Positions 1 to 64,000 of a DNA stretch of 64,000 bases are shown in pieces. The stretch covers positions 1,922,001-1,986,000 of the forward strand of contig NZ_CP114882.2 of NCBI RefSeq assembly GCF_027474525.2, in the 5' to 3' direction. Both the position numbers and the translations under genes were made by a program. The notes beneath the pieces are model-generated. The model was not told the DNA's origin, did not search any database, and saw nothing but the letters and a program-made list of their open reading frames with translations. Numbering within the stretch: the stretch's first letter is position 1; the number at the start of each line of letters is the position of its first letter. The stretch is from Flavobacterium lacustre. Lineage in GTDB: Bacteria; Bacteroidota; Bacteroidia; Flavobacteriales; Flavobacteriaceae.

Positions 1-1240
1 CCGAGAATTCTTGGGATAAATTCAGGATGCCTTGTCTGTCCAGAAATTGCATCGCATTGTATGTTTTTAAAATCGGGAAGTCATATTTCAGGCAAAAATG
101 ATTTAAATTGAACGTGAAACGTTGGTCCATGCCTTCGCCGTAAGCAATCTGAAAATAATTGCACAACTTGATGTAAACCGCAGTCAGAAAAGGTTTGTCG
201 GGAAGATTGCGTATGAATTGATTTTCGGCCTGAAAAATATCCGAAGGACTGGTCAATACCACTGAAAATGATTTTTCACCATTTCGACCTGCGCGACCGG
301 ATTCCTGATAATAATTTTCAATGTTTTCAGGAAGTTGTATGTGAATGACGGTTTTTACATTGGCTTTGTCAATTCCCATTCCAAATGCATTTGTTGCTAC
401 AATCACCTGAACATCTTCCTGCATCCACAGCTGCATGTTTTTATCTTTTTCTTTTGGCGAAAGCCCACCGTGATAATACGTTGCTTTAAATCCTAACGAT
501 TGCAATTGGCTGGAAATATCCAAACATGATTTTCTGTTTCGGACATAAATGATAGACGGTTGAGGGTTTTTCTCCAGTATTTGTTTGATTCTAAAAAGTT
601 TGTCTTCTACTTCAAAAACCATGTACGCAATGTTTTTCCTTTCAAATGATTTCTGGAATAGTTGCGGATTATGCAATCCTAATGCTGTGATGATATCGTC
701 CTGAACTCTGGGTGTTGCGGTTGCGGTCAAAGCCAAAAATGGAATTTTTGGGAAATGTTTTTTTAAATCGGAAATTTTCAAATAAGCAGGGCGAAAATCA
801 TGACCCCATTGCGAAACACAATGTGCTTCGTCGATTGCAATAAGGTTTACGGGAAGACTTTTGATACGATTCAGAATCCAATCTGATTGTAATCGTTCCG
901 GGGAAACATAAAGGAATTTATAATTTCCGAATTGGCAATTGTCTAAAAGGTCAATCATTTCGTCTGATTTGATACCTCCGGTCAATGCAATTGCTTTGAT
1001 GTTTCGTTTTTGCAAATTGGCTACCTGATCTTTCATCAAGGCGACCAAAGGAGAAATTACCAGACAAATTCCTTCTTTCATCATTGCAGGAACTTGAAAA
1101 CAAATTGATTTTCCGCCACCGGTTGGCATAAGCGCAAAAGTATCCTGACCGTTTAAAACGGAATCGATAATCTCGTTTTGAAGCGATCGGAAGCTGTCGT
1201 GTTTCCAATATTTTTGAAGAATTGCTACTGCTGTTTGCAT
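1..1240 (-). CDS. recQ: RecQ-family ATP-dependent DNA helicase (partial, C-terminus outside window)
   Basis: A 3'-5' superfamily 2 DNA helicase acting in recombination and repair. The reading frame starts at an ATG at 1240 and stays open to the left edge, so 413 codons are visible and the C-terminus is missing. Walker A (MPTGGGKS) lies at about residues 38-45 and the DEAH box with the RecQ-type 'CVSQWGHDFR' continuation at about 137-150. The second helicase lobe carries 'GMGID' and 'QESGRAGR', as expected for motifs V and VI. The zinc-binding and winged-helix region only begins before the edge. I cannot tell whether an HRDC domain follows. The family call is safe; the exact RecQ paralogue is not. 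Confidence 0.93.
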   Translation of the reverse strand, partial: MQTAVAILQKYWKHDSFRSLQNEIIDSVLNGQDTFALMPTGGGKSICFQVPAMMKEGICLVISPLVALMKDQVANLQKRNIKAIALTGGIKSDEMIDLLDNCQFGNYKFLYVSPERLQSDWILNRIKSLPVNLIAIDEAHCVSQWGHDFRPAYLKISDLKKHFPKIPFLALTATATPRVQDDIITALGLHNPQLFQKSFERKNIAYMVFEVEDKLFRIKQILEKNPQPSIIYVRNRKSCLDISSQLQSLGFKATYYHGGLSPKEKDKNMQLWMQEDVQVIVATNAFGMGIDKANVKTVIHIQLPENIENYYQESGRAGRNGEKSFSVVLTSPSDIFQAENQFIRNLPDKPFLTAVYIKLCNYFQIAYGEGMDQRFTFNLNHFCLKYDFPILKTYNAMQFLDRQGILNLSQEFS

Positions 1241-1323
1241 ACTTTTCAGATTTCGGTCTTTATAGTAGTCCTACGGTTTTATAGCGTAGCATCAATTGAA
1301 AATTTCAATTTTTAATCTGTAAA

Positions 1324-1863
1324 TTATTTTGAAATTTTATCTAAGATAAAAAGAATTCTGTTATCTACACTATCTTTTGGTACTTCTATAAGTTCGTATC
1401 CGTAATTTTGATAGGTTTCTGTAAGGTGATTGTAGATAAGTTTTGCTTGTTCGAAGTTTTCGTAACGTTCTCTGTCGCTTACATAAATTTCTTCCCAAGG
1501 CGGAAGAATAAATATCCGGGTATAGATGTGTTCTCGGCAAGCGGTGTCAAAAAAAGAAGGATAACTGTCTCCAATATAGTGCATATATGCCAGAACATCA
1601 GGGATTCCTCTGTCCAGAAAAACAACTTCGTGCGGTTCGTTGCAGGCGCTTTCGAATTGTTTTTTTCGCCCTTCAAGCAATAATTCGCTAAATAACAACG
1701 GGTTTTTGAGGAACAATTGTTCAATTCCCTGTTTTTGTGCTTCGAGAGTTACCTGTCTGGAAATTTCTGGATAGCAGCAATGACCGTTAGCGATTAATTT
1801 CTCGATAATACTGGTTTTTCCTGTTCCCGGACCGCCAATGATAACTATGATTTCTTTCTGCAC
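1324..1863 (-). CDS. P-loop ATPase/kinase-like protein (AAA_28/NadR-like)
   Basis: A 179-residue soluble nucleotide-binding protein. Walker A (GGPGTGKTS) sits at residues 10-18 and a 'VFLDRGIPD' element at about 81-89 resembles the DRG/Walker B region of small-molecule kinases. This matches the AAA_28 type of P-loop protein often found in Bacteroidota; the substrate is unknown. The start codon is GTG at 1863, since no upstream ATG is in frame before a promoter-like TAAATTTGC box at 1880-1888 on the same strand. That leaves a 5' leader of about ten bases. The gene runs the same way as recQ, 83 bases before it, and may share its transcript. Confidence 0.8.
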   Translation of the reverse strand: MQKEIIVIIGGPGTGKTSIIEKLIANGHCCYPEISRQVTLEAQKQGIEQLFLKNPLLFSELLLEGRKKQFESACNEPHEVVFLDRGIPDVLAYMHYIGDSYPSFFDTACREHIYTRIFILPPWEEIYVSDRERYENFEQAKLIYNHLTETYQNYGYELIEVPKDSVDNRILFILDKISK

Positions 1864-1879
1864 TTTTTACAAATAAGGC

Positions 1880-1888
1880 GCAAATTTA
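1880..1888 (-). promoter_or_regulatory. -7 promoter box TAAATTTGC
   Basis: On the minus strand this reads TAAATTTGC, matching the Bacteroidota -7 consensus TAnnTTTG. It lies 17 bases before the GTG start of the P-loop ATPase gene, and supports that start. No convincing TTG -33 element is seen at the expected distance. Confidence 0.55.
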
Positions 1889-1994
1889 CCTAAACTAATT
1901 GGGATTTCGAAAAGAATTAAAAGATATAATTCTGTTTCTATTTAAAAAAAAAGGAAATCCTTTATTGTAATTCCTAAATCTAAAATCATTACCG

Positions 1995-2003
1995 TATATT
2001 TGC
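1995..2003 (+). promoter_or_regulatory. -7 promoter box TATATTTGC
   Basis: TATATTTGC matches TAnnTTTG(C) and lies 18 bases before the ATG of the DUF493 gene. It probably drives DUF493-DUF4290 and perhaps murA. Confidence 0.6.
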
Positions 2004-2021
2004 CTTTATTTTAATTTAAGA

Positions 2022-2318
2022 ATGGATAAAGACAAAGAAAAAGAGACTGCTGAATTTTATGAAAGATTAAAAGTAGAGTTGGATATGAGTAATACTTGGC
2101 CGGCTTTATATTTGTTTAAATTCATCGTTCCGAGTGAGGCAGATAATGTTGAGCGTGTTGAATTGACTTTTGATTGTATGGGAGCAGTTATAAAAACAAC
2201 GAAATCCAAGACAGGGAAATTCACCAGTATTTCTGTTGACGTTCAAGTGAAAGACGCACAAGAAATAATAGATAAGTACCAAGAAGTAGCTACAATAAAA
2301 GGTATAGTTTCCCTATAA
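2022..2318 (+). CDS. DUF493 family protein
   Basis: A 98-residue soluble protein of the DUF493 (YbeD-like) family, a small alpha/beta fold of unknown role thought to act as a regulatory domain. The central 'WPALYLFKFIVPS' segment followed by alternating strands and a 'YTSISVDV'-like strand (here 'FTSISVDV') fits the family and its usual length. The ATG at 2022 follows a good -7 box. The next gene starts two bases after its stop, so the two are probably co-translated. The function is unknown. Confidence 0.8.
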   Translation: MDKDKEKETAEFYERLKVELDMSNTWPALYLFKFIVPSEADNVERVELTFDCMGAVIKTTKSKTGKFTSISVDVQVKDAQEIIDKYQEVATIKGIVSL

Positions 2319-2320
2319 AT

Positions 2321-3037
2321 ATGAACACAAAATATATAAAAGAAAACGCGAACGATACGGTTCAGCATTTGGAATACAATGCCGAAAGATCGCATTTAAT
2401 TATTCCGGAGTATGGCCGTCATTTGCAAAAACTAATTGACCAAGCCACTGCTATAACGGATGTTGAAGAGCGTAACAAAGCGGCAAAATATATCATACAA
2501 GTAATGGGAAGTTTAAATCCTCATTTGCGTGATGTGCCGGATTTTCAGCATAAATTATGGGATCAGTTGTTTATTATGTCTGATTTTAGATTAGATGTAG
2601 AATCACCTTATCCAATTCCTTCCCGCGAAGTATTGCAACTAAAACCAGATGTTTTAAAATACCCGCAAAATTTTCCAAAATACAGGTATTACGGCAATAA
2701 TATTAAATATATGATTGATGTTGCCAATAAATGGGAAGAAGGAGAAATGAAAAATGCATTGGTGAAAGTAATCGCCAATCACATGAAAAAATCCTATTTG
2801 AGTTGGAACAAAGACACCGTAAAAGATGATGTCATTTTCGAACATCTTTATGAATTATCAGACGGGAAATTAAATATGTTGCAAAGCACAGAAGAACTGT
2901 TGAATACAACTGATTTACTTCGAACAAACAAACGTATTTCTAACAAAATTACACCAATAGGGCAGCCTAAAATTCAAAGTAATAAGAATTTGAAAACAGG
3001 AAAGCCAAAACCATTTCAAAAAAACAATCCAAAATAA
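2321..3037 (+). CDS. DUF4290 domain-containing protein
   Basis: A 238-residue protein of the DUF4290 family, which is confined to Bacteroidota and has no established function. It has no signal peptide or membrane segment. The C-terminal 45 residues are rich in Lys, Asn and Gln and look disordered. It sits between DUF493 and murA in an order I recognise from other Flavobacteriia, which hints at an envelope or cell-cycle link but proves nothing. The 101 bases before murA hold no clear terminator, so read-through into murA is likely. Confidence 0.85.
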   Translation: MNTKYIKENANDTVQHLEYNAERSHLIIPEYGRHLQKLIDQATAITDVEERNKAAKYIIQVMGSLNPHLRDVPDFQHKLWDQLFIMSDFRLDVESPYPIPSREVLQLKPDVLKYPQNFPKYRYYGNNIKYMIDVANKWEEGEMKNALVKVIANHMKKSYLSWNKDTVKDDVIFEHLYELSDGKLNMLQSTEELLNTTDLLRTNKRISNKITPIGQPKIQSNKNLKTGKPKPFQKNNPK

Positions 3038-3138
3038 AAAGGTACTAAAACAGAATTTACTAAGGTACTGCAAATAGAAAACGAGCTGTAACCTTAGCAA
3101 TATATTGTCTTACAACCTGAGAACCTTAAAATAAGAAT

Positions 3139-4449
3139 ATGGGAATTTTCAAAATCGAAGGGGGCATTGCTCTAAAAGGAGAAATCACACCACAAGGAGC
3201 AAAAAATGAAGCGTTGCAAATACTTTGTGCCGTATTATTAACTCCTGAAAAAGTAACAATTAATAATATTCCTGATATTATTGACATCAACAAGCTGATT
3301 ACGCTGCTGGGAAATTTGGGTGTAAAAATTCAAAAAACAGGTCCGGGATCATATACTTTTCAAGCCGATGATGTAAATATTTCCTACTTAGAAACCGAAG
3401 CTTTTAAACAAGAAGGGGGTTCACTTCGTGGTTCGATTATGATTGTAGGACCGCTTTTAGCCCGTTTCGGAAAAGGATATATTCCAAAGCCGGGTGGAGA
3501 CAAAATAGGACGCAGAAGATTGGATACCCACTTTGAAGGATTTATCAATCTTGGAGCTAAATTCAGATACAACCGAGAAGATCATTTCTATGGAGTAGAA
3601 GCGCCAAAAGGATTAAAGGGAGCTGATATGCTTCTTGACGAAGCCTCTGTAACCGGTACTGCAAACATTGTGATGGCTGCTGTTTTGGCCAAAGGTAAAA
3701 CAACAGTATACAACGCTGCTTGTGAACCTTATTTGCAACAATTGTGTAAAATGTTGAACTCCATGGGAGCGAAAATCACAGGAGTTGGTTCTAATTTACT
3801 AACCATTGAAGGGGTAGAAAGTTTAGGAGGATGTGAACACAGAATTCTTCCGGATATGATTGAGATTGGAAGTTGGATTGGTTTAGCAGCCATGACCAAA
3901 TCTGAGATTACGATAAAAGATGTAAGCTGGGAAAACCTTGGACTTATTCCTAATACATTCAGAAAACTGGGTATTACACTCGAAAAAAGAGGCGATGATA
4001 TCTATATTCCTGCTCATGTTGACGGATATGAAGTAAAAACCGATATTGATGGTTCTATTTTAACGATTTCTGATGCGCCATGGCCAGGATTTACACCTGA
4101 TTTATTGAGCATTGTTTTAGTCGTTGCCACACAAGCCAGAGGCGATGTGTTGATTCACCAAAAAATGTTTGAAAGCCGCTTATTTTTCGTAGATAAATTG
4201 ATTGATATGGGGGCCAAAATTATGCTGTGTGATCCACACCGAGCAGTAGTTATGGGACATGATTTCAAATCACAACTCAAAGCGACTACTATGTCTTCAC
4301 CAGATATTCGCGCGGGAATCTCTTTATTGATAGCAGCACTTTCTGCAAAAGGAACGAGCACTATTCAAAATATTGAGCAAATCGACCGAGGATATGAGCG
4401 AATTGATGAACGATTGAGAGCCATTGGAGCCAAAATCGTCAGAGCATAA
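3139..4449 (+). CDS. murA: UDP-N-acetylglucosamine 1-carboxyvinyltransferase
   Basis: MurA transfers enolpyruvate from PEP to UDP-GlcNAc, the first committed step of peptidoglycan synthesis, in the cytoplasm. The 436-residue length is normal. 'KNEALQI' near residues 22-28 is the N-terminal substrate-binding region. In the active-site loop, where E. coli has 'PGGCTIG' with catalytic Cys115, this protein has 'PGGDKIGRR', placing Asp at residue 121 (codon 3499-3501). In other bacteria this Cys-to-Asp change keeps activity but blocks alkylation by fosfomycin. A hairpin terminator follows at 4470-4525. Confidence 0.96.
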   Translation: MGIFKIEGGIALKGEITPQGAKNEALQILCAVLLTPEKVTINNIPDIIDINKLITLLGNLGVKIQKTGPGSYTFQADDVNISYLETEAFKQEGGSLRGSIMIVGPLLARFGKGYIPKPGGDKIGRRRLDTHFEGFINLGAKFRYNREDHFYGVEAPKGLKGADMLLDEASVTGTANIVMAAVLAKGKTTVYNAACEPYLQQLCKMLNSMGAKITGVGSNLLTIEGVESLGGCEHRILPDMIEIGSWIGLAAMTKSEITIKDVSWENLGLIPNTFRKLGITLEKRGDDIYIPAHVDGYEVKTDIDGSILTISDAPWPGFTPDLLSIVLVVATQARGDVLIHQKMFESRLFFVDKLIDMGAKIMLCDPHRAVVMGHDFKSQLKATTMSSPDIRAGISLLIAALSAKGTSTIQNIEQIDRGYERIDERLRAIGAKIVRA

Positions 4450-4469
4450 TTTCAAAAAATTGTATTAGG

Positions 4470-4525
4470 TATCGTTTAGACAACTTTTAAGAGCATAAAA
4501 AGAGTTGTTTAAACGGTATTTTTAA
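4470..4525 (+). terminator. Hairpin terminator after murA
   Basis: A 16-bp stem pairs 4470-4485 with 4503-4518 across a 17-base loop and is followed by a T-rich run. The two non-Watson-Crick positions are both G-U wobbles in the plus-strand RNA, which supports use on that strand. Confidence 0.7.
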
Positions 4526-4548
4526 TTTCGTTAAATCTATAAAAAATC

Positions 4549-5415
4549 ATGTCGAACGAACAAACGGCTATAAAAGCTACTTATTTTAGTATAGCTGGTA
4601 ATACTTGTCTGGCCGTTATTAAAGGCTTAGCCGGTATTTTTGGTAATTCATATGCTTTAATTGCGGATGCCATAGAATCTACAACCGATATTTTTTCTTC
4701 CCTTTTAGTATTGTTTGGAATCAAGTATTCAAATAAACCTGCGGACGATAATCATCCATACGGACACGGTCGAGCAGAACCTTTGGTTACTTTTTTGGTT
4801 GTTGGTTTTTTAATTACATCGGCAACAGTTATTGCTTATGAAAGCATAATAAATATCAGAACTTCACACGAATTGCCAAAATCATGGACATTGCTGGTTC
4901 TTGGAGCGATTATCATTTGGAAAGAATACTCCTTTCGTATCGTTATGAAGCGAAGTAAAGAAACTAATAGTTCTTCTTTGAAAGCTGATGCTTGGCACCA
5001 TAGGAGTGATGCCATAACTTCAATAGCGGCTTTTATAGGAATTTCGATTGCTTTGGTTTTAGGAAAAGGATATGAAACAGCCGATGATTGGGCTGCCCTT
5101 TTTGCGTCGGCTTTTATATTATACAATAGTTATCTTATTTTCCGACCTGCTTTGGGCGAAATAATGGATGAACATCTTTATGATGATTTAATTGAGGATA
5201 TCAGACGCGTTTCGCATCAAGTAGATGGGATTATTGATACTGAGAAATGTTTTATTCGCAAATCGGGAATGAGATACCATGTGGATTTACACGCCAGAGT
5301 CGATGCCAATATCACCGTAAAAGAAGGGCATGATTTAGCACATCTTTTAAAAGATACCCTGAGAAGCGAAATTCCGGAATTGGGTCATGTTCTCATTCAT
5401 GTAGAACCAAATTAA
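4549..5415 (+). CDS. Cation diffusion facilitator (CDF) family metal transporter
   Basis: An inner-membrane divalent-metal/proton antiporter, 288 residues, with about six hydrophobic segments and a C-terminal cytoplasmic domain containing 'DLHARVDA' and ending 'VLIHVEP'. The transport site is visible as E43-x3-D47 in the second membrane segment ('AIESTTD') and H150-x3-D154 in the fifth ('HHRSD'). The conserved 'HPYGHGRAEP' motif lies at about 69-78. Most zinc CDF proteins have H or D where this one has E43, so metal specificity (zinc, iron, cobalt, manganese) cannot be assigned. It is monocistronic, between the murA terminator and a convergent intergenic array. Confidence 0.92.
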   Translation: MSNEQTAIKATYFSIAGNTCLAVIKGLAGIFGNSYALIADAIESTTDIFSSLLVLFGIKYSNKPADDNHPYGHGRAEPLVTFLVVGFLITSATVIAYESIINIRTSHELPKSWTLLVLGAIIIWKEYSFRIVMKRSKETNSSSLKADAWHHRSDAITSIAAFIGISIALVLGKGYETADDWAALFASAFILYNSYLIFRPALGEIMDEHLYDDLIEDIRRVSHQVDGIIDTEKCFIRKSGMRYHVDLHARVDANITVKEGHDLAHLLKDTLRSEIPELGHVLIHVEPN

Positions 5416-5422
5416 TACTACA

Positions 5423-5445
5423 AAAAGAACTCTTGTCGTTCTTTT
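5423..5445 (+). terminator. Short hairpin after CDF gene
   Basis: AAAAGAAC at 5423-5430 pairs with GTTCTTTT at 5438-5445 across a 7-base loop. It lies a few bases after the CDF stop. The T-run is only four bases, so termination may be weak. Confidence 0.5.
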
Positions 5446-5491
5446 GCCATGAGCAAAATAACACGATTTTCTTATTTTATATCCAAAAGCC

Positions 5492-5692
5492 TCAAATTTG
5501 ATGTCCTTGACGTCACATTTGAGGCTTTTCGCGTCATGTATGACGTCATCCACGTCAAATTTGACCTTGTGTGACGTCATGTATGACGTTACTGACATCA
5601 AATTTGACCCTCTTTGCGTCATGTAAGACGGTGGCAACGTCAAATTTGACCCTACATCACGTCAAATTTGACGTCATCCACCTCAAATTTGA
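5492..5692. repeat. Array of ten 10-bp palindromic boxes at 21-22 bp spacing (array A)
   Basis: Ten cores of the form TCA-N4-TGA begin at 5492, 5513, 5534, 5555, 5577, 5598, 5619, 5640, 5662 and 5683. The steps are 21, 21, 21, 22, 21, 21, 21, 22 and 21 bp. Six cores are the exact palindrome TCAAATTTGA; two are TCATGTATGA, one is TCACATTTGA and one, at 5619, is TCATGTAAGA. Many cores extend to GTCA...TGAC, and the spacers often contain GACGTC-like sequence. The spacing equals two helical turns, so all boxes face the same side of the DNA. The array sits between convergent genes. It is not a CRISPR array and matches no element I can name. Confidence 0.85.
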
Positions 5693-5897
5693 CGTTTTGG
5701 GATTGTTTTTACAAAAAAAATAGCCAAGTTAACAGGAATGCATTAGTCTTCCGGTATGGAATTTTATTCTAAAACTTTAAACCAAAAACGACACTATAAA
5801 TCATAAAAGAAGTAGTGTTTTTCGAGATAGCTTTTTCTACAACACATAGTATGTAAATTAATGAATCTATTGTTTTTAGTTAAATTAACTCCGGCGC

Positions 5898-6311
5898 TTA
5901 TAAAAAAGAGCGTATGGCTAATTCATAGCTTTTTAGACCAAAACCTAAAATCACTCCTTTAGCATTTCCGGATATATAGGATTGATGTCTAAAGCTTTCG
6001 CGTGAAAAAGTATTCGAAATATGAACCTCGATTACCGGAGTTGTAATGGCTTTTATGGCATCGCCAATCCCGATAGAAGTATGCGTGTAAGCTCCGGCAT
6101 TTAGAATAATACCGTCGTATGAAAAACCAAATTCCTGAATTTTATCAATTAATTCGCCCTCAATATTACTCTGATAATAGGTGAATTCAATTTGTGGGAA
6201 CTGTATTTGTAAAGTGGTAAAATATTCTTCAAAAGTTTGACTTCCGTATACTTCAGGTTCCCGTTTTCCTAAGAGGTTAAGATTAGGTCCGTTGATGATG
6301 GCAATTTTCAT
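5898..6311 (-). CDS. aroQ: 3-dehydroquinate dehydratase, type II
   Basis: AroQ removes water from 3-dehydroquinate to give 3-dehydroshikimate in the shikimate pathway, in the cytoplasm, as a dodecamer in known examples. The 137-residue length is standard. 'INGPNLNLLGKREPEVYG' at the N-terminus is the family signature and contains the catalytic Tyr22. 'HTSIGIGDAI' and 'VIEVHISN' carry the other conserved active-site and substrate-binding residues. The gene is on the minus strand downstream of an outer-membrane protein gene, separated from it by a terminator, so it is probably transcribed alone. Confidence 0.96.
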   Translation of the reverse strand: MKIAIINGPNLNLLGKREPEVYGSQTFEEYFTTLQIQFPQIEFTYYQSNIEGELIDKIQEFGFSYDGIILNAGAYTHTSIGIGDAIKAITTPVIEVHISNTFSRESFRHQSYISGNAKGVILGFGLKSYELAIRSFL

Positions 6312-6336
6312 AGTTCTTGTTTTTGTAAAAATAAAA

Positions 6337-6363
6337 AAACCGTTCTAATTAAGAGAACGGTTT
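6337..6363 (-). terminator. Terminator after minus-strand OMP gene
   Basis: A perfect 10-bp stem pairs 6337-6346 with 6354-6363 across a 7-base loop and is followed on the minus strand by a run of seven T. It lies 22 bases beyond the OMP stop and just upstream of aroQ. Confidence 0.8.
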
Positions 6364-6385
6364 GGGTAAAAAAAGCTTTTTATTT

Positions 6386-6952
6386 TTAAAAGGAAATCCC
6401 TGCGGATATTTGTAAAACAGAATTTTTGGCTTGGGCATCTTTTGAAGCTTCGGTCAAACCAACAACATATCGACCTTGAATAAATAAGTTTTTGGTAATG
6501 TTAATGCCTAATCCACCGGCAAGTCCAAATTCAAAAGTCTCTGAATTTTTTATGTCAAAATCATTTCTTTCGCTCAATAAAAAAGAGGCTTGAGGACCAA
6601 GATCTAAAGATAGCGTTTTGTTAAAATGAAATTTTGCTAAAACCGGAATCGATAAATAGCCCAATTCATTTTTAAATTCAGTTGTGGCATTTTTATAGCT
6701 AGCGCCTTGTGTGGAGTATAATAATTCCGGCTGAACCGAAAAACCATCTGTTAGTTTAATTTCTGCAATCAGACCTGCATGATAGCTGGTTATGGCGTCT
6801 GTTGTTTTATAATTTTCGCTGTTAATTGTAAGGTCTGTTCCGGTTTGATTGGCATAATTTAAACCTGCCTTAATACCGAATTTGACTAATTGTGCTTCCA
6901 TATTTGCTGAAACAGCAAGAAATAGAATAGTGGCTAAAAGTATTTTTTTCAT
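6386..6952 (-). CDS. Outer membrane beta-barrel protein (porin family)
   Basis: A small secreted beta-barrel of the OMP_b-brl_2 type, about 188 residues from the ATG at 6952. An in-frame ATG three codons upstream at 6961 is also possible; 6952 gives the more typical signal peptide 'MKKILLATILFLAVSANMEAQ'. The mature part alternates hydrophobic and polar residues ('FGIKAGLNYA', 'YHAGLIAEIKL', 'LGYLSIPVLAKFHF') and ends with 'AGISF', a C-terminal aromatic typical of barrel insertion. Its function is unknown; proteins of this type are common and diverse in Bacteroidota. Confidence 0.85.
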   Translation of the reverse strand: MKKILLATILFLAVSANMEAQLVKFGIKAGLNYANQTGTDLTINSENYKTTDAITSYHAGLIAEIKLTDGFSVQPELLYSTQGASYKNATTEFKNELGYLSIPVLAKFHFNKTLSLDLGPQASFLLSERNDFDIKNSETFEFGLAGGLGINITKNLFIQGRYVVGLTEASKDAQAKNSVLQISAGISF

Positions 6953-7280
6953 AATTCTCATTTTTAATGTTTGTTATTAGTACTCTGGTTTTAAAAACTC
7001 TTTAATTAAATAATTATTGTGTTTGTTATCGTTTTACCTGTTGATTGATGAAACAGACCATTAATTATGGCTAATATATGGTATTGTAAAGCGGATTCTT
7101 TTTTTATAATCAAAAATGAATCCACAATAGGTCTTTTTGAGATTGACTTTTGTAATCCAATCTTTATTTTATATGCGTTTAATCGTATTTAATTGATAAT
7201 CAACGTGTAAACTGTTATTTTTGATGATTGTGTATTTCTATTTTTTAACTTTGATGTATATAAATTTTAAATATAAAATC
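6953..7280. other. Divergent intergenic region between OMP genes
   Basis: These 328 AT-rich bases separate two divergent outer-membrane protein genes and must hold both promoters. A plus-strand -7 box is at 7246-7253. A gapped inverted repeat pairs GGATTC at 7093-7098 with GAATCC at 7118-7123, with A/T-rich inner arms; its role is unknown. I see no gene. Confidence 0.6.
7246..7253 (+). promoter_or_regulatory. -7 promoter box TAACTTTG
   Basis: TAACTTTG lies 27 bases before the ATG at 7281. Because it falls inside the longer open reading frame that begins at 7221, it argues for the downstream start. Confidence 0.6.
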
Positions 7281-7826
7281 ATGAAAAATTGTATTTTTAC
7301 ATTCGTAGCGCTGTTAGTATTTGGAATTACAAATGCTCAGGACACAAAAATAGGAAATGATAATGGACAAACCGATCAGGGAAAATGGCTGATAGAGGTT
7401 AATACTGGTTTTGGAACTCCTGCCGGATCTAATACCGGTTTTGATTATTCTTCTACAGACGGAGATTCCGTTTATAATATTGGTGCCGAAGCAGGTTATT
7501 TTGTCATCGACGACTTAGCTTTAAAAGTTGGTTTAGGATATGGAGGAATTAATTCCGATCTCTATGACACTCATATTTTTTCCTATAAAATAGGGGCTAA
7601 ATATTATATTGCAAGTATGATTCCCGTTCAAGTTGATTATTCTGGAGCCACGATAAAAGATGTTGATGCAGATCCTTCTTATTTAGGAATTCAGGCTGGT
7701 TATGCCATATTTTTAGGTTCAAATGTGAGTATTGAGCCTGGTATTCGATACAACCTCAGTCTTAATGACAATTATACAGAAAAAGATACATTCCAATTAA
7801 ATGTTGGTTTTGCTTTGCATTTCTAA
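7281..7826 (+). CDS. Outer membrane beta-barrel protein
   Basis: A 181-residue secreted barrel-type protein. The start at 7281 gives a clear signal peptide, 'MKNCIFTFVALLVFGITNAQ'; an upstream start at 7221 would add 20 residues ahead of it and overlap the promoter box. The mature chain has alternating-strand segments such as 'YNIGAEAGYFV', 'LALKVGLGYG' and 'SIEPGIRYNLSL', and ends 'NVGFALHF' with a terminal Phe. It resembles the next gene in its signal peptide ('LLVFG..NAQ') and general plan, so the two may be old duplicates. The function is unknown. A terminator follows. Confidence 0.82.
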   Translation: MKNCIFTFVALLVFGITNAQDTKIGNDNGQTDQGKWLIEVNTGFGTPAGSNTGFDYSSTDGDSVYNIGAEAGYFVIDDLALKVGLGYGGINSDLYDTHIFSYKIGAKYYIASMIPVQVDYSGATIKDVDADPSYLGIQAGYAIFLGSNVSIEPGIRYNLSLNDNYTEKDTFQLNVGFALHF

Positions 7827-7848
7827 CTTTTTTTAGAATAAATTTTAC

Positions 7849-7879
7849 AACCCTTCTCCTTTCAGGAAGGGTTTTTTTA
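7849..7879 (+). terminator. Terminator after OMP gene
   Basis: AACCCTTC (7849-7856) pairs with GAAGGGTT (7866-7873), followed by a T-run. It lies 22 bases past the stop. Confidence 0.8.
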
Positions 7880-7972
7880 TGCTTTAATTTTTATTTTCTA
7901 AACTCATGGGTGTAGTAAATTAAAAATAAGAAAAATACTATTGAAAAATAATGTTTTTCTTGGTTTTTTAAA

Positions 7973-7992
7973 TATCACTAAATTTAGTGATA
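7973..7992. promoter_or_regulatory. Perfect 20-bp palindrome, candidate operator
   Basis: TATCACTAAATTTAGTGATA is its own reverse complement. It lies 160 bases before the start of the downstream OMP gene. A dimeric regulator site is the natural reading, but no regulator gene is adjacent. Confidence 0.5.
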
Positions 7993-8151
7993 AATAATGG
8001 TATATGAGTTTGGTCTTTAGTCTGTTGTAGACTATTCGAATTATTTTGTTGGCTAATTTTAGAAAAAATTCATTTTTATTTAAGATTGTGATTATAGGTT
8101 TTATCGCGATAATTTTTAAATTGGTACTCTAAAATTTAACAAATTATAAAA

Positions 8152-8742
8152 ATGAGAAAAATTACTTTAGTAGGAATTGCATTATTAGTATTTGGATTTG
8201 CCAATGCGCAACACAAAGGTGGATTTAGAGTTGGTTTAGATTTGGGATTCGTACCTGCAAACGGTGGTGCAGGAATTTTATTTTCCTTGGAACCAAAATA
8301 TAATATAGCTGACAACATGAATATTGGTTTGCGATTAGGTGCAGCAGCAATAGCCAGAGACGTTCAGGAGTCGGGCTTAACTACAAGTGCAAAAATAGCG
8401 GCTAATGGTTCTTATGTAGGAACGTATGATTATTATTTTCATAATTCTGATAGCTCTTTTGCTCCATATTTAGGCGCGGGTTTTGGATATTATAGTTTAG
8501 CCAATGTTGAATTAGACGATGTAGAAAATTCTGATAATATAGTTGTTGAGACTACTGGTAAAACGGGAGGTTTAGTACGTGCTGGTTTTGAGTGGGGTAA
8601 ATTTAGAATGGGAGTCGAATATAATATAGTTCCAGACTCTGATTTACAAGATTTAAATGGAATTAAAAAAGGGACTATTTCCAATTCGTATTTAGGAATT
8701 CACTTAGGCTTTTATGTTGGTGGCGGAAGATGGAGTAAATAA
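8152..8742 (+). CDS. Outer membrane beta-barrel protein
   Basis: A 196-residue secreted barrel-type protein with signal peptide 'MRKITLVGIALLVFGFANAQ'. The mature chain shows alternating strands ('GFRVGLDLGFV', 'NMNIGLRLGAAAIA', 'FAPYLGAGFGYYSL', 'RMGVEYNIVP', 'YLGIHLGFYVGGG'), as in the OmpW/OMP_b-brl families. The partner or ligand is unknown. Its signal peptide closely resembles that of the preceding OMP gene. It has a long upstream region with three palindromes and a strong terminator downstream, so it is probably regulated as a single-gene unit. Confidence 0.85.
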   Translation: MRKITLVGIALLVFGFANAQHKGGFRVGLDLGFVPANGGAGILFSLEPKYNIADNMNIGLRLGAAAIARDVQESGLTTSAKIAANGSYVGTYDYYFHNSDSSFAPYLGAGFGYYSLANVELDDVENSDNIVVETTGKTGGLVRAGFEWGKFRMGVEYNIVPDSDLQDLNGIKKGTISNSYLGIHLGFYVGGGRWSK

Positions 8743-8762
8743 CAGATCACTCCAAATAGAAT

Positions 8763-8793
8763 AAAACCACGACTTTACAATCGTGGTTTTTTT
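8763..8793 (+). terminator. Terminator after OMP gene
   Basis: AAAACCACGA (8763-8772) pairs perfectly with TCGTGGTTTT (8781-8790) and runs into T's. It overlaps the longest possible xerD reading frame, which argues against a xerD start at 8783. Confidence 0.88.
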
Positions 8794-8821
8794 ATGTTCA
8801 AAAAATACGTTTCTTTGTTCT

Positions 8822-9721
8822 ATGAGTTGGAGCAGTTATCTAAAAAATTACCAATCGTATTTAAAAATCGAACGCGGTTTATCAATGAATACTATCGAAA
8901 ATTATTCTTTCGATGTAGAACGATTGTGTTCGTTTCTTGCTGAAAATGAAATTGTTATTTCGCCTGTTAAAATTGGGGAAGAAACTATTCAGGAATTTAT
9001 ATATAGTGTTTCAAAACAAGTCAATCCCCGTTCACAAGCCAGAATACTCTCGGGACTTAAAAGTTTTTTTAATTATTTAATCTTTGAAGATTATCGATTG
9101 GATAATCCTTTAGAATTGATTGAAACGCCCAAAACAGGTAGAAAACTTCCGGATACATTATCTGTAGAAGAAATTGACGCGCTTATTGCTGCTGTTGATT
9201 TAAGTTCTAATGAAGGGGAACGTAACAGAGCTATGTTAGAGACATTATATGGTTGTGGGCTTCGTGTTTCGGAACTGGTTTCGTTAAAAATATCCGATTT
9301 GTTTTTTGAAGAAGGCTTTCTTAAAATTACCGGTAAAGGCAACAAGCAGCGCTTTGTTCCCATTGGGGCTCTAACTCAAAAATATATTGAAATTTATAAG
9401 GACACGATTCGGAATCATCTGACTATAAAAAAAGGGTTTGAAGATACTTTGTTTTTGAATCGGCGAGGAAATCAACTGAGTCGCGCCATGATATTTACCA
9501 TTATTAAAGATTTAGCACGCCAAATTGATTTAAATAAAAGTATCAGTCCTCATACTTTAAGGCATTCTTTTGCTACACATCTTTTAGAAAACGGTGCCGA
9601 TTTGCGTTCCATTCAATTAATGCTCGGACACGAATCAATTACTACAACCGAAATATATGTTCATCTGGACAGGAAATTTTTGACACAAGTAATTCATGAT
9701 TTCCATCCAAGGAAAGGGTAG
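8822..9721 (+). CDS. xerD: Site-specific tyrosine recombinase XerD
   Basis: A cytoplasmic tyrosine recombinase that, with XerC or alone in some lineages, resolves chromosome dimers at dif. The ATG at 8822 gives 299 residues, the normal size, and starts after the preceding gene's terminator; an in-frame start at 8783 would lie in that hairpin. The SAM-like N-terminal domain covers about 1-90 ('YLKIERGLSMNTIENYSFD'). All catalytic residues are present: R148, K172, H244, R247, H270 and the nucleophile Y279. No transposon or prophage neighbours are seen, so this is the housekeeping enzyme. A bidirectional terminator follows. Confidence 0.95.
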   Translation: MSWSSYLKNYQSYLKIERGLSMNTIENYSFDVERLCSFLAENEIVISPVKIGEETIQEFIYSVSKQVNPRSQARILSGLKSFFNYLIFEDYRLDNPLELIETPKTGRKLPDTLSVEEIDALIAAVDLSSNEGERNRAMLETLYGCGLRVSELVSLKISDLFFEEGFLKITGKGNKQRFVPIGALTQKYIEIYKDTIRNHLTIKKGFEDTLFLNRRGNQLSRAMIFTIIKDLARQIDLNKSISPHTLRHSFATHLLENGADLRSIQLMLGHESITTTEIYVHLDRKFLTQVIHDFHPRKG

Positions 9722-9741
9722 AGTGATAATTATATTGAATA

Positions 9742-9777
9742 AAAAAAGCATCTCAGAAACTTCTGAAATGCTTTTTT
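9742..9777. terminator. Bidirectional terminator between xerD and rny
   Basis: AAAAAAGCAT (9742-9751) pairs with ATGCTTTTTT (9768-9777), with an inner CAGAA/TTCTG stem. A- and T-runs on both sides serve the convergent genes. Confidence 0.85.
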
Positions 9778-9809
9778 TTCAATCTTTGTAAACAAATAAA
9801 CGTTTAACT

Positions 9810-11375
9810 TTATTTTGCAATATTTACCGCTCTAGTTTCTCTGATAACTGTTACTTTAACCTGACCAGGATAAGTCATTTCAGTTTGGATTTTTTGAGAT
9901 ATTTCAAAAGATAAAGTTGCTGCATTGTCATCAGAAACTTTTTCACTTTCTACTATAACACGAAGTTCTCTACCGGCTTGAATAGCATACGCATTTTTTA
10001 CACCGCTAAAACCATACGCTACTTCTTCTAGATCTTTCAAACGTTGGATATAAGAATCTAATACTTGTCTTCTTGCACCCGGTCTTGCTCCAGATATAGC
10101 ATCACAAACTTGTATAATTGGAGATAATAATGATTTCATTTCTATCTCATCGTGGTGTGCTCCAATTGCGTTACAAACTTCTTCTTTTTCACCGTATTTC
10201 TCTGCCCATTGCATTCCTAATAAAGCGTGAGGTAAATCACTTTCTGCATCTGGAACTTTACCTATATCGTGCAATAAACCAGCTCTTTTAGCTAATTTAA
10301 CATTCAGTCCTAATTCAGCTGCCATGATACCACAAAGTTTTGATACTTCGCGAGAGTGTTGCAATAAGTTTTGACCGTAAGAAGAACGGTATTTCATACG
10401 TCCTACAACTTTTATTAATTCAGGATGCAATCCGTGGATTCCTAAATCAATAACAGTACGTTTACCTACTTCAATGATTTCATCGTCAATTTGTTTCGCT
10501 GTTTTAGCAACAACTTCTTCGATACGAGCCGGGTGAATACGCCCATCAGTAACTAATTTGTGTAAAGACAAACGAGCAATTTCTCTACGAACTGGGTCAA
10601 AGCAAGAAAGAATAATCGCTTCTGGGGTATCATCTACAATGATTTCAACACCAGTTGCAGCTTCTAAAGCTCTAATATTTCTACCTTCACGACCAATGAT
10701 TCGCCCTTTAACGTCATCCGATTCAATGTTGAATACAGATACACAGTTTTCTACCGCTTCTTCTGTTCCAACCCTTTGAATAGTGTTGATAATGATTTTT
10801 TTCGCTTCTTGTTGTGCGGTTAATTTTGCCTCTTCAATAGTGTCTTGAATATGCGACATTGCTTTGCTTTTAGCTTCGGCTTTCAATCCTTCTACTAATT
10901 GCTCTTTGGCTTCATCGGCAGATAAACCAGAGATTACTTCTAATTGTTGTAATTGGCTTTTGTGCAGTTTATCAACTTCAGCTTGTTTCTTGTCTAAAGT
11001 TTCAATTTTTGTAGTGTATTCGATTGTTTTAGTTTCAAAATCATCGTTAACTCTTTTGGCTTTAGCCAATTCGTTTGAGATTTGAGATTCTTTGTCTCTT
11101 ACTCTTTTTTCAACTTCAGCTACTTTTTTATCACGCGATAAAATGACTTGTTCATGCTCTGATTTTAATTCGATAAATTTTTCTTTCGCTTGAAGAATTT
11201 TATCTTTTTTAATATTTTCAGCTTCAAGATTAGCATCTTTTAAGATAGAAGCTGCTTCTTTTTTTGCATTTTTAATTAAATTGGAAATGTTGCTTTTTTC
11301 AATGATTTTGGCAATCCCAAAACCTCCTGCAATACCTATAATTCCTGAAATAATGATCGTTAATATGTTGTCCAT
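9810..11375 (-). CDS. rny: Ribonuclease Y
   Basis: A membrane-anchored endoribonuclease that starts mRNA decay. The 521-residue chain has the full family plan: one N-terminal membrane helix (about residues 5-24), a long Lys/Glu-rich coiled coil (about 30-190), a KH RNA-binding domain ('[15 protein letters not shown]'), and an HD phosphohydrolase domain with 'LLHDIGKV' and 'HHDEIE'. It is the last gene of a minus-strand run (coiled-coil protein, zapA, 6S RNA candidate, rny), with the 6S-like RNA in the 205 bases before its ATG. Confidence 0.96.
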
Positions 11376-11395
11376 GTTTGTTAAAATTTATGTAT

Positions 11396-11560
11396 AAAAA
11401 AGCCTACATTAGATTGCTTGAATAAACTCGAAAAGACAAGTTTTGAGCTAACTCGTTGTTCAAACTTCCAAACTGAATTGGCTTGTTATAGTAACGATGA
11501 TTTGCTCATTCTAAATTGTTAGTGTTGAGTTTACCAAATATGAACTAATGTAGGCAGTAT
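11396..11560 (-). ncRNA. ssrS: 6S RNA candidate (6S-Flavo type) between zapA and rny
   Basis: Regulatory RNA that binds the RNA polymerase holoenzyme by imitating an open promoter. The ends pair perfectly over 11 bp (11402-11412 with 11545-11555), giving the long closing stem of 6S RNA. A second 7-bp helix pairs 11423-11429 with 11527-11533, and the large central portion is poorly paired with a small apical CCAA/TTGG hairpin. On the minus strand six T's follow the closing stem (11401-11396), so the RNA end and the strand are defined. A position next to zapA is where 6S RNA lies in many bacteria. The size, about 155-160 nt, is slightly short. No own promoter is seen between zapA and its 5' end, so processing from a longer transcript is possible. 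Confidence 0.72.
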
Positions 11561-11580
11561 CTTAGTCTATGTAAAGAACG

Positions 11581-11874
11581 TTAATTATCGAGATATTGAT
11601 CTAAAAGCGCATTGATTTTTTTAATTCTTTCAATAGTAGCTTCGCCATCAATGGCATTATCAATTTGTTTTTGTTCTGATTGTGAAGCAAATTGTAAAGC
11701 ACACATGGCTAAAACATCTTGTTTATCACGAACGGCATAATTTTCTTCAAATTGCTTTATCATCACATCAATTTTCTTAGAAGCGCTTCTTAGCCCTTCT
11801 TCCTGAGATAGTTCTACCGTTAACGGGTATATTCTGTCTGCTATTGATATTTTAATTTTAAGCTTATCGTCCAT
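11581..11874 (-). CDS. zapA: Cell division protein ZapA
   Basis: ZapA binds FtsZ and bundles its filaments at the division site. The protein has 97 residues, with an N-terminal globular part ('KIKISIADRIYPLTVELSQEEGL' in two pieces, about residues 5-27) and a C-terminal helical coiled coil, which is the standard layout. 'AMCALQFASQ' lies in the helix used for dimerisation. It starts 8 bases after the stop of the preceding coiled-coil gene, consistent with an operon, and a 6S-like RNA follows directly. Confidence 0.88.
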   Translation of the reverse strand: MDDKLKIKISIADRIYPLTVELSQEEGLRSASKKIDVMIKQFEENYAVRDKQDVLAMCALQFASQSEQKQIDNAIDGEATIERIKKINALLDQYLDN

Positions 11875-11882
11875 ATTTTTTA

Positions 11883-12173
11883 CTAATCTGATAGCTGTGC
11901 TATACAGTAATCAATTTCACGAATTAATGAATTTATTTTAAGCTTTGTATCTCTTTTGTTATCGTCACTGCCCAGTAATGTGTTGGCAATTTTAAGTGTT
12001 TCATATTGCTTTTTCAGCGTTTCAATCTCTTGGGACTGAGTTTGTATGATAACTGCAGCATTTGTCAATTCTATTTTCAAATCTTGATTGCTTTTTTCTA
12101 AACTTTTAATTTTTGTAAAAAGTTTTTCAATCTTATTTTCAAGAGTATCAATTATTTCTGCAATTACACTCAT
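11883..12173 (-). CDS. Small coiled-coil protein, possible ZapA partner
   Basis: A 96-residue, almost wholly helical protein with heptad-like spacing of Ile and Leu throughout ('IDTLENKIEKLFTKIKSLEK'). It has no signal peptide. It comes directly before zapA in the same transcript, in the position and of the size where a ZapB-like or other division coiled coil would be expected. I do not see enough similarity to call it ZapB. A good promoter lies just upstream. Confidence 0.65.
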   Translation of the reverse strand: MSVIAEIIDTLENKIEKLFTKIKSLEKSNQDLKIELTNAAVIIQTQSQEIETLKKQYETLKIANTLLGSDDNKRDTKLKINSLIREIDYCIAQLSD

Positions 12174-12201
12174 TATTAATCCTTTTCATTACTTAATCTT
12201 A

Positions 12202-12231
12202 CAAAGTTAGTATTCCTTTTTATTATTGCAA
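12202..12231 (-). promoter_or_regulatory. Promoter of the zapA-6S-rny unit
   Basis: On the minus strand: TTG (12231-12229), a 19-base spacer, then TAACTTTG (12209-12202). Both boxes and the spacing fit the Bacteroidota consensus. The box ends 28 bases before the ATG. Confidence 0.75.
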
Positions 12232-12342
12232 TATTTTATTTGTTTTTTTGCATTAAAAAATATAACCATTTGATATACAGAAATTTGTGATTTGAGCTGT
12301 TTTATGTTTTTTTATTAATTACTTTCTTTTATCTTAGCAAAA

Positions 12343-14049
12343 ATGTATCTAATGAGATTTTTTCTGTTTTACATATTATTTAGTTGTTCTCTTTTTGCAC
12401 AAACGGATTATCCTAAAGATTACTTTAGTCCACCGTTAGCAATTCCTATGCAATTATCAGGAAATTTTGGAGAATTGAGACCCAATCATTTTCATGCAGG
12501 CTTTGATTTAAAAACGATGCAAAGAGAAGGTTTGAGTGTTTACGCCGTTGCAGATGGGTATGTATCCAGAATTAAAATTTCTACTTTTGGAAACGGGAAG
12601 ACCGTTTATATTGCGCATCCCAATGGATATACCTCGGTTTATGGGCATTTGCAAAAAGCAACTGATTTAATCGAAGCGTATATAAAAAACACTCATTATA
12701 AGGAGCAGTCTTTTGAAATTGAAATGTTCTTAAAACCTAATGAGATGCCAATTAAAAAAGGACAACTTATTGCTCTTTCCGGTAATACTGGAGCTTCAGA
12801 AGGACCTCATTTGCATTTTGAATTCCGTGATACCAGAACGGAGAATATAATTAATCCGATGCTTTTTGGTTTTGATAAAAAGGTAAAAGATACCAAAAAA
12901 CCAACTATTTCCGGGTTATACGTTTATCCATTAGATATAAAAACTACAGTCAATCAATCGAAACGTCCTTTAATGATTAATTTGTCTTTACAAAAAGACG
13001 GAAGTTACTTGGCAGATAAAGTTGTAGCAAATGGCAAAATAGGTTTTGGAATTACCACTTTTGATTATGATGATGTTTCGTTTAATAAAAATGGAGTCTA
13101 TAAAGTACAGTCTTTTTTTAACGGAACACCTAATTTTGGGTATCAGTTTGATACTTATTCTTTTGAAGATATGCGCTACATCAATGCGTTGATTGATTAT
13201 TCAAAATACAAGAAAACACAGCAACGGGTTCAAAAATTATTTATGAAAACGCCTTATGGCTTGAAGTTTATCGTTACCGATGAAAATTATGGAGTAGCAA
13301 CAATACTTCCTAATTTATCCTCCTTGTATCGCATTGAAGTTTCTGATTTTTATGGGAATACAGTATTGGTCTCTGTTCCGGTTCAATATGATTTATTGCC
13401 TGCTATTATAGAGCCGGAGCCCTTGGTTTCGAACTATTTTATAAAAGCAAATAAGGACAGTAATTTTGCCAAAGAAAATATGTCCGTTTTCTTTCCGGCG
13501 GGTACTTTTTATGATGATTTTAATTTAAATTTCGATGTAAAAAACGATACTTTATATCTTCATGACGACACGGTTCCTGCGCATACTAATTTTACCATTA
13601 CAATTGATGATTCAACTTATACCGAAGCGCAGAGGGAAAAGATATTCATTGGCAGGATAGAAGGAAATAAAACCAATTATAATAGTACGTATCGAAAAGA
13701 AAACAGTTTTATAACAAAAGCTAAAATACTGGGGAAATACGCTTTAGTACAAGATACCGTCGCGCCAAAAATATCCGTTACAAAACCAATTGAAGGGAAA
13801 TGGCTGACTAATGTAAATACAATTCAACTGACGATTAGTGATGAATTATCAGGAATAAAATCATACAATGGTTTTTTGAACGGCAAATGGATTTTGTTTG
13901 AATACGATAATAAGACCAAAAAGATAATCCATAATTTTAGCGATGGTATTGTTTCAGAAGGAGCAAATGATTTAAAAGTGGTTGTCACCGATAATGTTGG
14001 AAATTCAACTATCTTTGAGGCTCATTTTTTTAGAAGTCAAAAAAAATAA
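12343..14049 (+). CDS. M23 family metallopeptidase, secreted
   Basis: A secreted LytM-type zinc endopeptidase (568 residues) that probably cuts peptidoglycan cross-bridges or regulates cell-wall enzymes. A signal peptide ends near 'SLFAQ' (residue 20); an ATG at 12352 is an equally good start. The zinc site is intact: H51 and D55 ('HAGFD'), with H102, H156 and H158 ('HLHFEF'). After the catalytic domain, residues about 185-568 form an extension with bacterial Ig-like features and no identified family. The TonB-dependent receptor gene starts 14 bases later, so the two are probably translated from one message. Confidence 0.9.
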   Translation: MYLMRFFLFYILFSCSLFAQTDYPKDYFSPPLAIPMQLSGNFGELRPNHFHAGFDLKTMQREGLSVYAVADGYVSRIKISTFGNGKTVYIAHPNGYTSVYGHLQKATDLIEAYIKNTHYKEQSFEIEMFLKPNEMPIKKGQLIALSGNTGASEGPHLHFEFRDTRTENIINPMLFGFDKKVKDTKKPTISGLYVYPLDIKTTVNQSKRPLMINLSLQKDGSYLADKVVANGKIGFGITTFDYDDVSFNKNGVYKVQSFFNGTPNFGYQFDTYSFEDMRYINALIDYSKYKKTQQRVQKLFMKTPYGLKFIVTDENYGVATILPNLSSLYRIEVSDFYGNTVLVSVPVQYDLLPAIIEPEPLVSNYFIKANKDSNFAKENMSVFFPAGTFYDDFNLNFDVKNDTLYLHDDTVPAHTNFTITIDDSTYTEAQREKIFIGRIEGNKTNYNSTYRKENSFITKAKILGKYALVQDTVAPKISVTKPIEGKWLTNVNTIQLTISDELSGIKSYNGFLNGKWILFEYDNKTKKIIHNFSDGIVSEGANDLKVVVTDNVGNSTIFEAHFFRSQKK

Positions 14050-14063
14050 AAAAAACAAATCAT

Positions 14064-16532
14064 TTGAGCGCTACCAAAATAGTATTTACCTTCTTTTTTT
14101 GTTGCATAGGGATTGCCTCTTTTGCGCAAACTGCACATGTAAAAGGAATCATTTTAGACAAAAACAATCAACCCGTTGAAAGTGTCAATATTTCATGTTC
14201 GGGAAAAGGAACACAATCCGATGTTAATGGTTTTTACGAAATATCGGTTCCTGCCAATACAACTTCGACAATTATTTTTACCCATATTTCCCTTAAGAAA
14301 ACAACGGTAAGAGTTACTTTAAAGCCCAATGAATCCTTCGAGTTTAATCCTGTCATGAGTGATCGGGAAGAACAAATGGGAGAAGTTATTGTTACTTCAA
14401 AAAACAGGAAACGAGTTCAGGGAATTATGATAATTGAGCCCGAAATACTTCGAAAAATTCCGGGTGCCAATGCTGGTATCGAAAATATTTTGAAGACTTT
14501 ACCGGGTGTGAATTCTAATAATGAACTCAGTACGCAATATGCTGTTCGAGGTGGAAATTACGATGAGAATTTAGTTTATGTTAATGAAATAGAAGTGTAT
14601 CGTCCGTTTCTTATTCGGTCGGGACAGCAAGAAGGATTGAGTTTTACCAATATTGATTTGGTACAAAATATCGATTTTTCGGCAGGAGGATTTCAAGCTA
14701 AATTTGGGGATAAATTATCCTCCGTTTTAGATATTACGTATCGAAAACCTACCCAGTTTGGTGCAAGTATTGAAGCCAGTTTTTTGGGCGGAAATGTATC
14801 TGTTGATGCCGTTTCCAAAAATAAAAAATGGTCGGCAATTACAGGAGTCAGATACCGTAACAATAGTCTTTTGGTTAAGAGTCAGGAAACCCAGACGAAT
14901 TATACCCCAACCTTTGCAGATGTGCAAACCAATATAAATTTCCAGGCTTCGGAGAAATGGCAATGGAGTTTTCTGGGGAATATATCCCAAAATAAATACC
15001 AATATCAGCCATTGTCCCGTCAGACTAATTTTGGAACTATTGATAATCCTATGGCGCTTTCGGTCTATTATGAAGGTCAGGAAAAAGATAAATACGACAC
15101 TTATTTTGGAGCCATAAAAACAACATTTAAGGCTACAGATTCTTTTACTTTAAAATTTATCGGTTCGGTATTTCATACTTTGGAACAAGAATATTTCGAC
15201 ATTTTAGCACAATATCGTTTGGGTGAAGTGGATTCGAATATAGGTTCAGAAACGTATGGAGAGGTTGCTTTTTCGAGAGGAATCGGTTCGCAATTGAATC
15301 ATGCCAGAAATGATTTGGATGCTTTGATTATTAATACCGAAGTAAAAGGATTTCATGATTGGAAGAAAAACCAATTCGAATGGGGGATTAAGTATACACG
15401 AGAATCGATTCGAGACCGAATTGTAGAATGGGAAGTAATTGATTCTGCCGGATTTTCTATAAACCCGCCAATACTTATTTTGCCCAAAAATGACCAGCCA
15501 TATTCGCCATATACGGGACCTTTAGTGCCTTACCAGAATGTAAGAGTAACTAATTTTAATGTGATTAACAGGCTTTCGGGTTATGCACAATGGAGTTTGA
15601 AAAGTACGATCGGATCTAGTGAAGTTTGGTATAATGCCGGAATAAGAATGCATAATTGGGAAGTTTCGGGTGATGCCGTAAATAGTAAAGCGCAAATTAC
15701 ATTTAGTCCAAGAGCTCAATTCGCCCTAAAACCAAATTGGGAAAAAGATATGGTATTCAGGCTTTCGGGAGGATTATACCATCAACCGCCATTTTATAGG
15801 GAGTTGAGAGCTGCCGATGGAGCCGTGCAACCGGAAACAAAGGCGCAACAATCCGTTCATTTGGTTTTGAGTAATGACTATAATTTTAAGCTGTGGAATC
15901 GTCCGTTTAAACTGGTTTCGGAGTTGTATTATAAATCGATGACCGATGTAAATACCTATACGATTGACAATGTCCGCATTCGTTATGCGGCTACAAATGA
16001 TGCAAAAGCGTATGCACAAGGATTAGATCTTCGATTGAACGGTGAATTTGTTCCGGGAACAGAATCCTGGATTAGTTTTGGATATCTTAAAACAGAAGAA
16101 AATAGTGCTAATAAAGGCTATATTGCCAGACCAACTGACCAAAGATTAAAGTTTGGGCTTTTGTTTCAGGATTATATGCCTAATATTCCCAGCATTAAAT
16201 TGTATTTGAATTTGGTTTACAATACCGGATTGCCGGGCGGTTCGCCATCGTATGCGAATCCATATTTATACCAAAATAGATTGAACGACTACCGTCGTGC
16301 CGATGTTGGCTTTTCTAAAGTTTTTATAGATAATTCGACTAAAATGTCTGAAAGAAGTTGGTTCAAAAACTGTAAGGAGTTGGCAATTGGTCTGGAAATT
16401 TTTAATCTTTTTGACAATCAAAATGCTATTACAAACACTTGGGTTCGCGATGTGTATTCTAAAAATCAATATGCGATTCCTAATTATATGACCACCAGGG
16501 TTTTTAATATAAAATTGAACGCGCGCTTATAA
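14064..16532 (+). CDS. TonB-dependent receptor with carboxypeptidase-like N-terminal domain
   Basis: An outer-membrane transporter of 822 residues driven by TonB. The order is a signal peptide (to 'SFAQ', about residue 22), a carboxypeptidase regulatory-like beta-sandwich domain (about 24-105), a plug (about 115-230, with 'YAVRGGNYDENLVYVNEIE'), and a 22-strand-type barrel to the C-terminus. The start is TTG at 14064, because no ATG precedes the signal peptide in frame and the upstream stop is only 15 bases away. Translation is therefore likely coupled to the M23 gene. The substrate is unknown; no SusD partner gene is adjacent, which argues against a polysaccharide-utilisation locus. Confidence 0.93.
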   Translation: MSATKIVFTFFFCCIGIASFAQTAHVKGIILDKNNQPVESVNISCSGKGTQSDVNGFYEISVPANTTSTIIFTHISLKKTTVRVTLKPNESFEFNPVMSDREEQMGEVIVTSKNRKRVQGIMIIEPEILRKIPGANAGIENILKTLPGVNSNNELSTQYAVRGGNYDENLVYVNEIEVYRPFLIRSGQQEGLSFTNIDLVQNIDFSAGGFQAKFGDKLSSVLDITYRKPTQFGASIEASFLGGNVSVDAVSKNKKWSAITGVRYRNNSLLVKSQETQTNYTPTFADVQTNINFQASEKWQWSFLGNISQNKYQYQPLSRQTNFGTIDNPMALSVYYEGQEKDKYDTYFGAIKTTFKATDSFTLKFIGSVFHTLEQEYFDILAQYRLGEVDSNIGSETYGEVAFSRGIGSQLNHARNDLDALIINTEVKGFHDWKKNQFEWGIKYTRESIRDRIVEWEVIDSAGFSINPPILILPKNDQPYSPYTGPLVPYQNVRVTNFNVINRLSGYAQWSLKSTIGSSEVWYNAGIRMHNWEVSGDAVNSKAQITFSPRAQFALKPNWEKDMVFRLSGGLYHQPPFYRELRAADGAVQPETKAQQSVHLVLSNDYNFKLWNRPFKLVSELYYKSMTDVNTYTIDNVRIRYAATNDAKAYAQGLDLRLNGEFVPGTESWISFGYLKTEENSANKGYIARPTDQRLKFGLLFQDYMPNIPSIKLYLNLVYNTGLPGGSPSYANPYLYQNRLNDYRRADVGFSKVFIDNSTKMSERSWFKNCKELAIGLEIFNLFDNQNAITNTWVRDVYSKNQYAIPNYMTTRVFNIKLNARL

Positions 16533-16616
16533 TAAACAGGTTTTTATTGTGTTAAAGTTAAACCCTTTCTATGAAAGAAATGGATTGTGGAAATCAAAAG
16601 CATTTTTAAAAATCTT

Positions 16617-16624
16617 ACATTTGA
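16617..16624 (+). promoter_or_regulatory. -7 promoter box TACATTTG
   Basis: TACATTTG lies 26 bases before the ATG at 16651 and inside the longer frame that begins at a GTG at 16549, supporting the ATG as the true start. Confidence 0.5.
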
Positions 16625-16650
16625 ATTTATTTTTTAATCGAAATAGCAAC

Positions 16651-17373
16651 ATGAAAAAATTACATATCACCTGCTTAGGAATTGCTCTTTTATTTTTGGC
16701 CAGTTGCAAGGAAGAATCTGAAAAGCCAAAAGTAATCTATGATGCCTCAAATAAAGGAAAAGAATTGGTTAACGTCGATTCTACTCAAATCGAAATTGCT
16801 GATTTACCGATGCAAATGGAAGGAACGGAATACTTGATTCATCCCGTCGGCGATTTAAGCGTTTCTGAAAAAGCAATAAAAAACAGATATGGATCTTCCA
16901 GTGTGAATGATTTGAGTTTTACAATTTCCAATGTGGCTCAGTATGAAATTACGGGTTATCTACAAAATCTGAAATTTCAAAAAATCGATTCAGATTCTAT
17001 AAAATCTTTAACCGATAAGCCTGTTTTGATTCAAACGGCTACGTATTTAAAATCAGTTTCAGATAAAACCAAGAAACAAATCATGGTCTATACGATGGTG
17101 GATGTTGATACAAATAAAGACGGAAAATTAGATACAAGCGACATTAAAGCCTTATACTTAAGTGAAATTAGTGGCGAAAAATTCACTAAAATATCGCTCG
17201 ATTTTCAAGAATTAATAGATTGGAATTTAATTGAATCTACCAATCGATTGTATTTTAGAACTGTAGAAGACACCAATAAAAATGGACAATTTGACACTAA
17301 AGATGTGGTCAATTACAATTATATTGATTTGTCTAAGAAAGAATGGAAAGTGATTGAATATAAACCGGTTTAG
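16651..17373 (+). CDS. Lipoprotein with two EF-hand-like calcium loops
   Basis: A 240-residue predicted lipoprotein. The ATG at 16651 gives a signal peptide with lipobox ending 'LFLASC', so Cys19 would carry the lipid; a GTG frame from 16549 is rejected. Two calcium-binding-type loops are visible: D153-x-N155-x-D157-G-x-L-D161-x2-D164, and D207-x-N209-x-N211-G-x-F-D215-x2-D218. These resemble EF-hand or dockerin loops. I do not recognise the rest of the protein. It ends 10 bases from a convergent gene with no terminator between them. Confidence 0.75.
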   Translation: MKKLHITCLGIALLFLASCKEESEKPKVIYDASNKGKELVNVDSTQIEIADLPMQMEGTEYLIHPVGDLSVSEKAIKNRYGSSSVNDLSFTISNVAQYEITGYLQNLKFQKIDSDSIKSLTDKPVLIQTATYLKSVSDKTKKQIMVYTMVDVDTNKDGKLDTSDIKALYLSEISGEKFTKISLDFQELIDWNLIESTNRLYFRTVEDTNKNGQFDTKDVVNYNYIDLSKKEWKVIEYKPV

Positions 17374-17383
17374 TTTTATGGAA

Positions 17384-18085
17384 TCAAATTAAAATATCAC
17401 TTTCTAAATCGGATTTTTCAATATGGAAATTGAAACCCAATTCAGAAACCAATTGAATGACTAAATTTTTATACCAGTTTTCGGATTTGGGGTGAATGTA
17501 GATTTTTTCAATCAATTCGCTGATATCAACATTTATTTTCAATCCGTCATTAATTTTAATTTTACTGTCTGAGATATCCGAAATAATACGTACTTCGCGC
17601 TCATACTGAAAGCTTTTTCGTTTGAATAAAAAAGGGAAAAACATATCGTCAAACGGGATGTATTCTTTTTTATAATCAATGTAATTTACTTCACCAATAT
17701 ATTGATTGATATTGGTTTCTGGTTTCAGTGCTTTCTGTAATCGTCCAATTGTTGATTGAATGGCTAGCCCTTCGCTGTTTTGTGTGAAAATCTGCCACAT
17801 GGCAAATGATTCGTATTCGTTGATGTGCCAGCTGCTAATCGCTAATTTTTCCCGATGCGTTTTATAAAAATTTAAAAAGTCGGGATTATCTGTGGCCAGT
17901 TTTTTTATTTCTTCAAAAGTTGGTTCGCTAAATGTGCCTTCATATTGGTCTTCAAATTTATCAGAACGGGACATGAATAATTTTTGCGAAAGCAACAAAT
18001 CCAGAAATTTTGATAAGTCTAAATACTTCCAGACAATAGTATCTGAATCATCTGGAAGTTTTATGTTTGGATTGTCTAAGTACAT
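17384..18085 (-). CDS. DUF2971 domain-containing protein
   Basis: A 233-residue cytoplasmic protein of the DUF2971 family. The typical opening 'WKYLDLSKFLDLLLSQKLFMSRSDKFEDQYEG' (about residues 24-55, quoted here as consecutive motifs KFLDLL..LF.SR.DKF.D..EG) and the central 'SSWHINEYESFAMWQIF' match the family. Its function is not established; members occur scattered across bacteria, sometimes in variable regions. It is transcribed alone on the minus strand, 57 bases upstream of the ABC exporter gene's 3' end. Confidence 0.82.
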   Translation of the reverse strand: MYLDNPNIKLPDDSDTIVWKYLDLSKFLDLLLSQKLFMSRSDKFEDQYEGTFSEPTFEEIKKLATDNPDFLNFYKTHREKLAISSWHINEYESFAMWQIFTQNSEGLAIQSTIGRLQKALKPETNINQYIGEVNYIDYKKEYIPFDDMFFPFLFKRKSFQYEREVRIISDISDSKIKINDGLKINVDISELIEKIYIHPKSENWYKNLVIQLVSELGFNFHIEKSDLESDILI

Positions 18086-18141
18086 TTTTTAGCGTGTAAA
18101 TCTGCTTTTTTCCAGCAAACTTAAAGTTACAAAATTATAAG

Positions 18142-19971
18142 CTATTCAAAGGATTGTAAGGTTACTAATTTGTTATAAGTGCCATCCAGGGCAATTAATT
18201 CCTCGTGTGTGCCTTGTTCTACAATTTTTCCTTTTTGCATCACTACAATTTTGTCTGCTTTTTGTATTGTCGAAAGACGGTGCGCAATAACTATTGAAGT
18301 TCTGTTTTGCATCATGTTTTCTAAAGCGATTTGAACAAACTTTTCGCTTTCGGTGTCCAGTGCAGAAGTTGCTTCATCGAGTATCATAATTGGTGGGTTT
18401 TTAAGAACCGCACGAGCAATAGACAGACGTTGTTTTTGACCACCTGAAAGTTTGTTTCCGCTGTCGCCAATATTGGTATGAATACCATTTGGCAGTTCAT
18501 TTACAAATTCTAAAGCATTAGCAATTTTTAGTGCTTCAATAATTTCGGCATCAGTTGCGTCTAATTTTCCTAAAGAAATATTGGCTTTGATGGTGTCATT
18601 AAATAAAATACTGTCTTGTGTCACCAATCCCATTAATCCACGAAGTGATTGTAAATTGAAATCTTTAATGTCAATTCCGTCAATGCTGATAGTTCCTTCG
18701 TTTACATCATAAAAACGGGTGAGTAAATTGGCAATGGTACTTTTTCCGCTTCCGGATTGTCCAACAAGAGCAACGGTTTGTCCTTTTTTTACTTCGAGTG
18801 AAAAATCTTTTAAAACGGCTTCTTCCTCATATTTGAAGTTCACATTTTTGATGGTTATTTCAGAATCAAAAGTGTTTTTGTCGATAGCATTTTCTTTAGA
18901 AGTGATTTCGTTTTCTACTTCTAATACTTCAAAAACACGTTCTGCTGCGGCTAATCCATTTTTTACGGAATAAGAAGCTTTAGAAATGGCTTTGGCAGGC
19001 GTAAGAATGTTGAAAGCTAAGGTCAAATACACAATAAAAGCAGAGCCTTCTAATGTTTTTTCGACTAGCACTAAATTTCCTCCATAAAAAAGTAAGATAG
19101 CAATTGTTGTAACGCCTAAAAATTCACTCAATGGAGTGGCTAAATTATTTTTACTTCCGATGCTGTTGGTTAAATTCAATAATCGGGTTACTGAGTCGTT
19201 AAATCGGCCTTTAAAATTAGTTTCGGCATTATAACTTTTAATCACTTTTAAACCACCCAAAGTTTCATCTACAATCGAAATCAGAAAGCCACTTTCTCTT
19301 TGTGCCTGAAGCGATTTAGCTCTTAGATTTTTAGCTACTTTTGAAATAATCCATCCTGAAATAGGCATAAAAATTAAAACAAATAAAGTAAGTTTTAAAC
19401 TTATAATAAACATAGTGACCAATGCAAAAATAATAGTCAGTGGTTCTTTTACAACCAATTCTAATATAGAGAAAAAGGAGTTTTGAACTTCATTGACATC
19501 ACCAAGCATTCGTGCCATAATATCTCCTTTTCTTTTTTCGGAATAATAGGAAATGGGCAGTTCCACAATTTTGTCATACATTGATTTTCTCAAATCTCTT
19601 AAAACACCATTTTTAAGGTGCATGATGTGATGTGAGGCGAGATAATTGAATAAATTTTTGAATAAAAATGTTGTAATAACCATTAAGACAACAAACAAAA
19701 GTGCTACTTGAATACTATTTTCCTTTGTTAATTCTGAAATTTTATAATACATAAAATCAGAACCAAACTGCTTTAAGTTTCCTATTCCCGTATATACAGG
19801 CTCTTTTAGTATGACTTTGGTTTTGCCAAAGAGTACTTCAAGCACCGGAAAAATAGTTAGCATAGAAATGGTGCTAAACAAAGCATACAAAATATTGTAT
19901 ACCACATTCCAGACAATATGAGACTTATAAGGTTTGGTGTAAGGAAGTAGTTTTATTAAGTTTTTATCCAT
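18142..19971 (-). CDS. ABC exporter, fused membrane and ATPase domains (MsbA-like)
   Basis: A 609-residue half-transporter that would work as a homodimer in the inner membrane, probably exporting a lipid or hydrophobic molecule. Six membrane helices fill about residues 20-330; the ATPase domain follows with Walker A 'GQSGSGKST', signature 'LSGGQKQR', Walker B 'IMILDEATSALD' and the switch His in 'IAHRLST'. The start codon overlaps the stop of the upstream phosphosugar mutase gene by one base (TAATG), so translation is coupled. MsbA-like lipid A transport is a reasonable but unproven role. Confidence 0.9.
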   Translation of the reverse strand: MDKNLIKLLPYTKPYKSHIVWNVVYNILYALFSTISMLTIFPVLEVLFGKTKVILKEPVYTGIGNLKQFGSDFMYYKISELTKENSIQVALLFVVLMVITTFLFKNLFNYLASHHIMHLKNGVLRDLRKSMYDKIVELPISYYSEKRKGDIMARMLGDVNEVQNSFFSILELVVKEPLTIIFALVTMFIISLKLTLFVLIFMPISGWIISKVAKNLRAKSLQAQRESGFLISIVDETLGGLKVIKSYNAETNFKGRFNDSVTRLLNLTNSIGSKNNLATPLSEFLGVTTIAILLFYGGNLVLVEKTLEGSAFIVYLTLAFNILTPAKAISKASYSVKNGLAAAERVFEVLEVENEITSKENAIDKNTFDSEITIKNVNFKYEEEAVLKDFSLEVKKGQTVALVGQSGSGKSTIANLLTRFYDVNEGTISIDGIDIKDFNLQSLRGLMGLVTQDSILFNDTIKANISLGKLDATDAEIIEALKIANALEFVNELPNGIHTNIGDSGNKLSGGQKQRLSIARAVLKNPPIMILDEATSALDTESEKFVQIALENMMQNRTSIVIAHRLSTIQKADKIVVMQKGKIVEQGTHEELIALDGTYNKLVTLQSFE

Positions 19972-21698
19972 TAGTTCAATTGCATTGCAATAATAATATT
20001 CTTTATTTTATCGTTTAAGTCGGCTTCTGTTTCTGTGAAATTCTCAACGGAATCTAATGTTGTATTCACGCTGATATAAAATTTGATTTTTGGTTCCGTT
20101 CCGCTTGGTCTGGCACAAATTTTAGAACCATCTTCCGTGTAGTAAATCAGTACATCTGCTTTTGGAATGTTCATCGTTTCTTCTTCACCGGTTAATAAGT
20201 TCTTGGCGATAGACGATTTGTAATCTTCCAACATAATTACGCGTTGTCCGTTGATTTCTTTCACCGGATTTTCACGAAGCGAAACCATCATTTGATTGAT
20301 TTCGGCTAAACCTTCCATTCCTTTTTTAGTGATTGAAATCAAATGTTCTTTGTAAAAACCATGGGCTACATATAGTTTTAATAACTCTTTGTATACGGTG
20401 CTTCCTTTAGCTTTGGCTTGAGCCGCCACTTCGCAAATCAACAAAGTAGCCGCTACAGCATCTTTGTCACGAACGGCATCGCCTACCATGTATCCAAAAC
20501 TTTCTTCACCACCACCGATGAATTTTTGCTCTGGAAAATCTTTAATCATTTTGGCAATCCATTTGAAACCCGTTAAGCCTACTTTGCATTCTACACCGTA
20601 AGCGGTAGCCAATTCCATAATCATGGGAGTGGAAACAATAGTAGAACCTACAAACTGTTTTCCATCTATTTTTCCTGCTTTTTTCCATTCTTCCAATAAA
20701 AAGGCAGTCATCAAAATCATGGTTTGATTTCCGTTTAACAAGGTCATTTTCCCTTCATTATTTCGAACGGCAACTCCCAATCGATCGCAATCCGGGTCGG
20801 TACCAATGACAATATCAGAATTGGTTTTATCGGCTAACGCCAATGCCATTGCTAAGGCTTCTGGTTCTTCTGGGTTTGGTGATTTTACGGTTGGGAAATC
20901 TCCGTTTGGTACTCTTTGTTCTTCTACGATATGTACCTTTGGATATCCCGCTTGTGCTAACGTATCAGGAACTAGTGTTATGGATGTTCCGTGCAAAGAG
21001 GTGAAAACGATGTTCAGATTTTCTTTGGCTTCAGCCGGAGTATTGAAGCTAGCGTTTTCGATAGAGGATTTGATAAAAGCCTGATCTACTTCTTTATCGA
21101 TGTATTGAATTAGGCTTTCGTTAGCATCGAACTTGATTTGGTTGTAATTTAAATTTTCAATTACATTGATAATTCCTTCATCTTCCGGTGGAACAATTTG
21201 TCCGCCATCTTGCCAGTATACTTTGTATCCGTTGTATTCCGGCGGATTGTGTGAAGCGGTTAAAACAATTCCGCATTGGCAACCTAAATATTTAAGCGCA
21301 AAAGACAATTCTGGTGTCGGACGTAAATCCGAAAATAAATATACTTGAATCCCATTGGCAGAGAAAACATCAGCAACTACTTTGGCCAAAGTATTGCTGT
21401 TGTGGCGGCAATCGTATGCGATAACGGCTTTTAACGGCTGATTTGGAAAAGCAGTATGTAAATAATCCGAAAGTCCTTGTGTGCTTTTTCCTAATGTATA
21501 TTTATTGATACGGTTGTTTCCAACGCCCATTACCCCACGCATACCACCTGTTCCGAATTCGAGATTTTTATAAAAACTCTCTTCTAGTTCTTTTGGAGAT
21601 GAAGCAATCATTGTTTGCACTGCTTCTTGTGTTGCGGCATCAAAAGTAGGAGTTAACCATTCATTTACTGCGTTTAAAATGTTTTGTGGGATGCTCAT
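19971..21698 (-). CDS. Phospho-sugar mutase (phosphoglucomutase/phosphomannomutase)
   Basis: A cytoplasmic enzyme moving phosphate between C1 and C6 of hexose phosphates. It has 575 residues and four-domain alpha-D-phosphohexomutase organisation: catalytic Ser149 in 'LTASHNP', metal loop 'GTDPDCDR', sugar-binding 'GGGEESFGY', and phosphate-binding '[12 protein letters not shown]'. The length and 'EFGTGGMRG' N-terminus fit the long PGM2-like group acting on glucose and mannose phosphates. It is translationally coupled to the downstream ABC exporter gene; a 162-base gap separates it from the glycosyltransferase gene. Confidence 0.94.
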
Positions 21699-21860
21699 TT
21701 TATGTGTTTTTTAGTTAAAAATTCAAAATTTAAGAGGTCAAGTTTGAGTATTTTATTTTTGGGGCATTTGTCTTTATTGTTTAAAACTTCATTGGTGAAA
21801 TTTTTATAAAAAGCCTATTTTTAGAAATGGAAACTTTAGATAATTCTTACCTTAAAAGTA

Positions 21861-22817
21861 TTAAAAATTTATTTCACTGGAAACTTTATAACGCCCTTCG
21901 TTGTTTTTTGTACGTAAAATAATTTCGCCAAGAAATCCTGCCAAAAACAATTGCGTTCCCAATACCATCGTAGTTAATGCGATGTAAAACCAAGGGTTGC
22001 TGGTTACTAAATTATAAGATAAACCAGCGTATAAATGATACAGTTTTGAAATTCCAATATAGCCTGCCAACATAAATCCGATGATAAACATCAATGAACC
22101 CATGGCGCCGAACAAGTGCATGGGTCTTTTTCCGAATCGGGAAAGGAACCAAATGGTAATTAAATCTAAGAATCCATTTATGAAACGTTCCATTCCAAAT
22201 TTAGTTTCTCCATATTTTCGGGCTTGGTGCTGAACTACTTTTTCTCCAATTTTTCCAAATCCGGCATTTTTTGCCAAAACGGGAATGTATCGGTGCATTT
22301 CACCTGAAACTTCTATGTTTTTTACGACTACATTTTTGTAGGCTTTCAGACCGCAATTAAAATCATTCAATTCAACACCGGATGTTTTTCGGGCTGCCCA
22401 GTTGAATAATTTTGAAGGTAAGTTTTTAGCCATTACAGAATCGTAACGTTTCTTTTTCCAACCGGAAACCAAATCGAATTTTCCTGAGGTAATCATATCG
22501 TATAATCCTGGAATTTCTTCTGGACTGTCTTGTAAATCGGCGTCCATGGTAATAATGACATCACCTTGTGCTTTGGCAAAACCAGCGTGTAATGCCTGAG
22601 ATTTTCCAAAATTTTTCATGAAACGAATGCCTTTTACATTCGGGTTTTCGGAGGCAAATCCTTCGATGATAGGCCAAGAATTATCAGAGCTTCCATCGTC
22701 AAGAAAAATGATTTCGTAAGTATAATTATTAGATTGCATGACTTTGATAATCCAAGTATACAATTCTTGCAATGATTCCTCTTCGTTAAGAAGCGGTATG
22801 AGTATGGATAGATTCAT
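21861..22817 (-). CDS. Family 2 glycosyltransferase, polyprenyl-phosphate type
   Basis: A 318-residue GtrB/DPM1-like enzyme that probably transfers a sugar from a nucleotide donor to undecaprenyl phosphate at the inner membrane. The GT-A fold has 'SILIPLLNEEESL' at the N-terminus, the donor motif 'DADLQDSPEEIP', and two C-terminal membrane helices (about residues 230-255 and 265-300). The product would feed envelope polysaccharide or lipid modification. It starts 5 bases after the stop of the upstream DUF4199 gene, so these two are probably one operon. Confidence 0.9.
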   Translation of the reverse strand: MNLSILIPLLNEEESLQELYTWIIKVMQSNNYTYEIIFLDDGSSDNSWPIIEGFASENPNVKGIRFMKNFGKSQALHAGFAKAQGDVIITMDADLQDSPEEIPGLYDMITSGKFDLVSGWKKKRYDSVMAKNLPSKLFNWAARKTSGVELNDFNCGLKAYKNVVVKNIEVSGEMHRYIPVLAKNAGFGKIGEKVVQHQARKYGETKFGMERFINGFLDLITIWFLSRFGKRPMHLFGAMGSLMFIIGFMLAGYIGISKLYHLYAGLSYNLVTSNPWFYIALTTMVLGTQLFLAGFLGEIILRTKNNEGRYKVSSEINF

Positions 22818-22822
22818 TACTG

Positions 22823-23356
22823 TTATTCTTGTGATGAAGGTTTGCTTTTGAAGAATGCCGCCATGATTAAACCAAAAATCGAACTAAAAACAATACTAAA
22901 TATAGAGCCTTTCAATAATTCGACAATAGAATAAGGATCATTTTCTTTCAGTTTTGTTATCGCTTCATTTATGGCAGATGCCGGCGTTCCAAATTTTTGC
23001 ATCATATCAACAGTATATTTAACGGTCAGTTCTCTTACCGTCTCTTTGGCTGCTGGATCGATAAAATTGAATAAAATAATATTGAAAACAGTTGAAATCA
23101 AAATTCCAATTACTGCCGAAATAAAATAGGTAGTAAAAGCGTCTTTGAATGGGAATATACCGTTTAACTCTTTTTTAGTTTTTGAAAGCAAAACAATACC
23201 TATTATAAGGTAAGTTGCAATACTCAAAATTCCAACCCACCAAGAAATAAAAAGATTTAAATCTATTGCGTATATTGAAGTTGTAATTAATGCGGAAACA
23301 ACCCCAGTTGTAATTCCAAAAGTTATTCCGTTTCTTTTTATAATTTCATTAATCAT
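22823..23356 (-). CDS. DUF4199 domain-containing membrane protein
   Basis: A 177-residue inner-membrane protein of the Bacteroidota-specific DUF4199 family. It has four predicted membrane helices (about residues 10-30, 35-55, 75-100 and 145-168) and a soluble helical section around 100-140. The function is unknown. In this and many related genomes it precedes a family 2 glycosyltransferase, here with a 5-base gap, suggesting a shared envelope role. A -7 box lies at 23382-23389. Confidence 0.85.
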   Translation of the reverse strand: MINEIIKRNGITFGITTGVVSALITTSIYAIDLNLFISWWVGILSIATYLIIGIVLLSKTKKELNGIFPFKDAFTTYFISAVIGILISTVFNIILFNFIDPAAKETVRELTVKYTVDMMQKFGTPASAINEAITKLKENDPYSIVELLKGSIFSIVFSSIFGLIMAAFFKSKPSSQE

Positions 23357-23381
23357 TTTTTGAAGATTTTTTATTAATCTA

Positions 23382-23389
23382 CAAATATA
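23382..23389 (-). promoter_or_regulatory. -7 promoter box TATATTTG
   Basis: Minus-strand TATATTTG lies 25 bases before the DUF4199 start. No clear TTG box is seen upstream. Confidence 0.55.
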
Positions 23390-23456
23390 ACAATTCCCAA
23401 TTTATTAGGGAGTAAAATTTGTTTTTTACGCAGATATAAAAAAAGTGTGACAAAGA

Positions 23457-23487
23457 TTTGTTTATTGAAAAATAAGTGTAAATTTGC
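23457..23487 (+). promoter_or_regulatory. Promoter of the L31 gene
   Basis: TTTG (23457-23460), an 18-base spacer and TAAATTTGC (23479-23487) form a close match to the full Bacteroidota promoter. The start codon is 110 bases further on, so the leader is about 100 bases, long enough for autoregulation. Confidence 0.8.
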
Positions 23488-23597
23488 AGACTCAAAATAA
23501 TAGTGTAAAAACAAAAAGTTATAAGATGTTTATACCTTTTCTGTTAGAAGAAAAGCTTCAAGACAAATTATAATTAAACAAATAAAAAAGATTCAAG

Positions 23598-23849
23598 ATG
23601 AAAAAAGGTGTACACCCAGAAAATTACAGATTAGTTGCTTTTAAAGACATGTCAAACGAAGATGTTTTTATTACTAAATCTACTGCAGATACAAAAGAAA
23701 CAATAACAGTTGACGGTGTAGAATATCCAGTTGTAAAAATGGAGATTTCTAGAACTTCTCACCCTTTTTACACAGGTAAATCTAAACTTATTGATACTGC
23801 AGGACGTATCGATAAATTCAAAACTAAATACGCTAAACACGTTAAATAA
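23598..23849 (+). CDS. rpmE2: 50S ribosomal protein L31, type B
   Basis: A component of the large ribosomal subunit near the subunit interface. The 83-residue length, 'MKKGVHPENYR' start and 'SRTSHPFYTGKSKLIDTAGR' core identify type B (C-minus) L31. It contains no cysteine and so lacks the zinc ribbon of the C-plus form. In other bacteria C-minus forms are made under zinc limitation, but here no Zur-type operator is evident and the strong promoter suggests constitutive use. A terminator follows. Confidence 0.97.
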   Translation: MKKGVHPENYRLVAFKDMSNEDVFITKSTADTKETITVDGVEYPVVKMEISRTSHPFYTGKSKLIDTAGRIDKFKTKYAKHVK

Positions 23850-23874
23850 TTTTAACTTGTTTTTAAATACATTT

Positions 23875-23902
23875 AAAACCTTCCTTTTGGAGGGTTTTTT
23901 TA
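23875..23902 (+). terminator. Terminator after L31 gene
   Basis: AAAACCTTCC (23875-23884) pairs with GGAGGGTTTT (23889-23898), one wobble pair, then T's. The small 4-base loop and T-run fit a Rho-independent terminator. Confidence 0.82.
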
Positions 23903-23925
23903 TTTTTATCTGTTTTAAAACTTTG

Positions 23926-23933
23926 TAACTTTG
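23926..23933 (+). promoter_or_regulatory. -7 promoter box TAACTTTG
   Basis: TAACTTTG lies 47 bases before the ATG of the GlmU-like gene and just after the L31 terminator. Confidence 0.55.
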
Positions 23934-23980
23934 GTGTCAATACGACAGAACAAATAACCGAATCAACAAACCAACAATTT

Positions 23981-25156
23981 ATGAATTATATCCTTTTTGA
24001 CGGACCTTCAAGAAATGCCTTGTTGCCTTTTACCTTTACCCGTCCCGTTGCCGATATTCTTATCGGAATTATGACAATTCGTCAAAAATGGGAAATGCAT
24101 CTGGGGTCCACCACAACCACTTTGACCGAGGAATATCTTTCGGATAAATTTCCAATGGTTGAATTAGAAGAAAATGTAATGATAAATGCTTCTTTTCTTC
24201 CAACAGCAATTTTGGTCGAAATGGTACAAGATTTAAAATCCAATCAAGCGATTTTTAAAGGAGAAGAAGTAATTGCTTTTTATACCAATGATGAGCAGGA
24301 AGAGGTCGATTTTGATACCTATGAAATTATAGAATTTACGGACGATTGTATCACAGTGGAACATACTTGGGATATTTTTTCGAAAAATGATGCGGCGATT
24401 CGCGAAGATTTTCAATTTTTGACCGAAGACAGAACCTCACAGCCCATTCCTAAAAGTGTTAATGTAATTGCACCCGAAAATATATTTATCGAAGAAGGTG
24501 CCAAGTTAGCATTTGTAACTTTAAATGCCTCTTCGGGACCGATTTATATTGGTAAAGATTCCGAAATTATGGAAGGAACCGTAATTAGAGGCCCTTTTGC
24601 TTTATGCGAAAATGCAACGGTTAAAATGGCTGCCAAAATATATGGAGCAACAACTGTTGGACCTTATTCCAGAGTTGGAGGAGAAATAAACAATTCAGTG
24701 TTATTTGCGTATTCGAATAAAGGACATGATGGATTTCTTGGTAATTCCGTTCTTGGCGAATGGTGTAATATTGGCGCCGACAGTAATAATTCGAATTTGA
24801 AAAATAATTATGAAGAAGTAAAATTGTGGAGCTATGAAACCGAAGGATTTGCCAAAACAGGTTTGCAGTTTTGTGGATTGATGATGGGCGATCACAGTAA
24901 ATGTGGAATTAATACCATGTTTAATACAGGTACTGTGGTAGGCGTAAGTGCTAATATTTTTGGCAGTGGGTTTCCGCGTAATTTTGTTCCAAGTTTTTCT
25001 TGGGGAGGTGCTTCCGGATTTACGACTTATGTGACCAAAAAAGCGTTTGAAACCGCAAAACTGGTAATGAATCGCAGAAATATAGTTTTTGATGAAACTG
25101 AAGCGGCTATTTTAGAGCATGTTTTTGAAGAAACTAAAAAGTGGCGTAAAGACTAA
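23981..25156 (+). CDS. GlmU-like putative sugar-nucleotide transferase
   Basis: A 391-residue cytoplasmic protein of the Bacteroidota 'alternative GlmU' group. The N-terminal part (about 1-150) resembles a degraded nucleotidyltransferase, with 'FDGPSRNALLPFTFTRP' in place of the usual pyrophosphorylase loop. The C-terminal part (about 170-360) is a left-handed beta-helix built of hexapeptide repeats ('IYIGKDSEIMEGTVIRGP', 'VGPYSRVGGEI'), as in GlmU's acetyltransferase half. Involvement in UDP-GlcNAc metabolism is an inference. It follows rpmE2, a pairing common in the phylum. Confidence 0.85.
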   Translation: MNYILFDGPSRNALLPFTFTRPVADILIGIMTIRQKWEMHLGSTTTTLTEEYLSDKFPMVELEENVMINASFLPTAILVEMVQDLKSNQAIFKGEEVIAFYTNDEQEEVDFDTYEIIEFTDDCITVEHTWDIFSKNDAAIREDFQFLTEDRTSQPIPKSVNVIAPENIFIEEGAKLAFVTLNASSGPIYIGKDSEIMEGTVIRGPFALCENATVKMAAKIYGATTVGPYSRVGGEINNSVLFAYSNKGHDGFLGNSVLGEWCNIGADSNNSNLKNNYEEVKLWSYETEGFAKTGLQFCGLMMGDHSKCGINTMFNTGTVVGVSANIFGSGFPRNFVPSFSWGGASGFTTYVTKKAFETAKLVMNRRNIVFDETEAAILEHVFEETKKWRKD

Positions 25157-25190
25157 AGTCAGTATAGTGTTTACTGAAAAAATATAATTT

Positions 25191-25232
25191 CCGACAACGC
25201 ATCTAATTAATGATGTAAGTTGTCGGTTTTTT
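25191..25232 (+). terminator. Terminator after GlmU-like gene
   Basis: CCGACAAC (25191-25198) pairs with GTTGTCGG (25219-25226), with an inner ATC/GAT pair, followed by six T's. Confidence 0.8.
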
Positions 25233-25295
25233 GATTTCTATAAAGTAATATTCAGGCTTCACATCGGGCTCGTTTTTAATTAAACAACTTTCTAA

Positions 25296-25326
25296 TTGCC
25301 CAATTCTGTAATTAATATATCTTTGC
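25296..25326 (+). promoter_or_regulatory. Promoter of the ABC-F gene
   Basis: TTG (25296-25298), a 19-base spacer, and TATCTTTGC (25318-25326) match the Bacteroidota promoter. The start is 62 bases downstream. Confidence 0.75.
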
Positions 25327-25387
25327 AACTTTCAAAAAAAATACTAATCGGATAATCGATTAACCGAATAAACAAATCAAGAATAAA

Positions 25388-27022
25388 ATGATTACAGTTA
25401 ATGATATTTCAGTTCAATTTGGAGGGACTACACTTTTTAGTGACGTTTCTTTTGCCATAAATGAAAATGATAAAATTGCCCTTATGGGTAAAAATGGGGC
25501 GGGTAAATCAACGCTTTTAAAGATAATTGCAGGGCAAAGTAAACCTTCAACCGGAAATATTTCGGCGCCAAAAGATGCTGTTGTGGCTTATTTGCCTCAG
25601 CATTTATTGACTACGGACGGCGCAACGGTGATGGAAGAAACTTCAAAAGCTTTTGGAGAAGTGTTTAGTATGAAAGCCGAAATAGATGAAATTAATGAGC
25701 AATTAACCATTCGTACCGATTACGAAAGTGACGAATACATGAAATTAATCGAACGGGTTTCAGACTTAAGCGAGAAATTTTATGCTATCGAAGAAATTAA
25801 TTATGAAGCAGAAGTAGAGAAAATCTTAACTGGTTTAGGTTTTGAACGCGAAGATTTTAGTCGCCAAACTTCGGAGTTTTCAGGAGGATGGAGAATGCGT
25901 ATTGAATTAGCTAAAATCTTGTTGCAAAAACCAGATTTGATTTTGCTCGATGAGCCTACCAACCACATGGATATCGAAAGTATTCAATGGTTAGAGGATT
26001 TCTTGATTAATTCAGCCAAAGCCGTTGTGGTTATTTCGCATGACAGGGCTTTTGTGGATAATATCACCAATCGTACCATTGAGGTTACAATGGGCAGGAT
26101 TTACGATTACAAAGCCAAATATTCTCATTATCTCGAGTTGCGAAAAGACCGACGCATGCACCAACAAAAAGCATACGATGAACAGCAACGTATGATTGCT
26201 GATAACAGAGCTTTTATTGACCGTTTCAAAGGAACTTTTTCTAAAACGGATGCCGTTCAGTCGCGGGTTAAGATGTTAGAAAAACTGGTTATTGTGCAAG
26301 TAGATGAAGTAGATACATCAGCATTAAAATTGAAATTTCCACCAGCAGTTCGATCCGGACAATATCCTGTTATTGTAAAAGAAATGTCAAAATCATATGG
26401 TGATCATGTCGTTTTTAAGGATGCTAATATTGTAATCGAAAGAGGGCAGAAGGTGGCATTTGTCGGGAAGAATGGGGAAGGAAAGTCAACGATGATCAAA
26501 GCCATTATGAAAGAAATTGGGATTGATAACGGTTCTGTAGAAATTGGTCACAATTCTCAAATTGGTTATTTTGCTCAAAATCAAGCGGCTTTGTTAGACG
26601 GAAATGCTACAATTTTTGAAACGATTGACGATATTGCAGTTGGTGATGTCAGAACTAAGATTAAAGATATTTTGGGGGCTTTTATGTTTCATGGTGATGA
26701 TGTTACCAAAAAAGTAAAAGTGCTTTCGGGTGGTGAAAAAACACGTTTGGCCATGATAAAATTATTGCTGGAACCGGTCAATTTATTAATACTCGATGAG
26801 CCTTCAAATCACTTGGATATGAAGACGAAAGATATTATTAAAGATGCATTGCGTGATTTTGACGGGACTTTAATATTGGTTTCGCACGATCGTGATTTCT
26901 TGGACGGATTAGCAACTAAGGTTTTTGAATTCGGAAATAAAAGAGTCGTAGAGCATTTTGAAGATATTGCAGGTTTCTTGGCACACAAAAAAATGGACAG
27001 TATGAAAGAAATCGAGAAATAA
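25388..27022 (+). CDS. ABC-F family ATPase (ribosome-associated, YbiT-like)
   Basis: A 544-residue soluble protein with two ATPase domains and no membrane part, the ABC-F plan; such proteins bind the ribosomal E site and relieve stalling. Domain 1: Walker A 'GKNGAGKST' (34-42), signature 'FSGGWRMR' (164-171), Walker B 'LILLDEPTNH'. Domain 2: 'GKNGEGKST' (360-368), 'LSGGEKTRLA', and 'LLILDEPSNH', where Ser replaces the usual Thr. The linker (about 245-320) that contacts P-site tRNA is rich in Arg, Lys and Gln. It is most like the translation-factor YbiT group and not an obvious drug-resistance type. A bidirectional terminator follows. Confidence 0.92.
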   Translation: MITVNDISVQFGGTTLFSDVSFAINENDKIALMGKNGAGKSTLLKIIAGQSKPSTGNISAPKDAVVAYLPQHLLTTDGATVMEETSKAFGEVFSMKAEIDEINEQLTIRTDYESDEYMKLIERVSDLSEKFYAIEEINYEAEVEKILTGLGFEREDFSRQTSEFSGGWRMRIELAKILLQKPDLILLDEPTNHMDIESIQWLEDFLINSAKAVVVISHDRAFVDNITNRTIEVTMGRIYDYKAKYSHYLELRKDRRMHQQKAYDEQQRMIADNRAFIDRFKGTFSKTDAVQSRVKMLEKLVIVQVDEVDTSALKLKFPPAVRSGQYPVIVKEMSKSYGDHVVFKDANIVIERGQKVAFVGKNGEGKSTMIKAIMKEIGIDNGSVEIGHNSQIGYFAQNQAALLDGNATIFETIDDIAVGDVRTKIKDILGAFMFHGDDVTKKVKVLSGGEKTRLAMIKLLLEPVNLLILDEPSNHLDMKTKDIIKDALRDFDGTLILVSHDRDFLDGLATKVFEFGNKRVVEHFEDIAGFLAHKKMDSMKEIEK

Positions 27023-27030
27023 TTAAAGTA

Positions 27031-27062
27031 AAAAAAAGAGGCCTAAATGGCCTCTTTTTTTT
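27031..27062. terminator. Bidirectional terminator, ABC-F / GNAT
   Basis: AGAGGCC (27037-27043) pairs with GGCCTCT (27049-27055) across a 5-base loop, flanked by an A-run and a T-run. It serves both convergent genes; the GNAT stop codon lies at its right edge. Confidence 0.88.
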
Positions 27063-27363
27063 ATAATCGTATTCCAGGTGGAAGCAATTCTTTGTAAACT
27101 GGATTTTTTTTGAAAAAAACAACGATTTTCGGCAGGATAGGAACTACTTTCAGTTTCCTTTCAATAGCAATTTCCATGATGTTTTTGAGTAGATTTGAAA
27201 TGAATACTTCATCTTCAAATTCGTCTGGAACATTGATTTTTGTCAAAAATATTTTTTTCTCCTGAAAGGAATATTCTACAGCAACCAGACCATTTTCTAC
27301 GATAGTTTCAAATTGTCTTGCAAATGTATTGTCTTTGATTTCCATTATAATTGCTGCTTCCAT
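27061..27363 (-). CDS. Small GNAT-family N-acetyltransferase
   Basis: A 100-residue protein of the minimal GNAT family (Acetyltransf_CG, YjdJ-like). The order of strands ('GLVAVEYSF', 'KIFLTKINVPDEFED') followed by a helix and 'KVVPILPKIVVFFKKNP' fits the acetyl-CoA-binding core; the substrate is unknown. An ATG seven codons in (MEIKDN) is an alternative start. It begins 4 bases after the pirin gene's stop, so they are likely an operon. Confidence 0.82.
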   Translation of the reverse strand: MEAAIIMEIKDNTFARQFETIVENGLVAVEYSFQEKKIFLTKINVPDEFEDEVFISNLLKNIMEIAIERKLKVVPILPKIVVFFKKNPVYKELLPPGIRL

Positions 27364-27367
27364 GTGT

Positions 27368-28090
27368 TTAATGGTGGTTCATTGGTACTTCTACCAAAAG
27401 TATTTTTGATTGCGAATTCATTTTGATTTCAAATTGATCAAAATCGGTTATTCCCATGGCATCTCTTGCCTTTAAAACTTGATTGTTAACTTCTATTTCT
27501 CCTTCAATTAAAAATAAATAAACTCCATTTTTAGGAATTTTGACGCTATAAGTGGTAACGGTGTTTTTTTCGAAAATTCCTAAATAAAAATAGGTTTTTT
27601 GATAGACCCAAAGTGCTTTGCTGTTAGCGGTGTCTTTTGGAGCAACAATGTTTACAAAGGTATTGATTTGGTTTTCAATATCAAATGATTTCTGTTCGTA
27701 TCTTGGTGTAACTTCTTCTTTGTCAGGGAAAACCCATAGTTGCAGCGTTTTGGCTTCTTCGGTTGGGCTGGTATTCATTTCAGAGTGTTCAACCCCTGTT
27801 CCTGCACTCATGACTTGTACTTCTCCAAAACGAATAACACCTTCGTTTCCCATGCTGTCTTTGTGTTTTAGTCCTCCTTCAAGTGGAATCGTGATTATTT
27901 CCATGTTGGCGTGTGGATGTGTGCCAAAGCCTGTTCCGCCAGTAATAGTATCGTCATTTAATACCCGTAACATCCCAAATTGTATGCGCTCCGGATTGAA
28001 GTAATTTCCAAATGAAAAGGAGAAATTGGCTTTCAGCCATCCAAAATCGGCTTTGCCTCTTGAACTGGATTCGAATAATTTTGTTGTCAT
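27368..28090 (-). CDS. Pirin family bicupin protein
   Basis: A 240-residue soluble bicupin of the pirin (YhhW) family, some members of which have quercetinase activity. The N-terminal cupin carries the metal ligands: two His in 'FGTHPHANME', a third in 'HKDS' region, and the 'GEVQVMSAGTGVEHSE' motif with His and Glu. The C-terminal cupin (about 135-235) lacks an obvious metal site, as is usual. The natural substrate is unknown. It is followed closely by a small acetyltransferase gene. Confidence 0.92.
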   Translation of the reverse strand: MTTKLFESSSRGKADFGWLKANFSFSFGNYFNPERIQFGMLRVLNDDTITGGTGFGTHPHANMEIITIPLEGGLKHKDSMGNEGVIRFGEVQVMSAGTGVEHSEMNTSPTEEAKTLQLWVFPDKEEVTPRYEQKSFDIENQINTFVNIVAPKDTANSKALWVYQKTYFYLGIFEKNTVTTYSVKIPKNGVYLFLIEGEIEVNNQVLKARDAMGITDFDQFEIKMNSQSKILLVEVPMNHH

Positions 28091-28203
28091 AATTTATTGA
28101 TAAATAAAGATAGGTTTGAGATTGATTTTAAATAAAAAAATTAATTTTATGCAAAATTCGTGATTATAAATCGGAATACTGTTGTAAAATCGTTAAAACA
28201 ATT

Positions 28204-28896
28204 ATGAGTAAAATCCCTGTTTATTTGATGCCTGGTTTGGCGGCAAGTGCTGCGATTTTTGAACGGATTGCACTTCCTGAAGCTGTTTTTGAAACTGTAT
28301 TGCTAGAATGGGAGATTCCCCTTGATCAGGAAACCTTGCCAGATTATGCCAAACGAATGACCGAAAAAATTAAACATCCAAATCCGGTTTTGATTGGCGT
28401 TTCATTTGGTGGAATTTTGGTGCAGGAAATGGCAGCGTTTATTCAGGTGAGAAAAGTGATTATTATTTCGAGTGTCAAAAGCAATCTCGAGTTTCCCAGA
28501 AGGATGAAAATCGCTAAGACGACCAAAGCCTACAAATTAATCCCGATGAGTTTAATTTTAAATATAGAAAATCTGGCTAAATTTTCTTTTGGAGCCAAAG
28601 TAAATCAAAGACTCAAATTGTATGAAAAGTTTCTTTCGGTTCGGGATATTCGGTATTTAGATTGGGCTGTAGAAAAAGTTATTCTTTGGGACAGAACCGT
28701 TGCGGACAAGAATGTAATTCATATTCACGGTGATGCAGATGATGTTTTTCCTATAAAATACATTTCGGATTGCATTGTTGTAAAAGGAGGGACGCATATC
28801 ATGATTTTGAATAAATACAAATGGCTGAATGCCAATTTACCCGAAATTATTTTGGGAACCAATACTAATTTAGATCAAGAAGATTATGGAAAATAA
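28204..28896 (+). CDS. Alpha/beta hydrolase
   Basis: A 230-residue soluble hydrolase-fold protein. The nucleophile elbow 'GVSFGG' places Ser67; 'IHGDADDVFP' supplies the likely acid region and 'GGTHIMI' the catalytic His near the C-terminus. There is no signal peptide. The substrate is unknown. Its last 11 bases overlap the start of the lytic transglycosylase gene, so expression is coupled. Confidence 0.85.
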   Translation: MSKIPVYLMPGLAASAAIFERIALPEAVFETVLLEWEIPLDQETLPDYAKRMTEKIKHPNPVLIGVSFGGILVQEMAAFIQVRKVIIISSVKSNLEFPRRMKIAKTTKAYKLIPMSLILNIENLAKFSFGAKVNQRLKLYEKFLSVRDIRYLDWAVEKVILWDRTVADKNVIHIHGDADDVFPIKYISDCIVVKGGTHIMILNKYKWLNANLPEIILGTNTNLDQEDYGK

Positions 28897-29788
28897 AAAT
28901 AACAGTAAGAACATCAGTATCGTTCTGGGAATGGTTTTCATCAGCAGCTTGTTTATTTTTGCCACGATTCCGGAAGCTAAAAAGACAGATTCAAAAGTGG
29001 CTGTGGCTGGTTATTTTCCGGACAAAGTAGATTTTGCAGGAGAAGAAGCGCCTTTGAAAATTTCGGATGTCAGAGAGCGTTTAGACCGGGAATTGTTGGT
29101 CAATGAGAATCTTCATGCATCTACGATTTTAATTTTAAAAAGAGCTAATCGAGCATTTTCGGTAATAGAGCCTATTCTCAAAAAGAATGGAGTTCCGGAT
29201 GATTTTAAATATTTGGCGGTAATAGAAAGTGGTTTGGTCAATGTGGTTTCTCCGGCTGGAGCCAAAGGGATTTGGCAATTTATGCCCGAAACTGCCAAAG
29301 AAAGAGGTTTAGAAGTGAATGAGAATATCGACGAACGCTATCATTTAGAAAAAGCTACGCAGGCCGCTTGCAGTTATTTTTTGAAAGCCAAAGAAAAATT
29401 TGGCAACTGGACACTTGTAGCCGCCTCTTATAATGCAGGGGAAACTGGAATCAAAAAGCAAATGGATATTCAAAAAGTTACTGATTATTATGATTTATTG
29501 CTTTCGGAAGAAACGTCTCGGTATATGTTCCGGATTATTGCTTTGAAGGAAATCATGAAAAATCCTGTAAAATATGGTTTTGTCATTGCTCCCGAAGATC
29601 ATTATGAAATTTTACCTGTCAAAAAAGTTGAATTAGACAGTGCTGTTGTTGATTTGGCTGATTTTGCAAAAAGGCAAGGCATCAATTATAAAATTTTGAA
29701 GATACACAATCCGTGGCTCAGGGAATCTAAAATTCTCAATGCTGCCAATAAAAAATACCAAATCGAAATTCCTTTGAAAGGCTATTAA
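28886..29788 (+). CDS. Lytic transglycosylase domain protein, membrane-anchored
   Basis: A periplasm-facing enzyme of 300 residues that would cleave peptidoglycan glycan strands to 1,6-anhydro ends. An N-terminal membrane helix (about 10-29) anchors it. The SLT domain (about 95-220) has catalytic Glu114 in 'AVIESG', then 'SPAGAKGIWQFMP' and 'ASYNAG', all hallmark motifs. The C-terminal part (about 235-300) looks like a degenerate LysM-type domain ('LADFAKRQGINYKILKIHNP'). It overlaps the hydrolase gene before it and ends at a strong bidirectional terminator. Confidence 0.92.
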   Translation: MENKNNSKNISIVLGMVFISSLFIFATIPEAKKTDSKVAVAGYFPDKVDFAGEEAPLKISDVRERLDRELLVNENLHASTILILKRANRAFSVIEPILKKNGVPDDFKYLAVIESGLVNVVSPAGAKGIWQFMPETAKERGLEVNENIDERYHLEKATQAACSYFLKAKEKFGNWTLVAASYNAGETGIKKQMDIQKVTDYYDLLLSEETSRYMFRIIALKEIMKNPVKYGFVIAPEDHYEILPVKKVELDSAVVDLADFAKRQGINYKILKIHNPWLRESKILNAANKKYQIEIPLKGY

Positions 29789-29800
29789 TTTAAAGACATA

Positions 29801-29836
29801 AAAAAGGGTCAAATGTATTTCATTTGACCCTTTTTT
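29801..29836. terminator. Bidirectional terminator
   Basis: A perfect 15-bp stem (29801-29815 with 29821-29835) with a 5-base loop and A/T-runs on both sides lies between convergent genes. Confidence 0.9.
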
Positions 29837-29851
29837 AATTAATTGTATGAA

Positions 29852-30367
29852 TTATATTTTCTTCATTTGCTCTTTCATCATGGTGATTTGTTCTTTCAAC
29901 ATGTTTTGTTTGTCCAGCTTTTTAGCTTCGTTTAACAGTGCAGTAGCTTCAAGTTTTCTTCGGCGACTCATAGCAACTCCTGCTAAGTTTAATTTGGCTA
30001 CAGCCAAATCCATATCCATAGATAATCCTAATTCGATTGCTTTTTTGAAATATTTCTCTGCTTGATTGATATTAGTCTGCGAAAGCATGATTCCGTGAAG
30101 GTAATTAAAGTAACCTTGTTGTTTTCTTACTAAAGCTGTTTCGGGGTTTTTGATGTAAGCCAGCCATTTTTTGGCACCTTCAAAATCTTGTTTTCTCAAT
30201 TTAAGGAAGGCTAGAAGGATGAATTCGTTTTTGAAGTAAAGAAAAATAGGAATAGCACTTAATAAAATAACGAAAATTCCATTTCCAATGTTGCTTTCTG
30301 TAAATTGCCAAATGCCAGTAAGGATAACAAGTCCGGCGATAATAAGTTTAATATTTCTGTGAAACAT
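29852..30367 (-). CDS. Membrane protein with TPR-like repeats
   Basis: A 171-residue protein with two N-terminal membrane helices (about 8-25 and 30-48), probably a hairpin anchor, followed by helical repeats of TPR type ('QAEKYFKKAIELGLSMDMDLAVAKLNLAGVAM' region, about 100-130). The first part resembles DUF2892. The C-terminal region is Lys/Met-rich. The TPR part would sit in the cytoplasm and bind a partner; its identity is unknown. A -7 box lies upstream. Confidence 0.72.
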   Translation of the reverse strand: MFHRNIKLIIAGLVILTGIWQFTESNIGNGIFVILLSAIPIFLYFKNEFILLAFLKLRKQDFEGAKKWLAYIKNPETALVRKQQGYFNYLHGIMLSQTNINQAEKYFKKAIELGLSMDMDLAVAKLNLAGVAMSRRRKLEATALLNEAKKLDKQNMLKEQITMMKEQMKKI

Positions 30368-30388
30368 AGCGTGTTTTTTTTATGATCA

Positions 30389-30396
30389 CAAATATA
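30389..30396 (-). promoter_or_regulatory. -7 promoter box TATATTTG
   Basis: Minus-strand TATATTTG lies 21 bases before the TPR protein start. Confidence 0.55.
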
Positions 30397-30430
30397 GTAA
30401 AATGATTTGAAAATATTTTTATAAAACTAC

Positions 30431-30461
30431 TTGCGAGAAAAAAAAGTCTTTGTATATTTGC
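30431..30461 (+). promoter_or_regulatory. Promoter of rpmH
   Basis: TTG (30431-30433), a 19-base spacer and TATATTTGC (30453-30461): an almost ideal Bacteroidota promoter, as expected for a ribosomal protein gene. The leader is about 65 bases. Confidence 0.8.
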
Positions 30462-30532
30462 ACTCGGTTTTAGAATAACGGTTATTCAAAAACAATAAGA
30501 CACATAAATAAGATTTTTAAAGATACAAAGCA

Positions 30533-30694
30533 ATGAGCAAAAGAACGTTTCAACCATCGAAAAGAAAAAGAAGAAATAAGCACGGATTTATGGACAGAAT
30601 GGCTTCTGCTAATGGAAGAAAAGTTCTTGCGCGTAGAAGAGCTAAAGGAAGACATAAATTGACTGTATCTAGCGAACCTAGACACAAAAAATAA
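30533..30694 (+). CDS. rpmH: 50S ribosomal protein L34
   Basis: A 53-residue, very basic protein of the large ribosomal subunit. The opening '[20 protein letters not shown]' and '[19 protein letters not shown]' are the L34 signature. A strong promoter precedes it and a hairpin terminator follows. In many bacteria rpmH sits beside dnaA and rnpA near the origin; here it does not, which is usual for Bacteroidota. It is a single-gene unit. Confidence 0.97.
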
Positions 30695-30714
30695 TGTTTG
30701 TATAAACTTATATA

Positions 30715-30747
30715 AGGCGTTACTTCTTTTAGTATCGCCTTTTTTTA
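30715..30747 (+). terminator. Terminator after rpmH
   Basis: AGGCG-T-TACT (30715-30724) pairs with AGTA-T-CGCCT (30731-30740), with one internal T-T mismatch, followed by seven T's. Confidence 0.85.
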
Positions 30748-30785
30748 TACCTTGTCATTAAAATAAGATTAAAAGTTTAATTTTT

Positions 30786-30828
30786 AAAGGTTTAAGGTTT
30801 TCTATTTAACTTTAAACCTTTAATTTTG
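30786..30828 (+). promoter_or_regulatory. carB promoter region with overlapping inverted repeat
   Basis: A -7-like TAATTTTG is at 30821-30828, 31 bases before the carB ATG. Immediately upstream, 12-bp arms with one mismatch (30786-30797 and 30810-30821) form an inverted repeat in the space where polymerase would bind. This is a candidate operator; the regulator is unknown. Confidence 0.45.
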
Positions 30829-30859
30829 AGCAACAAAAACTAACTACAATTACAATACA

Positions 30860-33715
30860 ATGCCAAAAGACACATCCATAAAATCCGTTTTAATAATAGG
30901 TTCTGGTCCTATTGTTATTGGTCAAGCTTGCGAATTTGATTATGCAGGATCACAATCAGCCCGTTCCATCCGTGAAGAAGGAATTGAGGTTATCCTGATT
31001 AACTCGAATCCGGCAACAATCATGACCGACCCTTCTATGGCCGATCATGTTTACTTGAAACCATTAACGACCAAATCAATCATTGAAATCCTGAAAGCAC
31101 ATCCGCAAATTGATGCTGTTTTGCCTACAATGGGAGGACAAACCGCCTTAAACTTGTGTTTGGAAGCAGATGAAAAAGGAATTTGGGCAGATTTTGGAGT
31201 ACGATTAATCGGGGTTGATGTGAACGCCATTAATATTACCGAAGACAGAGAGCAATTTAAACAATTGCTTCAAAAAATAAATGTGCCTACTGCACCGGCA
31301 AAAACAGCTACTTCTTTCTTGGAAGGAAAAGAAATTGCACAGGAATTTGGTTTCCCATTAGTAATTCGTCCTTCGTTTACATTGGGTGGAACCGGAGCTG
31401 CTTTTGTTCACACCAAAGAAGAATTTGACGAAAAACTAACCTACGGATTAGAAATGTCACCGATTCACGAAGTGTTGATTGACAAAGCTTTAATAGGTTG
31501 GAAGGAATACGAATTGGAATTATTGAGAGATAAAAACGACAATGTTGTTATTATCTGTTCTATCGAAAATATGGACCCAATGGGAATTCATACCGGAGAT
31601 TCCATCACGGTTGCACCAGCAATGACATTATCAGATACGACTTTCCAAAAGTTGCGTGATATGGCTATTTTGATGATGCGCAGTATCGGGAATTTTGCTG
31701 GAGGTTGTAACGTGCAGTTTGCCGTTTCGCCTGACGAAAAAGAAGATATCGTTGCGATTGAAATTAATCCTCGTGTATCTCGTTCTTCTGCTCTAGCATC
31801 AAAAGCAACGGGTTATCCAATTGCAAAAATTGCTTCTAAACTAGCTTTAGGATACAATTTAGATGAATTACAAAACCAAATCACCAAATCAACTTCGGCA
31901 TTATTCGAGCCGACTTTGGATTATGTGATTGTAAAAATACCACGTTGGAACTTCGATAAATTTGAAGGAGCCGACAGAACTTTAGGACTTCAAATGAAAT
32001 CGGTTGGGGAAGTAATGGGAATTGGACGTTCGTTCCAAGAAGCCTTGCACAAAGCCACACAATCATTGGAAATCAAAAGAAATGGTTTAGGAGCTGATGG
32101 AAAAGGATATACCAATTACGAGCAAATTATAGAGAAATTGACTTTTGCAAGTTGGGATCGTGTTTTCGTGATTTATGATGCTATCGCCATGGGAATTCCA
32201 TTGAGTCGTATTCATGAAATCACCAGAATCGATATGTGGTTCTTGAAACAATACGAAGAATTATATGTTTTAGAGAAAGAAATTTCTAACTATACTGTGG
32301 AAACTTTGCCAAGAGAATTGCTTTTGGAAGCCAAACAAAAAGGGTTTGCCGACAGACAAATTGCGCACATGGTGAGTTGCAAAGAAAGTCAAGTGCATAC
32401 GTTGCGTACCGATATGAACATCAACCGCGTGTTTAAATTGGTGGATACTTGTGCGGCAGAATTCAAAGCAAAAACACCTTATTACTATTCGACTTTTGAA
32501 GCCGAAATAGAAAAAGCGGACGGAACACGTTACGTTGACAACGAAAGTGTTGTAACAGACAAAAAGAAAATAATCGTTTTGGGTTCAGGACCAAATAGAA
32601 TTGGACAAGGAATTGAGTTTGATTATTCTTGTGTTCACGGGGTTTTGGCAGCCAAAGAATGTGGTTATGAAACGATAATGATTAACTGTAACCCAGAAAC
32701 GGTTTCGACTGATTTTGATACTGCAGATAAATTGTATTTCGAACCGGTTTTTTGGGAACATATTTACGACATCATCCAACACGAAAAACCAGAAGGCGTT
32801 ATCGTACAATTAGGTGGACAAACTGCCTTGAAATTGGCCGAAAAATTGTCTAAATACGGAGTAAAAATCATAGGAACCAGTTTTGATGCCTTGGATTTAG
32901 CCGAAGACAGAGGACGTTTCTCTGATTTGTTAACTGAATTGAACATTCCTTTCCCACAATTCGGGATTGCGGAAACGGCGGATGAAGCTTCTGCTTTAGC
33001 AGATACTTTAGATTTTCCATTATTGATTCGTCCTTCGTATGTATTAGGAGGTCAGGGAATGAAAATTGTGATCAACAAAAAAGAATTAGAAGAGCACGTT
33101 ATCAATTTATTGAAATCGATTCCAGGGAATAAATTGCTGTTAGACCATTATTTGGCCGGAGCAATCGAAGCAGAAGCGGATGCAATTTGTGATGCGGATG
33201 GAAATGTTTATATCATAGGAATTATGGAGCATATCGAACCTTGTGGTGTACACTCGGGCGATTCTAACGCTACTTTGCCACCGTTTAACCTGGGTGAATT
33301 TGTGATGCAACAAATTAAAGATCATACGCATAAAATTGCTAAAGCGTTAAAAACTGTTGGTTTAATCAACATTCAGTTTGCGATAAAAGACGATACAGTT
33401 TATATCATTGAAGCGAATCCTAGAGCGTCTCGTACAGTTCCGTTTATTGCAAAAGCATACGGAGAACCTTATGTGAACTATGCGACTAAAGTGATGTTAG
33501 GACACAATAAAGTAACCGACTTTACTTTCAACCCACAATTGAAAGGATATGCTATTAAGCAACCGGTTTTCTCTTTCAGTAAGTTCCAAAATGTGAACAA
33601 AGCATTAGGACCAGAAATGAAATCAACAGGAGAAAGCATCTTGTTTATTGATGACTTGAAAGACGATCAGTTCTACGAATTGTACTCTAGAAGAAAAATG
33701 TATTTGAGTAAATAA
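30860..33715 (+). CDS. carB: Carbamoyl-phosphate synthase large subunit, lacking the allosteric domain
   Basis: CarB makes carbamoyl phosphate from ammonia, bicarbonate and two ATP for pyrimidine and arginine synthesis, using ammonia from CarA. Both ATP-grasp halves are present: 'GSGPIVIGQACEFDYAGSQ' opens the first and 'GSGPNRIGQGIEFDYSC' the second (near residue 573). At 951 residues it is about 120 shorter than the E. coli enzyme. It ends shortly after 'LGPEMKSTGE', so the C-terminal MGS-like domain that binds UMP, IMP and ornithine is absent. A strong terminator 20 bases after the stop shows this is the natural end. carA is not adjacent. Confidence 0.95.
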   Translation: MPKDTSIKSVLIIGSGPIVIGQACEFDYAGSQSARSIREEGIEVILINSNPATIMTDPSMADHVYLKPLTTKSIIEILKAHPQIDAVLPTMGGQTALNLCLEADEKGIWADFGVRLIGVDVNAINITEDREQFKQLLQKINVPTAPAKTATSFLEGKEIAQEFGFPLVIRPSFTLGGTGAAFVHTKEEFDEKLTYGLEMSPIHEVLIDKALIGWKEYELELLRDKNDNVVIICSIENMDPMGIHTGDSITVAPAMTLSDTTFQKLRDMAILMMRSIGNFAGGCNVQFAVSPDEKEDIVAIEINPRVSRSSALASKATGYPIAKIASKLALGYNLDELQNQITKSTSALFEPTLDYVIVKIPRWNFDKFEGADRTLGLQMKSVGEVMGIGRSFQEALHKATQSLEIKRNGLGADGKGYTNYEQIIEKLTFASWDRVFVIYDAIAMGIPLSRIHEITRIDMWFLKQYEELYVLEKEISNYTVETLPRELLLEAKQKGFADRQIAHMVSCKESQVHTLRTDMNINRVFKLVDTCAAEFKAKTPYYYSTFEAEIEKADGTRYVDNESVVTDKKKIIVLGSGPNRIGQGIEFDYSCVHGVLAAKECGYETIMINCNPETVSTDFDTADKLYFEPVFWEHIYDIIQHEKPEGVIVQLGGQTALKLAEKLSKYGVKIIGTSFDALDLAEDRGRFSDLLTELNIPFPQFGIAETADEASALADTLDFPLLIRPSYVLGGQGMKIVINKKELEEHVINLLKSIPGNKLLLDHYLAGAIEAEADAICDADGNVYIIGIMEHIEPCGVHSGDSNATLPPFNLGEFVMQQIKDHTHKIAKALKTVGLINIQFAIKDDTVYIIEANPRASRTVPFIAKAYGEPYVNYATKVMLGHNKVTDFTFNPQLKGYAIKQPVFSFSKFQNVNKALGPEMKSTGESILFIDDLKDDQFYELYSRRKMYLSK

Positions 33716-33734
33716 TACTTGAATTGTGTATAGT

Positions 33735-33763
33735 AAAAAAAAGCCCCGTTTGGGGCTTTTTTT
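33735..33763 (+). terminator. Terminator after carB
   Basis: AAAGCCCC (33740-33747) pairs with GGGGCTTT (33752-33759), loop GTTT, with long A- and T-runs. It may also serve the convergent YkgJ gene. Confidence 0.9.
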
Positions 33764-33782
33764 ATGGAATGTATTTAGTGTT

Positions 33783-34391
33783 TTAAGCAATATTCTCCAA
33801 CCCACCCGGAAATGGTCTGTAGGCATAATAATGCAAAACTTCTTCGATAGCCATTTTTAAGGCTTCGTTTATGGGGAGTAAAGTGGTGGCGAGTCGGTTA
33901 TCAATTTGGGATAGTCGGGTGTAATAATCGGTAAAAACCGGTACATAAAGTCCTTTGCTTATGGCTTCTTCGGCAGCATCAAATTTTTCTTGTTGTCCTT
34001 CCTTGATGATTTTGCAAGTAGCCATGCGTAGTTGCCCGTATTTGTCTCTATTGGAGGCATAGCCAAAGAGGCGGCAAATTAATCCGCGGTATTTATAGTC
34101 GGTGCATCTGCCATTCGTTTGGTCTGTGGTCGAGAGGGATTGGTATAAATGGCAATTGGTATTGGTTTTGGTATTTAGTTCTTCTAAAATTGCTTCAGCT
34201 TTGCCATTCAAAAATAAATAAAAGGCCCAAGGTAAAAACTCTAAAGGGGAAGCATTAATGTTTGGTTTTGAACAACATTGGCCACATCCCGTCTTACAAT
34301 GCAACTGGGTTTTGGATCTGAAAGAGGTAATTTCATTTTCAAGGCGGTCAAATAACTGTTCTACCAATTGAATTTTATGCTCTATAGCCAT
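33783..34391 (-). CDS. YkgJ family cysteine-cluster protein
   Basis: A 202-residue protein with the C32-x3-C36-x2-C39-C40 motif ('CKTGCGQCC') and further cysteines in 'LICRLFG' and 'ATCKII', matching the YkgJ family, thought to bind zinc or an iron-sulfur cluster. The function is not established. It is transcribed toward carB. The region upstream of its start holds palindrome array B, so its promoter lies in or beside that array; no TAnnTTTG box is clear. Confidence 0.85.
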   Translation of the reverse strand: MAIEHKIQLVEQLFDRLENEITSFRSKTQLHCKTGCGQCCSKPNINASPLEFLPWAFYLFLNGKAEAILEELNTKTNTNCHLYQSLSTTDQTNGRCTDYKYRGLICRLFGYASNRDKYGQLRMATCKIIKEGQQEKFDAAEEAISKGLYVPVFTDYYTRLSQIDNRLATTLLPINEALKMAIEEVLHYYAYRPFPGGLENIA

Positions 34392-34793
34392 TTTTTGTGT
34401 AAGGTAGTCTATTAAAAACCGTTAGGAGGATAAAGCTGTTTTACTTCCTGTTTTAGCTACGGTAAGTCCTAATAACCTAAAAATTTACGTACACAGGGGT
34501 AAAATTTTACATCATTGACCTAAAAATTTACGTACACGAGGGTAAAAGTTTACGTCAGCGACTTAAAATTTTAGGGGCCAAGGGGTAAAATTTTAGGTTG
34601 TTAGCCTAAAAATTTAAGTACATAAGGGTAAAAGTTTAGGTTGCCAGCCTAAAAGTTTACGTACACAGTGGTAAAAATTTACGGCGGCAGCTTAAAATTT
34701 TACGTGTCCAGTGGTAAAAGTTTAGGTTGGTTGACCTAAAAGTTTACGTATAAAGGGGTAAATTTTTCATATAAATACGTATTTATTGTTGGT
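34392..34793. other. Intergenic region dominated by palindrome array B
   Basis: This 402-base gap lies between two minus-strand genes. Positions 34392-34477 show no feature I can name; 34478-34768 is the array; the last 25 bases are AT-rich. No open reading frame or RNA gene is supported. Confidence 0.8.
34478..34768. repeat. Array of 14 palindromic boxes at alternating 22/21 bp spacing (array B)
   Basis: Cores of the form TAAAA-N-TTTA (TAAAAATTTA, TAAAATTTTA or TAAAAGTTTA) begin at 34478, 34500, 34521, 34543, 34564, 34586, 34607, 34629, 34650, 34672, 34693, 34715 and 34737, with a degenerate one at 34759. The steps are 22, 21, 22, 21, 22, 21, 22, 21, 22, 21, 22, 22 and 22. The two bases before each core alternate strictly between CC (or CT) and GG, so the true unit is a 43-bp pair. 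Spacers vary ('CGTACACAGGGG'-like after odd boxes, 'GGTTGCCAGCC'-like after even boxes). The geometry equals array A at 5492-5692, but the core sequence differs. Confidence 0.88.
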
Positions 34794-35432
34794 TTAGTCT
34801 TTGATTAGGTATTTTTTGTACCAGTCAATCGCAAGGTCTGAAACTTCTAATAATTTACCGGCTTCTTCAAATAAATGTGTGGCACCCGGAATTATTTTCA
34901 TCTCCTTTATGCTTTCTAATTCGTCAAAAGCCAGTTTGTTCATGCCAATCACAGGAATGTCAAGACCACCTACAATGAGTAAGGTGGGAGCGGTTACCAA
35001 GGGTAATTCGGTTATGGCTAAATCTGGACGTCCGCCACGGGAAACGACTGCTTTTATGGTTTTTCCAAAAAAAGCGGCTGCCTTCAATGCAGATGCCGCG
35101 CCGGTACTGGCTCCAAAATAGCCTAAGGGTAAATTTTTGGTGTCTTTGTATTGCAGGAGCCATTCGGTGGTTTCTATCAATCGGTTGGATAACAAATCAA
35201 TATTGAATCGGTTTTCATAAATCTGATCTTCTTCCTCTGTCAAAAGGTCAAAAAGCAAAGTTCCGATGTTCTGTTTTTGTATCTCAGCAGCAACCATTCG
35301 GTTACGGGAGCTGAGTCGGCTGCTGCCACTTCCGTGAGAAAAAACCACAATCCCAATGGCTTTTTCGGGGAGAATCAAATCTCCTTTTAAGGTTGCTGAA
35401 GATAGAGGAATGTCAATTTCTAATTTTTTCAT
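34794..35432 (-). CDS. Dienelactone hydrolase-like alpha/beta hydrolase
   Basis: A 212-residue soluble hydrolase-fold protein starting at the ATG at 35432; a longer frame from 35492 would run into the upstream gene. 'FSHGSGSSR' (about 31-39) forms the oxyanion region, 'GASTG' contains the nucleophile Ser109, and 'GGLDIPV' and 'ATHLFEE' carry the acid and His. The substrate is unknown. It lies 37 bases after a phosphoribosyltransferase gene on the same strand; the two activities occur fused in some actinobacterial proteins. Confidence 0.85.
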   Translation of the reverse strand: MKKLEIDIPLSSATLKGDLILPEKAIGIVVFSHGSGSSRLSSRNRMVAAEIQKQNIGTLLFDLLTEEEDQIYENRFNIDLLSNRLIETTEWLLQYKDTKNLPLGYFGASTGAASALKAAAFFGKTIKAVVSRGGRPDLAITELPLVTAPTLLIVGGLDIPVIGMNKLAFDELESIKEMKIIPGATHLFEEAGKLLEVSDLAIDWYKKYLIKD

Positions 35433-35469
35433 GATTTCAAATTTTAAATAATTGGTATACCAAAATTCT

Positions 35470-36105
35470 TTATTGAATAGCGCTCGGAACACCCAGCATC
35501 CGGATTACTTCCTCGTCTTCCACTTGATCAAATTGCTCGTAAAAGCCACCCACACCTCTAAAATATTTGGCTGCTATCAGATACACAAACTCATCTGCAT
35601 TGCGCTGAAAAACCGGTACCACATCAGCTGGTAATACGGGAACGGCAACGATTATTTTTGCGGGTTCTTTCTTTCTCAGCATCGAAATACTGGCCAGCAG
35701 TGTATTTCCTGTGGCGATTCCATCATCAACGACAATTACGTTTTTCCCGCGGATGTCTATCGGTTCGCGATTGCCCATATAGAGTTCATATTTTTCCTTT
35801 AATAGTTTGCGAAGCCGAATCACTTCATCCTCAATGTATCTTTGGGGAACTTCGGGATGCTCTTTGAGGGTCATTGAGTTCATGGAAACCGCTCCAATGG
35901 CATATTCTTTATTATTAGGGTGTCCAATTTTTTTAGAAAGTACGATATCCATTGGGAGGTGCAGTCGTTTTGCAATTTCATACCCAACCGGCACTCCGCC
36001 TCTGGGAACGGCAAGAATTATGGTATTGCTGTTTTGGTATTTTTTTAATCGTTCCGATAGCAATATTCCGGCTTCTTTTCTGTCATTTAATAACTCATTA
36101 TACAT
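35470..36105 (-). CDS. Phosphoribosyltransferase family protein
   Basis: A 211-residue type I phosphoribosyltransferase-fold protein. The PRPP-binding loop 'VIVVDDGIATGNT' is at 123-135, and 'LAVPRGGVPVGYEIA' (31-45) is the characteristic N-terminal loop. The base substrate is not evident, and this subgroup is not purine or pyrimidine salvage in any clear way. It precedes the dienelactone hydrolase-like gene and is probably co-transcribed with it. Confidence 0.85.
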   Translation of the reverse strand: MYNELLNDRKEAGILLSERLKKYQNSNTIILAVPRGGVPVGYEIAKRLHLPMDIVLSKKIGHPNNKEYAIGAVSMNSMTLKEHPEVPQRYIEDEVIRLRKLLKEKYELYMGNREPIDIRGKNVIVVDDGIATGNTLLASISMLRKKEPAKIIVAVPVLPADVVPVFQRNADEFVYLIAAKYFRGVGGFYEQFDQVEDEEVIRMLGVPSAIQ

Positions 36106-36433
36106 ACTGCTAAATTTAAATGGTTAGACATTAATTTTAAATGTAAATTTACTGATTTTCAATAGTATAGGTATTTAAATAATGCATTTTTTGTTTATTT
36201 TAACGTAGTTGCTTTGGACGATAAAAAAGCGGGTATTCTTGTAAGCCCCTGCTATGATTGAACTGTTGAGTGATTTATTGGTTCATTTGTGTAAAAAAGA
36301 AATGTTATTTAGACTTTTTTTATTTAAAACGTAATTTTTTTTCACATAAAATTAACTTGTAACTAATTGATTGTAAGTATTTTGTGTTGTTTATTTTCAT
36401 AATTTTAATCCTTAATTTAATAAGAATCATATC
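36106..36433. other. Divergent intergenic region
   Basis: These 328 AT-rich bases separate the minus-strand phosphoribosyltransferase and plus-strand CotH genes. They must hold both promoters, but I find no clean TAnnTTTG box and no repeat or RNA gene. Confidence 0.5.
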
Positions 36434-38476
36434 ATGGAAAAATTGTACATTTCTCACCCGCTTACAATTTACAGAATCATTTTGTTGATTGTATTAATTA
36501 CTTCCTACACCCTCAGAGCACAAACTTTTACGGACAGTAATTTGCCCATTGTTCTTATTACTACAGATAAGGACCCGAACACGAATTTGCCACTTGAAAT
36601 TCTGGATGATCCAAAAATTTTGGCCAACATGAAAATTATCAAGAGACCAGATGGAAGCAGAAATTATCTTACTGATGAAAATACTGCCGAATTCCTGAAC
36701 TACAACGGTAGGATAGGAATTGAGATTAGAGGATCTACTTCGCAAACCTTACCCAAAAAACCATATGGTTTAACTACTCTGAAAGCGGATAACACGTCAA
36801 ATAATAACGTGAGCATCTTAGGGATGCCCGTTGAAAACGATTGGATTCTAAATTCGATAGCCTTTGATCCGTCACTTATCAGGGATTATATTTCTTATAA
36901 CATGTCGAGACAAATGGGGAATTATGCCACAAAAACCGAGTATTGTGAAGTCCTGTTAAACGGAGAATATAAAGGATTGTACATTCTTCAAGAAAAAATA
37001 AAATCGAATGAAAACCGGGTGAATGTGATAAAAATAGCAGCAACAGACACCGCAGTTCCCAATCTTACCGGAGGCTATATCACAAAAGCCGATAAAACCA
37101 CCGGTGGAGACCCTATTGCATGGACTATGGAAGAAACAAATTTTATTCATGAACTGCCAAAACCGGAAAACGTAACCTCGGAACAAAACACCTATATTAA
37201 AGACGAGTTCTATAAATTAGCTGATAATGTATACAACAACAGTTTGCTAGATGGTTATACGAGTGTAATTGATGTTCCTTCGTTTGTCGATTTTATGCTG
37301 GTGAATGAGTTAAGTTCAAATGCCGATGTGTACCAATCCAGTACCTTTTTTCACAAAGACAGAAATGGAAAACTGAGAGCAGGTCCTGTTTGGGATTTTA
37401 ATCAAACTTTTGGCAGCACATTTACAAACAGTAGTGATGTAGATGAATGGCAATTTAGCAATGGCAACAGGGTAGGACCGGAATTTTGGTTTGCCTTGTT
37501 TGATAACGGTACTTTTACCTGTTATTTGTCTAAAAGGTGGCATGAGGTAACAGCACCCAACCAGCCTATGAATCTAACCGTTTTGACAAATCTGATTGAC
37601 ACGACTTTAAATTATATTAGTGAAGCCATTCCGCGGGAGAATCAAAAATGGGGTACTTTAACGGATCACGTCAGTGAAGTAAGTGCTATAAAAACCTTTA
37701 TTTCAAACCGAATTACTTGGATAAATAATAATATTGGTCCTTATGCCAATTGTTCCAATGTATGGACACCGCCATTAGTGATTACCAAAATAAATTACAA
37801 TCCGGTAACATCAACCGCTTTCCCAGTTAGTAACGACCTTGAGTTTATTGAAATTCAAAATATAAGTACCCGATCAGTAAATCTTTCCGGAGTTTATTTC
37901 AGAGAATTGGGATTGACTTATCAGTTTGCTTATAATGCTACCATCGAAGGGAACGGGCGTATTTTTTTGGCAAGTAATTCGACTGCTTTCCAAAACAAAT
38001 ATGGTTTTGCACCCTTTGGTCAATTTACCAGAAACTTATCTAATAAGTCTCAGAAAATGGTTTTGGCGGATGCCTATGGAAACATTATTGATGCGGTCGA
38101 ATATTTTGATACCGATCCGTGGCCTGCAGCCGCTGATGGTAACGGAAGTTATCTGGAATTAATCAGCACAACACTCGACAATAATTTAGCCTCCAGTTGG
38201 GTAGCTACATCAAGTGATACCTTGTCAGCTAAATCGTTCTTGGCCTTGTCGTCACTTTCTATTTATCCCAATCCGGTTACAAACGCTTTGACCATTGAAA
38301 GTAGCGAACTACTTAATGGGTTCAAATTATTTAATGTTTATGGGGCGCTAATTTATGAGTCTAAAGAAAAATCAGAAACAATACATGCCGATTTGCGCGT
38401 TCTCAGCAGCGGAATTTATTTTGTTACGGTCTATAATGATAAAGGATTTACCACCCGAAAAATAATTAAAGAGTAG
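36434..38476 (+). CDS. CotH-family protein with lamin-tail and T9SS sorting domains
   Basis: A 680-residue secreted protein. After a signal peptide (to about residue 29, 'TLRA'), a CotH kinase-like domain covers about 60-430; 'LRAGPVWDFNQTFG' is its metal/ATP-site motif. A lamin-tail domain (about 455-560, 'FIEIQNISTRSVNLSG') follows, then a type A T9SS sorting domain (about 610-680) with 'SIYPNPVTNALTIES' and the ending 'TTRKIIKE'. It is therefore predicted to cross the outer membrane by T9SS and be attached or released at the surface. CotH proteins elsewhere phosphorylate surface proteins; whether this one does is unknown. Confidence 0.9.
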   Translation: MEKLYISHPLTIYRIILLIVLITSYTLRAQTFTDSNLPIVLITTDKDPNTNLPLEILDDPKILANMKIIKRPDGSRNYLTDENTAEFLNYNGRIGIEIRGSTSQTLPKKPYGLTTLKADNTSNNNVSILGMPVENDWILNSIAFDPSLIRDYISYNMSRQMGNYATKTEYCEVLLNGEYKGLYILQEKIKSNENRVNVIKIAATDTAVPNLTGGYITKADKTTGGDPIAWTMEETNFIHELPKPENVTSEQNTYIKDEFYKLADNVYNNSLLDGYTSVIDVPSFVDFMLVNELSSNADVYQSSTFFHKDRNGKLRAGPVWDFNQTFGSTFTNSSDVDEWQFSNGNRVGPEFWFALFDNGTFTCYLSKRWHEVTAPNQPMNLTVLTNLIDTTLNYISEAIPRENQKWGTLTDHVSEVSAIKTFISNRITWINNNIGPYANCSNVWTPPLVITKINYNPVTSTAFPVSNDLEFIEIQNISTRSVNLSGVYFRELGLTYQFAYNATIEGNGRIFLASNSTAFQNKYGFAPFGQFTRNLSNKSQKMVLADAYGNIIDAVEYFDTDPWPAAADGNGSYLELISTTLDNNLASSWVATSSDTLSAKSFLALSSLSIYPNPVTNALTIESSELLNGFKLFNVYGALIYESKEKSETIHADLRVLSSGIYFVTVYNDKGFTTRKIIKE

Positions 38477-38580
38477 GTTTAATAGCTTTATTGTTTTATT
38501 CCATTTTCAGATTTAAAAATTTTAAAAGGCAAATGGTAGCGTATTTTGCAAAAAACTTTGCGAACTTTGCGGCAAAATAA

Positions 38581-39024
38581 ATGAATATGAAAATCAACTT
38601 AAAAAACGGAATCGACAAGCTCCTTTTCGGAATGAAACAAAGTGATGTTACCGCTATTTACGGAAAACCGGACCGAAATTATAAAGACGAAGATGACAAT
38701 GTGATTTTTGCTTACAATGCGCTCAAAATGCGTTTGACTTTCTATCAGGAAGAAGCACTGAAATTAGGTTATATTGTAGCTTCCAGTCCGGCAATAGAAT
38801 TATTCGGGAATAAAGTGATTGGTAAAAAAATCAGTGAAATCAAAAAAGAGTTGGCCGCCAAAGGAATTACTAAATTCACTCAAGAAGAATTTGATACTTT
38901 CGAAAACTATTTCAATGAAGACAATTGGATTATCCTGCAAACGGAATTTGATGAGGTGGTAAAATTTGAAATAGGTGCTATTATCAATCAAAAAGACGAA
39001 TTCGACTGGAAATTTGGAAAATAA
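38581..39024 (+). CDS. Hypothetical protein, BamE-like opening
   Basis: A 147-residue acidic, soluble protein with no signal peptide. I do not recognise its family. Residues about 12-32 ('DKLLFGMKQSDVTAIYGKPD') resemble the 'GMTKEEVIALLGKPD' pattern of BamE/SmpA-fold proteins, and a second similar half ('NKVIGKKISEIKKELAAKG', about 77-95) suggests a duplicated fold. Such proteins can be immunity or adaptor proteins, but nothing nearby supports a toxin system. A bidirectional terminator follows. Confidence 0.6.
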   Translation: MNMKINLKNGIDKLLFGMKQSDVTAIYGKPDRNYKDEDDNVIFAYNALKMRLTFYQEEALKLGYIVASSPAIELFGNKVIGKKISEIKKELAAKGITKFTQEEFDTFENYFNEDNWIILQTEFDEVVKFEIGAIINQKDEFDWKFGK

Positions 39025-39064
39025 TCTTCAGTTCTAATCTAAATTTGATATAAAAGTATTCCAT

Positions 39065-39105
39065 AAAAAAAAACCGACAAACTTTAAAAGCTTGTCGGTT
39101 TTTTT
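39065..39105. terminator. Bidirectional terminator
   Basis: CCGACAA (39074-39080) pairs with TTGTCGG (39092-39098), with flanking A- and T-runs, between convergent genes. Confidence 0.88.
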
Positions 39106-39123
39106 ATGAAAGTATTTTGTTCT

Positions 39124-40368
39124 TTATTGTTTTGGAGTCGGTGCTTTTTCGATAATTTCCATTTCAAAAATAAGTGTTGCATTTGGCGGTATTACACCAC
39201 CAGCGCCTCTTTCGCCGTAGGCCAAATTAGAAGGAATAAACACTATGGCTTTGTCTCCTAAATTCATCAGGTTCAACCCTTCTAAAAATCCTGGAATCAT
39301 ACCGTCTTTTTTTCCTGCTTGAAACGGGAAAGCTTGGTAACCGCCTTGTGCGGCTCTATTGGCATCAAATTTTCCGTAGTTTTTATTTACGTCTTCATAA
39401 TTGCTGTCAAATAAGTTTCCGTCTTCAAAGTAGCCTGCGTAATTAAAGTAAAAAGTCGAACCGTCAACAGGTTTTCCTCCAGTTCCTTTTTGTGTAATTT
39501 GGTAAACTAATCCGGAAGGAGTTGTGGTTGCAGTAGCTTTTGTCGCTTTAAAGTAAGCGGCTTTGGCGGCAACTACAGGTCCATATTGTTGCAAATATAC
39601 TTTTTTGCTTTCCTCTTGAAGTGCTAATTGTTTGGCTTTATTTTCAGCATCAATCACTGCTTGTTTTTTAGCATCTTCGGCTTTGTTGGCATAATAATCA
39701 GAGAATACTTTTGGCGCATTAAATGCTTTGGCCAGAGTCCCTTTTCGTGTAATAGTTACTTTCGTAATAATATCGTCCTGAGCAATACTGTTTACAACTT
39801 CCATCCCTTTGATAACATGACCAAAAATAGTGTGTTTTCCGTTCAACCAAGGAGTCTCTTTATGGGTGATAAAAAATTGGCTTCCGTTAGTAGCTGGACC
39901 GGAATTAGCCATAGAAAGGATTCCTCCTTTGTCGTGTTTCAAATCGGTGAATTCATCTTTAAAAGCAAAACCGGGACCTCCGGAACCATTCCCTGAAGGA
40001 TCTCCACCTTGAATCATGAAATCTTTGATGACTCTGTGAAATTTCAAACCGTCATAAAAAGGTTTTCCTTTTAACTTTTCATTGGTAACATAAACGTTTG
40101 TTCCTTCTGCCAAAGCAATAAAGTTAGCTACGGTTACGGGTGTTTTTTTATATTCTAATGCAACAATAATATCTCCTTTTGAAGTGGCAATAGTTGCAAA
40201 AATTCCTTCAACAGCAACAGCAGGTGCTTTCACAATTGGTTTTGCAACTGGCTTTACGGTTGATTTTATGGCTGTAGTTGGTTTTTTGGCTGGAACTGTT
40301 TTTTTGATTGTCTGTGCTTGCATATTCAGCATTCCAAAAAACAATAAAAAGAGAAGTTTAAATTTCAT
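39124..40368 (-). CDS. Secreted dual-domain peptidyl-prolyl isomerase (cyclophilin-FKBP)
   Basis: A 414-residue exported protein with two different proline-isomerase folds. A signal peptide ends at 'NMQAQ' (residue 19), followed by a Lys/Pro/Ala-rich linker (20-54), a cyclophilin domain (about 56-215, '[15 protein letters not shown]' and 'GSQFFITH'), a helical linker, and an FKBP domain (about 290-410, '[12 protein letters not shown]' and '[12 protein letters not shown]'). It is a paralogue of the next minus-strand protein upstream, but has a signal-peptidase I site in place of a lipobox. It is the last gene of the nrnA-gldI run. Confidence 0.93.
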
Positions 40369-40421
40369 TTTGTTTTTAATTTAGGACTTTTTTTTAATAG
40401 ATAATCGTTGTTTGTATTTGG

Positions 40422-41546
40422 TTATTGTGGCATGGCTTCCAATAATTCTATTTCAAAGATAATATCAGCATTTGGCGGAATTACTCCACCGGCTCCAGCT
40501 TCTCCATATCCCAATTTTGATGGGATAAAAATCACTGCTTTGTCACCAAAGGATAATTTTTCTAATCCTTCTATGAAACCAGGAATCATGCCATCTTTTC
40601 TTCCGGCTTGAAACGGAATGGGCTGATATCCTTTTTGAGCAGCTCTGTTTGCGTCATAAGTTCCAAAAGTTTGGGCCACACTTTCGATGCTACTGTCAAA
40701 TAATTCTCCGTTTTCAAGAAAACCGGCATAATGAATGTAAACAGTTGCTCCCACAGCCGGTTTTTTACCACTGCTTTTTTTGGTAATTACATATTGTAAA
40801 CCTGTTTTGGTCTTAGTGGCTTTTGCTTTTAAACCAGAAAGATAAGCTACTTTTTCGTCGCGAACCGCTTTGTATTTTGCGTCGAATATTCTTTTGTTTT
40901 CAGCATCAACTGCTAACTTTTTCTTTTGGTTTTCAGATTCTACTGTAAAATAATCACGGAATGTTTTTACGGCGTCAAACTTTTTTGCAGCGTCACCATT
41001 ACGGATAATCGTAATTTTAACCATGTAATCGTCTTGCACAATTTTGTTTACGACTTCCATTCCTTTTTCTACCACATGACCAAAAATAGTGTGTTTTCCG
41101 TCAAGCCATGGCGTTTCAAGATGCGTGATGAAAAACTGGCTGCTGTTGGTTGTAGGACCGTTATTGGCCATAGCCAAAACGCCGCCTTTATCAAAATGCA
41201 AATCAGAGAATTCATCTTTAAATTTATAACCCGTATCACCGGAACCTGTTCCAAGTGGATCGCCACCTTGTATCATGAAGTCAGCAATAACCCTGTGAAA
41301 TTTCAAACCATCATAAAAAGGTCTGTTTTTTAGATTTGGATTGGTCACAAATTCATTTTTTCCTTCGGCCAAAGTCACAAAGTTAGCGACAGTAATCGGT
41401 GCTCTTTCATAGTCTAATTGTACGATTATGTTCCCTTTGTTGGTTTCAATATCGGCATATAAACCGTCAGGAAGGTTGCTGTGTTCGTCTTTACAAGAAT
41501 AAAAGGAAGCAATTACCAGAAATACGAATAGGATTCTTTTTTTCAT
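40422..41546 (-). CDS. Lipoprotein dual-domain peptidyl-prolyl isomerase (cyclophilin-FKBP)
   Basis: A 374-residue predicted lipoprotein (lipobox 'SFYSC', Cys18) with a cyclophilin domain (about 30-185, '[15 protein letters not shown]', 'SQFFITH') and an FKBP domain (about 255-370, 'VYIHYAGFLENG', 'GVIPPNADIIFE'). Such cyclophilin-FKBP fusions are known as dual-family immunophilins and have been described in Flavobacterium. It lies 15 bases after gldI and 53 bases before a second fusion protein, so the three isomerases are probably made together for folding exported proteins. Confidence 0.93.
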   Translation of the reverse strand: MKKRILFVFLVIASFYSCKDEHSNLPDGLYADIETNKGNIIVQLDYERAPITVANFVTLAEGKNEFVTNPNLKNRPFYDGLKFHRVIADFMIQGGDPLGTGSGDTGYKFKDEFSDLHFDKGGVLAMANNGPTTNSSQFFITHLETPWLDGKHTIFGHVVEKGMEVVNKIVQDDYMVKITIIRNGDAAKKFDAVKTFRDYFTVESENQKKKLAVDAENKRIFDAKYKAVRDEKVAYLSGLKAKATKTKTGLQYVITKKSSGKKPAVGATVYIHYAGFLENGELFDSSIESVAQTFGTYDANRAAQKGYQPIPFQAGRKDGMIPGFIEGLEKLSFGDKAVIFIPSKLGYGEAGAGGVIPPNADIIFEIELLEAMPQ

Positions 41547-41561
41547 TTTTAAATTTATTTT

Positions 41562-42200
41562 TTAATTGGTTAAAGTGTCTTTGGACTTGATTTGGGCTAT
41601 TGGTTCTTTAGTTACAACTCCCGATTTTGCTTCGGTTTGTTTTTTATATTCATCTTCCGACATGAAATCACGAAGTGTTACCGTGCAGAATAAAGGTTGG
41701 TTTGTACCAATTTTTTTATTGTCACCATGGTATCCGTAACCCATTTGAGACGTAAAAAAGAAGTTTATTTTTTCTTTTTTGTGCATTAATTTGATTCCGT
41801 CACGCAATCCCATCATGATGTTTTGTTTGTCAACATAATAAATTTGCGGTTTTAATTCCAGTTGTGAATAGATAACAGTGCCTTTTAAGTTTTTGATTTC
41901 ATAGTCAAAAAAAGCAACATCTCCTTTTTTTGGAGTGATTGTATCTAATGTATTGATAATTTCATAAGAGTACCAATATCCTTTTGCAGAAGCAATGAAT
42001 TTAGCTTTTGGATTTTTCTTGATGACAACCTGAATCTGATCTTCTTCGCTGGCGATTAATTTCTTGTTTCGCTCTGCTGATTTTTTCATAAACGTTCCAG
42101 AAGCCTGTGAAATAGGTCTGCGCGCTTCCTGATGCTGCTTGCAACTGGTAAAGCATATTGCAAAAACGAACAGAAGGGCAAATAAAGGGTTGTTTTTCAT
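41562..42200 (-). CDS. gldI: Gliding-associated peptidyl-prolyl isomerase lipoprotein GldI
   Basis: GldI is a lipoprotein needed for gliding in Flavobacterium johnsoniae and related to FKBP-type isomerases; it probably folds components of the gliding/T9SS machine in the periplasm. This 212-residue protein has lipobox 'CFTSC' (Cys20) and an FKBP-like domain (about 75-185) with 'SQMGYGYHGDNKKIG'. The gene lies 4 bases after nrnA and before two dual-domain isomerase genes. The assignment rests on length, lipobox, domain and gene order. Confidence 0.9.
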   Translation of the reverse strand: MKNNPLFALLFVFAICFTSCKQHQEARRPISQASGTFMKKSAERNKKLIASEEDQIQVVIKKNPKAKFIASAKGYWYSYEIINTLDTITPKKGDVAFFDYEIKNLKGTVIYSQLELKPQIYYVDKQNIMMGLRDGIKLMHKKEKINFFFTSQMGYGYHGDNKKIGTNQPLFCTVTLRDFMSEDEYKKQTEAKSGVVTKEPIAQIKSKDTLTN

Positions 42201-42204
42201 TAGA

Positions 42205-43209
42205 TTAAATGCTTAGGTTTTTTACTAAATCTTCAAATTTTTGTGTGGTTTCATCCATTGATGATTCTGATTTTCCACCTGCGGCATTGATGTGTCCTCC
42301 ACCATTAAAATGGTCTCTTGCAAATTGATTGACATCAAAATCACCTTGGGAACGGAACGAAATCTTGATGATTTTTTCGTCTTTATTTTCGATAAAAATA
42401 GCGGTAAAAATAATTCCTTTGATGCTCAAGCCATAATTTACAATGCCTTCTGTATCTCCTTTTACGTGATCAAAAGAATCTAATTCGTCTTGGGTAAGCG
42501 TAGTGTAAGCGGTTTTATGCTCGGTCAGGACTTTCATGTTTTGAAGTGCTCTTCCCAATAATTGTAAACGTCCAAAAGAACTGTTATCAAAAAGTAAGTT
42601 TGGAATCACGGTGTTTTTTACGCCCAAATCTATTAATTCAGCAATAATTCGATGCGTAGTTCCAGTAGTTTTTGGAAAACGAAATGAACCCGAGTCGGTT
42701 AGAATTCCGGTGTAAATACAAGTTCCTATTGTTTCGTCGATAACTTCTTTTTTGCCTAAAAATACTATGAAATTATAAAGCATTTCACAAGTAGAACCAA
42801 ATGAAGTATCGGAGTATGTATAAGCGGCATAATCATGTGGAAATTGATGGTGGTCAATCATGATAAACGGCGCTTTAAGTCGGGATAAAACTTCTTCCAT
42901 TACGCCTACACGGTGTAATGCATTAAAATCTAATGTGAAGATAATCTCCGCTTCTTCCAGAATTTTGGTGCAGTTTCCTTTGTCTTTCTCAAAAATTTTA
43001 ACTTTTCCTGCTCCTGGCATCCAGTCTAAAAAATCAGGAAATTCATTTGGAGCTATAACGGTTGGATAATGGTTGTTTTTTAGTAAAAAATGATATAATC
43101 CTAAGGTTGAACCCATAGCATCACCATCGGGACCTCGGTGTGGAATTATGGCAATTTTTTTTGGCGTTGATAATAACAACTGTATCGCTTGAATGTCTTG
43201 TATTTTCAT
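42205..43209 (-). CDS. nrnA: DHH-family oligoribonuclease/pAp phosphatase NrnA-like
   Basis: A 334-residue cytoplasmic phosphoesterase that degrades short RNA and removes phosphate from pAp. Manganese-binding motifs are complete: H24, D28 and D30 ('HRGPDGD'), 'LDFNALHR' near 93-100, the DHH triad at 119-121, and a C-terminal DHHA1 domain with 'GGGHINAAGG'. It is the first gene of the minus-strand run nrnA-gldI-PPIase-PPIase, with 4 bases before gldI. Confidence 0.92.
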   Translation of the reverse strand: MKIQDIQAIQLLLSTPKKIAIIPHRGPDGDAMGSTLGLYHFLLKNNHYPTVIAPNEFPDFLDWMPGAGKVKIFEKDKGNCTKILEEAEIIFTLDFNALHRVGVMEEVLSRLKAPFIMIDHHQFPHDYAAYTYSDTSFGSTCEMLYNFIVFLGKKEVIDETIGTCIYTGILTDSGSFRFPKTTGTTHRIIAELIDLGVKNTVIPNLLFDNSSFGRLQLLGRALQNMKVLTEHKTAYTTLTQDELDSFDHVKGDTEGIVNYGLSIKGIIFTAIFIENKDEKIIKISFRSQGDFDVNQFARDHFNGGGHINAAGGKSESSMDETTQKFEDLVKNLSI

Positions 43210-43278
43210 AGTTTGCGAAATTACATTTTTTTAATGTAAAGTTGAAATCATTTAAAGAATTAACATGTTTTTAAACTC

Positions 43279-44535
43279 TTAGAAAAGCTCCAGTTTTTTT
43301 CTGTTTAATTTTTGGTACAAATGGTATTTTGCTCCTTTTACAATTTGGGCATTATAAATCCCAACAGAGCCGGAAGAAAAATAGGCGACTAAGCAGGCGA
43401 TGCCAATAAAAATACCACTTTCTATCCCGAAAAGTTCCATTCCCATTACTGTACAAGCAATAGGCGTATGGGTTGCTCCCGAAAAAACAGCCACAAATCC
43501 AAGTCCTGCCAAAAAAGCGATAGGCAAAGGAACAATGACGGATAAAGCACTTCCTAAAGTTGCACCAACGAAGAATAATGGTGTTACTTCGCCTCCTTTA
43601 AATCCCGCTCCCAATGTAAATCCGGTGAATAATATTTTTAAAATAAAATCATAAGGTGCATTAGCAGTCAAAAACGAATCAACGATTGAAGGAACTCCCA
43701 AACCAATATATTTTGTGGTTCCGATAAAATAAACGGCTAATGCAAGAATAATTCCTCCTATAAAAGGACGAAGTGGGGCATATTGTATAGTTTTAGAAAA
43801 TAAAGCTCCCCAAAACTTTGTACTTCTGGAAAATAACAGAGCTGCTAAACCAAATAAAATACTGATACCCATTATCCAAAGGAGATTCAAGAAAGTGAGT
43901 TCCGGAACTATAGGAATACTGTAATGGGTGTGTTTTACCTGCCAAAACTCAACAGTAAAATAAGCGATGTAGGCGGTCAAGAAAGACAGAATACTGCTTC
44001 TTAAACTTATTTTACTAAAAAAAACTACTTCTAAAGCAAATAAGGCTCCAGCCAAAGGCGTACCAAAAACCGAGGCAAAACCAGCGCTGATTCCTAGGAT
44101 AATTAGCGTCTTCCTGTCGGAATTATCGAGTTGGAATATTCGGGTGAATTGATCTGCAATCGCGCCGCCCATTTGCACCGCTGTTCCTTCGCGACCGGCA
44201 GAACCACCAAAAATATGTGTAATTAAAGTACCTATAAGTACTAAAGGCGCCATTTTTAACGGAATGACTTTCTGAGGATTTTCGTATTCTTCGAGCAAAA
44301 GATTATTGCCTTTTACAACAGTTGCACCATAATAATGATACAATAAACCGATGAATAATCCACCTATTGGTAAAAGCCAAATCATCCAGCTGTTGTGTTC
44401 TCTAAATTGCGTAACCCATTCCAGTGCTACCAAAAAAAATGCCGAAGCAGAACCAGAAAAAATACCAATCAGCACACAAATGAAAATCCATTTGAGTAGT
44501 AGAACGAGTGTTGTTTTTGTTTTTTCTGAATTCAT
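43279..44535 (-). CDS. CLC-family anion/proton antiporter, fluoride-type motifs
   Basis: A 418-residue inner-membrane protein with about ten or more helices. The ATG at 44535 is chosen because the longer frame begins with a TTG inside a promoter box. The gating glutamate is E116 in 'GREGT' (114-118). Where chloride CLCs have 'GSGIP', this protein has 'GNNLL' (76-80). As I recall, GNNL-type loops and GREG-T/V belong to the fluoride-exporting CLC-F branch, so fluoride export is the favoured role. No fluoride riboswitch is seen upstream. A general chloride CLC cannot be excluded. Confidence 0.82.
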   Translation of the reverse strand: MNSEKTKTTLVLLLKWIFICVLIGIFSGSASAFFLVALEWVTQFREHNSWMIWLLPIGGLFIGLLYHYYGATVVKGNNLLLEEYENPQKVIPLKMAPLVLIGTLITHIFGGSAGREGTAVQMGGAIADQFTRIFQLDNSDRKTLIILGISAGFASVFGTPLAGALFALEVVFFSKISLRSSILSFLTAYIAYFTVEFWQVKHTHYSIPIVPELTFLNLLWIMGISILFGLAALLFSRSTKFWGALFSKTIQYAPLRPFIGGIILALAVYFIGTTKYIGLGVPSIVDSFLTANAPYDFILKILFTGFTLGAGFKGGEVTPLFFVGATLGSALSVIVPLPIAFLAGLGFVAVFSGATHTPIACTVMGMELFGIESGIFIGIACLVAYFSSGSVGIYNAQIVKGAKYHLYQKLNRKKLELF

Positions 44536-44580
44536 TTGATGAGAAATAACCGCTTTTTTCCTTTTTGTCCATTTAGTTTC

Positions 44581-44588
44581 CAAAAATA
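44581..44588 (-). promoter_or_regulatory. -7 promoter box TATTTTTG
   Basis: Minus-strand TATTTTTG lies 45 bases before the chosen CLC ATG. It overlaps the alternative TTG start, which rules that start out. Confidence 0.55.
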
Positions 44589-44642
44589 GTTTAAAACGAT
44601 GAAATGTTGTGCATTTTATGGTAAACTTCTAAAAAAAACAAT

Positions 44643-44700
44643 AGCCACAAATTCAGGAATAAGTATTGAAATTTTTTCAATAATTCGTGAATTTGTGGCT
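44643..44700 (-). terminator. Long hairpin terminator after the RidA gene
   Basis: A perfect 13-bp outer stem (44643-44655 with 44688-44700) continues through interrupted inner stems (44664-44670 with 44676-44682). On the minus strand a T-rich run follows. It starts 23 bases past the stop. Confidence 0.78.
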
Positions 44701-44723
44701 TTATGTTGGAGCGGAAATTGTTT

Positions 44724-45113
44724 TTACTTTTCTGAAACTACAGCAGTAAATTCAATTTCTACTAAATATTCCGGCGCTACTAGTTTGCTGATTTCATAAA
44801 AACCGGTAACTGGTTTTATGTCTTTAAAGAAAATAGCATGTGCTGTGGCAACGGCTTCAAATGTATTGATATCAGTAGTAAATATTCGGGTACGGATGAC
44901 ATCTTTCATGCTTACATTAAGATCTTCTAATACTTTTTCGATGCGTTCCAAAATGTTTAAGGTTTGTGCGTGGGCATCATCTGCTTTTACTTTTTCGCCA
45001 TCTACGATTGCTACTGTTCCGGATACTTCAATGATATTTCCAATACGAACCGCACGACAATAACCCATTTTGTCTTCCCAAGGAGAGCCTGTCAAGATGT
45101 TTTCTCTTTTCAT
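44724..45113 (-). CDS. RidA family protein
   Basis: A 129-residue trimer-forming protein of the YjgF/YER057c/UK114 family, which hydrolyses reactive enamine/imine intermediates. The ATG at 45113 gives the normal length; a 26-residue Lys/Asn-rich extension from 45191 looks non-coding. 'DVIRTRIFTTDI' carries the conserved Arg of active RidA proteins, and 'GFYEISKLVAPEYLVEIE' the C-terminal active-site part with its Glu. The exact substrate class is not clear. A long hairpin terminator follows. Confidence 0.88.
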   Translation of the reverse strand: MKRENILTGSPWEDKMGYCRAVRIGNIIEVSGTVAIVDGEKVKADDAHAQTLNILERIEKVLEDLNVSMKDVIRTRIFTTDINTFEAVATAHAIFFKDIKPVTGFYEISKLVAPEYLVEIEFTAVVSEK

Positions 45114-45421
45114 TTTGTTTTTTTTATTTGGTTTTGAATTGATTTTTAATGGATTTAAATTACAAGAAAGCTTGTTTTTTAATTGGCGCAATTTATAAAA
45201 AATAGCACAATAAAAAATAGCGTTTTTGTATTAAAAAGGTTAAATAATTGTGCACGCCAGTAAGAATGGAATAGATTTTGATTTTCAGGAATTGCCTGGT
45301 TTATTTTGTTAAGAAATTTGTAATACTGAAGGTCTGCGATTTAATTATGTTATTTTTGCCCTCATCAGTGTCTTTTTTTTATACTAAAAACAGAAAGTCG
45401 AATTATCACTCTATATAAGAA
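45114..45421. other. Divergent intergenic region
   Basis: These 308 AT-rich bases lie between the minus-strand RidA gene and a plus-strand secreted-protein gene. A plus-strand -7 box is at 45351-45359. I see no other feature. Confidence 0.5.
45351..45359 (+). promoter_or_regulatory. -7 promoter box TATTTTTGC
   Basis: TATTTTTGC lies 62 bases before the start at 45422. Confidence 0.6.
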
Positions 45422-46117
45422 ATGAAACACATTCTATTCTTTATTTGTATTATTGGTTTTACATTAAATGGTTTTGCCCAAAGTGATTTTGGAGGAAAAT
45501 TCAAACCGATTCCTGCTGCAAAATTCCCAATTGCTCCCAAAAAAAAGCCGTCAATCGTAACGGAAATTCCGCCTTCGACAGCCGTTCCGCCGATTAATGT
45601 TCCTAATGTTTTCAATAGTCCGGATGTTAAAACTCCAAATTCTTCTTTTAAAATTGGAAAGCCAGCTCCAATAAGCATGATTCCTAAAAATGAATTTGCG
45701 AATCCAGGCGATGTTTATAAAGAAAAGATGGCTCAGGATTTAAATAAAACATTGAATGAAAATAATGCGCCGCTGCTCAAAAAGAATTTTGATTTTGGAG
45801 ATTATAAAACTAAGTCAGACTATTTAATTGTAAAATATAGGGACTTCATATATGTAGACGGGGATTTGCTCAGGGTATATCTTAATTATAATGTAATTCG
45901 GTCGGAGTTGTTTTTAGAAGGAGTCTTAAAAGAGATTAAAATTGTATTGAATCCTGGGATTAATAAAGTTGAATTTGAGGCTTTAAATACAGGTACAAGC
46001 GGAGGAAATACGGCTGAAATTCAAATTTATGATGATAAGAATAATTTGATTACTACTAATTTCTGGGATAATCTTGCTGCAGGATTTAAAGGTTCAATTC
46101 TTTTGATTAAAGAGTAA
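45422..46117 (+). CDS. Secreted hypothetical protein
   Basis: A 231-residue exported protein with signal peptide 'MKHILFFICIIGFTLNGFAQ'. The next 70 residues are rich in Pro, Lys and Ile and probably unstructured. The C-terminal 110 residues ('SDYLIVKYRDFIYVDGDLLRV' split as strand-rich segments, then 'IYDDKNNLI') look like an all-beta domain. I recognise no family. Similar secreted proteins occur across Flavobacteriia beside guaA or LysM genes, so the location may be conserved. The function is unknown. Confidence 0.65.
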   Translation: MKHILFFICIIGFTLNGFAQSDFGGKFKPIPAAKFPIAPKKKPSIVTEIPPSTAVPPINVPNVFNSPDVKTPNSSFKIGKPAPISMIPKNEFANPGDVYKEKMAQDLNKTLNENNAPLLKKNFDFGDYKTKSDYLIVKYRDFIYVDGDLLRVYLNYNVIRSELFLEGVLKEIKIVLNPGINKVEFEALNTGTSGGNTAEIQIYDDKNNLITTNFWDNLAAGFKGSILLIKE

Positions 46118-46183
46118 ATAGAGGGCTTTAGAATAAAAATAAAAATTTTTAAAATTCAATTTTTCAATTCCGAATATAAAAAG

Positions 46184-46192
46184 TATTTTTGC
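46184..46192 (+). promoter_or_regulatory. guaA -7 promoter box TATTTTTGC, two bases before ATG
   Basis: TATTTTTGC ends at 46192 and the guaA ATG is at 46195. With transcription normally starting about four bases past the G of this box, the message would begin at or next to the start codon and have no leader. Confidence 0.6.
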
Positions 46193-46194
46193 GC

Positions 46195-47724
46195 ATGCAA
46201 CACAACGTACTTATTTTAGATTTCGGATCGCAATATACTCAGCTTATTGCGCGTAGAGTTCGCGAATTAAATATATTCTGCGAAATTTTTCCATACAATC
46301 ACTTTCCAAGTGATTTATCCTCTTATAAAGCAGTAATTCTTGGTGGAAGTCCATTTTCTGTTCGTTCAGAAGATGCGCCACATCCTGATTTATCTCAAAT
46401 TAGAGGAAAACTTCCTATGCTTGCCGTTTGTTACGGAGCACAATATCTATCCCATTTTAGTGGAGGTGAAGTAGCTGCTTCAAACACCAGAGAATATGGT
46501 AGAGCTAATTTGTCTTATATAAAAGAAGATGAAATTTTCTTTGAAGGAGTTTCTGAAAATAGTCAAGTTTGGATGAGTCATAGTGATAGTATTAAAGCTT
46601 TGCCAACAAATGGAATAAAACTAGCAAGCACACATGATGTGGAATTTGCGGCTTATAAAATTGAAGGAGAAACGACTTACGCTATTCAATACCATCCTGA
46701 GGTTTTCCATTCAACAGATGGATCCAAAATGTTGGAGAATTTCTTGGTAAAAATTGCCGAAGTTCCTCAAAATTTTACACCAGGTGCTTTCGTTGAAGAA
46801 ATCGTAGCTGAAATGAAAGAAAAAATCGGAAACGACAAAGTAGTTTTAGGTCTTTCAGGAGGAGTAGATTCAACTGTAGCAGCGGTTTTATTGCACAAGG
46901 CCATCGGTAAAAACCTGTACTGTATTTTTGTAAATAATGGTTTGCTTCGTAAAAATGAATTTCAATCTGTTTTAGATCAATATGAAGGAATGGGGTTGAA
47001 TGTAAAAGGAGTAGATGCTTCTCAACGTTTTTATGATGCTTTAGCAGGAGTTACTGATCCAGAATTGAAAAGAAAAGCCATCGGAAATGCTTTTATCGAA
47101 GTTTTTGATGATGAGTCACATAAAATTGAAAACGTTACTTGGTTAGCCCAAGGGACAATATATCCTGATGTTATCGAATCGGTTTCTGTAAAAGGTCCAT
47201 CGGCAACGATTAAATCTCACCATAACGTGGGTGGTTTGCCTGATTATATGAAATTGAAAATTGTTGAGCCTTTGCGTATGCTTTTTAAAGATGAAGTACG
47301 TAGAGTAGGAGCGACTTTAGGAATTGATCCGGAATTGTTAGGAAGACATCCTTTCCCAGGACCTGGATTATCTATTCGAATTTTAGGTGATATTACTTTA
47401 GAAAAAGTACAAATTTTACAAGATGTAGATAAGGTTTTTATCGACGGATTGAAATCTTGGGGATTGTATGACAAAGTATGGCAAGCCGGAGCAATTTTGC
47501 TTCCTGTAAATAGTGTTGGTGTTATGGGTGATGAACGTACGTATGAAAAAGTAGTTGCATTGCGCGCTGTAGAATCTACTGACGGAATGACTGCAGACTG
47601 GGTACATTTGCCTTATGACTTCTTGATGAAAGTGTCTAACGACATTATTAATAAGGTAAAAGGAGTAAATAGAGTTGTGTATGATATAAGCTCTAAACCG
47701 CCAGCCACAATAGAGTGGGAATAG
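46195..47724 (+). CDS. guaA: GMP synthase (glutamine-hydrolysing)
   Basis: GuaA converts XMP to GMP with glutamine and ATP in the cytoplasm. The ATG at 46195 gives 509 residues; a TTG two codons earlier is rejected. The class I amidotransferase domain (about 1-190) has Cys79 in 'AVCYGAQ' and the 'YHPE' His/Glu pair. The ATP pyrophosphatase domain (about 205-390) has the P-loop 'LSGGVDST', and the C-terminal dimerisation domain ends 'KPPATIEWE', the usual GuaA ending. The message is predicted to be leaderless. Confidence 0.96.
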
Positions 47725-47774
47725 TAAATTAGATTTTTTTCTTTAAAAGGCATTGTTTTTAATGTTCTTTATAC

Positions 47775-47814
47775 AAACGGTATCAGATTTTTGGAATAAA
47801 ATTTGATACCGTTT
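47775..47814. repeat. Inverted repeat after guaA without a T-run
   Basis: AAACGGTATC (47775-47784) is repeated inverted as GATACCGTTT (47805-47814), with a 20-base, AT-rich loop that can pair further. No T-run follows on either strand, so it is not a standard terminator. It could stabilise the guaA 3' end or be an operator for the next gene. Confidence 0.55.
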
Positions 47815-47857
47815 CAGTATCATATCAATACTCGAATAATTTTTAGAATCAAAAAGG

Positions 47858-49801
47858 ATGAAATATTTTATTACAATTTGTTTAGTTAGTTTGTTTTTTA
47901 CTGCCAATGTTTTTTCACAATCAAAAACCATCACACATAAAGTAGCGAAAGGAGAAACCATCAATCAAATTGCACAAAAATATAAGGTTACTCCATTTGA
48001 TATTTACAGACTCAATCCTGACGCACAAAGTGGTTTGAAACCCAACAGCGTTTTGCTGATTCCTAACGGTTCCGAAAAAAAAATCACAACTCCTGCAAAA
48101 ACAGTTCTTAAAGCCACAACCCACGAAGTTGCTCCGAAAGAAACCTTTTACAGCATCGAAAAAAAATACGGCGTTTCTGATGAAGCTTTAAAAAAAGCCA
48201 ATCCTTTTCTTGAAAAAGACGGAATACAAATTGGGCAAAAACTTGTTATTCCCTCTAATTCTGTTGCTGTTTCGAAAAAAGCAATTGCCAGTCCGGAAAA
48301 AACAGTTTATCATGAGGTACTTCCAAAAGAAACCAAATATTCGATTGCTAAACAATACGGAATTACAATTGAAGAATTAGAAAAAAGAAATCCGGATATT
48401 GTAGCTAATTTACCTGTTGGATATCAGTTGTTGATAAAAGGGACAGCGCCCAAAACACCAAAAATTTCAGTAGTAACCGAAACTAAAACGGAAATAGTTA
48501 ATCCTAATACTGCTGTAGTTTCGACGAAAGTTGAGGATTACGCAGCATATCAGGTTAAACCAAAAGAAACGCTTTATAGTTTGTCAAAAATGTTTGGTTT
48601 GAGTTCGGAAGAATTGCAAAATCTCAATCCTGCTTTATCCGAAGGAGTTGTCGAAGGAATGATTTTGAAAGTTCCGTCTACTATTGTGCTTCCGAAAGAA
48701 AGTAAAAAAGCATATACTATATTGACCAAAAACAGTAATGACAAAAAGAAATTAGTGCTGCTGTTGCCTTTTAATTTAACTAAAATAGAAGGAGATACAG
48801 TAAATTCAACGGTTATGCGTTTGAAAAAAGACAAGTTTCTAAACATGACTTTAGACTTTTATTCCGGAGCTTTAATGGCTATTGATTCTGCCAAACAACT
48901 AGGAATAACGGTTGATGTAAGTATTTTTGATTCACAAGAAAGCAAGAATAGTTCTAATGTTGCTTCAATAATAAAAGAAAATAACCTTGGGAATGCAGAT
49001 GCTATAATTGGACCTTTTTACCAAAATAATGTAGAAAAAACAGCCGGATTAGTGGCGTTTAATCAGGTTCCGGTTATTTCACCTTTGTCAAAAGATGTGG
49101 GAGACGCATATAGTAATTTATACCAAAGCATCCCAACAACGGTTACAATACGCAATACAGTTTTCGATTTTATGCGCGCAAAAGGCGGAAATATTATTGC
49201 CGTGGTGGATAAGAAAAAAGAGTCTGTTAAAAAATACATTCAAGAAAATCAGAAAGACGTTCGATTTGCTGCTTTGACCGAAACAGGTGGTCTAAACGTG
49301 GAAAGTTTAAAAAGTTTATTGGTCAAAAACAAAACGAATTATGTGGTGATGGAAACCGGGAATACAGGAATGATAAAATCAACTATGACGGCGATGTTGA
49401 ATGCAATGGCTTTATATTCGGTTCAATTGGTTATTTTGGAGCCTAACGAAACTTTGGATACAGATGAAATTAATTTTCAGAATTTGGCTAAGTTAAAATT
49501 GATGTATCCTTCGATGACGCGTGAAAACGAATCTTCGGAAGCGCTTATTTTTGAAAAAGAGTACAGAAAGAAAAATAAAATCATGCCTACTGCTTTTGCT
49601 ACCCGCGGATTTGACGTTACTTTTGATACAATGATGCGATTGTCTCAGGGTAAAACGTATCAGGAAACGGTCGAAATGATGGCAACAGAACAGGTTGATA
49701 ATAAATTTGAATACTACAGAAAAGAAGGTGGTGGCTATACCAATAAAGGAGTTTATGTCTTGTACTACGACACAGACTTAACTATAAAAGAGGCTAATTA
49801 A
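47858..49801 (+). CDS. LysM and periplasmic-binding fold fusion protein
   Basis: A 647-residue exported protein. A signal peptide ends near 'NVFSQ' (about residue 21). Four LysM peptidoglycan-binding modules follow, at about 25-69, 86-131, 148-190 and 226-271, each with a 'Y/F-x-I-x-K-x-Y/F-G' type core. The C-terminal half (about 295-640) resembles a type 1 periplasmic-binding protein ('KLVLLLPFNLTK', 'NADAIIGPFYQNNVEKTAG'). It is probably held at the cell wall in the periplasm, where it could sense or present a small molecule; the ligand is unknown. The OsmC gene overlaps its stop (TAATG). Confidence 0.85.
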   Translation: MKYFITICLVSLFFTANVFSQSKTITHKVAKGETINQIAQKYKVTPFDIYRLNPDAQSGLKPNSVLLIPNGSEKKITTPAKTVLKATTHEVAPKETFYSIEKKYGVSDEALKKANPFLEKDGIQIGQKLVIPSNSVAVSKKAIASPEKTVYHEVLPKETKYSIAKQYGITIEELEKRNPDIVANLPVGYQLLIKGTAPKTPKISVVTETKTEIVNPNTAVVSTKVEDYAAYQVKPKETLYSLSKMFGLSSEELQNLNPALSEGVVEGMILKVPSTIVLPKESKKAYTILTKNSNDKKKLVLLLPFNLTKIEGDTVNSTVMRLKKDKFLNMTLDFYSGALMAIDSAKQLGITVDVSIFDSQESKNSSNVASIIKENNLGNADAIIGPFYQNNVEKTAGLVAFNQVPVISPLSKDVGDAYSNLYQSIPTTVTIRNTVFDFMRAKGGNIIAVVDKKKESVKKYIQENQKDVRFAALTETGGLNVESLKSLLVKNKTNYVVMETGNTGMIKSTMTAMLNAMALYSVQLVILEPNETLDTDEINFQNLAKLKLMYPSMTRENESSEALIFEKEYRKKNKIMPTAFATRGFDVTFDTMMRLSQGKTYQETVEMMATEQVDNKFEYYRKEGGGYTNKGVYVLYYDTDLTIKEAN

Positions 49802-50202
49802 TGACATCAAGAGTAACATATTTAGGGAATTTAAGAACGAGCTCGGTTCATTTGCAATCGGGAACCGAGATACTTTCGGATGCGCCATTAGATAATAACG
49901 GAAAAGGAGAAGCTTTTTCTCCAACGGATACTGTGGCTAATGCTTTGGCAACTTGTATGCTAACAATTATGGGAATAAAAGCCCGAGATATGCAACTTAA
50001 TATTGAAAATTCTACCGCTGCTGTAACTAAAATTATGAATGCGGAGCCACGACGTATCGGCACTATTGAAATTGCTTTTGATATGAGCGGAGTTTTGGAA
50101 CAAAAAGATAAAATTATTTTAGAAAGAGCCGCAATGACTTGCCCTGTTTTCTTAAGTTTGAATGCTGATATTGAGAAACGAATCACTTTTGACTGGAAAT
50201 AA
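49801..50202 (+). CDS. OsmC family protein
   Basis: A 133-residue OsmC/Ohr-fold protein. Members reduce organic hydroperoxides with two cysteines; both are present, in 'ALATCMLT' (about residue 58) and 'MTCPVFLSL' (about residue 113). There is no signal peptide, so it acts in the cytoplasm. The start overlaps the stop of the LysM fusion gene by one base, so translation is coupled. Confidence 0.9.
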   Translation: MTSRVTYLGNLRTSSVHLQSGTEILSDAPLDNNGKGEAFSPTDTVANALATCMLTIMGIKARDMQLNIENSTAAVTKIMNAEPRRIGTIEIAFDMSGVLEQKDKIILERAAMTCPVFLSLNADIEKRITFDWK

Positions 50203-50268
50203 GGATATTATTACACAACAGTTTTTAGTTTGCAAATGGAACTATAAACCATAAACTTTAAACTTACT

Positions 50269-50499
50269 TTGGATCAAAATCAAAAACAACTGATAAAACT
50301 TGCGCATACCAAAATGGCTTTTGGCAAATACGAAGGCTGGTTTCTTATTGATATACCTGAATATTATATTGTTTGGTACAGTAATAAAGGATTTCCAAAA
50401 GGAGAATTAGGCGAACAATTGCAATTAATTTATGAATTAAAAATCAATGGTTTAGAAGAGTTGATTCGGAATATAAAAAAAAGGTATCCAAAACCTTAA
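50269..50499 (+). CDS. DUF3820 family protein
   Basis: A 76-residue protein of the DUF3820 family, with the signature 'MAFGKYEGWFLIDIPEYYIVWY' (about 16-37, the core being FGKY.G..L.D.P..Y..W) and 'KGFPKGELG'. The function is unproven. The start is TTG at 50269, because the first in-frame ATG would remove 15 residues that the family normally has ('DQNQKQLIKLAHTK'). Confidence 0.82.
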   Translation: MDQNQKQLIKLAHTKMAFGKYEGWFLIDIPEYYIVWYSNKGFPKGELGEQLQLIYELKINGLEELIRNIKKRYPKP

Positions 50500-50638
50500 A
50501 TAAGCTGTTTCATTTGTTAGAGTACTGTTTTTTGTGTGTTTTTAAGCGTATCTGAAGCTAATAATCAGGAAGTCTGCATTTCTGTGTAGTTTAAAATCTG
50601 TGAAGTCAAAAAATCTAAATATTCTAACAATCTATTAA

Positions 50639-52321
<1,683 letters not shown>

Positions 52322-52369
52322 AACGAAGCGATTCGTTTCTTTAAACAGTAAACTTTTTTAAATAAAATA

Positions 52370-54274
52370 ATGGAAGAAAAAAAATTTGACCTTAATTCGA
52401 TAATAGGTTTTGTATTGATTTTTGGTATTTTGATTTGGATCATGTATCAAAATAAACCTGATGCGAAAGTGGTTGCTGCAGAGAAAGCCCAAAAAGAGCT
52501 TTTGATTAAGCAAGCCAAAGCTAAAGAATTAACGGATAAAGTGGTGGCAAAAGCTACGGCTGCTGTAGCTACAACCGGAGATTCTACACAATTGGCTCAA
52601 TTGCAAAAAACATTAGGAAATTTTGCTTATTCAGCTACACTGCCTTCTGCAAAAGAAGGGTTTACTACTATCGAAAATGAATTGGTAAAACTAAAAATTG
52701 CTAATAAAGGAGGATTTATTGTAGAAGCTACTTTAAAAACTTTCGAAAAATTCAAAAAAGGTTCAGGCCAATTAGTACAATTAATCAAAGACAACAATGC
52801 TAATTTAAATGTGCAGTTGTTAACGGGTGATAATCGTACGTTGAATACCAGAGATTTGTATTTTGAACCAACGCTAACAAAAGTTGGAGCAGATCAAATC
52901 CTTTCTATGAAATTGAAAGCGGGTGCCAATGAATTTTTGGAATACAAATATATTTTGAAACCAAACGAATATATGGTTGGTTTTGATGTTCGTTCTCAAG
53001 GATTGAATAAAGTATTGAATACGGCAAAACCATTAGATTTAGAATGGGATTTGAAATCATATAGAAATGAGAAAAGTGTTTCTTATGAAAATAGATATGC
53101 TCAAATTGAATATGAATATGAGGATGAAAAATTCAGTTCTGTAAGTTTAGGTAAGGATAAACAGGATACTCCCGAAAACGTAAAATTTGTTGCTTTCAAA
53201 CAACATTTTTTCACGACTATTTTATTGACTGAAAAACCATTTGAGAAAACTACTTTGTCTTCAAATGATTTAGTTTTAGACGAAAAAACAGATACAATAT
53301 TCACAAAACAGTTTAAAGCTAATTTGCCTTTGGCTTTCACCAATGGCGAAGTAGATTATAAAATGAGTTGGTATTTTGGTCCCTCAGATTATAAAACTTT
53401 AAAAGCATATGATAAAAATTTAGATAAAATTATTCCATTAGGTTGGGGAATTTTTGGATGGATTAATAAATTTATTTTTATTCCGTTATTTGGATTTTTA
53501 AGCTCTTATATTACTTATGGTATAGCAATTATTGTATTTACAATTTTGATAAAAATTGCTATGTCGCCAATCACTTTTAAATCATTTTTGTCACAAGCCA
53601 AAATGAAAGTACTTCGTCCTGAAATCACAGAATTAGGGGAGAAATACAAAAAAGATGCTATGAAAAAGCAACAGGAAACCATGAAATTATACAATAAAGC
53701 AGGAGTGAATCCTATGGCAGGTTGTATTCCCGCTTTGATTCAGCTGCCTTTTATGTATGCTTCATTTCAGTTTTTCCCTTCGGCATTCGAATTGAGACAA
53801 AAAAGTTTCCTTTGGGCAGACGATTTATCTTCTTTTGATTCAGTGGTAAAATTACCATTTCACATTCCTTTGTATGGTGATCATATTAGTTTGTTCCCAA
53901 TATTGGCTGCAATTGCTATTTTCTTCTATATGAAAATGACTTCTGGTGACCAACAAATGGCAGCACCACAACAAGAAGGTATGCCGGATATGGCAAAAAT
54001 GATGAAAATCATGATTTATGTTTCGCCATTAATGATGTTATTTTTCTTTAATAGTTATGGAGCGGGATTGAGTTTGTATAACTTTATTTCGAACTTAATT
54101 ACTATTGGAATTATGATTGTCATCAAAAGATACTTTATCGACAGTGATAAGATTCATGCTCAAATTCAAGAAAATAAATTGAAAGAGCCTAAGAAACAAG
54201 GTAAGTTCCAGCAAAAATTACAAGAAGTAATGCAACAGGCTGAAGCTCAAAAAGCACAACAAAAAAAGAAATAA
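52370..54274 (+). CDS. yidC: Membrane protein insertase YidC
   Basis: YidC inserts and folds inner-membrane proteins, with or without SecYEG. The 634-residue protein has an N-terminal membrane helix (about 8-24), a large periplasmic P1 domain (about 60-350), and the conserved insertase core with five helices (about 360-600). That core carries the Arg of the hydrophilic groove region near 'SQAKMKVLRPEI' and the motif 'GCIPALIQLPF'. The C-terminus is Lys/Gln-rich, as in forms that touch ribosomes. A terminator follows. Confidence 0.96.
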   Translation: MEEKKFDLNSIIGFVLIFGILIWIMYQNKPDAKVVAAEKAQKELLIKQAKAKELTDKVVAKATAAVATTGDSTQLAQLQKTLGNFAYSATLPSAKEGFTTIENELVKLKIANKGGFIVEATLKTFEKFKKGSGQLVQLIKDNNANLNVQLLTGDNRTLNTRDLYFEPTLTKVGADQILSMKLKAGANEFLEYKYILKPNEYMVGFDVRSQGLNKVLNTAKPLDLEWDLKSYRNEKSVSYENRYAQIEYEYEDEKFSSVSLGKDKQDTPENVKFVAFKQHFFTTILLTEKPFEKTTLSSNDLVLDEKTDTIFTKQFKANLPLAFTNGEVDYKMSWYFGPSDYKTLKAYDKNLDKIIPLGWGIFGWINKFIFIPLFGFLSSYITYGIAIIVFTILIKIAMSPITFKSFLSQAKMKVLRPEITELGEKYKKDAMKKQQETMKLYNKAGVNPMAGCIPALIQLPFMYASFQFFPSAFELRQKSFLWADDLSSFDSVVKLPFHIPLYGDHISLFPILAAIAIFFYMKMTSGDQQMAAPQQEGMPDMAKMMKIMIYVSPLMMLFFFNSYGAGLSLYNFISNLITIGIMIVIKRYFIDSDKIHAQIQENKLKEPKKQGKFQQKLQEVMQQAEAQKAQQKKK

Positions 54275-54280
54275 ACAGTT

Positions 54281-54313
54281 AAAAAAATCTCGGAGTAATT
54301 CGAGATTTTTTTT
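54281..54313 (+). terminator. Terminator after yidC
   Basis: AAAAATCTCG (54283-54292) pairs with CGAGATTTTT (54301-54310) across 8 bases, followed by T's. Confidence 0.88.
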
Positions 54314-54363
54314 GTTTACACATAATTTAAAGTATTAGAATTCGTTACGCTATAAAGATAATT

Positions 54364-55086
54364 ATGAAAGTATTTTATAAAATAGGAATAGTTGTTTTGG
54401 TTTTTTGGAACGTGATGAATCTCCATGCGCAAACGGCACAAACTGATTATAACAAATTAGACGAAAAAGGACAAAAACATGGTTTGTGGAAAGGTATTTA
54501 TGAAGAGTCGAAAAGGCCTCGATACGAAGGAACTTTTAATCACGGCAAAGAAACAGGTATTTTTAATTTCTTTGATGATACCAAAGCCAAAGTCATAATT
54601 GCTACACGGGAATTTAATGCAAAAGACAATGTGGCGTATACTATTTTTTATGATCAAGATAAAAATAAAGTAAGCGAAGGAAAAGTCATAAATAAAGTAT
54701 TTGAAGGCCAATGGAACTATTATCACCACGCTTCAAAAACAATCATGACTACCGAAAATTATAGTAAAGGAAAGCTGGAAGGTTTGCGAACAGTTTATTT
54801 TCCCAGCGGAAAAATTGCTGAAGAAATGAGTTATAAAAACAATGTAAAGGAAGGTGTTTATAAAAAATATTCCGAAAAAGGAATTGTGCTCGAAGAGTCT
54901 TTTTTTAAGAATAACGAGTATAATGGTCCGGCTATTTTTAGAGATACAAACGGAACTGTAGTTTCACAAGGGAAGTTTATAAACGGAAAAAAAGAAGGGC
55001 TTTGGCAGTTTTTTGAGAAAGGAAAAGCAGTAAAAGAAATGAATATGAGTTTCCCTGAAAGCGCTACAAAGTCTAAACACAATTAA
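54364..55086 (+). CDS. Exported YwqK/MORN-variant repeat protein
   Basis: A 240-residue exported protein (signal peptide ending 'NLHAQ', about residue 23) made of repeated MORN-variant strands such as 'GQKHGLWKGIYE', 'GTFNHGKETGIFNFF', 'GLRTVYFPSGKIAEE' and 'GKKEGLWQFFEKG'. Databases often label this family 'YwqK antitoxin', but nothing here supports a toxin system. The function is unknown. Confidence 0.82.
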   Translation: MKVFYKIGIVVLVFWNVMNLHAQTAQTDYNKLDEKGQKHGLWKGIYEESKRPRYEGTFNHGKETGIFNFFDDTKAKVIIATREFNAKDNVAYTIFYDQDKNKVSEGKVINKVFEGQWNYYHHASKTIMTTENYSKGKLEGLRTVYFPSGKIAEEMSYKNNVKEGVYKKYSEKGIVLEESFFKNNEYNGPAIFRDTNGTVVSQGKFINGKKEGLWQFFEKGKAVKEMNMSFPESATKSKHN

Positions 55087-55121
55087 CTTTTCCTTAATTC
55101 AATTCGGATACAAATCTTTTG

Positions 55122-55130
55122 TAACTTTGC
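55122..55130 (+). promoter_or_regulatory. mnmA -7 promoter box TAACTTTGC
   Basis: TAACTTTGC lies 28 bases before the mnmA ATG at 55159. Confidence 0.65.
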
Positions 55131-55158
55131 ACCCTTGTAAAATTATAATTTTTTGAAG

Positions 55159-56346
55159 ATGAAGCGTGTTGTTGTAGGACTTTCCGGAGGTGTAGATTCA
55201 AGTGTTGCGGCTTATTTGTTGCAACAACAAGGCTATGAAGTTATAGGCCTTTTTATGAAAAATTGGCACGATGATTCCGTTACAATTTCTAATGAATGTC
55301 CGTGGTTAGAAGACAGTAACGATGCTTTATTAGTAGCCGAAAAATTAGGGATTCCTTTTCAAACCATAGATTTAAGTGAAGAATATAAAGAAAAAATCGT
55401 GGACTATATGTTCAACGAATACGAAAAAGGGAGAACTCCAAACCCGGATGTACTTTGCAATCGCGAAATAAAATTTGATGTTTTCATGAAAATTGCCTTA
55501 AGTCTTGGAGCGGATTATGTAGCGACCGGACATTATTGTCAAAAAAGTGAAATCGAAGTCAATGGCGAAACGGTTTATCAATTAAAAGCCGGAGCCGATA
55601 CCAATAAAGATCAATCTTATTTTCTTTGTCAGTTGTCCCAAGAACAGCTTGCCAAATCATTGTTTCCAATTGGAGAATTAACCAAACCTGAGGTACGGGA
55701 AATTGCGACTCAAATGGAATTAATTACTGCCGAAAAGAAAGATTCGCAAGGATTATGCTTTATTGGAAAAGTAAGATTGCCGGAATTTTTACAACAAAAA
55801 TTACAACCTAAAGATGGACTTATTGTTCAAATTGATAAAAATGATGCTGTTTATAGCTCAGAAAAACAAGATGATTTAAGTTTAGAACAGCATTTAGCAT
55901 TCGATGCGTCTAAAATTCCTTACACTCCAAATATGGGAAAAGTAGTAGGAAAGCATCAAGGGGCTCATTATTTTACTATTGGACAACGAAAAGGACTGAA
56001 TGTAGGAGGAACTACAGATCCGTTATTTATTATCGCTACCAATGTTGAAACTAATACTATTTACACCGGATTAACCAGTCAACATCCAGGATTGTTCAGA
56101 AAAGCGTTGTTTATCGAAAAGTCCGAAGTACATTGGATTCGTACCGATTTGGCTTTGGCCAATGGAGAATCGATGGACGTGATGGCGCGAATTCGTTACC
56201 GACAACCGTTGCAAAAAGCAACTTTGTATCCATTTGAAAACGGTATGTATCTAGCTTTTGAAGAGCCACAATCTGCCATAACCGAAGGCCAATTTGCAGC
56301 TTGGTATATTGGTGACGAATTAGTAGGTTCGGGTGTAATATCTTAA
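55159..56346 (+). CDS. mnmA: tRNA-specific 2-thiouridylase
   Basis: MnmA adds sulfur to U34 in the anticodon of Lys, Glu and Gln tRNAs. The ATG at 55159 gives 395 residues; a TTG two codons earlier is rejected. The PP-loop 'GLSGGVDSS' is at about residues 7-15, and both catalytic cysteines are present: one in '[11 protein letters not shown]' (about 101) and one in '[10 protein letters not shown]' (about 200). The C-terminal beta-barrel domain includes 'YTIGQRKGL'-like 'FTIGQRKGL'. It is transcribed alone. Confidence 0.96.
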
Positions 56347-56474
56347 TTTATATTTTTTTGAATAACTGAATAGAATTTGTCATTTCTATTGGTCTTTTTA
56401 TGGTTCATTTTTTTCTTTTATCTATTTGTTTTGGTAATGATTTCATTTAATTAATTAAATTTTAAATAGTTTGT

Positions 56475-56482
56475 TATCTTTG
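56475..56482 (+). promoter_or_regulatory. -7 promoter box TATCTTTG
   Basis: TATCTTTG lies 25 bases before the subtilase ATG at 56508. Confidence 0.6.
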
Positions 56483-56507
56483 GACAACATACGATATTAG
56501 TACGAAC

Positions 56508-58124
56508 ATGAAAAAATTATTACCCCTATTTTTTATCCTTTTTATTCCATTTTCTGTATTCTCACAGCAAGATGCTTGGGTTTATTTTAATGCAAAACCT
56601 AATGCAGCTATCTATTTTGATTCCCCACTGAAAATGCTTTCCCAAAGAGCGTTAGACCGAAGAACAAATCAAAACATAGCATTAGATTTTATTGACATTC
56701 CTATTGAAAAATCTTTTATCAAACAAGTAAAATTAGTTTCTGGGATTACTGTTTTGGCACAATCCAAATGGTTGAATGCACTTCATATTCAAGGTGCTCA
56801 AGCAACAATTAATTCTTTGAAAGATTTATCTTTTGTAGAAAAAATAGATTTTGCAGATAAAACTCTTAATGTGGCAGGCAGAAAAGCAAAATCAACTAAA
56901 GTAAAGTCGCTGAACAAGACCAGCAAAACCCAAATTAATTATACTTACGGCAGTTCTGCCAATCAAATTCAGATGCTAAACGGGCAACTGTTACATCAAC
57001 AAGATTATACCGGAACGGGTAAAGTTATTGCTGTTTTAGATGCTGGTTTTCCGGGTGTAAATACGGCGCAGCCTTTTCAGCGATTACGAGAAAATAATCA
57101 GATTTTAGGAGGTTATAATTATGTATTAAGAGATCCTGATTTTTATACAGGAAGTTCTCATGGTGCTTCTGTTTTATCTTGTATGGGCGGATATAAGGAC
57201 AGCCAATTAGTAGGAACGGCTCCGGATTCTTCCTATTATTTATTTATAACCGAAGACGATACTTCTGAAAAACCAATCGAAGAATCGCTTTGGGTAGAAG
57301 CGGCGGAAAGTGCAGATAGCTTAGGCGTAGATATAATAAATAGCTCTTTGGGTTATTTTGATTTTGATAATTCAAATTATAATCATACTTATAATGAGAT
57401 GAACGGGAATACTACTTTTATCTCTCGTGGCGCTGAAATAGCTTTTAGCAAAGGGATGATTGTTGTTGTTTCTGCAGGAAATTCCGGTGGGACACCAGAT
57501 CCTCATATTGGCGCTCCGGCAGATGCTGTATCGGTAATTACAGTTGGAGCGGTAAATGCTTCGGAAGTACTGACTTCCATCAGTTCTTTAGGGCCTTCTT
57601 ATGACGGACGAATAAAGCCGGATGTTTTGGCACAAGGACAATCCGTGGTTTTGTCAAACGAATTGGGTGCAATTGTAACAGGCAGTGGTACTTCTTTTTC
57701 GAGTCCTATAATGGCTGGTATGATTGCTTGTTTGTGGCAGGCATTTCCCGAGAAAACCAATCAGGAAATCAGACAATTAGTTATAGCATCGGCAGATAAA
57801 TTTATATCACCAAATAATCAATATGGATATGGAATTCCGGATTTTGGACTTGCCGTAACTAATGCGTTATCCAAACCAGAATTCTCTACAGTTGATTTTA
57901 GGATGTATCCAAATCCAACCCATGATTTTGTATCAATTGCTTTTCCAGATAATTTTGATACTGGAACGGTTGCTATTTATACTATTTTTGGACAAAAAGT
58001 ATTAGAAAAAACAATTTCAAATGAATTACCGAGCGTTTCATTGAAGGCATTAAATAACGGAATATATTTTTACAAATTAGAATCGAACAGCTATTCTAAA
58101 ACGGGGAAAATCATTAAAAACTAA
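56508..58124 (+). CDS. Secreted S8 serine peptidase with T9SS sorting domain
   Basis: A 538-residue subtilisin-like protease sent out by the type IX system. Signal peptide to about residue 20 ('SVFSQ'); an N-terminal prodomain-like region (20-140); the catalytic domain (about 160-455) with D178 ('VLDAGF'), H218 ('SSHGAS'), oxyanion N325 ('SAGNSGG') and S396 ('GTSFSSP'); and a type A sorting domain (about 465-538, 'DFRMYPNPTHDFVSI', ending 'KTGKIIKN'). It is predicted to be an extracellular protease. A -7 box precedes it. Confidence 0.93.
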   Translation: MKKLLPLFFILFIPFSVFSQQDAWVYFNAKPNAAIYFDSPLKMLSQRALDRRTNQNIALDFIDIPIEKSFIKQVKLVSGITVLAQSKWLNALHIQGAQATINSLKDLSFVEKIDFADKTLNVAGRKAKSTKVKSLNKTSKTQINYTYGSSANQIQMLNGQLLHQQDYTGTGKVIAVLDAGFPGVNTAQPFQRLRENNQILGGYNYVLRDPDFYTGSSHGASVLSCMGGYKDSQLVGTAPDSSYYLFITEDDTSEKPIEESLWVEAAESADSLGVDIINSSLGYFDFDNSNYNHTYNEMNGNTTFISRGAEIAFSKGMIVVVSAGNSGGTPDPHIGAPADAVSVITVGAVNASEVLTSISSLGPSYDGRIKPDVLAQGQSVVLSNELGAIVTGSGTSFSSPIMAGMIACLWQAFPEKTNQEIRQLVIASADKFISPNNQYGYGIPDFGLAVTNALSKPEFSTVDFRMYPNPTHDFVSIAFPDNFDTGTVAIYTIFGQKVLEKTISNELPSVSLKALNNGIYFYKLESNSYSKTGKIIKN

Positions 58125-58134
58125 GCTTAGCAAA

Positions 58135-59079
58135 ATGAATGCAATCACAACACTTTTCAAAATTAAATATCCTATTATTCAAGGAGGAATGATTTGGAAT
58201 AGCGGTCATAAATTAGCAAGTGCTGTGAGCAATGCCGGAGGATTAGGATTGATTGGAGCTGGTTCTATGTATCCTGAAATTTTGCGGGAACACATTCAGA
58301 AATGTAAAAAAGAAACCTCAAAACCTTTTGGTGTAAACGTCCCGATGTTGTATCCCAATATTGAGGAAATCATGAAAATTATTGTCCAAGAGGGTGTAGA
58401 AATTGTCTTTACTTCGGCAGGAAATCCAAAGACATGGACTTCTTATTTAAAAGAAAACGGAATAACTGTTGTACATGTTGTCAGCAGCTCTGTTTTTGCA
58501 TTAAAAGCGCAAGAAGCCGGAGTTGATGCCATTGTTGCCGAAGGTTTTGAAGCCGGAGGACACAACGGAAGAGAAGAAACGACTACGCTTACACTAATCC
58601 CAATGGTCAAAGAGAAAATTAAGATTCCTTTGATAGCTGCAGGCGGAATTGCTACCGGTCGTGGTATGCTAGCTGCAATGGTTCTTGGTGCGGATGGTGT
58701 TCAGGTTGGAAGCCGTTTTGCTGCCTCCGTAGAATCATCAGCACATGAAAATTTTAAGCAAACCATCATTGACGTCAAAGAAGGGGATACGCAACTGACA
58801 TTAAAAGAACTCGCTCCAGTGCGTTTAATCAAGAATAAATTTTTTCGGGATGTTCAGGAATTGTATGGAAAAGGGCCGACTAAAGCAGAATTAGTTGAAT
58901 TATTAGGGCGAGCAAGAGCCAAACGCGGAATGTTCGAAGGCGATTTGATTGAAGGAGAATTAGAAATTGGTCAAATAGCCGGAATAATCCACGAGATTAA
59001 ACCTGCCGCAGCTATCATTCAGGAAATGATTGCTGAATTTAGAATTGCAAAAGAAGAACGAATTAGATTTGATTTTTAA
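58135..59079 (+). CDS. Nitronate monooxygenase-like FMN protein
   Basis: A 314-residue TIM-barrel flavoprotein of the nitronate monooxygenase/FabK superfamily. 'PIIQGGMIW' at the N-terminus, 'AEGFEAGGHNG' (about 140-150) and 'IAAGGIATGRGM' with 'GADGVQVGSRF' (FMN phosphate-binding) are all family motifs. The chemistry could be nitronate oxidation or enoyl-ACP reduction; the sequence alone does not separate them with confidence. It begins 10 bases after the subtilase stop. The next gene starts 10 bases after its stop. Confidence 0.85.
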   Translation: MNAITTLFKIKYPIIQGGMIWNSGHKLASAVSNAGGLGLIGAGSMYPEILREHIQKCKKETSKPFGVNVPMLYPNIEEIMKIIVQEGVEIVFTSAGNPKTWTSYLKENGITVVHVVSSSVFALKAQEAGVDAIVAEGFEAGGHNGREETTTLTLIPMVKEKIKIPLIAAGGIATGRGMLAAMVLGADGVQVGSRFAASVESSAHENFKQTIIDVKEGDTQLTLKELAPVRLIKNKFFRDVQELYGKGPTKAELVELLGRARAKRGMFEGDLIEGELEIGQIAGIIHEIKPAAAIIQEMIAEFRIAKEERIRFDF

Positions 59080-59089
59080 TTTTATAAGC

Positions 59090-59500
59090 ATGTCCAAAAT
59101 CAAAAAATACATACTATTACTTTTCTTAGGGTTTGGGCTGCAAAGCTCTTACGCTCAAGTTTATAGATTTAAAACCTCCGGCTTTAGCGTTTTAGAAAAA
59201 ACCGAAAAAGGAAAATGGGGAAATTGGTCTGATTTAGAGTTGGTTAATATGTTGGTTTCATTAGATACTAATAAAAGCCGAATTGTTGTTTATTCCCAGA
59301 TTATTCAGTTGTTTGAAATTGTTGAGTATCAGAATAGAGAAGAAAATGAAACGGATATTGTCTATTCTTTTACGTGTAAAGACAACGCAGGTCTCGATTG
59401 TACTCTTTCAATTATTACCAGAAAGCAACAAGACAACAGAAAACAATTGTACATCAATTATGAAGATCGAATTATAGTCTATAATATTTTTACGATATAA
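59090..59500 (+). CDS. Secreted hypothetical protein
   Basis: A 136-residue exported protein with signal peptide 'MSKIKKYILLLFLGFGLQSS' ending at 'YAQ'. The ATG at 59090 is chosen over a frame from 59030 because it opens the signal peptide. The mature part is beta-rich and starts 'VYRFKTSGFSVLEK'. I recognise no family. It follows the nitronate monooxygenase gene by 10 bases and ends 3 bases from a convergent gene. Confidence 0.7.
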   Translation: MSKIKKYILLLFLGFGLQSSYAQVYRFKTSGFSVLEKTEKGKWGNWSDLELVNMLVSLDTNKSRIVVYSQIIQLFEIVEYQNREENETDIVYSFTCKDNAGLDCTLSIITRKQQDNRKQLYINYEDRIIVYNIFTI

Positions 59501-59503
59501 TTG

Positions 59504-59938
59504 CTATTCAATATCTTTTATAAACTCATCGTATTCTGCGTAAAATAGCTCTAAAGCATTCATTTTTTCATTATAAAAATCAAAAATTTCATCCCAATAG
59601 TTTCTGTTACTAACACTTACGCCTAATTTTTCAACCCAAATTCGGCTGATAGTTTTGCCGTTTTCAAGATTAAATTCTTTTTCGAAAACTAAATTTTTAA
59701 TAAATTCTTCCTCCAAAATATTTTTCAGCGCTTCTAATTTTTCATAATAAGCTACTCTTTTAATGTCATTTCGAGGCTCAATGTCAATGAGTACTTGGGC
59801 TTTTTTATTATCCACATAAAATTTAAAAGAGAAATCTTTGATTTTGGTATCGTATAACAACCATTTTCGCGGATATTTTTCGGCAAATGCAATCCAGAAT
59901 TCTCGTTTTAATCGTTGTGTTTCTTCTTTGCTGTACAT
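59504..59938 (-). CDS. DUF4268 domain-containing protein
   Basis: A 144-residue soluble protein of the DUF4268 family. 'REFWIAFAEKYPRKWLLYDT' (about 12-31) and the strand 'FSFKFYVDNKKAQVLIDIE' are typical. DUF4268 domains also occur at the C-terminus of restriction-like proteins, but this stand-alone form has no known role and no restriction genes lie nearby. It ends 3 bases from the convergent secreted-protein gene, without a terminator. Confidence 0.82.
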   Translation of the reverse strand: MYSKEETQRLKREFWIAFAEKYPRKWLLYDTKIKDFSFKFYVDNKKAQVLIDIEPRNDIKRVAYYEKLEALKNILEEEFIKNLVFEKEFNLENGKTISRIWVEKLGVSVSNRNYWDEIFDFYNEKMNALELFYAEYDEFIKDIE

Positions 59939-60030
59939 TATAGATGCTTTTGAGTTGTAGAAAGTTTGTGCAAGTGCAATTTCTAAACTATATTTATGAA
60001 CTGTTTTGTATGCAAAAATAGACTTTGATT

Positions 60031-60681
60031 ATGGATTTCCAAGAATTTTTAGAACATGTTCCTAAAATAATTGCCGCAAAGCTCCCTGCTTTTGATGCGC
60101 ATATTAAAATGGCGCCTTTGGAGCGGATAGAAAGCTTGAAAAATAGTAATCTGGACAATAAAACACCCAAATTAGCGGCTGTAATGATGTTGTTTTATCC
60201 AAAAGGCAATAAGACACATTTAGTCTTAATTGTTCGAAATTCGTATCAAGGAGTACATTCTGCACAAATTGCATTTCCCGGTGGAAAACACGAATTAGAA
60301 GATGAGAATTTTGAAATCACCGCGCTACGTGAAACTCACGAAGAAATAGGTATTTCACCCGAACGAATTGAGATTGTAAAAGCATTTACACAATTATACA
60401 TTCCGCCCAGTAATTTTATGGTTCATCCTTTTTTGGGGATTTGTCGAGAAGAAATCACTTTCATACCCGAACCTTCGGAAGTAGCTGGTATAATTGAATT
60501 GCCGTTGTCTGTTTTCTTAGATGAAACAATTATTGTCCAGACCAAATTATCTACATCTTATGCTGAGAATATCAGTATTCCTGCTTTTGAAATCGAAAAA
60601 CATATTGTTTGGGGTGCTACTGCAATGATTTTGAGTGAATTGAAAGTAGTTCTGAAAACCGTTTTAGAACAAGAAGTCTGA
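60031..60681 (+). CDS. Nudix hydrolase, CoA pyrophosphatase-like
   Basis: A 216-residue cytoplasmic Nudix protein starting at the ATG at 60031 (a TTG two codons upstream is rejected). 'AQIAFPGGKHELED' followed by 'ALRETHEEIGI' is the Nudix box in the form seen in CoA pyrophosphatases (NudL-like), and the length fits. It would split CoA into phosphopantetheine and 3',5'-ADP. The substrate is inferred from family pattern only. Confidence 0.88.
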   Translation: MDFQEFLEHVPKIIAAKLPAFDAHIKMAPLERIESLKNSNLDNKTPKLAAVMMLFYPKGNKTHLVLIVRNSYQGVHSAQIAFPGGKHELEDENFEITALRETHEEIGISPERIEIVKAFTQLYIPPSNFMVHPFLGICREEITFIPEPSEVAGIIELPLSVFLDETIIVQTKLSTSYAENISIPAFEIEKHIVWGATAMILSELKVVLKTVLEQEV

Positions 60682-60730
60682 TGTTAAATCAAGGTTAAAA
60701 AATTGTAAATTGCATAAAGAATAAATTTCG

Positions 60731-60738
60731 TAAGTTTG
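60731..60738 (+). promoter_or_regulatory. -7 promoter box TAAGTTTG
   Basis: TAAGTTTG lies 29 bases before the acyltransferase ATG at 60768. Confidence 0.6.
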
Positions 60739-60767
60739 TTCGTCAAATATGAAATACACACAGTTTT

Positions 60768-61577
60768 ATGGGATTATTCAAGAGAAATCCTTTTGGTCAC
60801 ATACTATTTATAAAGAAATGGCTCATCCGAATTTTTGGAGGCATTACCCATAGACGATATCGTGGTTTTAATGAATTGCAAATTGAAGGTTCTGAAATTA
60901 TTAGAACTTTACCGGATAGAAACGTACTTTTTATCTCCAATCATCAAACTTATTTTGCTGATGTTGTAGCTATGTTTCACGTTTTTAATGCCAGTTTAAG
61001 TGGAAGAGAAGATACCATCAAAAACGTATGTTATTTGTGGCAACCTAAAATGAATATTTATTATGTTGCTGCCAAAGAAACAATGCAGGCTGGCTTGTTG
61101 CCTCGAATTTTAGCTTATGTTGGAGCCATTACCGTAGAGCGAACCTGGCGCGCAAAAGGGGTAGATGTAACCGAAAAACGCGATGTAAATCCAAACGACA
61201 CCGAAAATATAAAAATAGCTTTGGCCGATGGCTGGGTTATTACTTTTCCACAAGGAACTACAAAATCGTTTAAACCCGTTCGAAAAGGAACTGCACATAT
61301 TATCAAACAACACAGACCAATAGTAATTCCTATCGTAATTGATGGATTCCGCCGCTCATTTGACAAAAAAGGGTTACGCATGAAAAAGAAAGGAATTCTT
61401 CAATCTTTTATCATAAAAGAACCTTTAGATATTGATTATGATAACGATACTATTGACCAGATTGTTGAAAAAGTAGAATATGCCATCGAGCAACATCCTT
61501 CATTTTTAAAAGTAATTCCGGCTGAACTCATCAAAGAACAAGAGGAATTAAACATAACACGTCAATGGGAATATTAA
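60768..61577 (+). CDS. Lysophospholipid acyltransferase family protein
   Basis: A 269-residue membrane-associated PlsC-like acyltransferase, probably acylating lysophosphatidate or a lipid precursor. Where most members have H-x4-D, this one reads 'NHQTYFAD' with H59 and D65, so five residues separate them. The second block is 'TFPQGTTKSFKPVRKGTAHI', where Gln replaces the usual Glu of FPEG. The motif order and size still fit the family. Activity with both changes is uncertain. It ends 7 bases from a convergent gene. Confidence 0.8.
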   Translation: MGLFKRNPFGHILFIKKWLIRIFGGITHRRYRGFNELQIEGSEIIRTLPDRNVLFISNHQTYFADVVAMFHVFNASLSGREDTIKNVCYLWQPKMNIYYVAAKETMQAGLLPRILAYVGAITVERTWRAKGVDVTEKRDVNPNDTENIKIALADGWVITFPQGTTKSFKPVRKGTAHIIKQHRPIVIPIVIDGFRRSFDKKGLRMKKKGILQSFIIKEPLDIDYDNDTIDQIVEKVEYAIEQHPSFLKVIPAELIKEQEELNITRQWEY

Positions 61578-61584
61578 TTCTTGG

Positions 61585-62217
61585 CTAAAGATCTATCTTT
61601 TTTAATTCCTTGTAATTAGTGTATAATCGTCGCAATAAGATGCCGTATAATAATCGGTAAAACAACCAGAATATTCCAAAAAATACCAAGATAGTTAAGA
61701 ATAAAACACCAAAAGTAATTGCCATAACGGTCCCGTTTTCGGCAATTTTGCTTTTCAAAGCGATTGTTTCAGGATTGTAGGCAAAAGCAATTACAAAACC
61801 CACAATTAAGCCCAACACAATCATAGCCAGATTATATCCTACATAACATTGAACGGTTTTTCGGGTTTTCAGGATGTCTTTCATCAACTGTTTTGTAGAT
61901 GAAGTCGTTGTTATAGCAATATAGTTTTTATAAAATAAATAGATAAAAATAAATATAACCAGATAACTGAAAACATTTAATATTTTGAAATAAAATATCA
62001 ATTCGTCGTGTTTCAGTTTCTTAAAATAATCATCAGTATTAAAAGCAACACTAATCAATGTCCATAACGAAAGCTCCAAAACGCTAATAATCAAAATCCA
62101 CTTCACAATCGAAGATGATTTTTTATGAATCATTTTGTAAATTTCTGTTTCCGATACCTGTTCAAAAGAATTTTGATTCTTTTGCCAGTCTTTTTTCAAT
62201 AAATCCAGCTCTTTCAT
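61585..62217 (-). CDS. Membrane protein, possible partner of the ECF sigma factor
   Basis: A 210-residue protein with a helical cytoplasmic N-terminus (about 1-37, Lys/Gln-rich) and four predicted membrane helices (about 38-58, 75-98, 122-145 and 160-190). Its start codon overlaps the sigma factor stop by four bases (ATGA), an arrangement typical of sigma/anti-sigma pairs. It does not show a recognisable zinc anti-sigma motif (HxxxCxxC), so if it is an anti-sigma factor it belongs to another class. The function is unproven. Confidence 0.65.
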   Translation of the reverse strand: MKELDLLKKDWQKNQNSFEQVSETEIYKMIHKKSSSIVKWILIISVLELSLWTLISVAFNTDDYFKKLKHDELIFYFKILNVFSYLVIFIFIYLFYKNYIAITTTSSTKQLMKDILKTRKTVQCYVGYNLAMIVLGLIVGFVIAFAYNPETIALKSKIAENGTVMAITFGVLFLTILVFFGIFWLFYRLLYGILLRRLYTNYKELKKIDL

Positions 62218-62717
62218 GTTCCTAATGGATTTAATATTTTTTTTAATTTCCCCTTAATTCGATTCATTTTCACTCTTGCATTTACTTCACTAATTCCTAA
62301 AGTTTCTGCAATTTCCTGATAATCTTTGTCTTCAAGATACATGAAAATCAATGCTTTTTCAATGTCATTCAGCTGATAAACTGCTTGGTACATTAATTTT
62401 AATTGCTCCTCTTCCTCGTAATTATAATCAATATCAGATGTAAAATGTTGTCTTCCTTCAAACTCAATCGTAGCAATTGTGCGCTTACTTTTTCGATACA
62501 AAGTAATGGCTGTATTCAACGCGACTCGATACGCCCATGTCGAAAATTTGCTGTCTCCCCGAAACTTCGGAAACGCTTTCCACAACTGAATCGTAATTTC
62601 CTGAAACAAATCCTTATGCGCATCCTCACCATTCGTATACAACCTACAAATTTTGTGGATTATATTCTGATTGGCCTGCAATTGCTGCACAAAAGAATGT
62701 TCTAGATTTTGACTCAT
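62214..62717 (-). CDS. RNA polymerase sigma factor, ECF type
   Basis: A 167-residue sigma-70-family protein with only the two core domains. Region 2 (about 20-80) includes 'DLFQEITIQLWKAFPKFRG' and 'FSTWAYRVALNTAITLYRK', the -10 recognition part; region 4 (about 110-163) includes 'EIAETLGISEVNARVKMNRIKGKLK', split around its helix-turn-helix. It directs polymerase to a set of promoters not visible here. It overlaps the membrane protein gene downstream. Confidence 0.92.
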   Translation of the reverse strand: MSQNLEHSFVQQLQANQNIIHKICRLYTNGEDAHKDLFQEITIQLWKAFPKFRGDSKFSTWAYRVALNTAITLYRKSKRTIATIEFEGRQHFTSDIDYNYEEEEQLKLMYQAVYQLNDIEKALIFMYLEDKDYQEIAETLGISEVNARVKMNRIKGKLKKILNPLGT

Positions 62718-62850
62718 ATATGCGTTAGTAAGCTAAAAATGGATTTTGTTACAATAATTTATTCTTTTCAGAAGTACAAAAAATTATAATTTATAAAACG
62801 AGTTGTCCTGCTTTCTGTTTCAAACGAAGTTTACGGAACTCCTGCAAAAG

Positions 62851-63912
62851 CTACAACTCTTTTCCTTTATAATAATTCACCATCAAATTCACATATTTAC
62901 TGTAACTGTCCATGCCTTCTTTTTGTTGATTTAATTTCAAGAAATTATCATAAAAAGCATGAAAACCAGTTTCAATTGGCGTTTCATATTCTTTCCAGAA
63001 ATCCTCACTTTCCTGAAAGTTTTTTAGAATTCCGGGATGAATAGTTTGCAGTAATTCATGAAATTTCTTCTCATCACGAACGTGCCAATTCCCCAAGCAA
63101 TACCGTAAGGCCAAACTATAACCCGAATATTGAACGTATAAATCATCATTTTTTACAGAGGCCAAAAAACCAATGAAGTTACATTCGCTTTCGCTGGCAT
63201 AGCCCATCTGATGCGCCATTTCGTGATTTGTAGTCATAGGAAAACTGTACATTGGTCCTAGATAATTTACCTGAGCCTCATTGGTAAACGGATTCAAATA
63301 ACCTCCAAAACCCATGTAGGTTAACGGTAAACTGAACAATGATTTTTTGACGCTTAAATGCGAATAGTTGAAAAAGTCATATTCAGCAGAAAGGTTTTTA
63401 TAACCCTTTAAATTCATATCAAAAACTTCCTTTTTAGAATAAGGAAAAACCACTTTTAAACTGTCATTTTTTGTGATTTGATTTTGTATGGCATTCGTTT
63501 TTGCAATTAGTTTTTTGGTGAAAACCAGTAAATCAGCATCAGAATATTCCCTTTGAATACTCATTTTTTCAAAAAGAGGTTCACGGTAATAATTAAACGC
63601 CCAAAAAAGGTGAAACAAAAAATAGAATACTGATATGATACTTAAAAACTGTAGTAAGTGATTTTTCCAATTTAGTTTCCATGATTTTCGGTTGTTCCAA
63701 AACCATTTTAAAATTAAAAAAATAAGAACTGCATAAATACAATCCCCAACAGAAAATGGAATTTTACCTAAAGTAATTCTTGAAAATTTTGCTAATAGCA
63801 GATACAAACCATTACTGTAAAAACGTTCCACAAATTCAGGAAAAAAAGCAACTATTTTTAGGATTACGATTTGAATCAAAAGAAATGAAGGAAGAATGTA
63901 CTTGCGTTTCAC
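62851..63912 (-). CDS. DUF3810 membrane protein with HExxH motif
   Basis: A 353-residue protein of the DUF3810 family. Three N-terminal membrane helices (about 7-27, 50-72 and 85-108) lead to a large domain containing 'TTNHEMAHQMGYASESECNF', an HExxH zinc-metalloprotease motif followed by a downstream Glu, resembling gluzincins. A membrane-bound protease role is therefore plausible but unproven. The start codon is GTG at 63912, giving the natural membrane-protein opening 'MKRKYILPSFLL'. Confidence 0.85.
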   Translation of the reverse strand: MKRKYILPSFLLIQIVILKIVAFFPEFVERFYSNGLYLLLAKFSRITLGKIPFSVGDCIYAVLIFLILKWFWNNRKSWKLNWKNHLLQFLSIISVFYFLFHLFWAFNYYREPLFEKMSIQREYSDADLLVFTKKLIAKTNAIQNQITKNDSLKVVFPYSKKEVFDMNLKGYKNLSAEYDFFNYSHLSVKKSLFSLPLTYMGFGGYLNPFTNEAQVNYLGPMYSFPMTTNHEMAHQMGYASESECNFIGFLASVKNDDLYVQYSGYSLALRYCLGNWHVRDEKKFHELLQTIHPGILKNFQESEDFWKEYETPIETGFHAFYDNFLKLNQQKEGMDSYSKYVNLMVNYYKGKEL

Positions 63913-63980
63913 AGTATAAAATTTGAATGCGTAAATATAATTACAATATCAATTAGTATCGAAAAAGAATTTAAACTTTG

Positions 63981-63988
63981 TAACTTTG
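63981..63988 (+). promoter_or_regulatory. -7 promoter box for a gene beyond the right edge
   Basis: TAACTTTG with an upstream AT-rich stretch points to a plus-strand gene starting beyond 64000, divergent from the DUF3810 gene. Confidence 0.5.
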
Positions 63989-64000
63989 GACTTTAAAAAT

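Follow-up and report, generated by a model that had tools for sequence, protein, structure and literature searches.

An array of 16-bp palindromes spaced by 21/22 bp in Flavobacterium lacustre, and a small protein whose genes recurrently adjoin such arrays

The window analysed here, a 64,000-nucleotide stretch of the Flavobacterium lacustre genome, contains a solo array of phased palindromic boxes, array B, which we hold on balance to be the DNA half of a two-part module composed of a protein and an array, with dimers of the protein binding the boxes. Genes for this partner protein recurrently have an array of 16-bp palindromes with 21/22-bp spacing within a few hundred bp, and we infer that the protein likely binds the boxes.

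Array B and its geometry

Array B (Table 1) has box centres running from 34483 to 34764, with TAAAAATTTA, TAAAATTTTA or TAAAAGTTTA as the core in 13 of its 14 boxes. Both the number of boxes and the degenerate last box given in a preliminary description, made from the letters of the window, are present in the sequence, and the alternation of CC/CT and GG in the dinucleotide 5' of the core, also given there, is true of all 14 boxes. Its near-errorless 22/21 alternation is accurate for the first 11 of the 13 intervals (22, 21, 22, 21, 22, 21, 22, 21, 22, 21, 22, 22 and 22 bp), the final two being both 22. Its strict 43-bp unit holds for array B, where TRF also detects the 43-bp period, and fails for array A and as a general rule: over 53 arrays, found with a program that permitted intervals of 20-23 and 42-44 bp only, there are 339 intervals of 21, 105 of 22, four of 23, three of 20 and one of 43. 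The strict 43-bp double unit is therefore a local form of a 21/22 spacing rule, in which boxes of 16 bp are separated by spacers of 5-6 bp across arrays.

Array B is confirmed as real and beyond chance. On a generic score (symmetry plus the AC..GT frame), array B reaches 25.5 and array A 30.6, versus at most 7.4 when the whole window is shuffled 20 times by a first-order Markov model, and the top symmetry-only chain of the window scores 23.4 versus 10.6 in Markov shuffles. The consensus score of array B is 73.1, the shuffle comparison resting on the generic score and not on this one.

Table 1. Positions of the arrays, array parts and partner genes (array positions are those of the window)
Feature	Position	Strand	Description
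Array B	34475..34770	.	14 sixteen-bp near-palindromic boxes, core TAAAANTTTA, centre spacing 21/22 bp; solo, without adjoining partner gene
Array B, boxes 1-9	34475..34662	.	Flanks alternate ACC/ACT/GCC and GGG (43-bp double unit)
Array B, boxes 10-14	34669..34770	.	Final two intervals 22 each, final box degenerate
Array A	5489..5695	.	10 boxes, core TCANNNNTGA, spacing 21/22 bp; orphan class, no same-class partner gene in genome
Partner gene of this genome	C1:1894800-1895300		60 bp after sister array; ~27 kb before window start
Second, more divergent partner copy	L224:6051-6746, ~0.838 Mb		Shared synteny, AT-rich boxes upstream

Arrays in this genome and in related genomes

The genome (3.45 Mb, one contig) contains 11 array loci as identified by a sequence model: TAAAATTTTA-type cores occur in nine of them and TCANNNNTGA cores in the other two, array A and an array at 65 kb. 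Array A was earlier said to share the geometry of array B; the 21/22-bp spacing and the different core are as described, and the strict 43-bp alternation is absent (intervals of 21, 21, 21, 22, 21, 21, 21, 22 and 21 bp). Two copies of the partner gene are present, one adjoining a class-B array and the other an AT-rich array. Since neither adjoins a class-A array, array A is an orphan and no proof of a second binder; the earlier claim that it implies a distinct binder of its own finds no class-A partner gene in this genome.

The search for further arrays proposed earlier was extended to related genomes, and arrays of the same geometry were found in 38 genomes out of the 398 in a genus draw (own genome included) and in five of 296 genomes of a phylum draw, one of these five lying outside the genus. 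Core sequences vary widely from array to array, supporting a geometry that is kept while the core varies. One intergenic region (L080, G292 C5) contains two arrays of unlike unit quality, roughly 150-200 bp apart. Several arrays lie near the starts of contigs C6, C13, C14 and C23 of genome G193, as expected if near-identical copies break assembly.

The nearest ORFs around 35 arrays are codirectional in 18 cases, convergent in nine, divergent in seven and undetermined in one; a general terminator or promoter role of the arrays was rejected, since these orientations look random. Seven of eight oriented copies oppose the replication fork, as judged by eye and not significantly, with the origin placed roughly from 20 sampled stretches. 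For one array-side gene, the closest relatives with a name come from Flavobacterium species, with at most 84% identity. In the close relative G392 (75% complete), a search for an empty site returned only array-like matches, and the genes neighbouring array B were not found. In the orthologous array pair L007/L058, one of 80 positions of the inner 10-mers is changed versus 32 of 473 intergenic positions (p 0.07), whole boxes differ at 5/128 positions, and the entire array at 13/209, no lower than its flanks; conservation of the inner cores in this pair is thus suggestive at most.

The partner protein family

Comparison of array-side genes gave a protein of ~165 amino acids as a recurrent array neighbour in eleven genomes including the own genome, one copy being a fragment. 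By sequence search it is present in 62/398 genomes of the genus draw and 15/296 of the phylum draw, a broader profile has matches in 23/164 genomes of a class draw, and genomes of 15 family labels are represented over the three draws. A second subfamily has shared synteny at nine loci, where its genes adjoin what is presumably a uvrC-like gene. At the second copy of the own genome, the order is a gene that we take to be uvrC-like, the array, the partner gene and a gene that we take to be desuccinylase-like. AT-rich arrays lie upstream of the second-subfamily gene in several loci, and exceed Markov controls in L248 and L259. Outside the genus, two tandem partner genes (L246 and L258, G532 C45) lie by a chain of ~30 units with TAAAATTTTA-type cores.

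Family members that were scanned have no match over cut-off in Pfam (10 proteins, singly) or NCBIfam, nothing convincing in PHROGs or PADLOC (one weak PADLOC match, E 0.036, among six proteins), no transposase signature and no recognised DNA-binding domain. A narrow profile of the protein has no PDB match at E 1, and a broader one has 11 weak matches, the top three to designed helical proteins; the protein is probably all-helical. Its pI is 4.8-5.7 in ten members, and across 28 members only N5, L37, D82, L119 and Y122 are invariant. A distant member (L256) has a weak Pfam match to Gag_p15 (E 2.4e-4, under cut-off), which is probably due to chance. One query of the protein to each of viral contigs, plasmids and phages gave no match, nor did two exact array patterns in IMG/VR viral contigs or one array query to each of plasmid and phage records. 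With all these queries empty, a phage, plasmid or viral origin was rejected.

Association of partner gene and array

In the genus draw, the gene is present in 62/398 genomes, an array in 38/398, and both in 25 (Fisher 7e-14); without the nine seed genomes, the comparison is 16/29 versus 37/360 (3e-8). A gene match is absent in 13 of the 38 array-bearing genomes. In 39 thirteen-kb loci, chosen from the protein matches of the genus draw, the top symmetry-only chain lies at most 350 bp from the gene in 33 (three of them scoring below 8), where ~0.11 is expected per locus under a positional null that ignores the AT-richness of intergenic DNA. Without the eight seed loci, the count is 26/31. At a fixed threshold, an array is found at 48/69 distinct gene copies versus 2/156 control windows (38/59 copies without the ten seeds), leaving 21/69 copies with no array at threshold. 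Many partner genes brought to light arrays that the array models had missed, with boxes such as ACGTGGTTAACCACGT, ACCACTTTAAAGTGGT, ACGTATTATAATACGT, AGGTACCCGGGTACCT and CATGAACTAGTTCATG, and the gene-side classes also include TCAAATTTGA and ACGTGGTNNACCACGT types. Stretch L241, a duplicate, was excluded.

Because the finders of gene-side arrays assume 21/22-bp spacing, a separate scan tried all spacings between 12/13 and 33/34 on the flanking DNA of 31 non-seed genes and peaked at 21/22 (mean 12.65). The runner-up, 20/21 (9.71), ranks second because it shares 21, and every other spacing scored at most 6.75. In a later draw of 27 gene copies, two of which were truncated and therefore dropped, five of the 25 readable copies pass a strict threshold versus 0/250 shuffles, and the highest-scoring spacing is once more 21/22; two of the 25 (L270 and L292) were already known, and neither passes. 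The 20 copies below threshold are mostly distant members, indicating that in most of these the array is weaker, lost or different. One of the five passing copies, L295, looks like a simple direct repeat.

Protein and box sequences diverge together, as seen in the correlation of protein distances with box-profile distances (Mantel test, Spearman r 0.56, 0/2000 permutations, 48 pairs). Genome G193, with several gene copies, has four consensus box types, showing that the boxes of paralogues may differ within a genome. Solo arrays were compared in 12 genomes picked for having both array kinds, with eight of the 23 arrays from the own genome: 20/23 are closer to their own genome's gene-side array than to the mean of other genomes, with a mean distance of 0.058 versus 0.109 when genomes are permuted (1/5000). 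The three exceptions are array A, the 65-kb array of the own genome and one array of G013. This co-divergence and the likeness of solo arrays bear out the earlier expectation that a core class would track with a particular gene. Co-divergence is explained in part by linkage. Recognition is more strongly hinted at by the match of distant arrays, which could also have arisen if these were recently copied from the array beside the gene. In a weak test of eight hand-picked arrays from seven of the 13 gene-less genomes (three of the others being less than 77% complete), symmetry is 5.23 of 8 pairs, versus 5.98 in 26 solo arrays serving as comparison, whose genomes have a gene match or the gene next to an array (p 0.004), suggesting that orphan arrays may decay.

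Proposed module

Homodimers of the partner protein would bind each palindrome in duplex DNA, and, given that 21/22 bp is two helical turns, all dimers would lie on one face of the helix. Neighbouring dimers would touch, building a cooperative nucleoprotein filament or focus that may be likened to the complexes of centromere-binding or iteron-binding proteins, and solo arrays like array B would be extra docking sites, spread by whole-array copying. On the generic score, the gene is followed by its array in 35/40 cases and preceded by it in 5/40. The complex might serve chromosome organisation, partition, silencing or the spread of a selfish element; as most gene-side arrays are downstream, and so not simple operators, our guess is that it is a centromere-like or DNA-organising focus. 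This role is favoured, with a selfish mobile element as the main rival.

Several points count against the module. The acidic pI of the partner protein, in which no known domain was recognised, warns against taking binding for granted. Linkage would also lead protein and box to diverge together, and recent copying would likewise account for the likeness of solo arrays. There are genomes with arrays and no gene, gene copies with no array, the orphan class A and a variable position of the array relative to the gene.

Competing explanations

The arrays may instead be non-autonomous mobile elements of MITE or REP type, the small protein being, or belonging to, a mobilising machinery and the boxes serving as sites of movement with no host role, a possibility that we regard as unlikely. 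An alignment of seven class-B arrays shows a nine-box element common to four copies in the genome (L002, L004, L017 and L003) and shared in part by array B; its ends are conserved, AAGTAG standing on one side in all four and in L007, and AGGTTAT on the opposite side. The element's presence in several class-B arrays indicates that whole arrays have been copied around the chromosome, and does not support the earlier argument against simple copying. Movement would also fit the patchy occurrence of arrays in the genus draw and the mixed orientation of their flanking ORFs, as well as the relatives' loci of an array-B neighbour gene, 0/23 of which have an adjoining array at threshold (L096 has one ~2.7 kb off). 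Against it, no target duplication is visible by eye among the copies of the own genome, no transposase signature occurs in the members scanned, just five residues are invariant among 28 members, the single protein queries to viral contigs, plasmids and phages are empty, and one subfamily is in shared synteny at nine loci. Descent from a mobile element, named in the preliminary description as an outcome that would count against it, thus stays partly alive through the dispersed solo arrays and is opposed by the empty viral, plasmid and phage queries.

Less probable still is that the boxes are operator clusters, through which the small protein or another regulator controls its own gene or neighbouring genes. 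In keeping with this explanation, the array immediately precedes the gene in the genus's four TAAAATTTTA-type loci (L213-L216), and the second subfamily has the array upstream as well. The predominantly downstream position of gene-side arrays argues against it, as do the number of sites in most arrays, which exceeds what an operator needs, and the mixed neighbours of the arrays, whose commonest Pfam family accounts for 3/103 proteins.

The least probable explanation is that the arrays work as RNA, their transcripts forming strings of small hairpins to which the protein may bind. In its favour, array strands fold strongly as RNA (z -5.35 for array B, -5.30 for L004), and some box types have variable, non-complementary centres. 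It was rejected because similar palindromic units alone explain the folding, the window has no Rfam match at gathering score, the gene strand of downstream arrays shows no excess of G.U (148 GT versus 159 AC), no pairing (covariation) was found across spacers, and RNA would have no evident need of a strict two-turn spacing. Membership of a known RNA family, which would likewise have told against the preliminary description, therefore does not refute it. The boxes themselves favour duplex DNA: where both bases are off consensus, they are still complementary in 14/17 cases at the second pair and 24/31 at the innermost pair (tallies of units, not of independent events), and a hairpin cannot pair its centre bases. 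The innermost pair is non-complementary in 86/281 good units, and often in ACGTGGTNNACCACGT-type boxes as well. A shifted control of the covariation test also gave z=5, so that within-unit correlations partly reflect the decay of whole units, and the counts were relied on instead.

Comparison with described systems

REP sequences and BIMEs are dispersed intergenic palindromes tied to one gene, that of the RAYT (Y1) transposase. The arrays resemble this system as dispersed intergenic palindromes with one associated protein gene, and differ in that the partner matches no Y1 model and that the boxes form helically phased arrays. In REP/RAYT a GTAG-type foot adjoins each palindrome; here, AAGTAG marks one end in five copies of this genome, and does not recur at each box. 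A RAYT partner was rejected, as 10 partner proteins have no Pfam match over cut-off and the only Y1_Tnp match in the genome goes with a different repeat. This match (PF01797, ~3.156 Mb; L082:830-1330 and L082:1489-1950) is preceded by a tandem REP-like repeat of CTACAAAATGTATCGAACCGATGGTT type, unrelated to the palindrome arrays.

Porphyromonas gingivalis belongs to the Bacteroidota. Its BrickBuilt MITE, an intergenic element in 19 copies with a short-period tandem repeat in a dispersed element, is, going by the portion of the paper at hand, the closest described object met, and is like the arrays in being intergenic with a short-period tandem repeat (PMC4596501). In that portion, it differs in consisting of 23-nt direct repeats without spacers, with a leader and tail, and no partner protein is mentioned (PMC4596501). 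As to MITE traits, the ends of the arrays are conserved and unlike each other, target duplications were not seen by eye, and no empty site could be made out.

A small dedicated protein binds cooperatively to the sites of plasmid centromeres (parC/parS, tubC) and of replication iterons, which are spaced by about two helical turns and of which distinct classes can coexist. The arrays share the spacing of about two turns and the coexisting classes, cooperative binding by a small protein being putative here; unlike these systems, they number several per chromosome and have no plasmid match with one array query and one protein query. Among 22 recurrent neighbour clusters at 39 loci, neither a partition-type NTPase nor a replication initiator was recognised by eye. 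MatP and matS likewise combine a small protein with dispersed palindromic chromosomal sites, which are single and of conserved sequence, whereas the arrays have several to ~25 boxes with varying cores. By geometry, 16-bp boxes with 5-6-bp spacers are not CRISPR, which has long repeats and unique spacers of repeat length. The weak PADLOC match among six proteins does not indicate a known anti-phage defence system, and no curated structured RNA family was found in the window. No paper in the literature surveyed (titles and abstract openings, few subscription papers) could be recognised as an account of the arrays or of the partner protein. Since for each known system a defining trait is absent or not clearly present, the arrays and protein are filed under none. 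The joint divergence of protein and boxes suggests an undescribed kind of protein-DNA module.

Implications

A wider reading, which is possible and which we hold with some doubt, is that the small helical proteins make up one family found throughout the phylum Bacteroidota, every member having a helically phased palindrome array to itself, and that together they form orthogonal DNA 'addresses' on chromosomes. Proteins and boxes would co-evolve rapidly, paralogues would have distinct codes, and arrays would seed extra docking sites, in a centromere-like or selfish system that operates with neither NTPase nor transposase. If true, an unnamed protein family would be coupled to arrays of constant geometry and changing recognition sequence, providing a natural, evolving set of protein-DNA codes and a new example of multi-site cooperative binding. 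It would also offer a testable bacterial case of protein-DNA co-evolution, and the first functional clue for a family that is unnamed in the curated libraries searched.
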